DNA of 47,127 nt. Origin: Candidatus Nomurabacteria bacterium. GTDB lineage: Bacteria; Patescibacteriota; Minisyncoccia; Phycocordibacterales; UBA9973. The stretch covers positions 74,841 through 121,967 of the forward strand of contig JAHFNT010000003.1 in the NCBI GenBank assembly GCA_023267195.1, given 5' to 3'. The notes under the pieces were generated by a model that had not been told where the DNA came from, made no database searches, and worked only from the letters and a program-made list of their open reading frames with translations. Position 1 is the first letter of the stretch. Each line of letters begins with the position of its first letter. A program made the translations under genes and the position numbers. Of the stretch, positions 1-47,127 are shown piece by piece.

Positions 1-7
1 TGAATTA

Positions 8-3000
8 TTGTGGCCAACAATATCTGAATTAGAAGAAACCAGAAGAGATCCTGAGGGGCTTAGAGACTTCAGAAGAACAGAACTCACGGAAACAGAGAGG
101 TTATCTGATGCCGCGGGATTGGCAGCCTCCGGTGCACCTGTTACCAAAAAGGTTACAGAACCGGAAACTGCAACGGGTTTAGGGGTAGATAGGGAAAAAA
201 CAGAGGAGGCCCGTGCGTTACAAAAAACAAGGGAGGAAGTTACCGTAAAGGCTACTCCTGTGACTACGCCGGACTCTGTGTCTGCACTAAAATCAGAAGA
301 ATTCTGGACAAGAGCAGGAATATCGGAACAAACCCCACCCACTCCCGATACTGTGGTAGAGCCTGAAGCAGTAAGACCTGCGCCTGTGCTATCACAACAA
401 CTACGTGGACCTAGAATAAATTTATTAAAGGAAGAAAATAGGAAAGCAAAACCCATCAACGTTGGAAAGAAACTAGCAAAAGATCTTGGTGGTAAAATGG
501 TAAGTGGATTAAAAAAACTTGTTACAAAAGAAGCTCCGACTACACCTAAAACTTCACAAGAGCAGGTTGCTGATTTTGTCGCCAAGTTTGATCTAGAATC
601 ATTACTCCCCGCAGAATTTGGAAGACTAGAAGAAGCACAAAAACTGAAAGTAATTCAGGATCTAAAGCGCAGAATCGTGGATATTGTAAAATCAGATGCG
701 CAGACACAATATTCGGAAGGTTTGAAAGAGAAACCACTTGCAAAATCTGTAGTTAATTCGATAGTCTTCTCTCCTGTAGTTAATTCCATATTTAGAGAAA
801 CAGATTTAAAAGATCTAGAAAAAAAAGTTTTTGAAAAATTAAAAGACTCTTTTGAAGGAAGAGAGTTAATTAGAAAAGATTTGGAAATAATCTGCAAAAG
901 AGTCTCCGCTCAGAAGGTTGAACAAAACTCAACCGGCGAAGCTTTTGTATTTTATCTAGACAATGAACTCCACACACCCGAGGAGGCTACTTTTAATTCC
1001 AAGGCTAATGAGTTTGCAAAAATACCATACGAATGGGGACAAGAGGGAGGCGGAAAACATAAAAAAGTTTATGGGAAAGCACGAGCGGAATACCAAAAAG
1101 CCAGAGAAGAATTATTAAGGATAGCGGGAACTAAATCTCCAGAAGAAAGAGAACGTACTCTACTAACACTGCTTGAAGCAGATAACGCTGTCCTAATGGA
1201 ACAGCTTTTGAATACCCACCCAGAATTTGAAGAAGCGTTAGATGATTTTGGGAAAAGCGCCGGTGGAAAAGAAATAATAAAAACCGGTTGGAATTTCTTG
1301 CAAACGCTAACTGGCGGAAAAAACACAACGAATAAATTGATAGCCGCTGGAGGATTCGGGGCCAGAATGCTTGCCAGGGGAGCAGCTGTCACCTCAGGCA
1401 CAACTATCATTACCGCCATCGCCGCGCCAATTATTGGAGGAGCGGTTGGTGGATTACGCGGTAGAATAAGGGCCAACGAAACTCTGGACGAAAAACTAAA
1501 AGGAGCACGACATGGAAAGAAGGACGAGAGCAAAGAAGCTGCAAATACCGTGAGTGCGGAAAATTTATCAAAGAGATTGGAGGATTTAATTAGAGCCTAC
1601 GAACAAGAACCAACTATGTGGTTTAGGGGCGGAGATCAGGAAGGAGAAGTGTTGCTCGCAGACGGTAAAGCGGTGGATAGGAAAGAGTCTAAATTGGTAA
1701 GCCACAATAGGATTGATCAACTGAAAAGAAGAATTGAATTCACAAGATCGAAAATTGAAGCAGGGTTGGTGGATTTTGGAGATGCAAAAAAAGCTTTAAA
1801 TAATCAATATAAATTAATAGAGAATTTGAATAGAGCTTTAGTTATCGGAGCTACTTTAGAAGATACAACCCGTAAAGATATTGATGCGAGATTGGAACAG
1901 TTTCTGTCATATAAACATGACAATATAATTGCAGCACAAAATGCATTTATAAAAAAACAAATGTGGAAGGGAGTGGCGATGGGCGCAGGATTTGCAACGG
2001 CTGGTTATACTTTGAGATACGTAGGAGAGCATTTGGGCTGGTGGGGAGAAAATGGAGCAGGGGGTGTTACTAAAAAAATTGAAACCCCTGGGTCTGGCTC
2101 ACACGGTTCTTTAGATAAATCTATAAAACTAACTAGTAGCCATGGAGGAGAGCAAGAAAAAATAGAGCTGGTGTCTTCGCATGACCACACAACTCCTAAA
2201 GTTGATACAGTTAAACTGGTAGCTTCACATGGAAAAGATGAAACCGAAATTCTTTCACCCTCAGAAACCACAGCCCCAGCCATTACCTTCACCGAACAAA
2301 GCATAAAATTTGAGCACGGTACGGGTGGAATCCAGGGAGTTATAGATTTGAGGGCACAAATTAAAGGCAGGTATCCAGATCTTTCTAAGGCTCCGCAAAG
2401 TGTACAGGATTTTATGAAAGAACCAAATGCTACAAAATTAGCCATTAAGCTGGGACTATTTCAACCAGGAACCGAAGATGGAAAAGAAAGTGCGTTGATT
2501 GGTGAAGGCTCAGTTTTAAAGTTTGATGAGCACGGAAATCTTTCTTTACATAACACATTAAATGGAAAAGAAAATACTTTGATCCACGGGAACAGCGCAG
2601 AAGTGGAAAAATACCATGGAAATATGTTTGATTCGGATCATAGCGCTCAAGTTCACATAGAGCCGAGCCCGGATGAGCAAATAGTAAAAATTCCAGAGGG
2701 AGCAAAATCATATCCTATTGATCACCCAGCTAATCCTGAAGTAGCAGCCGCTAGGGCAAAGGTGTTGGTTGGAATGGAAGAAGCAGCAAGTAAACAACAA
2801 GCTGGAAGTACGGCTGCAGAAACAGCCCAGGCGGAACATGTAACAACCGCAAAACCGGGGAGGGTAAATATGTTAGAAGAATATAAAAATATCAGAAAAG
2901 GAAATTCTCATTTTGCCAAAAATCCTTTCGATTTGACTCCAGCCAATCTAGTTGATGCTTATGAAACTCACCAAAGGAACATAAAATTTTTATTCCCCGA

Positions 3001-3253
3001 AGATAAAATCGGCGACTGGGAAGCTCTGAAAAAACTAAAAGCAAAAGACTGGGTGCAGGGAGGAGCTATCAGCGACGATTTTGATCCCTTTACGAAATAT
3101 CTTAACAAACTTTCAAATGCAACAGGACTTGACCCGAGGGGTTGGAGGCTTTTTGGTGGATACGAAACGAATGAATCATACATAGAGCGAGCACTACAAA
3201 AGGCAGCTAGTTTGCGGAAGTTAGGCAGGTTGGATTTAAAAGAATTGCAGTAA
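8..3253 (+). CDS. Large charged hypothetical membrane protein, possibly 5'-truncated by the window edge
   Basis: 1081-aa ORF starting at TTG at position 8, open upstream to the window edge. Charged, coiled-coil-like N-terminus, Gly/Ala hydrophobic segments (TIITAIAAPIIGGAVGG; GVAMGAGFATAGYTLRYVG), and a C-terminus resembling that of ORF 3613-5607. Confidence 0.75.
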   Translation: MWPTISELEETRRDPEGLRDFRRTELTETERLSDAAGLAASGAPVTKKVTEPETATGLGVDREKTEEARALQKTREEVTVKATPVTTPDSVSALKSEEFWTRAGISEQTPPTPDTVVEPEAVRPAPVLSQQLRGPRINLLKEENRKAKPINVGKKLAKDLGGKMVSGLKKLVTKEAPTTPKTSQEQVADFVAKFDLESLLPAEFGRLEEAQKLKVIQDLKRRIVDIVKSDAQTQYSEGLKEKPLAKSVVNSIVFSPVVNSIFRETDLKDLEKKVFEKLKDSFEGRELIRKDLEIICKRVSAQKVEQNSTGEAFVFYLDNELHTPEEATFNSKANEFAKIPYEWGQEGGGKHKKVYGKARAEYQKAREELLRIAGTKSPEERERTLLTLLEADNAVLMEQLLNTHPEFEEALDDFGKSAGGKEIIKTGWNFLQTLTGGKNTTNKLIAAGGFGARMLARGAAVTSGTTIITAIAAPIIGGAVGGLRGRIRANETLDEKLKGARHGKKDESKEAANTVSAENLSKRLEDLIRAYEQEPTMWFRGGDQEGEVLLADGKAVDRKESKLVSHNRIDQLKRRIEFTRSKIEAGLVDFGDAKKALNNQYKLIENLNRALVIGATLEDTTRKDIDARLEQFLSYKHDNIIAAQNAFIKKQMWKGVAMGAGFATAGYTLRYVGEHLGWWGENGAGGVTKKIETPGSGSHGSLDKSIKLTSSHGGEQEKIELVSSHDHTTPKVDTVKLVASHGKDETEILSPSETTAPAITFTEQSIKFEHGTGGIQGVIDLRAQIKGRYPDLSKAPQSVQDFMKEPNATKLAIKLGLFQPGTEDGKESALIGEGSVLKFDEHGNLSLHNTLNGKENTLIHGNSAEVEKYHGNMFDSDHSAQVHIEPSPDEQIVKIPEGAKSYPIDHPANPEVAAARAKVLVGMEEAASKQQAGSTAAETAQAEHVTTAKPGRVNMLEEYKNIRKGNSHFAKNPFDLTPANLVDAYETHQRNIKFLFPEDKIGDWEALKKLKAKDWVQGGAISDDFDPFTKYLNKLSNATGLDPRGWRLFGGYETNESYIERALQKAASLRKLGRLDLKELQ

Positions 3254-3286
3254 AAATTAAATTTTAATGTTATCATTAGAGCAATT

Positions 3287-3592
3287 ATGGAGGCAAGCAA
3301 ACAAACATTAGTGGATTTATTTGAACTGGACAAAGTGGCTCCAGAAAAAGCAGTGGAGATGGCGGGACGCTTGAGTAAATTAGTGTTTCAAGCTGTCTTG
3401 GTACGCGCCTTGCCACTCCTATCTGAACCAGACTTGGCAGAATATGAAAAAATGGTTGATGCAAAAGAGAATGGAGAGATAATCTTTAAATTTTTAGGCG
3501 AAAAAGTTCCAGACTTTCAAAAAATAGTAGAGGAAGAAGCAGAACTTTTGCGCAAAGAATTGGCAAGGGAGTTTGAAAAAGCGGGGGTTTAA
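3287..3592 (+). CDS. Small hypothetical helical protein (101 aa)
   Basis: ATG ORF between two same-strand ORFs, with TATCAT (3271-3276) 10 nt upstream of the start. Confidence 0.65.
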   Translation: MEASKQTLVDLFELDKVAPEKAVEMAGRLSKLVFQAVLVRALPLLSEPDLAEYEKMVDAKENGEIIFKFLGEKVPDFQKIVEEEAELLRKELAREFEKAGV

Positions 3593-3612
3593 AAAATATT
3601 TAAGAAAATAAA

Positions 3613-5607
3613 ATGGGAAAAGAAGATTTAACAAAAAAAGCAAGAAAGCGAATAAAACCAAGACAAGAAACTGCGCCCCTAACACAGAAAGAAGGAGAAC
3701 ATATAGAGAAAGATTTAGCTGCAGCACAAATACTTAAGGGGGTCAAGGGAAGAATAGATACGGGGAAAAAACTAAGAGAAAAATTAGAGGGTAATTTGAG
3801 TTTGGCACGTGCAGAACTATTTGAAAGAACAGCGTCAGTGAAAATAGCAGAGCCAGAAGAAGTGAAAGCAGCACTTGAAGAAGTAGAGGCACAGCAACCT
3901 ACGTCGCTAGAAAAAGTTGAAACTGTGGATGTTGCAGAATCAGTAGATACTAGTGATTTGCCAGAGGAGGTCAAAAAATTGATTAATGGCGAACTACAAA
4001 AAATAATAGATAAAACAAAATTAGCCAAAGACCTAGACGTTGCAAGTTTTTTGAAAACAGAAAAAGAACTGCTTAAAAGCAACCCTATAAAATATTTTAG
4101 CGAAAAAGCAATAAATACTGAAAAGCGTTTAAAACAAATTCAGGGAAGCAAAGTACTGCAAGAACTAGATGAAAGAACAGCGGAATCTTTAATTTTAAAG
4201 GATCGCACCGAAAACCTGCAAAAAATCTTAAGGGCATTAAGGGAGAGACGAGACGCCAGGCTATCATCAGCAAAATTTAATGAGATGGAGCCTATTTCCC
4301 GTGCCAATACAGAAAAAGTATTGGCGGCCATAGCTAAAGCTAAAACCACACAAATGGCACGTGGAGAAGAAGTTACACCCGCTCCTGTGCCAGAGGTGGT
4401 GGTAGAAGAAGGATCGGAATCGAAGGCAATAATTGAAAAAGCAAGAGGAACTTTAAAAGAAAGGGCGCTCAAGCTCGTTGAGCAAAGAAGAGAAGAAACA
4501 GAAGAGAACACGGGGAAGTCTTTATTTGGTAAAAAGTACAGAGTACTGATTACTGGAGCGGCAGCAGTATTAGCATCCGTCTTTTCATTGCATAAGCTAG
4601 ACAAAATTTTTGGGTCGGGGACAAAAATAGAAGATAAAAAATCTTCTATTTTGGCAGAAAGTGCAATCTCTGCAGAAGATAAAACAGTAATAAGAGAAAG
4701 ATTAGAAAAAGCTGGGGTAAAAATAAACCCACGGAGTTTTGAAAGAACAGTACCTGCAACATCAGAAACAAGTGCGGAAGAACCTCCGAAAGATGAAACA
4801 GAAATAGAAGAAGAGGAGGAGGACGAAGGAAACGAAAGAGTGTTTGGGTCTGTAACTGAAGCAAGGTCCAAAAAAATGAGGGCGCCAGAGGAACATGAAG
4901 AAAAACTGGAACCAGAACCAAAAATACATGGATTACCAAAACCTGTACTTCCTGTAGAGCCGGGAGAAGAGGAAAGATTGGAGTTTACAACAGAGGAAGA
5001 GACAGCGCCTGAAGATTTTATATTGAAACCTAAGGCAAAAAAGGAACCAGAAAAATCAGGGGGAGAAAAACTGACCAGAAGAGAACGAGAGAGAGAAGAA
5101 GTTTTAAGTAAATTAAAAATTACAAAATTTACTGAAGAAGAGGAACCTGAACCAGAGCCTGTACTGCAAACAGAACCAATTAAAGTTGAGACTTTGGATG
5201 AATACAGAAGGAGATTAGATGAAGGTGCGGTGGTACCAGAAGTAGAAGTAGAACAAAAACCTACTGAAGCTGAAAAAATAAAAGGGGAAATTGAAAAAAC
5301 AATGGATAATGCAGAAGCAGAAAAGGTAGTAGAACAAGAATCAGAAACAATAAATCCATTCCAGAACAGGGAAAACTTTATAAAATTTGTATGTAAAGAT
5401 GATTTGAAGAGATGGAATAATTTAAAAATCCTGAAGGCAGGATATGTGATAAAACATAAGATTACTGGGAAAAATGATCCGACTTTTGAACAATTAGTGC
5501 GATCTTTACGTGGTTTATCTGAATCGACGGGGAAAAAACCTAAGATTTGGTTCGGAAGAGAAACGGTTGGGGAATACGTAGATCGAATATTTGAAAGAAA
5601 AGGATAA
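3613..5607 (+). CDS. Glu/Lys-rich hypothetical protein with one TM segment and a C-terminal globular domain
   Basis: 664-aa ORF. TM segment YRVLITGAAAVLASVFSLHKL, acidic low-complexity region (EIEEEEEDEGNE), and a C-terminus alignable by eye to ORF 8-3253. Confidence 0.75.
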   Translation: MGKEDLTKKARKRIKPRQETAPLTQKEGEHIEKDLAAAQILKGVKGRIDTGKKLREKLEGNLSLARAELFERTASVKIAEPEEVKAALEEVEAQQPTSLEKVETVDVAESVDTSDLPEEVKKLINGELQKIIDKTKLAKDLDVASFLKTEKELLKSNPIKYFSEKAINTEKRLKQIQGSKVLQELDERTAESLILKDRTENLQKILRALRERRDARLSSAKFNEMEPISRANTEKVLAAIAKAKTTQMARGEEVTPAPVPEVVVEEGSESKAIIEKARGTLKERALKLVEQRREETEENTGKSLFGKKYRVLITGAAAVLASVFSLHKLDKIFGSGTKIEDKKSSILAESAISAEDKTVIRERLEKAGVKINPRSFERTVPATSETSAEEPPKDETEIEEEEEDEGNERVFGSVTEARSKKMRAPEEHEEKLEPEPKIHGLPKPVLPVEPGEEERLEFTTEEETAPEDFILKPKAKKEPEKSGGEKLTRREREREEVLSKLKITKFTEEEEPEPEPVLQTEPIKVETLDEYRRRLDEGAVVPEVEVEQKPTEAEKIKGEIEKTMDNAEAEKVVEQESETINPFQNRENFIKFVCKDDLKRWNNLKILKAGYVIKHKITGKNDPTFEQLVRSLRGLSESTGKKPKIWFGRETVGEYVDRIFERKG

Positions 5608-5630
5608 ACTATTTGTGCTATATTTGATTT

Positions 5631-7649
5631 GTGATACACCCAAAAGATCATTTGGACGGTTTGAATGATAGGCAAATAGAGGCGGCGCTTCATCTCGAGG
5701 GTCCGCTACTCATTGTGGCGGGTGCGGGTGCGGGGAAAACTAAAACTATCACGCATCGCATCGTAAATCTGATTAAAAATGGCGTGGCACCGGAGAAAAT
5801 TTTGGCAGTCACCTTTACCAACAAAGCGGCGAAGGAAATGCGCGAGAGAATTATGTCTGCTATGGGCGCCGAGAATCTTCTTGAGTGGGGTCTCTCGCAG
5901 GCCGGCGGGCCGAGAGGGAGCGCTCCGAGAGCACGCGGAGACAGCGACCGCACGAGAGAAGGATTTTCGGCGCCTTTCGTCAGCACTTTTCACTCACTCG
6001 GAGTTTATATTATAAAAGAAAATGCCAGACTGCTCGGGTTGACGAAGTATTTCACCATTTTAGATGAAGGGGATACTACCACGCTCATCAAAAATATACT
6101 GAAAGATCTAGGAATAGATCCAAAAATGTATGATCCCAGAAAAATAAAAAATATAATCTCGCGCGAAAAGGGAAAGTTTGTGCATTTGACTGATTATGCA
6201 GAACAAGAAAATGGAACCTTGGGTAAAATAGTGGCGCAGGTTTGGAATTTATATGAAAAACAAAAAACGAAAGAAAATTCTCTTGATTTTGATGATTTGC
6301 TCTTAAAAGCAACGAAGCTTCTGAAAGAAAATGAGGAGATTCGCAAAATTTACCAAGAAAAATGGGAATATATCCACGTGGACGAATATCAAGACACGAA
6401 TGAAGTTCAATATTTGATGTCTAAATTGCTTTCGGAAAAAAATAGGAATATTTGCGTTGTGGGAGATGCTGATCAAAATATTTATTCTTGGCGAGGAGCA
6501 AATCTAAAAAATATTTTGAGTTTTGAAAAGGATTATCCAAATGCCAAAATAATTTTACTTGAACAAAATTATCGCTCCACACAAAATATATTGGAAGCGG
6601 CCAATGAAATAATTAAGAAAAATAAATACCGACCGGATAAAAATTTATTTACTAAAAACAAAACGGGTGAAAAAATCGGGTTGTATGAAGCGCTTGATGA
6701 GACAGATGAAGCAGAATTTGTGGCAACAAAAGTTTTAGAAATTATGGATAAGGGATCCGCTTTTAGCGAAATTGCAGTTCTCTATCGCGCGAATTTCCAA
6801 TCACGCGCGCTAGAGGAGGCAATGCTTCGATACAATATTCCATATCAAGTTTTGGGCGTTAAATTTTTTGAAAGAAAAGAGATTAAAGACACCTTGGCGT
6901 ATTTGCGCGCAGCTTTGAATCCGGATAGTTTGTCGGATATAAAAAGAATTATAAATTTCCCGACGCGAGGCATCGGCAAAGTGACCTTGGCAAAAATTTT
7001 TGCAAATGATAAGGAAAACCTGCCGACAAAAGTGAAAATAAAAGTAAATAATTTTTATGAAACATTAGAGGAAATAAGGAGGGAAATAAAAATTTTAAAA
7101 ACAAGCGAAGTGATAAAATTTGTAGTGAAAAAGTCCGGCATTGAACAAGAACTCGCGAGTGGAACGGAAGAGGATCGAGAAAGATTGGAGAACATTAAAG
7201 AGCTCGCGACATTGGCCCTGAAGTATGATAATTTAACGGAGGGAGCTGGGGTAGAAAAACTTTTAGAGGATGCTTCGCTGGCATCAGATCAGGATAGTTT
7301 GATAGAAAGAGGGACAAAAAAAGAATTAGTAAATGCGGTCAAACTTATGACTGTCCATGCTTCAAAAGGACTTGAGTTTAAAGGGGTTTTTATCACTGGT
7401 CTCGAAGATGGACTTTTCCCGCATGAACGGCAAAATGAAGTGGAGGGGCAAGATATGGAGGAGGAAAGGAGGCTTTTCTATGTTGCGCTTACTCGCGCCA
7501 AAGAAAAATTATTTTTATCCTTCGCCAATTTTCGCACCATTTTCGGCTCGCGCCAGATTAACACTCCTTCAGAATTTATCTCCGACATTCCAGCCGATCT
7601 GCTAGAGAGGGAAGGCGAGGCAAAAGGAATAAAAACTATTTACATATGA
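5631..7649 (+). CDS. uvrD: UvrD/PcrA-family superfamily 1 DNA helicase
   Basis: Walker A GAGAGKTKTITHRI, DEYQDTN, GDADQNIYSWRGA, QNYRST, TVHASKGLEF and YVALTRAKE motifs. GTG start 6 nt after TATATT. Ends in an ATGA overlap with rsmA. Confidence 0.95.
   Translation: MIHPKDHLDGLNDRQIEAALHLEGPLLIVAGAGAGKTKTITHRIVNLIKNGVAPEKILAVTFTNKAAKEMRERIMSAMGAENLLEWGLSQAGGPRGSAPRARGDSDRTREGFSAPFVSTFHSLGVYIIKENARLLGLTKYFTILDEGDTTTLIKNILKDLGIDPKMYDPRKIKNIISREKGKFVHLTDYAEQENGTLGKIVAQVWNLYEKQKTKENSLDFDDLLLKATKLLKENEEIRKIYQEKWEYIHVDEYQDTNEVQYLMSKLLSEKNRNICVVGDADQNIYSWRGANLKNILSFEKDYPNAKIILLEQNYRSTQNILEAANEIIKKNKYRPDKNLFTKNKTGEKIGLYEALDETDEAEFVATKVLEIMDKGSAFSEIAVLYRANFQSRALEEAMLRYNIPYQVLGVKFFERKEIKDTLAYLRAALNPDSLSDIKRIINFPTRGIGKVTLAKIFANDKENLPTKVKIKVNNFYETLEEIRREIKILKTSEVIKFVVKKSGIEQELASGTEEDRERLENIKELATLALKYDNLTEGAGVEKLLEDASLASDQDSLIERGTKKELVNAVKLMTVHASKGLEFKGVFITGLEDGLFPHERQNEVEGQDMEEERRLFYVALTRAKEKLFLSFANFRTIFGSRQINTPSEFISDIPADLLEREGEAKGIKTIYI
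5865..5974. repeat. GC-rich imperfect palindrome inserted in frame in uvrD
   Basis: Outer arms GGCGCCGAGAATC (5865-5877) and GATTTTCGGCGCC (5962-5974) match 12/13. Inner arms TCTCTCG (5891-5897) and CGAGAGA (5953-5959). Perfect palindrome GGAGCGCTCC at 5917-5926. Confidence 0.7.
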
Positions 7650-8491
7650 AAATATTTCATCAAGCAAAAAAATCTTTAGGGCAAAACTTTTTAAAGTCCG
7701 AGGTCGCGCTTCAGAAAATTATTGAAGCGGGAGAAATAAAACAAGATGATGTAATTTTAGAAATTGGTCCAGGGAGGGGAGCGCTGACTAAAAAGCTTTT
7801 AGCTTCTAGCTGTCAGCTTATAGCTGTGGAGAAAGACAAAGAACTCTTTGATTTACTGAAAGAAAAATTCAAAGAAGAGATTTTATCTGGTCAACTAATT
7901 TTAATATGTGATGATATCTTGAATTTTAATCTAAGCTATAAGCTATTAACTAAAAGCTATAAGCTAATCGCCAATATTCCTTACAACATAACCGGCGCAA
8001 TTTTAAAAAAATTTCTGACAGAGAAACAGCAACCGGAACGCATGGTTTTACTAGTGCAACACGAAGTCGCGAAGCGCATAGTCGCGCGTGACAACAAAGA
8101 AAGTGTTCTCTCTATCTCAGTGAAGGCTTATGGGGAGCCTAAAATGATAATGAAGGTGGAGGCTCGATATTTTTCACCAGCACCCAAGGTGGATTCGGCT
8201 ATAATTTCTATAAAAAATATTTCCAGAAAGAATTTTACCTCACCTCCGGCCCCTCTCCTTGCCAAGGAGAGGGTGGCCCAAAAGTCTTCCGGGCCGGGTG
8301 AGGTGAATGAAGAAAATTTCTGGCAAATAGTAAAAACCGGCTTCGCCCATAAACGAAAAAAGCTTGCTAGCAATCTAAAATCCCTAAAATATTTTAAGTC
8401 TATGGGGCAAAAAGAGAAACTGGAAAAGCTGGGCAACAAAAGAGCAGAGGATTTAACACTTTCAGACTGGATTTCACTAGCTAAACAATAA
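7646..8491 (+). CDS. rsmA: 16S rRNA (adenine1518/1519-N6)-dimethyltransferase KsgA/RsmA
   Basis: Motifs KKSLGQNFL, ILEIGPGRGALT, VEKD and ANIPYNITGAIL; C-terminal KLGNKRAEDLTLSDW. Confidence 0.95.
   Translation: MKIFHQAKKSLGQNFLKSEVALQKIIEAGEIKQDDVILEIGPGRGALTKKLLASSCQLIAVEKDKELFDLLKEKFKEEILSGQLILICDDILNFNLSYKLLTKSYKLIANIPYNITGAILKKFLTEKQQPERMVLLVQHEVAKRIVARDNKESVLSISVKAYGEPKMIMKVEARYFSPAPKVDSAIISIKNISRKNFTSPPAPLLAKERVAQKSSGPGEVNEENFWQIVKTGFAHKRKKLASNLKSLKYFKSMGQKEKLEKLGNKRAEDLTLSDWISLAKQ
7790..7827. repeat. AGCT-rich repeat (AGCTTATAGCT family) within rsmA
   Basis: AAAAAGCTTTTAGCTTCTAGCTGTCAGCTTATAGCTGT. The same words recur at 7931, 16815, 16872, 17540 and 17591. Confidence 0.6.
7931..7967. 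repeat. AGCT-rich repeat (AGCTTATAGCT family) within rsmA
   Basis: CTAAGCTATAAGCTATTAACTAAAAGCTATAAGCTAA, translated in frame as LSYKLLTKSYKLI. Confidence 0.65.
8237..8304. repeat. Nested palindromic element in frame inside rsmA
   Basis: ACCTCACC (8237-8244)/GGTGAGGT (8297-8304); CCGGCCC (8246-8252)/GGGCCGG (8291-8297); CCCTCTCCTTG (8251-8261)/CAAGGAGAGGG (8263-8273), all perfect. Confidence 0.85.
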
Positions 8492-8560
8492 ACCCTAGGG
8501 TATAATTAACTCATAATTAAATTATTTTGGTTAAAACACAAAAGGATACTCTCAATCGTT

Positions 8561-9448
8561 TTGGCGATGCTTTTTTTGGTCATCCTTGTTTTGATAAAAA
8601 ATGCCTCTTCGGTCAAAAATACCGTGAGTTCAATTTTAGGAATGAATAAAAATGGGCTTGTTTATAGTGGCGCTACGGTGGGCGAGTTGGTAAACAAAGA
8701 TACAGATGGAGATGGAATCTTGGACTGGGAAGAGCCATTGTATGGACTCGACCCCACCACCAAAGAAACCACCCCGGGCGTGCCGGATAGCTCGGTAATC
8801 AAGAAATTAAAATCGGAATCAGAATATAATTTAGATGGAGCAGATGGATCTTATCCCAGCCCCGAGAATCTGACGGAAACAGATAAATTTTCACAAGAAC
8901 TTTTTTCCACTGTTGCCACTTTAAATCAAACTGGGGGGTTAGACGAAATGACAGCAGATAAAATCAGCAGTTCCTTGGCTGAACATATAAAAAATTCGGT
9001 TCCTAAAAAAATTTATACTCTGGCTGATCTTAAAATAATCAATAGTGATAGTAATCAAACGATTCAAAATTATGCTGAGGTTTTGGATAATGTCTTCAAA
9101 AAATATCCAATGGATTACAGCATAAATGATGTGCTACAAAAGTTCGTGGTTGATGGAAATAATGTTGATACTAGTGTCTTAGTCGAACTTGATCCAATAA
9201 TAACGCAATTGAAAAAAGTTATAAGTGAAATGATAAAAATAAGCGTTCCAAAATCTCTATCTTCTCTACATTTAGACTTTTTGAATGGGCTAGAAAGGCT
9301 GTCTGAAAACCTAAGCGACATAAAACTCTATGACAGCGATGCTATCGTGGCACTCGGGGGCGTAAGTCAATATAAAAATAATTCCGCACTACTCGAATCC
9401 AGCGTGAAAAATCTTGCAGATGAGATCGCCAATAAATTGAACAATTAA
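8561..9448 (+). CDS. Hypothetical membrane-anchored protein with a TSP3/EF-hand-like Ca-binding motif
   Basis: N-terminal TM helix and DTDGDGILDWEEPLYGLDPTTKET. The reading frame stays open upstream of the listed TTG start (see findings). Confidence 0.75.
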   Translation: MAMLFLVILVLIKNASSVKNTVSSILGMNKNGLVYSGATVGELVNKDTDGDGILDWEEPLYGLDPTTKETTPGVPDSSVIKKLKSESEYNLDGADGSYPSPENLTETDKFSQELFSTVATLNQTGGLDEMTADKISSSLAEHIKNSVPKKIYTLADLKIINSDSNQTIQNYAEVLDNVFKKYPMDYSINDVLQKFVVDGNNVDTSVLVELDPIITQLKKVISEMIKISVPKSLSSLHLDFLNGLERLSENLSDIKLYDSDAIVALGGVSQYKNNSALLESSVKNLADEIANKLNN

Positions 9449-9487
9449 CCGAAGAGATATATAATATTAGGGCACAAGAAAGAAAAA

Positions 9488-12400
9488 ATGATTTTCAAAA
9501 ATAAAAAAATACAAAAAATTATTTCATCTCTTTTGGTCATTGCGGTGCTTGCCCCATCTCTGGTTTTCTTTGTTGCTCCCAAAAAAGTAAATGCTTCGGG
9601 TACGCCAGTTTTAGATTTTTTAGGAAATGCATTAAAGTATGTGGGAAATCTTTTTACACACTCAACAGCAGTATCCTCTGCCACAACCGCAAGTTATGCC
9701 GCGAAGGAATGGTATGAATTGATACTTGAGCAGGTTCTTCAGGCTGTTGCCAGAAAAGCCCTACAAGAAATAACTAAAAGTACCGTCAATTGGATAAATA
9801 GTGGCTTCCATGGAAGCCCGCTCTTCCTAGAAAATTCAGACTCTTTTTTCCAAGACATCGTGAAATCTGAAATAAAATCACTAGTTAATGAATTCGGATA
9901 TGATTCTTCTAGATTTCCTTTCGGTAAAGATTTTTCTTTAAACACAATAATGTCCTACAAGAGGACACTGGATGATAACGCTGTATACACTTTGAGTAAA
10001 GTCACCAATGACCCTGCGCTACTTAGAGCTTATCAAAACAATTTCAATGTTGGTGGCTGGAATGCTTTTCTCCTCAATACCCAATATCCACAAAATAATT
10101 ACCTGGGATTCAAAATGCTCGCCGAACAAGAACTTGCGAGAAGAATCTCTGCATCACCTGGCGCAAAAAATGCAATAACAAAAGTGAAAGAAGCCCTCCA
10201 GCAGGGAAATGGCTTTTTATCTCCACAGACTTGTCCTTCAAATCCCGCATACAATAATGGTTATAATGAATTCAATAAACCCTCCTTTAAGCCATCGGCA
10301 GACTACAACCCCCCACATCCTTATCCGGCAGACGATACAATTGGTTTTACAGCAAAAGAAATAGCAGAAAATGCATTGTATGATCAAACTTGGCAAGCGG
10401 GGGTCGCCATAGAAAAAACAAAGTTTGAAGCAAAAAATACCTGCCCCAAGGGACTGGTGGCTACTACACCAGGGGCAGTGGTATCAAACCAAATAACAAA
10501 CGCGCTGGGGTCGCAGTTGCGCCAGAGCGAACTTGGCGCCGCCTTGGGAAATAGTCTTTCTCAAATTTTTGACGCTTTGCTCAATAAACTTTTGGATGAA
10601 GGATTAAATGCTCTAGCAAGCAAAACTAATCCAGATCCAGAACCAGACAACTGGAGCTATGGAGGATTGCGTCTTGATGGATCCGATGGCACTAGCGATG
10701 ATCCGTTTGCTGGATTCGACGAAATAGTTTCACTAAAACAATTTAGAAAGTTGTTGGATGGATATTTTATAGGAACTTGCAGTAACATAAAGGATTCCAA
10801 TGGCAATGATCTAGCCGACCAGGAAAATGTGCCCAAGGAACAATGTGAATCTCAAAGCATCACTGGTTATAGCTTTGGAACCTGCTCCGGTATAAAAGTT
10901 AATGGCATTCAGTATCCAGATCAAGAGGGTATACCGAGAACGACCTGTGATGCTATTCCAGGCGCCACTTGGACAAAGGTGGGAACTATATATCCAAATA
11001 CAACCACCTGGACCAGAAACTCTCCACCATTGCAAGATTATATTCCTGGAGACATAGCCAATACCGAAGAAGAAATAGCCCTGCTAGATAATGGACAATT
11101 AACCAGCGGATCTGCCTCAAGTGTAAACCCAAATTCAATCGGCACCTGCACAGGCGAAGATCAGATAGGTTCTTATACTGCTCAGACCACTCAATCTGAT
11201 TGTACCGCAATAGGAGGGGTATGGACTCCGACCTATTCTTCCTCATCGTCTGGATTGGCCAGCTCTTCTGGCAATGCAAACTTGGGTATTCTCCAATTGG
11301 TAAAATTGATTCTGGAAAAAACTATAACCCTTGATCAGTGCATCCCTGGGCCAGATAAAGGCTGGGAAGATAGACTAAAAGCGGAACAGTCAAGGGTTGG
11401 GAAAAGATTAACTGACGATATGAGCGACGATGATCCACTAAAAGTAAAAGCCTCTAATGACATAATGCGCGAATTAAAATTTGCCGTAGATTCATTCAAG
11501 GACTGGATAAGTTTTGCCATGATAGGTAAGCCAGCCCCAAAACTTCCTAACCTTTCGCTTCCTAATTCAGTAATTTATATTGATGAGGTTAAGAAAATAG
11601 ATGATCTGCCTCAACAATCAAAAGAAGTGACAGATACCGTAAGAGTAAAACGCCAGACGCTAGCTAGACTGGAAGCACTAAAAGCAAACTTGGAAACAAT
11701 ATCAGACAATATTAAACCTTTAGAAGAGCCAACACCAAAAACTGCCTATGAAAATCAATTAATATCACTATGGAAACAATATAAAGCACTTCGAGCCTCA
11801 ATTTCATCCACAAATAGTATAGAAAATACTAGAAACCAAAGAACGGTACTAGAAGAATGGTCAAATAAGCTGGAAGAACCCGTAGACCCAAACGACTCAA
11901 GCAAGGGAACAAAAGGTTTAATTCCCGAATGTTTGACAGAAAGAACAACAATGGGTTGGGATGCACCTGACCCGACGGGCAAGGGAAATAGCAAACTAAC
12001 CACGTTAACTACTCCTCAGCAAATCATCAAAATATATGCAGTATTATCAACCAGAGAGGGAAATAGTACGGCAAGCATTATTGGCGGACTGACCGGTGGC
12101 TTGGTGGGTAGTATATTGGGTGGATTATTTGGTACAGAAACAATAGAAGATCGTATTGCAGAAATTGAGTATCCACTAAAGGGTACAGAAAATGAACAAT
12201 TCTGCGGCTTGCCAATTATCAACGGCTACAGCCACGGTGAAGTCATCAGACAAGATAGTTCCAATGAATTAATAACCACCAATGGAGCCGTCAGTGGCGG
12301 AGCTCCGGTTCCTTGTGATTCTGGATTGGATAATACTTCTCCAACAGATCCAGTTTCAAACAGTGCTGACAGTAGTGCGAGTGGTAGCGGGGGTACGAGA

Positions 12401-12772
12401 CAAACTGGTTTTTGTGGCAGTATTGGTGTCGACCCTACCGGGACCGGCACAAGTGGAGGCAGTAGTGGAACATTTATTGGGACTGGGCGAGAGCAATTTA
12501 CCTTTAGAAATCAAGCAGCCTCATATTTCTATCCGAATACGACAGATCCGATCACCGGTGAACAATATGCCGCCGGCACTAATGGATATACAAACTTACC
12601 GATGGTCAATGCGCAATATGTCTACGGCGACATCACTACTACTGGCGTGGCCAGCTGGGGAATAGGTTTGGGTTCTTCCAAAGATGAAAGAATAAGCATA
12701 GACATAGATTGCAACACCGTCTTCAAAGCCAACAGGACAGACTACACCCATGCAGGAGATCCGAGTTTTTAA
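9488..12772 (+). CDS. Very large secreted protein of the T4SS-like cluster
   Basis: 1094-aa ORF with signal-peptide-like N-terminus (KIISSLLVIAVLAPSLVFFVAPKKVNA), several Cys modules (GTC...C...G) and a Gly-rich hydrophobic segment. Directly upstream of the VirB6-like gene. Confidence 0.7.
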   Translation: MIFKNKKIQKIISSLLVIAVLAPSLVFFVAPKKVNASGTPVLDFLGNALKYVGNLFTHSTAVSSATTASYAAKEWYELILEQVLQAVARKALQEITKSTVNWINSGFHGSPLFLENSDSFFQDIVKSEIKSLVNEFGYDSSRFPFGKDFSLNTIMSYKRTLDDNAVYTLSKVTNDPALLRAYQNNFNVGGWNAFLLNTQYPQNNYLGFKMLAEQELARRISASPGAKNAITKVKEALQQGNGFLSPQTCPSNPAYNNGYNEFNKPSFKPSADYNPPHPYPADDTIGFTAKEIAENALYDQTWQAGVAIEKTKFEAKNTCPKGLVATTPGAVVSNQITNALGSQLRQSELGAALGNSLSQIFDALLNKLLDEGLNALASKTNPDPEPDNWSYGGLRLDGSDGTSDDPFAGFDEIVSLKQFRKLLDGYFIGTCSNIKDSNGNDLADQENVPKEQCESQSITGYSFGTCSGIKVNGIQYPDQEGIPRTTCDAIPGATWTKVGTIYPNTTTWTRNSPPLQDYIPGDIANTEEEIALLDNGQLTSGSASSVNPNSIGTCTGEDQIGSYTAQTTQSDCTAIGGVWTPTYSSSSSGLASSSGNANLGILQLVKLILEKTITLDQCIPGPDKGWEDRLKAEQSRVGKRLTDDMSDDDPLKVKASNDIMRELKFAVDSFKDWISFAMIGKPAPKLPNLSLPNSVIYIDEVKKIDDLPQQSKEVTDTVRVKRQTLARLEALKANLETISDNIKPLEEPTPKTAYENQLISLWKQYKALRASISSTNSIENTRNQRTVLEEWSNKLEEPVDPNDSSKGTKGLIPECLTERTTMGWDAPDPTGKGNSKLTTLTTPQQIIKIYAVLSTREGNSTASIIGGLTGGLVGSILGGLFGTETIEDRIAEIEYPLKGTENEQFCGLPIINGYSHGEVIRQDSSNELITTNGAVSGGAPVPCDSGLDNTSPTDPVSNSADSSASGSGGTRQTGFCGSIGVDPTGTGTSGGSSGTFIGTGREQFTFRNQAASYFYPNTTDPITGEQYAAGTNGYTNLPMVNAQYVYGDITTTGVASWGIGLGSSKDERISIDIDCNTVFKANRTDYTHAGDPSF

Positions 12773-12783
12773 AATTTAGAAAA

Positions 12784-15195
12784 ATGAAAAAAATAGGATT
12801 ATACATTCTAATACTCATAGCTCTAGTTGGAATATTCGTTCCAAATGAAAAAGCGCGGGCACAGAGCCCGGATGGACAAGGCACGTGTTTTGATTCTGAC
12901 GATAAGCCAACCACTCTCAATCAAGCACAATGTGGATTAAATTCTGGAACATTAACTAAAAAGGCTTACTACTGGGTACCAACAGGTTCAAGCACCCCAT
13001 CAAACCCTCTCTCTGCTTATGACCAATGCGTAAAAGATAAAGGTAGTGCAGCAAGTTGCCAAGGTTTATCGGGGGCACCAAAAACTGATCCTAATAAATC
13101 AGCATTTGAACAAGAAGTTGAATCAAATATTTGTTCAATGAATCCGTTAAGTAGTGGCAGTTTCTGGCCTGGTTGTTTTATACAAGGTTTTTATGCCATT
13201 TTCTATGTTATTCCTGGCTGGATATTGTGGGTAGCGGCATACTTCTTTAATGTTTTAATATCCATAACATTGAGTAGTACTTTCTTCAAGATGGGCTTCG
13301 TTTCTGAAGCCTGGGGAATTGTGAGAGATATTTCAAATATCTTTTTCATTCTGATTCTCCTGTATGTAGCCATAAAAATTATTTTGGATTTAGGAGGACA
13401 CGAAGCGAAAAAAATGATTGCCAACGTAATAATTATTGCGCTCTTAATAAACTTCTCGATGTTTTTCACCCAAATTATTATTGACTCTGCAAACATAGTA
13501 GCACTTGTCTTTTATAACAAAGTGCAAGTTTCCACAAAAGACGCCCAAGGAAAGGAAAGGCCGTATCAAAACACAGGAAGCGGAGAAAAGGATGTCGCGG
13601 GCGGATTAGTAAACGCTTTTAACCCTACCAAATTAATAACTGAAAATTATTTAAATCAAGCTAAAACAACAACAGTAGATGTAAACGGGGTAGAAACAAC
13701 TGTTCCTGCCACCAGAGTTTCGCCAGGAATATTAATTGGGATGCTTCTTATCACTGGAGTACTAATGCTTTTTGCAGCTTATTGCCTTATTGTTGTTGGC
13801 TTAAGCTTTTTAGGAAGAATGATCGAACTTTTTGTTTTGATTATTTTCTCGCCCTTTGCCTTTATGTCTTTTACGGTACCTAAATTAGCGGGCGCTGACT
13901 ATATAGGGTGGAATAGTTGGTTTGATCGGCTAATTCAAGTGTCGTTTATGGCGCCGATTTTTATGTTCTTTTTATATTTTATATTTAAATTGGTTCATGC
14001 GGACATATTTGGTGGTCTAAAAAGTGGAACGACTTCAAGGATGATAGAGTCAATATTAATGATAGTGCTTCCAGCTTTGTTGATTTTAATTTTACTTCTC
14101 AAGGCTACAGAATTTGCGAAAAAGGGATCTGGAAAATTTGGAGAGATGGTGACAACCGGTGCCAAAATTGCTGGCGGACTGGCTGTGGGTGTAGCCGCCG
14201 GGGGAACAGCTCTAGTTGGCAGAGCTGCAATAGGGGGGACAACAGCTGCCCTTTCAAGGAGAGAGGGTGCAATGGCTCACGGAGAATATCTAAGGAATCT
14301 TGGTAAATGGAAACATGGACCAAAAACAACACCTCCTCCTATTGCTCCAAGAGCAAATATACTTGACAGGTTGGGTGGTAGAATTAATGCAAGCCAACTT
14401 AAATCAGGTGATATATCCCATGCTAGACATGAAATAGATGAGCTTAAAAAGAAAGCTGGGGTTGAAGGACTTTCAGACAAGCAGCTTTCTGGTGTAGATA
14501 AGAAAAACATGGAAATCTCTTTTGTTAAAGAAAAGAGATCTGAGGTTGAATCTGAAATACGTAAAGGATATGACGCAAAGGGAAGAGAGGTTAAAATTAA
14601 TGAAGATGATGCAAAAGATGCTGCGGGTAGATATTACACAGACGCAAATGGTAATAGAATAAATGCTACTGGTGAAAATGATTATAAGGCTCAGAGACGA
14701 CAAAAGCTTGTAGACGATTTGAAGGCTACACCTAGGGCTGGAGATTTGGACTCTTCTGGTGAACTTTCTGATCAAGGAAGAAAGAAGGTCGAAGATAAGT
14801 TGGGACAAGAATTTAATGAAATATTGAGAAAAGCGGCCCAAAGAATTGGTAGGGAAAGATATCGAGAACTAGAACATGAAGCCAAGGAAAAGGTTGGGGT
14901 TGGTAACCGATTAATAGCAAGAAGTACCAGTGGTTCATACGATCCTAGAAATCTTGCAAATATCAAAGCAGACAGAAGGGAAGGGTTGGGATTAAGATTT
15001 GGTACAGCATTAATTGCCGCAGTAGCTATGGGGATAAGACTTGGATTCAAAGAGGTGCCTAGCGCAGACCCAAAAAGGGACTTCTTGACCGAGATGAGGG
15101 ATATATTAGGAAACGCCATGAAGATAAAACTTGAAGTGAAGAGTGGTGGTTCACATGATGAAAGTCATAAAACTAGTGGTGGCGGACATCATTAA
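12784..15195 (+). CDS. VirB6/TrbL-like polytopic membrane protein
   Basis: The listed ORF starts at 12709, but ATG at 12784 gives a signal peptide (MKKIGLYILILIALVGIFVPNEKARAQ). Multiple TM helices are followed by a long charged cytoplasmic tail. Confidence 0.75.
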   Translation: MKKIGLYILILIALVGIFVPNEKARAQSPDGQGTCFDSDDKPTTLNQAQCGLNSGTLTKKAYYWVPTGSSTPSNPLSAYDQCVKDKGSAASCQGLSGAPKTDPNKSAFEQEVESNICSMNPLSSGSFWPGCFIQGFYAIFYVIPGWILWVAAYFFNVLISITLSSTFFKMGFVSEAWGIVRDISNIFFILILLYVAIKIILDLGGHEAKKMIANVIIIALLINFSMFFTQIIIDSANIVALVFYNKVQVSTKDAQGKERPYQNTGSGEKDVAGGLVNAFNPTKLITENYLNQAKTTTVDVNGVETTVPATRVSPGILIGMLLITGVLMLFAAYCLIVVGLSFLGRMIELFVLIIFSPFAFMSFTVPKLAGADYIGWNSWFDRLIQVSFMAPIFMFFLYFIFKLVHADIFGGLKSGTTSRMIESILMIVLPALLILILLLKATEFAKKGSGKFGEMVTTGAKIAGGLAVGVAAGGTALVGRAAIGGTTAALSRREGAMAHGEYLRNLGKWKHGPKTTPPPIAPRANILDRLGGRINASQLKSGDISHARHEIDELKKKAGVEGLSDKQLSGVDKKNMEISFVKEKRSEVESEIRKGYDAKGREVKINEDDAKDAAGRYYTDANGNRINATGENDYKAQRRQKLVDDLKATPRAGDLDSSGELSDQGRKKVEDKLGQEFNEILRKAAQRIGRERYRELEHEAKEKVGVGNRLIARSTSGSYDPRNLANIKADRREGLGLRFGTALIAAVAMGIRLGFKEVPSADPKRDFLTEMRDILGNAMKIKLEVKSGGSHDESHKTSGGGHH

Positions 15196-15240
15196 TCCGA
15201 GTAGTAGAGCAAAGCTCACTACGGGATAAGAATAAAATTT

Positions 15241-16329
15241 ATGGACAAAGAAGAATTACAAAAAAATATAGCGCTGTATTATTCGAAACTTCCACCAAAA
15301 CTGCAAGAAATGTTTTCTGGTATGAGCTGGCTTGAAACATTGAAGACAATAAGTTCAAAATATAATTTAACCGAAGACCAAATTCAAACCCTCGGCACTG
15401 AAACAACTCTGGTTTTGCTAGGCATAATTCACCCAGATGAATACGAAAAAAAGTTGAGAGCTGAGATAGTGTTATCAAAAGATTCCATAGATAAAATGCT
15501 GTTGGAAATAAACAGCTCTGTGTTGGCTGCTATTCGCCCAAGTCTTACTGAAACATTTAGTAAAAATACTATTCCTCAAACACCGGAGGAACAAGAAATA
15601 GGTCAGGAATTGGATGCACGTCTTGAGAAATTGCCAGAAAATATCAAAGACATTATCAGCCAATCAAACTACCAAACAGCCCTGTATGGCATTGCAAAAG
15701 ATTACAAACTCAATGTAATACAAATGGGCATATTGGAAACAAAAGTTATTGACCTGGTTCTGGGCAATTTACATCCAGATGAATTTGCAGATTCTTTGGA
15801 AACAGGCTTAGGGTTACCAAAAGAAAAAATTAGCATGCTTGTCAAAGACATCAATGAGAAAATATTTTTGAAGATTCGAGAATTGTTAAAATTGATGAAC
15901 ACTCCAGCTGGGGAGGAGCCGGTGGTGGAAGAAGAGGAATTTTCCCCCCTCCTTGTGGAGGAGGGGGCAGGGGGTGGTGATAGCTCTAGAACACCACCTC
16001 GCCCTTCGGGCACTCCTCCTCAGAAAGGAGGAGAAAAAAATAAAACCACAGAAATACTTAACAAGGCTGGGATTAGTTTAGTTGAACTGCCTGCTGGCAT
16101 AAATCAAAACGATGTGAAGCCAACAGAAAAAAGGGAAGATATCTTGGCAAAAATAGAAAAGCCGGAGCTTCACCCAATCCTCGCACAAAAATTGTCTGGC
16201 TTTTCTAAAAATCCAGTCGTGGAAACGGATCATTCGTTGCACAACCTTTCTTCCAATAAAACAGTTCCCACTGCCCCAGAAGTAAATAAAATACCAAAAG
16301 TTGATCCATACCGGGAAATTCCTGAATAA
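15241..16329 (+). CDS. Hypothetical protein with two tandem copies of an ~85-aa helical domain
   Basis: LPPKLQEMF...HPDEYEKKL...IRPSL and LPENIKDII...HPDEFADSL...IRELL align by eye. Confidence 0.7.
   Translation: MDKEELQKNIALYYSKLPPKLQEMFSGMSWLETLKTISSKYNLTEDQIQTLGTETTLVLLGIIHPDEYEKKLRAEIVLSKDSIDKMLLEINSSVLAAIRPSLTETFSKNTIPQTPEEQEIGQELDARLEKLPENIKDIISQSNYQTALYGIAKDYKLNVIQMGILETKVIDLVLGNLHPDEFADSLETGLGLPKEKISMLVKDINEKIFLKIRELLKLMNTPAGEEPVVEEEEFSPLLVEEGAGGGDSSRTPPRPSGTPPQKGGEKNKTTEILNKAGISLVELPAGINQNDVKPTEKREDILAKIEKPELHPILAQKLSGFSKNPVVETDHSLHNLSSNKTVPTAPEVNKIPKVDPYREIPE
15943..16034. repeat. Palindrome-rich element in frame in the 362-aa ORF
   Basis: CCCCTCCTTGTGGAGGAGGGG; GGTGGTG/CACCACC; GCCCTTCGGGC; CTCCTCCT...AAGGAGGAG. 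Encodes Pro/Gly-rich SPLLVEEGAGGGDSSRTPPRPSGTPPQKGG. Confidence 0.75.
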
Positions 16330-16393
16330 GTGCTAGGCTCTAAATAAAATATGTATTATAATTAGGCTAAGCTAAAAATCATCACGCCTATTT

Positions 16394-16831
16394 ATGCAAT
16401 TCAAGGTTCCACAATTTTTGGATATAGAAGATAAAATTTTCGGCCCTTTTACTTTCAGGGAATTTGTTTATTTGGCCGGCGGCGCAGGTCTGTGTTTTGT
16501 TTTATATAGATTGCTTGGATTGGTGCTTGGCGCAATACCTATCTTGCTAGTTGGAGGGTTTTCTATTGCTCTTATTTATTATCGACCCAACAATAAACCT
16601 TTCATCAACATGCTCGAGGCGGGATTCAAATATTTTACCCAAAATAGGCTTTACATCTGGAAAAGAAATTTGAATAAAATTGGAAGCGAACGATTGCGCC
16701 TGGCACGGGAAAACAAAAATGAGGTAATGAAAGAATTCGGCTCCAGATTAGACAGTAGCAAGCTGCGAGACTTGGCTTGGAGCTTGGATGTATTAGATTT
16801 GAGCAAGCAAAAGTCAGCTGATAGCTTATAG
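16394..16831 (+). CDS. PrgI-family T4SS membrane protein
   Basis: MQFKVPQFLDIEDKIFGPFTFREFVYLAGGAGL with two N-terminal TM helices. Precedes the TraC/VirB4 genes. Confidence 0.8.
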   Translation: MQFKVPQFLDIEDKIFGPFTFREFVYLAGGAGLCFVLYRLLGLVLGAIPILLVGGFSIALIYYRPNNKPFINMLEAGFKYFTQNRLYIWKRNLNKIGSERLRLARENKNEVMKEFGSRLDSSKLRDLAWSLDVLDLSKQKSADSL

Positions 16832-16903
16832 CTAATTAGAATGAATAAAATTATTAAAAAAATATAAAATTTATAAGCTAACACCTAAAAGCTATAACCT
16901 AAC
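16815..16903. repeat. AGCTTATAGCT-family repeats flanking an AT-rich spacer
   Basis: CAGCTGATAGCTTATAGCTAATTAG (16815-16839) and ATAAGCTAACACCTAAAAGCTATAACCTAACC (16872-16903). The first contains the stop of ORF 16394-16831. Confidence 0.65.
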
Positions 16904-16907
16904 CAAA

Positions 16908-17546
16908 ATGGCCTTAAACGCAAAAGCAACACAAGAATTCATACCGATAAAAGAAGTCCGCGACGGAGTAGTCGTACTAAAAGACGGCGACTTGCGGGCA
17001 ATCGTACTTGCCAATTCAGTCAACCTGTCTTTGAAATCTTCTGATGAACAGAAAGCTACAATTCTACAATTCCAAAATTTTCTAAATACTTTGGATTTTT
17101 CCGTGCAAATATCGGTGCAATCGAGAAGACTCGACATCCGGCCATATCTTCTCTTGCTAGAAAACAGAATCAAGGTGCAAAGCGAACCTCTATTAAAACT
17201 ACAAACAAAAGAATATATAGAATTTATTAAAAATTTTACCGAATCGGTCGCCATCATGACCAAAAGCTTCTTTGTGATAGTGCCTTACACCCACACCGCA
17301 CTGAAATCAGATTCCGGGGTATTGAGTAGATTGTTTTCTAGAAGAAACAAAGAAGAAGAGCGCGCGGCCAAGCAGGTAGACTTTGAAGAAAAGAGGTCAC
17401 AACTTGAAGAAAGAGTGGCGGTCATCCAGCAGGGTTTGTCTCGTTGTGGCATAAATTCGGCGCAACTTGGTACAGAAGAAGTGGTAGAGGTATTTTATAA
17501 AGTTTTCAATCCAGGAGAAGTGGAGGGAAAGATTAAAATCAGCTGA
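16908..17546 (+). CDS. TraC-like / VirB4 N-terminal-domain-like protein
   Basis: ATQEFIPIKEVRDGVVVLKDGDLRAIVLANSVNLSLKS... resembles the N-terminal domain of TraC/VirB4 proteins. Immediately precedes the VirB4 ATPase ORF. Confidence 0.65.
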   Translation: MALNAKATQEFIPIKEVRDGVVVLKDGDLRAIVLANSVNLSLKSSDEQKATILQFQNFLNTLDFSVQISVQSRRLDIRPYLLLLENRIKVQSEPLLKLQTKEYIEFIKNFTESVAIMTKSFFVIVPYTHTALKSDSGVLSRLFSRRNKEEERAAKQVDFEEKRSQLEERVAVIQQGLSRCGINSAQLGTEEVVEVFYKVFNPGEVEGKIKIS

Positions 17547-17617
17547 TAGCTTATAGGTTTTAGGTTGTAGAAAATGTTACAATAATCTTTAAGGTATAAG
17601 CTATGAGCTAAAAGCTA
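17540..17617. repeat. AGCTTATAGCT-family repeat pair
   Basis: CAGCTGATAGCTTATAGGTTTTAGGTTGTAG (17540-17570) and AAGGTATAAGCTATGAGCTAAAAGCTA (17591-17617). Same arrangement as 16815-16903; contains the stop of the upstream ORF. Confidence 0.65.
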
Positions 17618-17620
17618 TTT

Positions 17621-19480
17621 ATGGACTTTTTTAAAAAATTATTTGGAAAGGAGGGAGAAAAGGACAACGTAGAGGCGCAAGCGTCTACCTTAGCTGTTTT
17701 GCCGGAGGAAATTTATGAGTCTGCTACCCTGGAACTCCAAGACGTGATCGCCCCGTCCGCCTTAAAAATCGGCCCCAAATCAATAAATTTGGGTGAAAAA
17801 ATAGCCCAAACCTTTTTCATCATATCTTACCCGAGATTTTTAAGCGATAATTGGTTTTCTCCCATCATCAATCTGGATAAGGTTTTTGATATTTCAATTT
17901 TTATTCATCCAATAGATACTTCGCTCATGCTCAGACAGTTTCAGAAAAAGGTAGCCGAAGTACAGAGCCAAATAAGCGTACGGGAACAGAAGGGGATGGT
18001 ACGCGACCCGATGCTCGATACCGCTTATCAAGATTTAGAAGGTCTCCGCGACAACCTGATGCAAGCCCAGGAAAAAATGTTTGATGTGGGTATCTATATT
18101 ACCATCTATGCAGACAATGAATTTGACTTGTTTAAAATTGAAAACGAAATTAAATCAATGTTGGAATCTAAGCTCATCTATATCAAGCCGGCGCTTTTCC
18201 AACAAGAGGATGGTTTTAAGAGTGTACTGCCCATAGACACAGATATTTTAAATGTGAACCAAAAATTAAACTCGGAACCTTTATCCAGCGTTTTTCCTTT
18301 CATCTCTTTTGACCTGACTTCTGATAGAGGAATACTCTACGGCATCAATAGGCACAATTCAAGTTTGGTTATCTTTGATAGATTTTCTCTGGAAAATTAT
18401 AATTCAGTAACCTTTGCCAAGTCTGGTTCCGGAAAATCCTATGCGACAAAATTGGAAATTTTAAGGTCGCTGATGTTTGATACCGATGTTATCGTCATCG
18501 ATCCAGAAAGAGAGTATGAATTTCTTTCGGACGCTGTCGGGGGGAGATATTTCAGCATTTCTCTTTCTTCTGATCACCATATCAATCCTTTTGATCTGCC
18601 AATACCGCACGAAGGGGAAACCGCCGAAGATGTGCTACGTTCAAATATAATAAATTTGGTAGGACTTTTTAGGTTGATGTTAGGTGGACTCACCCCCGAA
18701 GAAGATTCTCTAGTAGATAGAGCCATTTCAGAAACTTATGCCATCAAAGACATCACGCCTGAATCTGATTTTTCAAATATTGAACCGCCGCTTCTCTCTG
18801 ATTTTGAAATGGTGCTCTCGGGCATGGATGGTAGCGACTCTATCGTGCAAAGATTAGTGAAATACACGCGAGGCTCTTGGGCGACATTTTTAAATAGGCC
18901 ATCCAATGTCGATATCAACAAAAAGTTCGTGGTATTTTCCGTCCGCGACATGGAAGACGAACTAAAACCAGTCGCCATGTATATCATCATGCATTATATT
19001 TGGAATACGATAAGGAAAAATTTGAAGAAACGCTTGCTCGTGGTGGATGAAGCCTGGTGGATGATGAAATCCGAAGACACCGCCTCGTTTTTATATTCTA
19101 TTGCTAAGCGAGGCAGAAAATATTATTTAGGACTTTCCACCATCACCCAAGACGCAGCCGACTTCATGAAATCCCCATACGGCGTGCCCATAATTACCAA
19201 CTCCTCAATCCAGCTTCTACTAAAACAGTCGCCGACCACTATCGATCTTTTGCAAAAAACTTTCAACCTCACCGACGAAGAAAAATATTTACTTTTGGAG
19301 TCTGGCTTGGGAGAGGGAATATTCTTCGCTGGATTGAAGCATGTCGCCATTAAAATAGTTTCTTCTTACACCGAAGACCAGATTATTACCTCTGACCCAT
19401 CGCAAATACTCTCCAACAGGAAAGCCAAGGAGGAACAAGAAAATGCAAACCTCACCCGACCTTCGGCCACCCTCTCCTGA
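17621..19480 (+). CDS. virB4: VirB4-family conjugation/T4SS ATPase
   Basis: Walker A AKSGSGKSYATKLE, Walker B LLVVDEAWWMM, and GLSTITQDAADF. Confidence 0.92.
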   Translation: MDFFKKLFGKEGEKDNVEAQASTLAVLPEEIYESATLELQDVIAPSALKIGPKSINLGEKIAQTFFIISYPRFLSDNWFSPIINLDKVFDISIFIHPIDTSLMLRQFQKKVAEVQSQISVREQKGMVRDPMLDTAYQDLEGLRDNLMQAQEKMFDVGIYITIYADNEFDLFKIENEIKSMLESKLIYIKPALFQQEDGFKSVLPIDTDILNVNQKLNSEPLSSVFPFISFDLTSDRGILYGINRHNSSLVIFDRFSLENYNSVTFAKSGSGKSYATKLEILRSLMFDTDVIVIDPEREYEFLSDAVGGRYFSISLSSDHHINPFDLPIPHEGETAEDVLRSNIINLVGLFRLMLGGLTPEEDSLVDRAISETYAIKDITPESDFSNIEPPLLSDFEMVLSGMDGSDSIVQRLVKYTRGSWATFLNRPSNVDINKKFVVFSVRDMEDELKPVAMYIIMHYIWNTIRKNLKKRLLVVDEAWWMMKSEDTASFLYSIAKRGRKYYLGLSTITQDAADFMKSPYGVPIITNSSIQLLLKQSPTTIDLLQKTFNLTDEEKYLLLESGLGEGIFFAGLKHVAIKIVSSYTEDQIITSDPSQILSNRKAKEEQENANLTRPSATLS

Positions 19481-19505
19481 CGGGAGAGGGGCTGGGGGTG
19501 AGGTT
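19448..19505. repeat. Palindromic element overlapping the 3' end of virB4
   Basis: AACCTCACCC (19448-19457)/GGGTGAGGTT (19496-19505) and CCCTCTCC (19470-19477)/GGAGAGGG (19483-19490), all perfect. The virB4 TGA stop lies inside it. Confidence 0.85.
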
Positions 19506-19543
19506 AGCTTTAGAAAATAATGTAATTGGGGTATAATTAGATC

Positions 19544-20521
19544 ATGAGGTTTAGATTTTTGTATTTAATAATATTTATTTTTTCTGTAATAATTTTTCCT
19601 TTTAAGGTGAGTGCTGTATCCTCTAGCAGTATTTCAGTCAATGTGGTTCCAGAAAATCCAGCTCCGAATGAAAATGTGACCATTACCTTGAATAGCTATG
19701 GGAGCAACTTGGACAGCGTATTAATATCGTGGATTGTGGATGGGAAAAATGCACTTTCTGGAATTGGAAAAAAGTCTTTTTCTTTTAGAGCTGGGGAGGC
19801 CGGGGAAGCCACCAATGTTACCGCCACAGTATTTTTGCCGGATGGATCAATAGACAAGAGAATATTGATTCGGCCCGCCGTAATGACCCTCCTGTGGCAG
19901 GCAAATGATTCTTATGTCCCACCGTTTTATCGTGGCAAGGCCTTGCCAACGCCAGACAGTGAAATAAAAGTGGTCGCTATGCCAGAAATAAAAAGCGGCG
20001 CAACGCTGGTAGACCCGCGCAACATGACTTATGCCTGGAAGAAAGATTATACCAACAACGTGGACGGCTCGGGTTATGGTAAAAATTCTTTCGTTTACGT
20101 AAATGATTATCTAGAAGATGGAAATAATATCAGCGTGGTGGTCTCCACTGTTGACCAAGAACATTCCTCGCAGGCAAGCATAGACATAGGAACGACAGAG
20201 CCGAAGCTGGTGTTCTATAAAAGCTATCCGGACCTGGGAACGCTTTGGGACAGAGCGCTCGAAGATGGCCATATAATCAATGGAGCTGAAATAATAGAGG
20301 CGGCGCCATATTTCATCTCCCCGAAAGACATCCGTATACCGAGTTTGAACTTTGTTTGGTCCATTAACGACTCGCAAATTGCCGTACCGATTTTTAAGAA
20401 AAATATTCTGCCCCTCCAGGCGCAAACTGGAACTTCTGGAACGTCCAAAATTAAACTGGAAATAAATAACATCTACAAAATTTTTGAAACAGCCAATAAA
20501 GAAATCAACGTAAACTTTTAA
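19544..20521 (+). CDS. Secreted Ig-like/beta-rich hypothetical protein of the T4SS cluster
   Basis: Signal peptide, then SISVNVVPENPAPNENVTITLNSYG, typical of an Ig-like fold. TATAAT (19532-19537) lies 6 nt before the ATG. Confidence 0.65.
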   Translation: MRFRFLYLIIFIFSVIIFPFKVSAVSSSSISVNVVPENPAPNENVTITLNSYGSNLDSVLISWIVDGKNALSGIGKKSFSFRAGEAGEATNVTATVFLPDGSIDKRILIRPAVMTLLWQANDSYVPPFYRGKALPTPDSEIKVVAMPEIKSGATLVDPRNMTYAWKKDYTNNVDGSGYGKNSFVYVNDYLEDGNNISVVVSTVDQEHSSQASIDIGTTEPKLVFYKSYPDLGTLWDRALEDGHIINGAEIIEAAPYFISPKDIRIPSLNFVWSINDSQIAVPIFKKNILPLQAQTGTSGTSKIKLEINNIYKIFETANKEINVNF

Positions 20522-20522
20522 G

Positions 20523-21656
20523 ATGAAAAAACTTTTTCCATACATTCTAATACTGATTTCATTAATAGGGTTGTTTAACCCGATCACTCAGACAGAAGCT
20601 CAAAGTCTTTTGGGAACTTGTACGTTTACCGATGGGAGAGAACCACTTTTAAATGTTCCAGCAGAAGAATGTACCTTTATTTTAAATGGTGGGTTTTGGA
20701 CTCAAAACCAAGGAACGGGGGGAGGAGCAACACAAACTACAAACTCAAACAGTTTAGGAACTTGCAGACAAGGCACAGCAGGTGAGCCAATCCAAAACAT
20801 GACAGAAAAGGATTGTAAAGCTCAGGGGGATGGATGGATCTGGATTTCTTATTATTATAATTTAGCCCCACTACCTTGTACTAGCACAGGCCCCAATGAC
20901 ACCTCCTGTGTTAATGGAAAACTTACAACTTTTGACCCTACCCAGCCCAACAACCTAGGCGCGTATCTGAATTTAATGCTAAAACTATTTATTGGTATTT
21001 GCGCGGTTTTGGCAGTCATAATGATTATCATGGGTGGAATCGAGTATATGACGAGCGAGATTGCTAATACTAAAGAAGACGGCAAGAATAGAATTACCAA
21101 CGCAATCTTCGGACTCCTCTTGGCTTTGGGTGCGTATATACTTCTTTTTACCATAAATCCAAATTTGCTGAACACTGAACTAAAAAGTTTGACGACTGTG
21201 ACAGTTAATGTAACTTTAGCTGATGCCATACCAAGCGATACAGGTACCCCACCCGGAATCACTAGTGGATGTAGCTCTGGAATAGTAAAAACTACTATCA
21301 GTATGTTCGCTTGCTCTGATATTCTTAATAACGTTAACGCGATGCTTGCTGCTTCTAAAAGCGCCGGACTTAATATAACCGGTGGAGGGTATAGATCATT
21401 TGAACAGCAAAAACAATTAAGAATAAAGTATTGCAAGGGTGATTATCAAAACCCAAATGCGCCATGTGATCCACCAACAGCACTCCCTGGAATGTCAAAC
21501 CATAATAATGGCAAGGCTTTTGATCTCCAGTGTGATGGAGTCTTTATTCAAACCAGAGACAATAAGTGTTTTGTATGGTTACAAGCAAATGCTGGCAAAT
21601 ATGGTCTTTATAATTTACCATCAGAGCCCTGGCACTGGTCAGTTGATGGAAGATAA
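20523..21656 (+). CDS. VirB2/TrbC pilin-like protein fused to a C-terminal VanY/M15 D-Ala-D-Ala carboxypeptidase domain
   Basis: Signal peptide; two TM helices (LMLKLFIGICAVLAVIMIIMGGIEYMTSE / NAIFGLLLALGAYILLFTINPNLL); C-terminal M15 motifs SNHNNGKAFDL and EPWHW. Confidence 0.75.
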   Translation: MKKLFPYILILISLIGLFNPITQTEAQSLLGTCTFTDGREPLLNVPAEECTFILNGGFWTQNQGTGGGATQTTNSNSLGTCRQGTAGEPIQNMTEKDCKAQGDGWIWISYYYNLAPLPCTSTGPNDTSCVNGKLTTFDPTQPNNLGAYLNLMLKLFIGICAVLAVIMIIMGGIEYMTSEIANTKEDGKNRITNAIFGLLLALGAYILLFTINPNLLNTELKSLTTVTVNVTLADAIPSDTGTPPGITSGCSSGIVKTTISMFACSDILNNVNAMLAASKSAGLNITGGGYRSFEQQKQLRIKYCKGDYQNPNAPCDPPTALPGMSNHNNGKAFDLQCDGVFIQTRDNKCFVWLQANAGKYGLYNLPSEPWHWSVDGR

Positions 21657-21668
21657 TAATTAAATTTT

Positions 21669-23036
21669 ATGTCAAAAAGAAATTTTATACTTTTAACAAT
21701 AGTCTTGATCATCATAGTTGCGGTGGTGTTTGGATTTCTCTATTTTAGAAAAGGCGCGACTCTGCCCGGAGAAGACGGCACTGGCACCAATTTTCTTTCA
21801 CAATTTAATCCTTTTGGTAGTGGCACGAAGACACCCCCTGCTACCACCCCTCCGGCCGACGTTTCTGGATATGAACCAACACCCAAAGCAGAGGTAAAAT
21901 TAAAAAAAGTTTCCAGTATGCCTATTGCCGGATTCACTGTTTATCAAAAGGAGAGATTAAAAGAAATTTCTACTCCGGAGCCGGTAGAATCTACAACACC
22001 AACTTCAGACCCCTCCCTAACCCTCCCCTTAGCAGGGGCGGGGAAAAATTCTAAAACAATTCCAACCCAACCACCGACAGAATTTATGCCAGCCTTGAGA
22101 TATGTCGCTCGTAACAACGGAAATGTTTATCAAACTTTTGCAGACAAGTTGGTAGAAAAGAAATTCTCCAACACCATAATCCCAAAAGTGTATGAAGCTC
22201 TTTTTGGTAGCGGGGGGGAGTCTGTGTTTATGCGATATTTAAAAGCGGATGGCAAAACGATTGAAACTTTCGCTGGGAATTTACCGAAGGAATTATTAGG
22301 GGAAGAACCGACAGGAGATAAAGAAATAAAAGGCTCATTTTTGCCGGAAAATGTCAAAGATATGAGCCTATCTCCAGATGCTTTTAGCTTATTTTATTTA
22401 TTTGAAGCCGAAGACAACATAGTAGGCACAACTTTAGACCTAGCAACCAACAAAAAAACCCAAGTGTTTGATTCAGCTTTTACTGAATGGCTATCGTGGT
22501 GGCCAAACAGCAAAACTATTACTCTCTCTACCAAACCTTCCTCTGGTATCCCGGGATATATGTATACCCTCGATCCTAGCAGTGCAAACAATAAAGGTCT
22601 AACACAAGTCTTGGGCAATATAAACGGACTCACTACTTTGATGAGTCCGGATGGCAAATTTATACTCTATGGTAACGACAACTTATCTCTGAGTGTTTAC
22701 CAGAAAGACACCAAAACTTCAGAACTACTCGGGGTGAGAACTCTACCGGAAAAATGTGTTTGGGGTAAAACAAGCGCGGTTGTTTATTGCGCCGTGCCAA
22801 AATTTATTGAATCAGGTGGCTACCCAGAGAAGTGGTATCAAGGGGAAACATCTTTTTCTGATCAAATTTGGAAGATAGATGTTGCAGATGGAAATGCAAC
22901 TATTCTGGTTGACCCGATAACCATCGAGGGAGGGGAGGAAATAGACGGCATTAAACTAATGGTAGATGATAGTGAAAATTATCTATTTTTTGTAAATAAA
23001 AAGGATTCCTTCCTTTGGGAATTAAAACTAAATTAA
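21669..23036 (+). CDS. Membrane-anchored hypothetical protein, possibly beta-propeller (TolB-like)
   Basis: N-terminal TM helix, Pro-rich linker, then repeating short beta-like stretches (MSLSPDAFSLFYLFEAE; LMSPDGKFILYGND; VDDSENYLFFVNKKD). Confidence 0.6.
   Translation: MSKRNFILLTIVLIIIVAVVFGFLYFRKGATLPGEDGTGTNFLSQFNPFGSGTKTPPATTPPADVSGYEPTPKAEVKLKKVSSMPIAGFTVYQKERLKEISTPEPVESTTPTSDPSLTLPLAGAGKNSKTIPTQPPTEFMPALRYVARNNGNVYQTFADKLVEKKFSNTIIPKVYEALFGSGGESVFMRYLKADGKTIETFAGNLPKELLGEEPTGDKEIKGSFLPENVKDMSLSPDAFSLFYLFEAEDNIVGTTLDLATNKKTQVFDSAFTEWLSWWPNSKTITLSTKPSSGIPGYMYTLDPSSANNKGLTQVLGNINGLTTLMSPDGKFILYGNDNLSLSVYQKDTKTSELLGVRTLPEKCVWGKTSAVVYCAVPKFIESGGYPEKWYQGETSFSDQIWKIDVADGNATILVDPITIEGGEEIDGIKLMVDDSENYLFFVNKKDSFLWELKLN
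22010..22047. repeat. Short GC-rich element in frame in ORF 21669-23036
   Basis: CCCCTCCCTAACCCTCCCCTTAGCAGGGGCGGGGAAAA (CCCCTt...aGGGG, CCCC/GGGG), encoding DPSLTLPLAGAGK. Confidence 0.5.
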
Positions 23037-23040
23037 CAAA

Positions 23041-23523
23041 TTAGATTACGCCGGTATATTTAATTACCACTCGACGTTCACGCCCTAAACCGATGGACTC
23101 GGTTTTTAGATCTTGCGCATCAGATAAAAATTCATGAACTATTCTACGCTCAAAAGCGGACATTGGATCAACCTCTATATTTGATTTAAAGTATCTGGCT
23201 CTCTCTGACATCATGTGAGCGACAGCCCTGATGTTTTCAATGTGTTTTTTCTGAAAACCATTCACATCAACCAAGACACCTAAACCCCTTTCTTCACCAA
23301 CATTCAACTTGGGAAGAAGTTTGGCTTCAATAATTCTATTAACAACGTGGTTTAGCGCATGTAAACCTTCTCCGTCGTGAGAAATAAAAAGATGTGGCTC
23401 ATTTACTTCTAGCGAAACCCAGACATTTTTAGGGCCATCTTCCACCACAGAAACTTCATTCAGTTTTATCATTGTTTTGGCAAACAACTCTTTTATTAAA
23501 TTTTGGATTTCTTCTTTTTTCAT
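23041..23523 (-). CDS. jag: Jag/KhpB-like KH-R3H RNA-binding protein
   Basis: R3H-type C-terminus (MSAFERRIVHEFLSDAQDLKTESIGLGRERRVVIKY). Next to yidC. Confidence 0.85.
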   Translation of the reverse strand: MKKEEIQNLIKELFAKTMIKLNEVSVVEDGPKNVWVSLEVNEPHLFISHDGEGLHALNHVVNRIIEAKLLPKLNVGEERGLGVLVDVNGFQKKHIENIRAVAHMMSERARYFKSNIEVDPMSAFERRIVHEFLSDAQDLKTESIGLGRERRVVIKYTGVI

Positions 23524-23550
23524 CTTTTTCTGTATAAATTTTACAACTTT

Positions 23551-24285
23551 CTATTTTATAACCATTTTGAAATTTTTCTCTCTCTTTACATATAACTGCT
23601 GGGCTACCATAAATAGGTTGCTAGTAATCCAATACAAAGCAACAGCCCCGGAAATACTGTAAGCAATAAAAGCTACTACGAACGGGAAAATATATTTCAT
23701 TTGCATATTCATACTTTTACTAAAACTCTCTGAAAAAGAGAGGGCGGAATTTGACCCACTTGGGGTGAGAACAGGTTTAGGCATAAAATGAGCCTGTAAA
23801 TACTGAGATACGCCAGCCAAAACCGCCAAAACTAAACTTTTTTGAGTTATGTCTAGAATACCCAAGAAAATCATATTGGCATGCTCCGGAGCCTGAATAA
23901 AAGAATAAAGGAACCCGCTTTCAAAGTTTATACCTTTGTAAAAAACATAATATAGCGCAAAAATAATAGGAATTTGGACCAAAACCAAAAGACACCCAGA
24001 GAATGGATTTACATTGTGTTTTTTATAAAGATCAAAAGTAAGGCGTGCTTGTTCTTCTTTGCTTGCTCCGCTTGCTTTAATTTTATTAAGCTCGGGAGTC
24101 AAAATATTCATCTCTGCCTGGCTTTCAATAGATTTTTGAGATAAAGGTAAAAGGATTAGTTTAACTAAGATAGTCAATATTATCACCGCTACGCCCACAT
24201 CCCCACCAGGAATAATTGAAACTAAAAAGGCCAAGGCGTTTATTAATGGATGATATAGAACAATGTTCCAGATATTGCTTAACAT
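23551..24285 (-). CDS. yidC: YidC/Oxa1-family membrane protein insertase
   Basis: GGDVGVAVIILTILVKLILLPLSQKS, NPFSGCLLVLVQIPIIFALYYVF, SMNMQMKYIFPFVVAFIAYSISGAVALYWITSNLFMVAQQ. Confidence 0.93.
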   Translation of the reverse strand: MLSNIWNIVLYHPLINALAFLVSIIPGGDVGVAVIILTILVKLILLPLSQKSIESQAEMNILTPELNKIKASGASKEEQARLTFDLYKKHNVNPFSGCLLVLVQIPIIFALYYVFYKGINFESGFLYSFIQAPEHANMIFLGILDITQKSLVLAVLAGVSQYLQAHFMPKPVLTPSGSNSALSFSESFSKSMNMQMKYIFPFVVAFIAYSISGAVALYWITSNLFMVAQQLYVKREKNFKMVIK

Positions 24286-24315
24286 TACTCCATTCTATAT
24301 GAAAAGAATTAAAAA

Positions 24316-24531
24316 TCAAACGAGAGGATCAATGTGATTCTTTTGCCAAGGATGACACCGCAAGATACGCCCGAGGCCTAAATAGGCACCCCGTAGCGCT
24401 CCGTATTTTAAAATAGCTTGTTTGGTGTATTCCGAGCAGGTCGGATAAAAAACACAGCTTGGTTTTTTTAGAGCAGAAATATTTTTCTGATAAAAATCAA
24501 TTAATTTTACTAAGTATGTTTTTAATTTCAT
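24316..24531 (-). CDS. yidD: YidD membrane protein insertion efficiency factor
   Basis: MKLKTYLVKLIDFYQKNISALKKPSCVFYPTCSEYTKQAILKYGALRG...GRILRCHPW. Start chosen at the internal ATG (24529-24531), overlapping rnpA. Confidence 0.92.
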   Translation of the reverse strand: MKLKTYLVKLIDFYQKNISALKKPSCVFYPTCSEYTKQAILKYGALRGAYLGLGRILRCHPWQKNHIDPLV

Positions 24532-24820
24532 TTTCAAGCATTGAAATATCTTTTGGGTATTTTTTAAAAACAAAAACCCCTAGAGTGCCGAGAGGGAAGT
24601 TTGGAAAATATTTTTTTAACAAAAAATAGCCAAGGCGCCTTAATAAATTCCTTTGCACAGCCAATTTAGCCACATTTTTGGGCACGATAAAAGAGATTTT
24701 TTTTTCTTGGGTGCCAGTATTTAAAAATTTGAAAGTTAAATGCCCGGAATTAATAAATTTCCCTTCCTTAAACACCCTTTCAACAGACTTTTTTTCGGCT
24801 CTGTTTTTTTTGGGAAGCAT
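24497..24820 (-). CDS. rnpA: Ribonuclease P protein component
   Basis: MLPKKNRAEKKSVERVFKEGKF...SFIVPKNVAKLAVQRNLLRRLGYF. Start placed at ATG 24818-24820 rather than the listed TTG 24835. Confidence 0.88.
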   Translation of the reverse strand: MLPKKNRAEKKSVERVFKEGKFINSGHLTFKFLNTGTQEKKISFIVPKNVAKLAVQRNLLRRLGYFLLKKYFPNFPLGTLGVFVFKKYPKDISMLENEIKNILSKIN

Positions 24821-24838
24821 ATATTTAAAAGACAAAAA

Positions 24839-24973
24839 CTAAACGGAGAGTTTGGCGCGCCCCTTCCTCCTTCTTCGCAAAAGTACTTTTTGCCCAGTTT
24901 TTATTCTGGATCTAACTAAAAAACCATGGCTTTTGGCTCTTTTCCTCTTTTTAGGATTGTATGTGAATGACAT
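24839..24973 (-). CDS. rpmH: 50S ribosomal protein L34 (not in the ORF track)
   Basis: Reverse-complement translation: [44 protein letters not shown], with canonical L34 composition and position. Confidence 0.95.
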
Positions 24974-25020
24974 AGATAGAGTCTATAATAAAATTAAGGA
25001 TTAGGCAACTAGGTATTTTT

Positions 25021-25040
25021 TTATCCACATCTTATCAACA
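25021..25040. promoter_or_regulatory. DnaA boxes upstream of dnaA
   Basis: TTATCCACA (25021-25029) and TTATCAACA (25032-25040). Confidence 0.75.
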
Positions 25041-25096
25041 TAGTTAATAAGTTTTTAAAGATGCCGCTAAATTTATAAATAGTATAATACTGAACT

Positions 25097-26437
25097 ATGA
25101 ATACAAAACAGCTGTGGAAGAATTGTTTGATGCAGATTGAATCGGGGATATCTAAAGCAAATTTCAGCACGTGGTTTAAAAACACCTCAATTGTAAAGGA
25201 AGAAACTGGGATTGTGTATGTGGGTGTGCCAAATGAATTCGTGCGTGATTGGCTTATAAACAAATATCATAAGCTTATCACCAAAACCATAGCCGATGCT
25301 TATGAAAGCATGCGCGCGGTGGAATATGTCATTACCAAAATAGAAACAGTTAAACCAGACACAATGGTAGCGAGTGAAGCAGTAGAAAAGGAGCTGCCAT
25401 TAAAAGATTTATACATAAATCCGGAGGACAATTTAAACCCGCGTTATCACTTTAATTCTTTCATTGTTGGAACATTCAACGAACTTGCCTACGCTGCTGC
25501 CCAAGCAATCATAGATTCCCCGGGAACAAAATATAACCCATTTTTCATTTATGGAGGCACGGGACTGGGGAAAACCCACTTAATCCAAGCTGTGGGAAAC
25601 GCGGTAAAGGATAAATATCCCAACAAAAAAGTGCATTACATGACTTTGGAAAAATTTGCAACGGATTTTATAAACTCACTCCAAAGCAATAAGGCAAACT
25701 CATTCAAGGAAAAGTACCGCAAATACGATCTTTTAATCATAGATGACATACAGTTTATAGGTAAAATGGAAAAAATTCAGGAAGAACTTTTCCACACCTT
25801 TAATACTTTCCACGAAAACAATAAGCAAATTATTTTTTCTTCAGACAAACATCCAAACTACATTCCAGAACTGGCCGATCGCTTAAAATCTCGTTTTTCT
25901 GCCGGAATGATTGTGGACATATCAGAACCTGAATATGAATCCCGCTTGGCTATTTTAAAAGTAAAATTGCGTGAGTTAAATATTGATCTTGGGGAAGATT
26001 TGATAGAGTATGTGGCAGAAACAGTACAAGGTAACATCCGAGAGCTGGAGGGAAGCCTCAATCTAATTGTATGCCAATATCGTCTCAAAAATAAGCCGTT
26101 GAATCTAGCGGAAGTTAAAAATCTGCTAAAAAACAACATGAAGCCGAAGAAAAACATAGCTATAAAGGATGTTGTGAAAATAGTAAGTGAATATTACAAG
26201 CTGGAGGAAGCTTCAGTTTATGAAAAAACCAGAAAAAAAGAAATTGTCAAAGCGCGCCAGGTGGTAATGTTTTTGCTTAGGGAAGATTTTAATGTTTCTT
26301 ATCCTTTAATAGGGCAAAAACTTGGGGGTAAAGACCATACGACAGTGATACATTCGTGTCTTAAAATAAAAACAGATCTAAAAAACGACCCACAACTTCT
26401 GCAGGAACTAGAACAGATAAGAATTATGTTTAAATAA
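25097..26437 (+). CDS. dnaA: Chromosomal replication initiator DnaA
   Basis: NPRYHFNSFIVG, GGTGLGKTHLIQAVGN, LLIIDDIQFIG, C-terminal GKDHTTVIHSC. TATAAT 8 nt before the ATG. Confidence 0.97.
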   Translation: MNTKQLWKNCLMQIESGISKANFSTWFKNTSIVKEETGIVYVGVPNEFVRDWLINKYHKLITKTIADAYESMRAVEYVITKIETVKPDTMVASEAVEKELPLKDLYINPEDNLNPRYHFNSFIVGTFNELAYAAAQAIIDSPGTKYNPFFIYGGTGLGKTHLIQAVGNAVKDKYPNKKVHYMTLEKFATDFINSLQSNKANSFKEKYRKYDLLIIDDIQFIGKMEKIQEELFHTFNTFHENNKQIIFSSDKHPNYIPELADRLKSRFSAGMIVDISEPEYESRLAILKVKLRELNIDLGEDLIEYVAETVQGNIRELEGSLNLIVCQYRLKNKPLNLAEVKNLLKNNMKPKKNIAIKDVVKIVSEYYKLEEASVYEKTRKKEIVKARQVVMFLLREDFNVSYPLIGQKLGGKDHTTVIHSCLKIKTDLKNDPQLLQELEQIRIMFK

Positions 26438-26676
26438 TTGTTGATAAGTGGCTCAAAAAGCAATAATAAAGAAAGTAAAAGGTGTTAATAAAAATTTATA
26501 AAAATATACTTCTTACTTAAAAAAATAAAGTATTAATAAAATATAAAAAATTATTAGACTTCCAAAAATAAAATTATTGATAAAATAATCAAACAACAAA
26601 AGACCCTAAACACTTATCCACTTATCCACACCACTAATATTATTAATAATTTAAATATATAAAATATAAACAATAT
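26438..26676. other. Putative oriC (dnaA-dnaN intergenic region)
   Basis: TGTTGATAA (26439-26447), TTATCCACT (26614-26622) and TTATCCACA (26622-26630) flank a very AT-rich stretch (about 26460-26600) between dnaA and dnaN. Confidence 0.7.
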
Positions 26677-27774
26677 ATGAAAATAGAATGCTCAATCGAA
26701 AAAATCAAAAATGCTATCTCACAAGTGGAAAGAATAACTGGTAAAAATTTAACCTTGCCAATTTTGAGTTCTGTTTTATTGGTTGCATCTTCAAACTCTC
26801 TAAAACTTAGATCCACAAATCTAAGTCTTGGTATTGAAGTTGAAATTCCAGCCAAAATTGAAAAAGAAGGGGTTCTAGCTGTTTCTGGGGCTGTGTTAAA
26901 TGCCGTTTTTTCCAATGTTTCCCAGAATGATACAGTGCAGCTTGAAGAAAAAGATGGAAATTTGTCTGTTAAAACAAAAAAGAGCCAAATAAAACTAAAA
27001 GGTCAACCGCATGAAGATTTTCCAACCATCCCAAGGGTTAGTGGAGCCAGTTTTGAAATAGACTCAAAAAAACTAATTGACGGAATAAAGTCAGTGTATT
27101 ACAGCTCTTCTGTTTCAGATATAAAACCAGAAATTTCAAGTGTTTTTTTATATGTAAATGCCGACAATTTAGTTTTTGTATCCACAGACTCCTTTAGGTT
27201 GGCGGAGAAAAAAATAAAAATGAAAGGTTTGGAGGAAACAACTAGAATCCTTATTCCATTTAAAAATGTTAATGAAATTCTTAGGGTTTTTGGAGATTAT
27301 CATGGTTTTATCAAGGTTTGCTTAAACAAGAACCAGATTTCTTTCTCATCTGAAAATATTTACTTGACCTCCCGTGTTATTGATGGAATTTTCCCTGATT
27401 ATCGACAAATCATTCCCAAAGAATTTACCACTGAAGTGGTGGTCTTGAAGCAAGATCTCTTAAATGCCCTCAAAATATCCAACGTCTTTTCTGATAAATT
27501 CAACCAAGTTAACCTTAAAATTACTCCAAAAGAAAAAGTTTTTGAACTTTCCTCTTCCAATAATGATATTGGGGAAAATAAAACATATTTGGATGCTGTC
27601 ATAAACGGAGAGGCGATAGAACTAAGCTTTAACTATAAATATTTTTTAGACTGTTTTCAGTCTATTGCTACAGATAGCATTTCTATAAAATTTTCAGGAA
27701 CCCAAAGGCCAATGGTTATATCTCCTGTTTCTGATACCTCCTTTCTTTATCTAATAATGCCGATGAATAGATAA
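26677..27774 (+). CDS. dnaN: DNA polymerase III beta sliding clamp
   Basis: KNLTLPILSSVLL, VSTDSFRLAEKK, ending in FLYLIMPMNR. Adjacent to dnaA. Confidence 0.96.
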   Translation: MKIECSIEKIKNAISQVERITGKNLTLPILSSVLLVASSNSLKLRSTNLSLGIEVEIPAKIEKEGVLAVSGAVLNAVFSNVSQNDTVQLEEKDGNLSVKTKKSQIKLKGQPHEDFPTIPRVSGASFEIDSKKLIDGIKSVYYSSSVSDIKPEISSVFLYVNADNLVFVSTDSFRLAEKKIKMKGLEETTRILIPFKNVNEILRVFGDYHGFIKVCLNKNQISFSSENIYLTSRVIDGIFPDYRQIIPKEFTTEVVVLKQDLLNALKISNVFSDKFNQVNLKITPKEKVFELSSSNNDIGENKTYLDAVINGEAIELSFNYKYFLDCFQSIATDSISIKFSGTQRPMVISPVSDTSFLYLIMPMNR

Positions 27775-27778
27775 TAAA

Positions 27779-28036
27779 ATGATTGAGATTAAGGATCTAT
27801 TGGCTAGATTTGATCACCTCCTCCTTTCCAAGGAGAGCAAACTAGAGTCTGTGAAAAATATTATTTCAGAAATAATAGGGGTGAATATTAAAAAAGAAGA
27901 AATAAAAATAAAAAATAATATAATTTATTTAAACATCAAACCAATTTATAAAAATGAGATTTTTTTAAAAAAAGATAAAATTTTCTCAAAATTTCAAGAG
28001 TCTTTTGGGACAAAGATTCCCCAAAATATCAAATAG
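27779..28036 (+). CDS. Small basic protein after dnaN, possibly DUF721/DciA-like
   Basis: 85 aa. IKIKNNIIYLNIKPIYKNEIFLKKDKIFSKFQESFG is reminiscent of the DUF721 core, and the position next to dnaN fits. Confidence 0.55.
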   Translation: MIEIKDLLARFDHLLLSKESKLESVKNIISEIIGVNIKKEEIKIKNNIIYLNIKPIYKNEIFLKKDKIFSKFQESFGTKIPQNIK

Positions 28037-28047
28037 CAACAAAATAT

Positions 28048-30582
28048 TTATTGTTGTTGTACTGTAAATGTTACAGTGGTTTCACTGCTATTGTGCACTT
28101 TGTCGTAGGAAATAATTTTTAACTCATTTTTATTTTGTAAGTTTTCTAACTCGCTGGGGATGAAAGAAAAGTTGAAAAATGGAGTTTCTCTGGTTTCTAT
28201 ATAAATACCATTAATAAAAATATCTATTTTTTCGAGAGGCAATGGTTTCTGGCTGGAAATTTTTAAATCTATTTTTTGATTAGGTAAATAATCAGTTGTA
28301 TTGTTTGGTTCAATGATTGAAACTATAGGTTTATTTGAATCAATATGTATATCATCCTCGGTGGTGGGTTTTTGATCCCAGGTTATCTCAGGATAATTGT
28401 GTTTATTTTGAGTCCACCAAGTCTGGACAGGTGTTTCCCAGTGGTTAAACTGGGAGTCACTCTCTGGGTTGGCGGGCACCGGACCAAGAATATCTTTTTT
28501 ATTTACCCAGTACAAAATAGAGTGCACATTGGTGATTACTTTTTCTTCTAGTGTTTCCTTGGGAGTGTTTTCTGTCGCCAATTTTCCTGAAATTTTATCT
28601 ATGAAAAAGTTTTCATTTCCTTGCCAAAATCCGCGCAAGACAGGCTTGAGAGTAGTGGGGTCGGTTTCTAAATCAGGTTTTTCAAAATTTTCATTAGGGA
28701 GATTTTTGAGCGCCTCGTTCATAAATTTATTCCAAATCGGTCCAGCCATTGCCGCTCCGCCCTTTTTCATTGGGGTATTTTCATTATTACCGGCCCAGAC
28801 CCCAACTACAATCGAGGGAGTATAACCTATGGTCCAAGCATCTTTGTTGCTGTTGGTCGTACCTGTTTTTACTGCAACATTTCTGTCTCCAAAATATAAG
28901 ACGGAGTGAATGCCGAAAGTCGGCTCTCGGGATACTTCATCCGATAAAATATCCGAAATGGTCAGCGCTGTATTCTTGGGCAGAACTTCTTGCGGGTTGG
29001 CTTGAAATTCTTCGAGGATATTTCCATTTAAATCTTCAACTTTTAAAATTCCAGTATAGGGATTTCTGGAGCCATTATTAGCAAAAACCCCATAGGCAGA
29101 AGTCATATCAAGGAGAGATACTTCTCCGCCCCCTATGACCAAAGTAAGACCATATCTATTGATATCACCTAGAGTGCTGATACCCATATTTTCAGCTGTT
29201 CTCAATGATTCAGGTAGTCCAGCCAGATAAAAAAGTTTTACCGCCGGAATGTTAATGGATTGAGCCAAAGCATTCCGAAGCGAAATCGGCCCGCGGTATG
29301 CCCCATCATAATTTTTAGGCATATAGCAATCTTCTTGATTGTGTCCCGGCAGAGCCTTGCCAGAAGCATCGCAGGTTGTTTGAAATTCTGTTGGCAGGTC
29401 AAAGAGTACTGTTTCGGGTGTAAAGCCCTCATTGAAGGCTGTAGCGTAAATAAATGGCTTAAAAGATGAACCAGGCTGTCTGGTGGCGGTAGCTATATTA
29501 AAATTTCCATCAATTGCTTTATCAAAATAATCTCTCGATCCAACCATGGTTAAAATTTGGCCAGTTTTGGGATCTATTGCCACCAACCCGGCATTTTTTC
29601 CATTCCAATCTTTTTCATTTTTTAGCGCCCCCTCTTTTACTATTTGTTCCGCTTTAGCTTCTAGGTCGGCATCAAGCGTGGTGGTAACTTTCAACCCCCC
29701 GTTTTCAACCATTTCTGCGCCATATTTTTGTTCTAAATAGTCTTTAATGAAAAAAACGAAATGAGGAGCCTTGATGCCAAAAGTCGCCTGTGGAACAAAA
29801 TTTACAACCTCCTTTTTGGCTTGATCATGTTCTTCTTTGGTAATGAACTTTAGTTCTAGCATTCTAGCCAGCACCAAATTTTTTCTTGCTTCCAATTTAT
29901 CTTTATTTTTCCCATAAGGGGAGAGTACAGTAGGAGATTGTGGTATGGAGGCTAGATACGCCGCCTCTGCCAAAGTCAGGCTCTCCGCATTTTTGTTAAA
30001 ATAATTTTTACTGGCAGCCCCTATTCCATAAATACTTCCTCCATATGGAATTTCATTTAAATATGCTTCTAAAATTTTTTCTTTAGGCAGGGAGCTATCT
30101 ATTTTCACCGCCAAAACCCATTCTTTTATTTTTCTTACATATCTAGCCAGACCACTGCTCGGTGTGAGCAGAGTATTTTTTACTAATTGCTGGGTGATGG
30201 TAGAGCCACCACCACCAATGCCGACACCAAATAAATTGGAGAGAACCGCTCTTAAAGTGGAAGTCACCCGTATTCCGCTGTGATTATAAAATTCAGAATC
30301 TTCTATGGCCACGGTGGCATTTTTTATATTCACCCCCATCTGCTCAAAAGGAATATTGGTTCTTTTTATGTTTTGGTGTATATCATAGAGCAAAATTTCT
30401 CCTGTACGGTCATAAATTTGGGTAGAATTCACCACCTTTCTGTTTTCAAAAGAGTGAAAATCTGGAATTCGCAAAGAAGAAAACCAAAAAATGACCACCC
30501 CGGATGTAAAAATAAAAATACCCGCGAAAAGCAGTATTAGGTTTTTGAATAATCTTTTGTTTCGTAAAATTCTAAGCACCAT
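28048..30582 (-). CDS. Class A penicillin-binding protein (PBP1A-like) with a C-terminal Ig-like domain
   Basis: Glycosyltransferase motifs ATVAIEDSEFYNHSG, GGSTITQQLVKN; transpeptidase motifs RQPGSSFKPF and KTGTTNSNKDAWTIGY. Confidence 0.94.
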   Translation of the reverse strand: MVLRILRNKRLFKNLILLFAGIFIFTSGVVIFWFSSLRIPDFHSFENRKVVNSTQIYDRTGEILLYDIHQNIKRTNIPFEQMGVNIKNATVAIEDSEFYNHSGIRVTSTLRAVLSNLFGVGIGGGGSTITQQLVKNTLLTPSSGLARYVRKIKEWVLAVKIDSSLPKEKILEAYLNEIPYGGSIYGIGAASKNYFNKNAESLTLAEAAYLASIPQSPTVLSPYGKNKDKLEARKNLVLARMLELKFITKEEHDQAKKEVVNFVPQATFGIKAPHFVFFIKDYLEQKYGAEMVENGGLKVTTTLDADLEAKAEQIVKEGALKNEKDWNGKNAGLVAIDPKTGQILTMVGSRDYFDKAIDGNFNIATATRQPGSSFKPFIYATAFNEGFTPETVLFDLPTEFQTTCDASGKALPGHNQEDCYMPKNYDGAYRGPISLRNALAQSINIPAVKLFYLAGLPESLRTAENMGISTLGDINRYGLTLVIGGGEVSLLDMTSAYGVFANNGSRNPYTGILKVEDLNGNILEEFQANPQEVLPKNTALTISDILSDEVSREPTFGIHSVLYFGDRNVAVKTGTTNSNKDAWTIGYTPSIVVGVWAGNNENTPMKKGGAAMAGPIWNKFMNEALKNLPNENFEKPDLETDPTTLKPVLRGFWQGNENFFIDKISGKLATENTPKETLEEKVITNVHSILYWVNKKDILGPVPANPESDSQFNHWETPVQTWWTQNKHNYPEITWDQKPTTEDDIHIDSNKPIVSIIEPNNTTDYLPNQKIDLKISSQKPLPLEKIDIFINGIYIETRETPFFNFSFIPSELENLQNKNELKIISYDKVHNSSETTVTFTVQQQ

Positions 30583-30618
30583 TCGAATTATAGCAAAAAA
30601 TGTGATATTATTCGAGTT

Positions 30619-31818
30619 ATGAAAGTAATAACCGATAGAAAATTAATTGATGAGGTGGTGGAGATCGGGGTGGATGAAATTATTGAAAAAGACCATTTTA
30701 TCAACGCTCTAAAATCGGGGCGCCGCCTAAATATTAAATTTGGCATTGATCCGACCATGCCAGACTTGCATTTGGGGCACAGTGTCCCGCTCCGGAAGCT
30801 TCGCGCCTTTCAAGACCTTGGGCACCAGGCAATACTGGTGATTGGTGATGCCACGGCCATGATCGGAGACCCATCTGGCCGATCAGAAACCAGAAAAGTT
30901 CTAAGCAGTCAGGAAGTGAAGAAAAATATGAAGAATTACTTGAAGCAAGCTGGAAAAATTTTAGATATAAAAAATGCCAAGGTGGTTTACAACAGCAAAT
31001 GGTTCAGCCACAACATGGTGACGATACTTGAATTATCCAAGGCTGGGACGGTACAGCAAATTTTACACAGATCCGATTTTAAGAAAAGAATAGATGATGA
31101 TCAAGACATCACTCTCCTCGAAACTCTTTATCCTCTTCTGCAGGGATATGACTCGGTGGTAATCAAGGCGGATTTAGAAATAGGAGGGACAGATCAGAAA
31201 TTTAATTTGTTGACTGGCCGAAGAGTGCAGAGGCATTTTAAAATGCCCGAACAAGATGTCTTGACCCTGCCTCTCCTCGAAGGTACTGATGGGGTTAAAA
31301 AAATGAGTAAGAGTTATGGCAATTTTATTGCCCTAGATGAAAAGCCCGCGGAGATGTACGGTAAAATTATGTCCTTGCCGGATGCACTTATTGTTAAATA
31401 TTTTAATCTGTGCACGAATATTCCCGCCGAAGAAGTTTCTCAAATAAAAACCGCCATGGACACTCAAACTTTAAATCCAAAAGAAGCCAAAATGCGTCTG
31501 GCGCGGGAGATAGTGAAAATTTACCACGGCGAGAAAAAGGCCGAGGTTGCCGAAAAGATTTTTATCAGTACTTTTCAAAAAAAGGAAATTCCAGAAAAAA
31601 TGGAAGAAGTTAAAGCTCATACTGGCGAATTGTTGAGTGAAGTTCTGGTTCAAAACAAAGTTTTAGCTTCAAAAGGGGAATGGAAAAGATTGGTTTTAGG
31701 AAATGCGATCCATGCTTTAGACAAGCATCAAAACATAACGGATCAAAATCTAAAAGTTACAGAAGGTCTAACGCTAAAGATTGGCAAGAAAAGATTTCTG
31801 AAAGTGTTACTAAAATAA
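30619..31818 (+). CDS. tyrS: Tyrosyl-tRNA synthetase
   Basis: FGIDPTMPDLHLGHSVPLRKL (HIGH-like), KMSKSYGN (KMSKS), C-terminal S4-like domain. Confidence 0.95.
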   Translation: MKVITDRKLIDEVVEIGVDEIIEKDHFINALKSGRRLNIKFGIDPTMPDLHLGHSVPLRKLRAFQDLGHQAILVIGDATAMIGDPSGRSETRKVLSSQEVKKNMKNYLKQAGKILDIKNAKVVYNSKWFSHNMVTILELSKAGTVQQILHRSDFKKRIDDDQDITLLETLYPLLQGYDSVVIKADLEIGGTDQKFNLLTGRRVQRHFKMPEQDVLTLPLLEGTDGVKKMSKSYGNFIALDEKPAEMYGKIMSLPDALIVKYFNLCTNIPAEEVSQIKTAMDTQTLNPKEAKMRLAREIVKIYHGEKKAEVAEKIFISTFQKKEIPEKMEEVKAHTGELLSEVLVQNKVLASKGEWKRLVLGNAIHALDKHQNITDQNLKVTEGLTLKIGKKRFLKVLLK

Positions 31819-31857
31819 AAACACCCCAATATCATACCGGGGTGTTTTTATTTTAAT
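31817..31857. terminator. Rho-independent, potentially bidirectional terminator after tyrS
   Basis: AAAACACCCC...GGGGTGTTTT, AAAAACACCCC (31817-31827) pairing with GGGGTGTTTTT (31839-31849), followed by a T-rich tract. Lies between convergent genes. Confidence 0.9.
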
Positions 31858-31859
31858 TT

Positions 31860-31994
31860 TTACCTATCCAAATGTCCTTCTTCGTCCTCACTTTCATCAT
31901 CTAGCCCTAAGTCTAAATCATTGGGGGCGTCCAAATCCGAGTCATCATCGCCCATTCCAAAACCATCTTGTATTTCTTCTTCGTCGTAACTCAT
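31860..31994 (-). CDS. Small acidic protein, 44 aa (not in the ORF track)
   Basis: Reverse-complement translation: MSYDEEEIQDGFGMGDDDSDLDAPNDLDLGLDDESEDEEGHLDR*. Uses the other side of the bidirectional terminator. Confidence 0.7.
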   Translation of the reverse strand: MSYDEEEIQDGFGMGDDDSDLDAPNDLDLGLDDESEDEEGHLDR

Positions 31995-32094
31995 ATAAAA
32001 AATAAATATTTTTTATTAGAAACCCTATTAATGCCTCCTTTGTATCAAAATCTAAAAAGCTTGGCAATAGCAAAATTACCTAAAATGTGGATAA

Positions 32095-32118
32095 CCCTTC
32101 GACAAGCTCAGGGCAGGC
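32095..32118. repeat. CCCTTCGACAAGCTCAGGGCAGGC element immediately 3' of ruvC
   Basis: CCCT...AGGG hairpin-type repeat. Next to the ruvC stop codon (32120-32122). Confidence 0.6.
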
Positions 32119-32119
32119 T

Positions 32120-32608
32120 TTATCGTAAGTGTGCGAAAGCAGTGAGCGCTATAGCAATCGCATCTAATTCATCATCCGATTGTTTTTTTGCGTCTACTTT
32201 TACTAAAAGTTTTACCATTTTTATTATTTGGGTTTTGTCTGATCGGCCGTAGCCTGTCGTCGCTATTTTTATTTGGGGAGGGGAAGCCTCAAAAATCTTT
32301 AAGCCAGCTTTTGCTGCCTCATATACTACCACTCCGCGCGCTTCAGCGACTTGCATGACCGTCTTGTGGTTGGTATTTAAAAATAAAGTTTCAATCGAAA
32401 GAATTTCTGGTTTGTATTCTTTAATTATTTTTTTTACCTCTTCCCCAATTAATTTTAGGCGTTCTGAAAATTCTAATTTAGCAGAAGTGTTAAAACACTC
32501 CGAAAAAATTACTTGTTCCTTGCCCCGCGAAGCTTTAGCGAAGTGAGGTTTTTCAAGTATTGCGATTCCCAACCTTTCATATCCCGGATCGATTCCCAAA
32601 ATTCGCAT
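32120..32608 (-). CDS. ruvC: Holliday junction resolvase RuvC
   Basis: MRILGIDPGYERLGIAI, ILSIETLFLNTNHKTVMQVAEARGV, KSDDELDAIAIALTA. Confidence 0.95.
   Translation of the reverse strand: MRILGIDPGYERLGIAILEKPHFAKASRGKEQVIFSECFNTSAKLEFSERLKLIGEEVKKIIKEYKPEILSIETLFLNTNHKTVMQVAEARGVVVYEAAKAGLKIFEASPPQIKIATTGYGRSDKTQIIKMVKLLVKVDAKKQSDDELDAIAIALTAFAHLR
32517..32550. repeat. GC-rich element in frame near the ruvC N-terminus
   Basis: TTCCTTGCCCCGCGAAGCTTTAGCGAAGTGAGGT; encodes HFAKASRGKE between the first two core strands of RuvC. Confidence 0.5.
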
Positions 32609-32630
32609 AAAACTATTTTAGCATTTTTAT

Positions 32631-32706
32631 TCCCCTCTTGAGGGGTGGCGCTTGCGCCGGGGTGGAAGAACCTCACCCCAGCCCTCTCCTGGCAAGGAGA
32701 GGGGGA
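32631..32706. repeat. Palindromic elements between ruvC and ruvB
   Basis: CCCCTCTTGAGGGG (32632-32645), GGCGCTTGCGCC (32647-32658), and AACCTCACCCCAGCCCTCTCCTGGCAAGGAGAGGG, related to the rsmA and virB4 elements. Confidence 0.8.
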
Positions 32707-32708
32707 GC

Positions 32709-33752
32709 TCAAATTAATTTATTTTGTAAACTAGCTGGAACATCAAACCCTAAATGCTCATAAGCCTTATTAGTAGCTACGCGTCCACGCGGGGAGCGTT
32801 CGAGGAGGCCGAGCTGGATCAAGTAAGGTTCAATCACTTCTTCGACGGTTGCTTCTTCTTCGGACATGGCGGCCGCCATAGTCTTGAGACCAACAGGTCC
32901 GCCGTTAAATTTTTCAATCAAGATTTCCAAAAATTTACGATCCGATTGATTCAAGCCAATTTCATCGATCGCGAGCATGTTGAGCGCATCTTTGACCGTT
33001 TTTAAATCTAAACTTTTTTTATGCACCTGCGCAAAATCTCGACAACGCTTTAAAAAATAATTAGCCGTGCGCGGAGTGAAGCGGCTGCGTTTCGCGATTT
33101 CTTTCAGAGCATCATTTTCTAATTCTGTTTTTAAAAGTTTACTAGATCTTTCGATGATTTTGGCAATTTCTTCGTTGGAATAAAATTCCAAACGAAAAAC
33201 CCCACCAGAAAAACGTGAGCGAAGCGGAGAGGAGACCATGGCGACGCGCGTGGTGGCGGCGATCAAGGTAAACGGTGGTAGATCGAGCTGGATCGTGCGC
33301 GCCGAAGGACCTTTGCCGATGATTATATCTAAAACTCCAGACTCCATCGCTGGATATAAAATTTCTTCTACCATTTTATTTAAGCGATGAATTTCGTCGA
33401 TGAAAAGGATGTCTCCCGAGGCAAGATTGGTCAAAATAGAAGCCAAATCACCCACTTTTTCAATCGCTGGGCCGGAAGTAATCTTCATTTGTCGGCCAGT
33501 TTCTTTGGCGATCAGATGCGCCAAAGTAGTTTTTCCTAGTCCAGGGGGGCCGTAAAAGAGGATGTGCTCCGGGATGTGTCCGCGCCCTTCGGCAGCCTGT
33601 AATAGTATTTTAACGTTGTCTTTTATGTGTTTTTGGCCAATATACTCGTCCCAATGGGTTGGACGCAGGGTTTGATCTAAAAAGGAGTCATCAGAAACAA
33701 CTCCTTTTTCCGAGCTTGAATTATCTATTTCGTTTGTTTTTTTGCTTGACAT
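32709..33752 (-). CDS. ruvB: Holliday junction branch migration ATPase RuvB
   Basis: LRPTHWDEYIGQKHIKDN, LFYGPPGLGKTTLAHLIA, ILFIDEIHRLN, GGPVGLKTMAAAM. Confidence 0.97.
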   Translation of the reverse strand: MSSKKTNEIDNSSSEKGVVSDDSFLDQTLRPTHWDEYIGQKHIKDNVKILLQAAEGRGHIPEHILFYGPPGLGKTTLAHLIAKETGRQMKITSGPAIEKVGDLASILTNLASGDILFIDEIHRLNKMVEEILYPAMESGVLDIIIGKGPSARTIQLDLPPFTLIAATTRVAMVSSPLRSRFSGGVFRLEFYSNEEIAKIIERSSKLLKTELENDALKEIAKRSRFTPRTANYFLKRCRDFAQVHKKSLDLKTVKDALNMLAIDEIGLNQSDRKFLEILIEKFNGGPVGLKTMAAAMSEEEATVEEVIEPYLIQLGLLERSPRGRVATNKAYEHLGFDVPASLQNKLI

Positions 33753-33897
33753 TGATTTTATATTATGCTATACTGGGGAAGTATTGTGAAAGTAAGGCTT
33801 TTATTAACACAGTATACACATAGCTATACACATTATAGCATTTGCGTTCTTTTACATATAGTATAATCTTCCCAGTGTGTTTTTTGGGGAGATTTAT

Positions 33898-34053
33898 AAG
33901 AAGGCATTAATCTCTAAGCAATCAGCCATCGGTTATACGAATTTGCGTAGGACGTTCTGGTTCTATTTATAGACCACTGGAACTATCCTATAATATTTTG
34001 TTACTCTCGGGGCCCAGCCCTGAAAGGATTGTTTAGAGATTAATGCTTTTTTC
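33898..34053 (+). ncRNA. Structured noncoding RNA candidate, family not identified
   Basis: GCATTAATCTCTAAGCAATC (33904-33923) pairs with GATTGTTTAGAGATTAATGC (34027-34046): 19 Watson-Crick pairs plus one G-U. Internal hairpins TAGGA/TCCTA + GTTC/GAAC and CGGGGC-CCA-GCCCTG. 3' T-tract TTTTTTCTTTT. Upstream TATAAT at 33862-33867. Confidence 0.65.
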
Positions 34054-34076
34054 TTTTGGAGTGTTATAATTTAGGA

Positions 34077-35864
34077 ATGATTCAACCAAAAGAGAAAAAA
34101 ATAAAAAATATATTACCAATTTATTTTTTATTCGTTTTGAGTTTGCTAATTTTTTCTGGAGCTTCCTCGGCGGAAGCGATGGAAGTTGGAACTCTTTCTT
34201 TTAATCCTCTTACTGTGTCTTCTGGTGATACTCTCAATATAATTTTATCTGGGGTATCGGCTACTATTCCTGACAATACTGTTACTCGCCTCTGGATTGA
34301 TAAAGATGAAGGTTCTGGCTATTCTGGCGCCAAAGATTTCGGTTCCTGGGTAACTGTCGGTGATTTAAAGCGCGGGATTAAACGAATCATTAGTTGTAAT
34401 AAGTCAAAAAATTATACCCCAGGAGAAACGGTCAGTTTGTCTGGAAAATTATTGAAACAACAATTATATCTGACCTATGAAGGAACAGGCCAACGCTCCA
34501 ATACAGTGACCTACACAACCGATTGCCGGGGAGCATCGGAGATTTCCATGAAATTACTCAAGTTGCTGCCCGACTATACTGCTGGGGGTAAAAAATATAC
34601 AAATATGGGTGCTTTTAATGCTGATGTTTTTAGTACAAGTAAAGCCGGGCTTACCACTAATGTATTTTTTACTTATTATGATTATCGCCAGAATAACAAT
34701 GGAACTGTTGATTGGTCATATCCTTGTATGGTTGGGTATAGTAAATGTATAAGGCCTAACTCGTTATTAAAATCTTACGGAAATAAGACTGGCCGCCGAG
34801 TATTTTCTCTTGAAGATCCAATGAACCCTAAAATACAAGAATCTGGAACAATCTGGGATATAGATACGGACAATGATCAATATGGAGATGCGGCAGTTGG
34901 TCTGCGAACACGATGGGCCGTAACCAGTGACGATGGCGAATATTCAGCCATTACCAACTCACAGTATAATCTGTTTGCTCAACAAAAAGGGGGATCTTAT
35001 CGTTATATTGTAAATGCCAATGGGGGGGAAAGATTGGTTGGAATTATTAAAGCGGGGGCCAATACTTATTTGATTGGAAAGACGGGAGTTTATAATATGA
35101 CGAATTTAAAAAATCAACCAATTGTACAAGCTACAGGAGTTAATCGTTTTAGTAGTAATCAAAGTTATTTTAAAGATATGCCACCCAATACGCCAAACTC
35201 GAAAAATTTCTCTCCAGGAGATGGGGATGAAAATATTGTTTTAGGAGATACTTTTGCCAGGGTTGTCTTTGGCTATGCTGCCGGAAAAGATAGTACTAAT
35301 ATTCTTCAAACTCCCAAATTGGAAATGTATTCATTTAATCAGAGCTCGCCAGTCATCAGTTATCCATTGCCATCTTCAGTGCTTGGTGTCGGATTAATGG
35401 GGTTAAATTGGTTAAAAACAGGCCTAGTAACCCCAGACGGCAAAAAGTATGTGATTTTAGGGTCTGATAAAAAAATTTTTATTTACCAAGTTAGTTTAGA
35501 TGGTAAAACATTTATACCAATTGCGGAGAATTTAACTATACCTAATGTGTCTTTAGTGGGATCAGCTTATGTTACTTGGCTAGATAGTACTGTTGGAGTG
35601 GTGATAAATGGAGAGCCGGCGGTAATGATCTTTAATACAGATAAAGGTACAGTTAATCCTAAAATTTTTAAATTTTCAGATCTCAAAGAAGGCATCGTAA
35701 AAAATGTTCCCGCTCGAGTAGTGGGAGGGGGTATATCTAAAGTTCAAACGGCAGCGGCTTATATAAAAGGAAACACTACTTATGTGTACACCTCGAGTGG
35801 TCCTGGGTATGGCATTGGCGGTAGTAAACAAATCGCTGTTTGGGATTTGTCCGGGGTACACTAA
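34077..35864 (+). CDS. Secreted hypothetical protein
   Basis: The listed ORF starts at 34056, but ATG 34077 gives MIQPKEKKIKNILPIYFLFVLSLLIFSGASSAEA and sits 6 nt after TATAAT (34065-34070). Confidence 0.75.
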   Translation: MIQPKEKKIKNILPIYFLFVLSLLIFSGASSAEAMEVGTLSFNPLTVSSGDTLNIILSGVSATIPDNTVTRLWIDKDEGSGYSGAKDFGSWVTVGDLKRGIKRIISCNKSKNYTPGETVSLSGKLLKQQLYLTYEGTGQRSNTVTYTTDCRGASEISMKLLKLLPDYTAGGKKYTNMGAFNADVFSTSKAGLTTNVFFTYYDYRQNNNGTVDWSYPCMVGYSKCIRPNSLLKSYGNKTGRRVFSLEDPMNPKIQESGTIWDIDTDNDQYGDAAVGLRTRWAVTSDDGEYSAITNSQYNLFAQQKGGSYRYIVNANGGERLVGIIKAGANTYLIGKTGVYNMTNLKNQPIVQATGVNRFSSNQSYFKDMPPNTPNSKNFSPGDGDENIVLGDTFARVVFGYAAGKDSTNILQTPKLEMYSFNQSSPVISYPLPSSVLGVGLMGLNWLKTGLVTPDGKKYVILGSDKKIFIYQVSLDGKTFIPIAENLTIPNVSLVGSAYVTWLDSTVGVVINGEPAVMIFNTDKGTVNPKIFKFSDLKEGIVKNVPARVVGGGISKVQTAAAYIKGNTTYVYTSSGPGYGIGGSKQIAVWDLSGVH

Positions 35865-35881
35865 AATTCAGCTTTGTAGTT

Positions 35882-37579
35882 TTATTCCTCGTTTAGATTA
35901 ACTACGCTCTGCACTTCTGCAAAAGAAGTAACGCCGTTTATTATTTTTACTAGGCCGTCTTGGCGCATAGATAGTATCCCTTGAGTGCTTGCCACTTTTT
36001 TTATTTCACGCTCACTTGGATTTTCTGGCATAATTTTTTCTATGGCCTCATCTGTCTTAATTGCTTCAAAAATCCCGATTCGTCCCTTATAGCCAGTCTT
36101 GTTGCATTTGTCGCACCCCACGGCAGCGAAAAGCCTTAAGGGCGCATCGGGGTTTAGATTATAATTCGAAAGTTTTTTGCCCTCAGCAATCATTCCGTTC
36201 ATGATTGATTTGATAGTTTCTATTTCTTTGGGTGTCACTTCTTTTTCTTTTTTACAAAATGCGCAAAGTTTGCGGACTAAACGTTGGGCCATAGAGACAG
36301 ATAAAGCCGAAACTAAAATTTTTGGATTTACTCCCAGATCTATAAGTCTAGGTATAACTCCCGCTGCATTGTTGGTGTGCAGAGTGGAGAAGACCATATG
36401 TCCAGTCAGAGAGGATTGCACGGCGATCTCGGCCGTGTCGCTGTCGCGGATTTCTCCGACCATGATTACATCGGGATCTTGGCGGAGTGCTGAGCGCAAT
36501 CCTTCAGGGAAAGTGTACCCTCTTTCAATATTGATTTGAGTTTGCGTTATCCCTTTTAGGTGGTATTCAACAGGATCTTCAATGGTGATTATATTTATTT
36601 CTGGCGTGTAAATTCTTCGCAAAAAGGCATAAAGAGTGGTAGTTTTTCCAGAACCAGTCGGTCCAGTGACTAAAATGAGCCCATTTGGTTTTATAATTTC
36701 TTCCTTTATGATTTCAAAAAGGCCGGGTTCAATTCCTAATTCTTCCATTTCTACCTGCAGGGATTTTGGATCCAGTATGCGCATTACGATCGATTCTCCA
36801 TAAGATCCCGGAATAAAAGAACTACGGATGCTTATCTCTTCATCTCCCTCCATAATATTAAAACGCCCGTCTTGCGCTATCGTGGAGGTCAACTTCATTC
36901 CAGAAAGAAGCTTGATGCGAGAATTAAGCAATCTATACACATCAGTTCCGAAGAAATTTATGTCTTGTAACACGCCATCTAAGCGCAGACGCAGACGGCC
37001 GCGTTCCTTTTCCGGTTCGATGTGGATGTCCGAAGCTTTGATAGCTATGGCGCCTGCTAAAATCACCTCCAGTAGCCGGGAAATTTTGTGAATTTTGTTT
37101 CCTTCCAATGTTTCCGCTACCATCTTCTGGATATCCTGCATCTTCTCTATCTTTTTGGCGGTTTCTCTCAGCACTTCTCCTGAAATATCCAAGCCTCCGA
37201 CCATCGAACTTTCCGCCATGGAGATTTCTTTATATCTTTCCCAAACTTTATTTATACTTGCCGTTGATGCCATGTAAAAAGTAGGAGTCAGGCTTTTTCG
37301 TTCCATCTCTTCTTTCAATTTATTTATCAAATCATCGGAAGGTATTTTTAGTGCGATAAAAATATTTTTGCCGAAAAGTTTAAAAGGCGCGATGTTCATT
37401 TCTCTGGAATCTTTTTCGCTTATGGCGCGGAGTGCTTCATTGTCTACCCCTAGTCGGTACAGATCAATATACGGGAGATGATACTTTGCTTCCGCTAGGG
37501 TAGCCACCAATTCCTCCTCTTCTTGTTTACGCAAATCCTCTAGTTGTTTGTTTTGTTTTTCGTCGTCAAATAAAGCCAT
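35882..37579 (-). CDS. pilB: GspE/PilB-family secretion/type IV pilus assembly ATPase
   Basis: LVTGPTGSGKTTTLYAFLRR, ITIEDPVEYHLKGITQTQIN, LRSALRQDPDVIMVGEIRD, Cys motif CAFCKK/CDKCNKTGYKGR. Confidence 0.93.
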   Translation of the reverse strand: MALFDDEKQNKQLEDLRKQEEEELVATLAEAKYHLPYIDLYRLGVDNEALRAISEKDSREMNIAPFKLFGKNIFIALKIPSDDLINKLKEEMERKSLTPTFYMASTASINKVWERYKEISMAESSMVGGLDISGEVLRETAKKIEKMQDIQKMVAETLEGNKIHKISRLLEVILAGAIAIKASDIHIEPEKERGRLRLRLDGVLQDINFFGTDVYRLLNSRIKLLSGMKLTSTIAQDGRFNIMEGDEEISIRSSFIPGSYGESIVMRILDPKSLQVEMEELGIEPGLFEIIKEEIIKPNGLILVTGPTGSGKTTTLYAFLRRIYTPEINIITIEDPVEYHLKGITQTQINIERGYTFPEGLRSALRQDPDVIMVGEIRDSDTAEIAVQSSLTGHMVFSTLHTNNAAGVIPRLIDLGVNPKILVSALSVSMAQRLVRKLCAFCKKEKEVTPKEIETIKSIMNGMIAEGKKLSNYNLNPDAPLRLFAAVGCDKCNKTGYKGRIGIFEAIKTDEAIEKIMPENPSEREIKKVASTQGILSMRQDGLVKIINGVTSFAEVQSVVNLNEE

Positions 37580-37687
37580 TACATGAATTATAGCAATAAA
37601 TGAGGAGCATAAACAAATTCATTTGTTTAATGTCCGAATGCAATTGCTATATGGTATCCATATATCTTAAGTGGTATCATTTACATA

Positions 37688-40114
37688 GTGCCTGAAGTAA
37701 TAAATCACAATATAAAAAAGCTAGTTTTGCTCGATTCTCACGCCATAATTCACCGTGCCTATCATGCTCTGCCTGAATTTTTATCCTCCAACGGAGAACC
37801 AACTGGTGCTCTGTACGGGCTTGCTAGTATGTTGATGAAGATAATTACTGATTTGAAACCAGACTATATTATCGCTTGTTATGATTTACCCCAGAAAACT
37901 TTTAGGCACGAAGCGTATGATGCCTACAAAGCTGGCCGGGCGAAAGCGGACGAGGCGCTGATCGCGCAGCTAAAAAATTCCCGACAAATTTTTGAAGCTT
38001 TCAATATTCCCATTTATGATGCCCCGGGTTTTGAAGCTGATGATGTTTTAGGGACAATAGTCGAAAAATATAAAAAAAATAAAAACATAGATATTATTAT
38101 CGCTTCGGGAGACATGGATACGATGCAGCTCGTGGATGATAAAAAAGTGCAGGTTTATACTTTGAAGAAGGGAATCAACGACACGATTTTATACGACGAG
38201 GAGGCAGTTCTGGAGCGTTTTCATTTTAAGCCAAAATTTTTACCAGATTACAAAGGGTTGCGCGGAGATCCGTCCGACAACATTGTTGGTATAAAAGGTA
38301 TCGGAGAAAAAACCGCTGAAAATTTGATTGTAAATTTTGGAACAATAGAAGAAATTTATAAAAAAATTAAAAAAGATAAAGAAACCTTTTTGAAAATAGG
38401 TATTTCCGAGAGAATGATCGAACTTTTAAAAAATAACGAAGAAGAAGCCTTGTTTTCTAAAACATTAGCCACTATCCGCACAGATGCGCCGATCAATTTT
38501 GAATTACCGGAAAAAACTTTTTGGGAAAACGCGGATTTAAAAAAAATAGAACAAGTATTTATTAAATTTGAATTTCGCAGCTTATTTGCCAGATTAAAAA
38601 ACTTTTTTGGGAATGGGCAGAAGGCAAATCCAGCAGAATTTTCTCAGGTCCTCGGTTCTCCGGGGCCCCATACCCCGGCCAGACCATTCGAAAATTCTCT
38701 AGATTTGCCTTCTGCAAAAAAACTTCAAGAAGCCAGTATCGCTCTTTGGCTTATCAACTCTGACATTTCAAATCCCAAATTGGAAGATATTTTGATGTTC
38801 GCCAAGACTTCTTCCTTTGAAGTGGCTTATGAATATATTTTTAAAATATTGAAAGAAAAAAAACTAGATAAAGTTTATGAGGAAATAGAACTTCCGATCG
38901 TGCCAGTGGTGAAAGAAATGGAAGATCATGGAATTTTGATAGATAAAAAATATTTTGAAAAATTATCAGAAGAATATCACAAAGAATTAGATGTTTTAAC
39001 GAAAAAAATATACAAAATGGCCGGAGTGGAGTTCAATATAAATTCACCGAAACAATTAGGAGAAGTGCTTTTTGGCAAATTGGGCTTAAAATCAAGCAAA
39101 AAAAAGAGTGCCAGTGGTTCTTTCTCTACCAAGATCTCTGTCTTGGAAGAACTAGAAGAAGATAATTTAATTATCAAAGAAATAATGGCATATCGTGAAT
39201 TACAAAAATTACTCTCTACCTACATCGATGTAATTCCGAAAATGGTGGCGGAAGATGGACGTTTACACGCAAAGTTTTTACAAAACGGAACTACCACCGG
39301 AAGATTTTCTTCACAGGACCCAAATTTGCAGAATTTACCAATCAAAACAGAGTTAGGGAAGAAAATTCGCCATGGTTTTGTCGCCCAAAAAGGCTCGAAG
39401 CTTTCTGCTTTTGATTATAGTCAGATTGAATTGCGGGTGATCGCGATGCTTTCAGGGGATAAAAAGATGACGCAAGTTTTCAAAGACAAAAAAGATATTC
39501 ACGCGGGGGTAGCTTCTTTTGTTTTTGAAGTACCGATAGAAAAAGTCGATTTAGAGATGCGTCGTCAGGCGAAAGTGATAAATTTTGGCATTATTTATGG
39601 CATGGGTGTTTCGGCGCTTCGCAAGAATCTTGGAGGTACACGCGAAGAGGCGCAAAAGTTTTATAATAATTATTTTAATCAATTTTCCGGGGTGCGTGAT
39701 TATCTAGAAAGTATTAAGACTTTTGCTATTAAAAATTCTTATACCGAAACATTATTTGGGCGCAGAAGATATTTCCCCAATATTAATTCTAGAATTCCTT
39801 TTTTGAAAAACATGGCTGAACGTACCGCGACCAACGCTCCAGTGCAAGGGACAGCCGCAGATATTATTAAGCTTGCTATTAGACTAGCCGAGGAAGATTT
39901 GAAAAAAGCGAATTTGTTGGATCGGGTACATCTCGTGCTACAGATTCATGATGAGCTTGTTTACGAAATAGAAGAAAAAGTGCTCAAAGAAGCCGAAGTT
40001 ATCATAAAAAAAGCGATGGAAGAAGTTCTGGAACGCTCCTATCTACACTATAAAGCCGAGATACCTCTTTCCGTCCATTCTGGTTCGGGAGACAATTTGG
40101 GGGAAGTAAAATAA
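37688..40114 (+). CDS. polA: DNA polymerase I with a much-reduced 3'-5' exonuclease region
   Basis: N-terminal 5'-3' exonuclease domain (DSHAIIHRAYHALP), C-terminal polymerase (DYSQIELRVIAMLSGD, RRQAKVINFGIIYGMG, QIHDELVYE). Confidence 0.96.
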   Translation: MPEVINHNIKKLVLLDSHAIIHRAYHALPEFLSSNGEPTGALYGLASMLMKIITDLKPDYIIACYDLPQKTFRHEAYDAYKAGRAKADEALIAQLKNSRQIFEAFNIPIYDAPGFEADDVLGTIVEKYKKNKNIDIIIASGDMDTMQLVDDKKVQVYTLKKGINDTILYDEEAVLERFHFKPKFLPDYKGLRGDPSDNIVGIKGIGEKTAENLIVNFGTIEEIYKKIKKDKETFLKIGISERMIELLKNNEEEALFSKTLATIRTDAPINFELPEKTFWENADLKKIEQVFIKFEFRSLFARLKNFFGNGQKANPAEFSQVLGSPGPHTPARPFENSLDLPSAKKLQEASIALWLINSDISNPKLEDILMFAKTSSFEVAYEYIFKILKEKKLDKVYEEIELPIVPVVKEMEDHGILIDKKYFEKLSEEYHKELDVLTKKIYKMAGVEFNINSPKQLGEVLFGKLGLKSSKKKSASGSFSTKISVLEELEEDNLIIKEIMAYRELQKLLSTYIDVIPKMVAEDGRLHAKFLQNGTTTGRFSSQDPNLQNLPIKTELGKKIRHGFVAQKGSKLSAFDYSQIELRVIAMLSGDKKMTQVFKDKKDIHAGVASFVFEVPIEKVDLEMRRQAKVINFGIIYGMGVSALRKNLGGTREEAQKFYNNYFNQFSGVRDYLESIKTFAIKNSYTETLFGRRRYFPNINSRIPFLKNMAERTATNAPVQGTAADIIKLAIRLAEEDLKKANLLDRVHLVLQIHDELVYEIEEKVLKEAEVIIKKAMEEVLERSYLHYKAEIPLSVHSGSGDNLGEVK
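38617..38715. repeat. 99-nt nested palindrome in frame in the polA interdomain linker
   Basis: GCAGAAGGCAAATC (38617-38630)/GATTTGCCTTCTGC (38702-38715) perfect 14 bp; AGAATTTTC (38635-38643)/GAAAATTCT (38690-38698) perfect 9 bp; GGTC/GACC; CCGGGG (38660-38665)/CCCCGG (38673-38678). Confidence 0.9.
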
Positions 40115-40138
40115 TAGACTTGTGCTAGAATAAGGAGG

Positions 40139-40597
40139 ATGGACAATCAGACTCAAAAACAAAGCGTACATAAGATTTTAGCGCATTCATATGCGATGCA
40201 TTTTGGTCTATTTATCTTTGGTGTTGTTTTAGACGTGGTTTTTGGTTTAAAAGTTTTTACTAATTCAGTTTTGGTGTCTTTGGGAATTATTTTGTTGGTG
40301 TTTGGAAGCATTTTAATACCTTGGGCTCAATACACTTCTCATCGTCTAAAGAAGGAAAATATAACCAAAGAAACTTTTTGTCATGGACCTTATTGTTATA
40401 CACGCACTCCTACCAACTTCGGTCTTTTGTTTGTGACTTTGGGTTTTGGATTGATTATCAATGCTTTTTTTGTGATGGTTTTCTCTCTCGTGTCTTTTGT
40501 TTTCGCCAAGTTTGTTTTCTTAAAAAAAGAAGAACAACTCTTAGTTCTAAAATACGGCGCGCCATATTTAGAATATAAAAAATCCGTTCATTTTTAA
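40139..40597 (+). CDS. Isoprenylcysteine carboxyl methyltransferase-like membrane protein
   Basis: 152 aa, multiple TM helices, GPYCYTRTPTNFGLLFVTLGFGL and EEQLLVLKYGAPYLEYKK, typical of ICMT/PEMT-like proteins. Confidence 0.7.
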   Translation: MDNQTQKQSVHKILAHSYAMHFGLFIFGVVLDVVFGLKVFTNSVLVSLGIILLVFGSILIPWAQYTSHRLKKENITKETFCHGPYCYTRTPTNFGLLFVTLGFGLIINAFFVMVFSLVSFVFAKFVFLKKEEQLLVLKYGAPYLEYKKSVHF

Positions 40598-40606
40598 TTT
40601 ATTTAT

Positions 40607-41269
40607 ATGATCTATCTTTTTTCCGGGGATGATGCTAAGAATAAAATTATAAATTATGAAAAATTTATCAAGGCCCTGCCTGCGCAGGCAGGTATACCTC
40701 TCACGCAGATTTTTGCTGTGAATAGAAATGATTTTAATCAAATGCAAATTGAAAGTTTTTATTCCGGCTCCAGTTTGTTTTCAAATTTATCTGCAGTAAT
40801 ATTCCAAAACGTTCTGGAATACGAAGAAACGAGGGATTTTGTGTTGGAAAAATTGAAACTTATGGGAGATTCCGCTAATTCTTTTGTTTTTCTAGAAGGG
40901 AAGCTCAGTAAGCCGATACTGGATACTTTCAAAAAAGCGCGCGCCGAAATCAATGTTTTTGAATTGCCAAAAGAAAAAAAGGAAAAATTCGACAATTTTT
41001 TGGTTGCCAATGCTTTTGCCAACAAAGATAAATTGAACACTTGGATTTACTTTCGCCAAGCGATAGACGTCGGAGTAAGTCTCGAAGAAGTTTCGGGGGT
41101 TTTGTTTTGGAAAATTAAAGACCTGATCCTAAAAAAAAATTTTAGTAAATTTAAAGAAGAACAACTTAAAAATTTTATCATGAAACTTTCTTATCTTTTG
41201 CCTGAAGCCAGGAAAGAAGGTCGCGACGCCGAGTCCGCTTTTGAGCAATTTTTACTTGAGGTTTTTTAG
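40607..41269 (+). CDS. holA: DNA polymerase III delta subunit (HolA-like)
   Basis: MIYLFSGDDAKNKIINYEKF... followed by helical clamp-loader delta-like sequence. Confidence 0.65.
   Translation: MIYLFSGDDAKNKIINYEKFIKALPAQAGIPLTQIFAVNRNDFNQMQIESFYSGSSLFSNLSAVIFQNVLEYEETRDFVLEKLKLMGDSANSFVFLEGKLSKPILDTFKKARAEINVFELPKEKKEKFDNFLVANAFANKDKLNTWIYFRQAIDVGVSLEEVSGVLFWKIKDLILKKNFSKFKEEQLKNFIMKLSYLLPEARKEGRDAESAFEQFLLEVF
40675..40692. repeat. 18-bp perfect palindrome in holA
   Basis: CCTGCCTGCGCAGGCAGG, encoding (L)PAQAG. Confidence 0.8.
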
Positions 41270-41297
41270 AAATCTGGTATTATCAAACAGACAACAC

Positions 41298-41320
41298 GCG
41301 CCCGTAGCTGTTTTGGTAGG
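41298..41320 (+). pseudogene. Truncated tRNA-Lys 5'-end duplicate
   Basis: GCGCCCGTAGCT (41298-41309) exactly repeats the tRNA 5' end at 41335-41346, followed by GTTTTGGTAG versus CAGCTGGTAG. Confidence 0.6.
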
Positions 41321-41334
41321 TCGTTAGATTGTTT

Positions 41335-41407
41335 GCGCCCGTAGCTCAGCTGGTAGAGCAGATCCCTTTTAAGGATAAGGTCCTCGGTTCGATCCCGAGC
41401 GGGCGCA
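41335..41407 (+). tRNA. tRNA-Lys (UUU)
   Basis: GCGCCCG...CGGGCGC acceptor stem, D-arm GCTC...GAGC, anticodon loop CTTTTAA, T-arm CTCGG TTCGATC CCGAG. No encoded CCA. Confidence 0.95.
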
Positions 41408-41413
41408 CAGATT

Positions 41414-41944
41414 TTATTGCTGATTGAGCCAATCAATCATTTTTTGGAAAGTCAGAACTCCTGCTTCTCCAGTCACCGGCAAACCTTCCGCTTTTTGGAA
41501 ATTCATAATATCAGTTTTTGTCCCTGGACCAAAATCATTATCTACTTTTTTAGAAGTGTTATTATAGATATTTAAAAAGGTTTGAAGGGTTCCGACTTGT
41601 GTTCCAGTTGATTTTAATTTAAGGACTGCTTTCTGGTCCAAGAGTTTTTGTAGGGAAGTGATAAGATCTTGGTATTTAGAAAGAGGTGGTTTTGTGGTGG
41701 TAGGATTAGTGTTCAGTGTTTGGTTTGCTGGCATCTCTTGTTTTGGTGGCTGCAAATCAGCTAGCTCGCTTTTTAATTTAGCTATTTCTTGTTCTAATTC
41801 TTTGTTTTTGGCTTCGAGTTCTGCTTGCCTTTCTTTGCTAACATGCAAATCTCCCGGTTCTATTGTCTTAAAAGCCCAATAGCCGACGATGCTCATGCCG
41901 CCGATAATCATTATTGAAATTAATATAAATTTAAAATTTTCCAA
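41414..41944 (-). CDS. Membrane-anchored coiled-coil protein with a peptidoglycan-binding-like domain
   Basis: N-terminal TM, coiled coil (ERQAELEAKNKELEQEIAKLKSELADL), C-terminal STGTQVGTLQTFLN...DNDFGPGTKTDIMNFQKAEGLPVTGEAGVLTFQKM (PG_binding_1-like). Confidence 0.85.
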   Translation of the reverse strand: MENFKFILISIMIIGGMSIVGYWAFKTIEPGDLHVSKERQAELEAKNKELEQEIAKLKSELADLQPPKQEMPANQTLNTNPTTTKPPLSKYQDLITSLQKLLDQKAVLKLKSTGTQVGTLQTFLNIYNNTSKKVDNDFGPGTKTDIMNFQKAEGLPVTGEAGVLTFQKMIDWLNQQ

Positions 41945-41991
41945 AGTAAATATAGTATAGCAAAAAAACAGAGCTATGATAAGATGACTTT

Positions 41992-44130
41992 GTGATGTCT
42001 AATATTTTCAAAATAAAAAGTCCTTTTGAGCCAGCTGGAGATCAGCCAGTGGCTATTTCGAAGCTCTTGGAAGGTTTAAATAAAGGCATGCAAAAGCAGA
42101 CGCTTTTGGGAGCGACGGGGACGGGTAAGACTTTTACCATGGCGAATGTGATCGCGCAGTACAACAAACCGACGCTCGTGATTGCGCACAATAAAACACT
42201 TGCCGCTCAACTCGCGCAAGAATTTAGATTATTTTTCCCCGATGCGGCAGTGCATTATTTTGTTTCTTATTATGACTATTACCAGCCGGAAGCTTATATG
42301 CCAGCTTCGGACACTTATATCGAAAAAGATGCGTCTATCAATAAAGAAATAGATATGTTGCGTCATGCGAGTACTCAAGCGCTTCTTACTAGGCCGGATG
42401 TGATTATCGTCGCTTCTGTTTCTTGTATTTACGGCTTAGGCAGTCCAGAAGAATACGAAAAAGTGAACTTAAAACTCGAAATCGGAATGAAACTAGATCG
42501 ACTAACTTTAATGAAAAAGTTAATTGAAATTCACTTTGAGCGCACCAATGCGGATTTAACTCCGGGATCTTTTCGTTCGATCGGCGCGCGGGTGGAATTT
42601 ATGCCTGTTTCCGAGACAGTGATGTACCAGATAGAATTTGCAGATGGAAAAATTGCAAAAATTACAAAAGTAGATCCGATTTCTGCACAAATTATCAAAG
42701 AAGAAAAAAATATTTTTATTTTTCCAGCAAAACATTTCATTACTGAAGATAAAAAGAAAGCAAATGCATTAGTAGCAATTAAAAAAGAATTAAATACGCA
42801 ACTGAAAAAGTTTGAAAAAGAGGGAAAGCTACTCGAAGCGGAGAGAATCAAACGTCGAACCAACTACGATCTCGCGATGATCAAAGAGATCGGTTATTGC
42901 AACGGTATTGAAAATTATTCACGACACCTCTCCGGTAAAGCTGAAGGAGAACCACCAGAAACACTGCTATCGTATTTTCCGAAAACAGGATTTTTAACGA
43001 TTATCGATGAGTCACATGTAACCTTGTCGCAATTAAACGGCATGTATGCGGGAGATGCTTCGCGTAAAAATACCCTGGTGGAATACGGTTTTCGTTTGCC
43101 TTCAGCCAAAGACAATCGACCGCTTAAATACAATGAATTTCAAGAAAGAATTGGTCCAGTAATTTATACCAGTGCTACGCCGAGCGAAGTAGAACGCAAG
43201 GAAAGCGAGCAAATCGTCGAGCAAATCATTCGTCCGACGGGGTTGGTGGATCCAGAAACGATAGTGCGCCCGGTGAGTGAAAAAACAAGTTACAAAGGGC
43301 AAATTCAAGATTTTATTTCAGAAACAGAAAAAACAATCGCGAAAGGTTTCCGAGTTTTGGCGACGACCCTAACCAAAAAAATGGCAGAAGACCTTTCTGT
43401 TTATTTAAAGGATAAAAAAATAAAAGCAGAATATTTGCACAGTGATATTAAGACGATGGATAGAATTAAAATTCTTACAAGATTTAGAAAGGGAGGGCTT
43501 GCCCCGAGCGGAGCCGAGGGGTTTGACGTATTGGTGGGAGTGAACTTGCTTCGCGAGGGGCTCGATTTGCCGGAAGTGGCCTTGATTGGGATTCTCGATG
43601 CCGACAAAGCAGGATTCTTGCGTTCTGAAACTTCGCTCATTCAGACTATCGGCCGCGCGGCGCGCAACAGTGAAGGAAAAGTGATTCTCTATGCCGATGT
43701 TCTGACGGAAGCGATGGATTATGCGCTCAAAGAGACAGAGCGCCGTCGAAATATTCAGCTAGCTTATAACAAAAAGCATGGCATTACTCCAAAGACGATT
43801 ATGAAAAAGATCCAAGATATTACCGAAGAGATGGAAAGTGAGCATGGGAAAGTGGTAAATGCTGAACTCGGGCTTGATCTAGAAGTTTTCAAACGCGCTT
43901 ATGCTAAAGAATTAAAAAAAGATAAAAAATCTAATAAAAAAGTGCCAAATACCAGTTTGGGGCAATCTTATTTATCTGACGAAGAGATTGGTAATTTGAT
44001 TTACGAAAAAATCATAAAAATGAAAGAAAAAGAAATGAGTAAAGCCGTCAAAGAACTCGATTTCGAAACTGCTGCCATCTTGAGGGATGAGATTGGGGTA
44101 CTCAAATTGCGTTTGGAAAAGAAGCAATAA
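41992..44130 (+). CDS. uvrB: Excinuclease ABC subunit B
   Basis: SPFEPAGDQPVAISKLLEG, LLGATGTGKTFTMANVI, YYDYYQPEAYMP, VGVNLLREGLDLPEVALI, C-terminal UVR motif. Confidence 0.97.
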   Translation: MMSNIFKIKSPFEPAGDQPVAISKLLEGLNKGMQKQTLLGATGTGKTFTMANVIAQYNKPTLVIAHNKTLAAQLAQEFRLFFPDAAVHYFVSYYDYYQPEAYMPASDTYIEKDASINKEIDMLRHASTQALLTRPDVIIVASVSCIYGLGSPEEYEKVNLKLEIGMKLDRLTLMKKLIEIHFERTNADLTPGSFRSIGARVEFMPVSETVMYQIEFADGKIAKITKVDPISAQIIKEEKNIFIFPAKHFITEDKKKANALVAIKKELNTQLKKFEKEGKLLEAERIKRRTNYDLAMIKEIGYCNGIENYSRHLSGKAEGEPPETLLSYFPKTGFLTIIDESHVTLSQLNGMYAGDASRKNTLVEYGFRLPSAKDNRPLKYNEFQERIGPVIYTSATPSEVERKESEQIVEQIIRPTGLVDPETIVRPVSEKTSYKGQIQDFISETEKTIAKGFRVLATTLTKKMAEDLSVYLKDKKIKAEYLHSDIKTMDRIKILTRFRKGGLAPSGAEGFDVLVGVNLLREGLDLPEVALIGILDADKAGFLRSETSLIQTIGRAARNSEGKVILYADVLTEAMDYALKETERRRNIQLAYNKKHGITPKTIMKKIQDITEEMESEHGKVVNAELGLDLEVFKRAYAKELKKDKKSNKKVPNTSLGQSYLSDEEIGNLIYEKIIKMKEKEMSKAVKELDFETAAILRDEIGVLKLRLEKKQ
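43494..43524. repeat. GC-rich quasi-palindrome in frame in uvrB
   Basis: GGGCTTGCCCCGAGCGGAGCCGAGGGGTTTG (CCCC 43502-43505 / GGGG 43518-43521; CGG/CCG); encodes GLAPSGAEG inside a conserved UvrB helicase segment. Confidence 0.65.
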
Positions 44131-44151
44131 TATGATACATTGTGCCCATAG

Positions 44152-44178
44152 ACACCCCCTAAGAGTAAGGCGGGGTGT
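44152..44178. terminator. Hairpin between uvrB and uvrA (possible attenuator or processing site)
   Basis: ACACCCC (44152-44158)/GGGGTGT (44172-44178), no T-tract. Confidence 0.4.
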
Positions 44179-44204
44179 GAGTTGCGTTGTATAGAGAAAA
44201 ACAT

Positions 44205-46886
44205 ATGAAAAAAGAACCATTAGAAAAAATTGTGGTTAAGGGGGCTAGGACCCATAACTTGAAGAATATTAACGTAGAAATGCCACGCAATAAAATGGTG
44301 GTTATTACTGGCGTGTCTGGATCGGGAAAATCATCGCTTGCTTTTGATACTATTTTTGCTGAAGGGCAGAGAAGATATGTGGAATCTCTGTCTTCGTATG
44401 CTCGGCAGTTTTTAAACCAAATGCCAAAGCCAGACGTGGATGAGATCACAGGGCTTTCGCCAGCGATTTCGATTGACCAAAAATCTCGTTCGAATAATCC
44501 GCGTTCGACTGTCGCCACGATCACTGAGATTTATGATTATCTGCGGGTGATGTATGCGCGCATCGGGCATCCACATTGTCCGCAGTGCGGGGAGGAAATT
44601 AAAAAACTTTCGAATGAAGAAATTTTAAATTTTATTTTGGAAAAAGTTAAGAATTTTGACAAGAAAAATTTCTCCGGATTACTCCAGCCTGTGGCTGGAA
44701 CCTTCCCTGTTCGAAATTCTTCTTCTAAAAATTCAAAAAAAATACGTAAAGTCATGGGTGTGGAGTGGGACGAAACAGAAATCAGTATTTTTTCTCCAGT
44801 AGTTCGCGGACGTAAAGGGGAATACTATCAACTGCTTTATGATTTACTCGGTAAAGGTTTTGCTGAGATTCGTCTGGATGGAGTGATGAAGAAATTGCGC
44901 GAGCAAATTACTCTTTCCAAAAACAAAGCGCACAACATAGATATTTTGGTAGATCATTTTGCGGTGCATGAATTTGCAGATGACAAAGAGGGTAGCCGTA
45001 TGCGTTTAGCGGAGGCGATAGAACGCGCGCTGATAGAGTCGGATAACCTAGTGGCGATCAAAATCGGCGAGGAGGAATTTATTATGTCCGCTAAATTTGC
45101 TTGTAAAAATGATGGATTTTCTTTTCCGGAAGTGGAACCGCGACTTTTCTCTTTCAACTCTCCGTATGGTGCCTGCCCGGCTTGTAATGGCCTCGGCTCG
45201 AAATATTTTATGGGTGATGAACCTTGTGATGTTTGTCATGGAGCGCGGCTTCGCCCTGAAGCGTTAAATGTTTTTCTGGAAGCTGAAGTTGTCGGCCAAA
45301 AAGGAAAAACACAAAAAAGTAAAGTAAATATTTTGGATTTGGCTGAACTTTCGATCAAAGATGCGCATGATTTTTTCAAAAATCTAAAACTTTCTGAGCA
45401 AGAAAAAGAAATTTCCGTGCCAGTCGTGAAAGAGATAGAAGCCCGACTGCAATTTATGCTCGACGTGGGTTTAGATTATTTACAACTTTCTCGCAAAGCG
45501 AACACACTCTCCGGCGGAGAAGCGCAGCGTATTCGCTTGGCTTCTCAGCTCGGCTCACGGCTCGTCGGCGCGCTCTATGTGCTCGACGAGCCGACGATCG
45601 GGCTGCATCAGCGAGATAACGACAGACTGATCAGAACCTTGCAGAATCTTAGAGATTTAGGCAATACGATTTTGATCGTGGAGCACGACGAAGATACGAT
45701 TTATGCCTCGGATTATATCGTGGACATCGGGCCGAAGGCTGGAGTGCATGGCGGGCAAGTAATCGTTTCGGGATATTTGGAAGATTTACTGACGGCGAAA
45801 AAAAATACCAGCAATTCTCGCACTCTTTCATATCTGCGGGAAGAAACCAGAATAGAAATTCCAGAAAAACGTCGCGAAGCGAAAGGCGTGCTTCGTATTG
45901 CTGGCGGAAAAATTTTCAATATTAACAATCTAAACGTCGAAGTGCCTCTCGGCGTCATGACTTCGATCACAGGAGTTTCTGGTTCGGGAAAAAGTTCTTT
46001 CATGTATGAGATTTTGTATAAAAATCTGCAAGCGCGTTATGAAAGAAAATATCGCACGGCGCAAGTTTTCAACTGCTCTTCTTTTGCTGGTACCGAGTAT
46101 CTGTCTCGCGCGATTTTAATCGACCAATCACCGATCGGCCGGACTCCGCGTTCAAATATTGTTACTTATACTGGCGCTTTTACGCATATCCGAGATCTTT
46201 TTGCGACGACAGAAGAAGCGCGACTACGTGGCTGGAAAGCGAACCGTTTTTCTTTCAATGTCAAAGGCGGGCGCTGTGAAGCCTGTGAAGGAAACGGAGA
46301 AATAGCAGTGGAAATGCATTTCTTGCCGACTGTTTATGTCACTTGTGATGTGTGCAACGGTAAAAGATTTGATAAAGAAACTCTCACGGTAAAATACAAA
46401 AAGAAAAATATTTACGAAGTGCTACATCTGACCGTAGAAGAAGGTTTGAAGTTTTTTAAAGATATTCCAGCCATTTCTGACAGGTTGCAAACTTTGCTGG
46501 ATGTCGGTTTAGGATATTTAGAGCTAGGTCAATCTGCGACGACGCTTTCCGGTGGAGAAGCGCAACGGGTAAAAATCTCAAGCGAGCTCTACCGCCCTCA
46601 TTTAGAAAAAACTATTTATCTTTTAGATGAGCCGACTGTGGGGTTGCATTATGATGACGTGCAGAAACTCTTAGAAGTTTTGAATAAACTTGTTTCTAAA
46701 GGCAACACAGTAGTATTGATCGAACACAATCTTGATATTATCAAGAGCTCAGATTACATTATAGACATCGGCCCAGAAGGGGGAGTAAATGGCGGAAATA
46801 TTGTAGCTAAAGGCACACCGGAAGACGTTGCCAACAATGCAAAAAGTTTTACTGGTAAATATCTTAAAAAAGTTTTACGTAAATGA
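44205..46886 (+). CDS. uvrA: Excinuclease ABC subunit A
   Basis: [34 protein letters not shown] signature [25 protein letters not shown] zinc motif. The listed start at 44187 (TTG) is upstream of the likelier ATG at 44205. Confidence 0.97.
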
Positions 46887-47127
46887 AGAAAATAAATCTA
46901 AAATTACCTGACCAGCCCGGAGTGTATTTTTTTACTAAAGGTAAAGAGACTTTGTATATCGGTAAAGCGACGAGTTTGAAAGATCGAGTAAAAAGCTATT
47001 TTGGGAAAGACTTGATAGAAACTCGCGGCCCGCTCTTGGTGGATATGGTTTTTAAAGCTGATAAAATAAAATATGAAGTTACAGATAGTGTTTTGGAAGC
47101 GATAATCCTCGAAGCCAATCTGATAAA
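46883..47127 (+). CDS. uvrC: Excinuclease ABC subunit C, N-terminal GIY-YIG domain (truncated by window end; not in the ORF track)
   Basis: ATGA overlap with uvr[82 protein letters not shown]. Confidence 0.92.

Follow-up and report, generated by a model that had tools for sequence, protein, structure and literature searches.

The window analysed here, a 47,127-nucleotide stretch of a Candidatus Nomurabacteria genome, contains a candidate gene for a structured RNA, hereafter called the ruvB-linked RNA, which probably represents a new, class-wide family of single-copy, autonomously transcribed non-coding RNAs of approximately 155–180 nt. Judging from sequence and comparative data, such RNAs would act in trans and would be bound by protein. 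The ruvB-linked RNA is distinct from 6S RNA, tmRNA, RNase P RNA and all Rfam families, and no published description of it was found in the open-licence literature.

Promoter, fold and covariation of the ruvB-linked RNA

The conserved core of the RNA, approximately 155 nt including the T-tract of the terminator, was located at positions 33898–34052 of the + strand by DNA homologues, by the covariance models R1 (built from 55 sequences of the genus) and R2 (a class-level model of 54 sequences) and by covariation. The fold energy of the stretch is −80.5 kcal/mol, compared with −46.2 ± 3.9 kcal/mol in 200 shuffled sequences (z −8.87). An earlier note, made from the sequence of the window, had assigned the RNA to positions 33836–34057. 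The structured RNA does lie inside that span, but its first part (33836–33897) is promoter and variable leader, and the conserved RNA begins at about 33898. The leader forms a small hairpin in the window (approximately 33865–33895) and is variable among those members of the genus which lack the short promoter spacing described below.

The predicted −35 region of the RNA promoter contains a TTATAGCATTTG element at 33833–33844 (+ strand), and TTATAGCA is found upstream of 50 of the 55 genus homologues, once in 49 of them and twice in one. The −10 box, TATAGTATAAT, is at 33857–33867 (+ strand), with the TATAAT to which the earlier note had drawn attention at 33862–33867, and TANTANAAT precedes 54 of the 55 homologues. 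At the ten shortest genus loci the −10 box ends 4–9 nt before the first helix of the RNA, P1, so that transcription would start at P1. The T-rich end is a T-tract at approximately 34047–34052, and nearly all genus homologues share its position behind P1. Among the paired cells of the genus alignment, 509 are G.U and 8 are A.C, an asymmetry which identifies the + strand as the RNA and rules out a minus-strand RNA or a ruvB leader. The promoter and terminator signals, the covariation and the asymmetry between the strands, each of them read from sequence, agree with the independent small RNA that had been claimed, as does the variable downstream gene; an own promoter, an own terminator and a covarying structure together characterize an autonomous structured non-coding RNA.

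The gap between ruvB and the promoter (33797–33845) also contains a TATNMACA repeat, present two to three times (TATTAACA, TATACACA), which is similar to DnaA boxes and is conserved in the majority of the 55 sequences from the genus. The TTATAGCA element lies in the same gap, and a similar AGTATAGCATAAT on the ruvB side suggests that ruvB and the RNA are controlled jointly.

The alignments support a predicted fold of four helices, P1–P4, arranged around a cloverleaf-like four-way junction. The 5′ strand of P1, AAGAAGGCATTAATCTCTAAGCAATC (33898–33923, + strand), pairs with the 3′ strand and T-tract (34027–34052, + strand), forming a closing helix which is also the predicted intrinsic terminator and in which GGATTGTTTAGAGATTAATGCTTTTTT is nearly invariant in position in 55 genomes. 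The 20-bp pairing of the ends proposed earlier is present (33904–33923 with 34027–34046), and flanking A/G-U pairs, likewise foreseen, extend the helix to approximately 26 bp; the range among homologues is 25–27 bp. P1 is paired in 99.0 % of the cells in the genus and in 93.4 % in the class, where 26 of its 27 pairs show a two-sided change in at least one sequence. P2 is a small 5′ hairpin, AGCC-ATC-GGTT (33924–33934, + strand), paired in 99.5 % of the genus cells and covarying at 7/7 pairs in the order, and it is absent from some members of the class. The long irregular stem P3 (33937–34001, + strand) consists of a basal ACGAA/TTTGT pairing, TAGGA/TCCTA, an internal loop C/TA, GTTCTGG/CTGGAAC and a variable apical hairpin with a loop of varying length in the alignment; two-sided changes were observed in 22 of 27 pairs in the order, and the internal loop carries the conserved motif GGACGNNCUGG...CUGGNNCUAUCC. 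P4, the 3′ hairpin around CGGGGC-CCA-GCCCTG (34004–34026, + strand), has two-sided changes at 5/9 pairs in the genus and 8/9 in the order. Some loop and junction motifs are conserved, among them YACCCAU, which is found in P4 of some class members. The stretches with the strongest conservation, ATCTCTAAGCAAT and ATTGCTTAGAGAT, are paired inside P1, and no long single strand is conserved.

The end helix and two hairpins, namely the GTTC/GAAC and TAGGA/TCCTA stem and the CGGGGC-CCA-GCCCTG hairpin, had been described in the earlier note and are seen in the sequence, but the 5′ hairpin (33924–33934) and the basal pairing of the long stem (33937–33941 with 33997–34001) had been overlooked. It is these two elements which produce the four-way junction.

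Standard pairs make up 98.6 % of the 2849 paired cells in the alignment of the 55 genus homologues, in which 15 pairs have changed on both sides, compared with 7.4 in shuffled alignments. The corresponding two-sided changes affect 58 pairs of a 68-pair structure in the order (48 members) and 39 of 43 pairs in the class. All five covariation measures exceeded each of 500 shuffles, which ignore kinship, and every slid control, which corrects for it, at genus, order and class depth. Covariation, the absence of which had been named as a sign against the RNA, was found in all three alignments of homologues.

Distribution and neighbouring genes

Of the 60 genomes available for the genus, 58 contain a homologue of the RNA according to a DNA search, one of these (G059) having a short, weak match only, and there is usually one main copy per genome. 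The single main copy and the fixed locus rule out a mobile inverted repeat. Model R1 matched 110 of the 148 genomes of the order and model R2 88 of the 112 genomes of the class, which bears the name Paceibacteria in GTDB; the wider set extended beyond Ca. Nomurabacteria to Taylorbacteria, Vogelbacteria and other Paceibacterota. When 287 genomes sampled across the phylum were searched, R2 matched 16 of the 23 belonging to the class but not one of the approximately 264 others. The genomes were sampled one per species, with incomplete assemblies included, and part of the 24 class genomes missed by R2 (21 %) may be true losses. E-values of R1, R2 and of the 6S model R3 (below) are rough, and when its filters are off, R2 gives scores to plain terminator hairpins as well, so that its weak matches (E above approximately 1e-5) were not counted alone as evidence. 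One match outside the class (G446, E = 3.4e-4) was absent with R2 and resembles a chance long hairpin.

In the window, the DNA-repair gene ruvB is the divergent neighbour (32709–33752, − strand; Pfam RuvB_N, E = 4.1e-70), and ruvB is upstream and divergent at all of the approximately 130 genus and order loci examined. The same divergent arrangement was seen in the class for 78 of the 88 matches, at 37–754 nt from the ruvB match, the other 10 being on contigs separate from ruvB or in genomes in which no ruvB was found. Two genomes with no ruvB match (G376 and G490) still have the RNA beside the pilB-type gene, which indicates that the RNA is independent of ruvB. This second neighbour, encoding a pilus-motor ATPase of the gspE/pilB type, converges from downstream at most loci of the genus and order; in the window it is found at 35882–37579 (− strand; Pfam T2SSE, E = 1.1e-113), with another gene between it and the RNA. 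In many members of the genus (for example L003, L005, L008 and L041) only 0–5 nt separate the 3′ end of the pilB-type gene from the terminator of the RNA, and P1 may also terminate pilB transcription on the opposite strand.

The sequence downstream of the RNA differs between genomes. The secreted-protein gene of the window, which has no Pfam match, is not a fixed partner of the RNA; the region from its TATAAT (34065–34070) to 35864 separates the RNA from pilB here, and in many relatives pilB follows the RNA directly. The TATAAT is so near the ATG (34077) that the mRNA of this gene may be leaderless. A downstream gene which differs or converges argues that the RNA is not the leader of a fixed gene, and the view that it is no simple riboswitch, put forward earlier on the basis of the window, is borne out by the downstream genes of other genomes. 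A riboswitch or leader was rejected because the downstream gene varies, no co-directional gene is conserved and pilB is on the opposite, converging strand.

Relation to 6S RNA and other known families

The ruvB-linked RNA resembles 6S RNA (SsrS, RF00013) in length, in the helix closing its 5′ and 3′ ends, in its long apical stem and 3′-side hairpin, and in being a single-copy autonomous gene. It differs in lacking the open central bubble and the ACCCACCU core of 6S RNA and in having no Rfam 6S score. A passage in PMC8876501 states that a large single-stranded central bubble between two helical arms is sufficient for the 6S cycle. The basal pairs of P3 (columns 53–63 with 116–126, alignment A6) covary across the 48 members of the order, which implies that the bubble required by 6S RNA is closed in the ruvB-linked RNA.

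The Rfam 6S model had no match in the window and none above the cut-off in the 60 genus genomes, while four control genomes were above it, and in the phylum sample its matches were in other classes only. The absence of Rfam 6S matches from the genus and from sampled class members had first favoured the ruvB-linked RNA as a replacement of 6S RNA. This was ruled out with R3, a 6S core model built from the phylum-sample 6S matches outside the class, and by the 6S RNA of the window's own genome (G000). R3 found 6S RNA in 30 of the 112 class genomes, 24 of which also carry the ruvB-linked RNA. Those class 6S RNAs that were folded have the canonical fold, and the four loci examined are between ndk and a membrane-protein/MBL-nuclease pair; in the genus, weak R3 matches are beside the MBL gene at 19 of 20 loci. 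Gene order and sequence place the canonical 6S RNA of G000 at contig 7 115162–115319 (L431 15162–15319, − strand), next to the membrane protein and MBL nuclease genes, with ndk one gene further off. It is 82–89 % identical to 6S examples from the genus and falls below the Rfam gathering threshold. R3 had no match at the ruvB-linked RNAs and R1 none at the 6S loci, nor did cross-matching of R2 and R3 give anything in register. With a separate 6S RNA near ndk, both RNAs present in other genomes at the genus, order and class levels, and the base of P3 filling the bubble region, the 6S-like character suggested in the earlier note was not upheld. The class thus does possess 6S RNA, which is under-annotated there and distinct from the ruvB-linked RNA.

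No significant Rfam match to the ruvB-linked RNA was obtained at the gathering level or at permissive thresholds, so that the Rfam hit which the earlier note had said would make it a known class did not appear. The scan covered approximately 99.7 % of the assembled bases of G000. It located tmRNA at contig 7 111087–111487, a LOOT RNA (RF03000, 55.8 bits) at contig 7 92368–92495 (L430 12368–12495, − strand) and a cobalamin riboswitch (34.4 bits, gathering threshold 31.5) at contig 5 172687–172834 (L421 12687–12834, + strand). The LOOT RNA is another structured RNA family in the same genome, but its locus is separate, the family is different and it does not match the ruvB-linked RNA. RNase P RNA, recognized by both conserved boxes, is at approximately 7530–7880 of contig 7 (L315, − strand); its boxes are clear, yet it was absent from the gathering-level output of the scan. 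No SRP RNA was matched by Rfam in the bases scanned, and the pattern search found no convincing domain IV in G000. The domain IV motif of SRP RNA (AGG...GNRA-type loop...AGCA) is absent from the alignment of the ruvB-linked RNA, which was rejected as an SRP RNA for lack of a motif match. G000, a 91 % complete assembly, also yielded no Ffh/FtsY GTPase motif, and the SRP pathway has possibly been lost in this lineage. According to a passage in PMC11077062, 6S RNA and Ms1 are the two types of RNA known to associate with bacterial RNA polymerase. The actinobacterial, polymerase-binding Ms1 RNA is, by its description, comparable to the ruvB-linked RNA in being a lineage-restricted structured RNA.

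Interpretation and alternatives

Two of the alternatives assign the RNA to a known type. It could be a second, very divergent 6S-type RNA which binds RNA polymerase beside the canonical one. 6S-1 and 6S-2 coexist in Bacillus, and the similar length, end-closing helix, 3′ hairpin and autonomous transcription signals are compatible with such a role, as is the strand after P3, which in the window reads CCTATAAT and resembles a −10 box. This appears unlikely, however: the TATAAT after P3 is not conserved in relatives, which have TTCAAG, TCTAAT or TTTAAT instead, the covarying base of P3 closes the bubble across the order, Rfam 6S scores are below the cut-off in every genus genome, and the loci are not cross-matched by R3 and R1. 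That the RNA is one of the standard housekeeping RNAs in an unrecognized form is extremely improbable. SRP RNA would be the main candidate, as neither Rfam nor the pattern search gave a convincing one in G000, but the RNA has no domain IV motif, its apical loop is variable in length and the Ffh/FtsY GTPase motif was not found in G000 either, while tmRNA, RNase P RNA and 6S RNA are all encoded at other loci.

The remaining alternatives concern the mode of action. The strict synteny, with divergent ruvB and convergent pilB at nearly all loci and a pilB 3′ end sometimes 0–5 nt from the terminator, would suit a cis-acting leader, attenuator or bidirectional terminator for ruvB, pilB or the secreted-protein gene. 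Such an element is improbable, as ruvB is encoded on the opposite strand, with its start lying upstream of the promoter of the RNA, the downstream gene on the + strand is not conserved, P2, P3, P4 and the conserved internal loops would be superfluous for a terminator, and the RNA is kept where ruvB was not found. A regulatory sRNA which pairs with mRNAs, the conserved stretches being its seed regions, would be compatible with the autonomous promoter, the terminator and the size, and some junction and loop motifs are conserved, such as YACCCAU in P4 of some class members. With the most conserved stretches paired in P1 and no long single strand conserved, this role is distinctly doubtful.

The preferred interpretation is a new family, whose gene would have been inherited through the class Paceibacteria and would be transcribed from its own promoter, divergently from ruvB. 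The ends of the transcript would pair as P1 (25–27 bp), doubling as an intrinsic terminator, and P1, the two small hairpins and the long stem with its GGACGNNCUGG...CUGGNNCUAUCC motif would meet in the cloverleaf-like junction. Three features suggest action in trans: a single copy is retained throughout the class, no downstream gene is fixed, and conservation is concentrated in P1 and in the internal-loop motif of P3. Because the most constrained positions belong to helices and an internal loop rather than to a single exposed strand, the RNA would most likely be part of a ribonucleoprotein, a role deduced from conservation alone. P1 is a perfect helix long enough to be a substrate of RNase III, which may, as a guess, trim it.

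With covariance models at hand and a locus fixed between ruvB and pilB, the transcript should be easy to search for in existing metatranscriptomes. A structured single-copy RNA, kept at a fixed locus across some 80 families of one class, is likely to have a basic role, and since the genomes of these bacteria are small, its strict retention points to an indispensable process. On balance, the ruvB-linked RNA seems somewhat more probably than otherwise to be a near-universal, previously undescribed housekeeping RNA which serves a whole class of ultra-small bacteria and ranks with 6S RNA or tmRNA.
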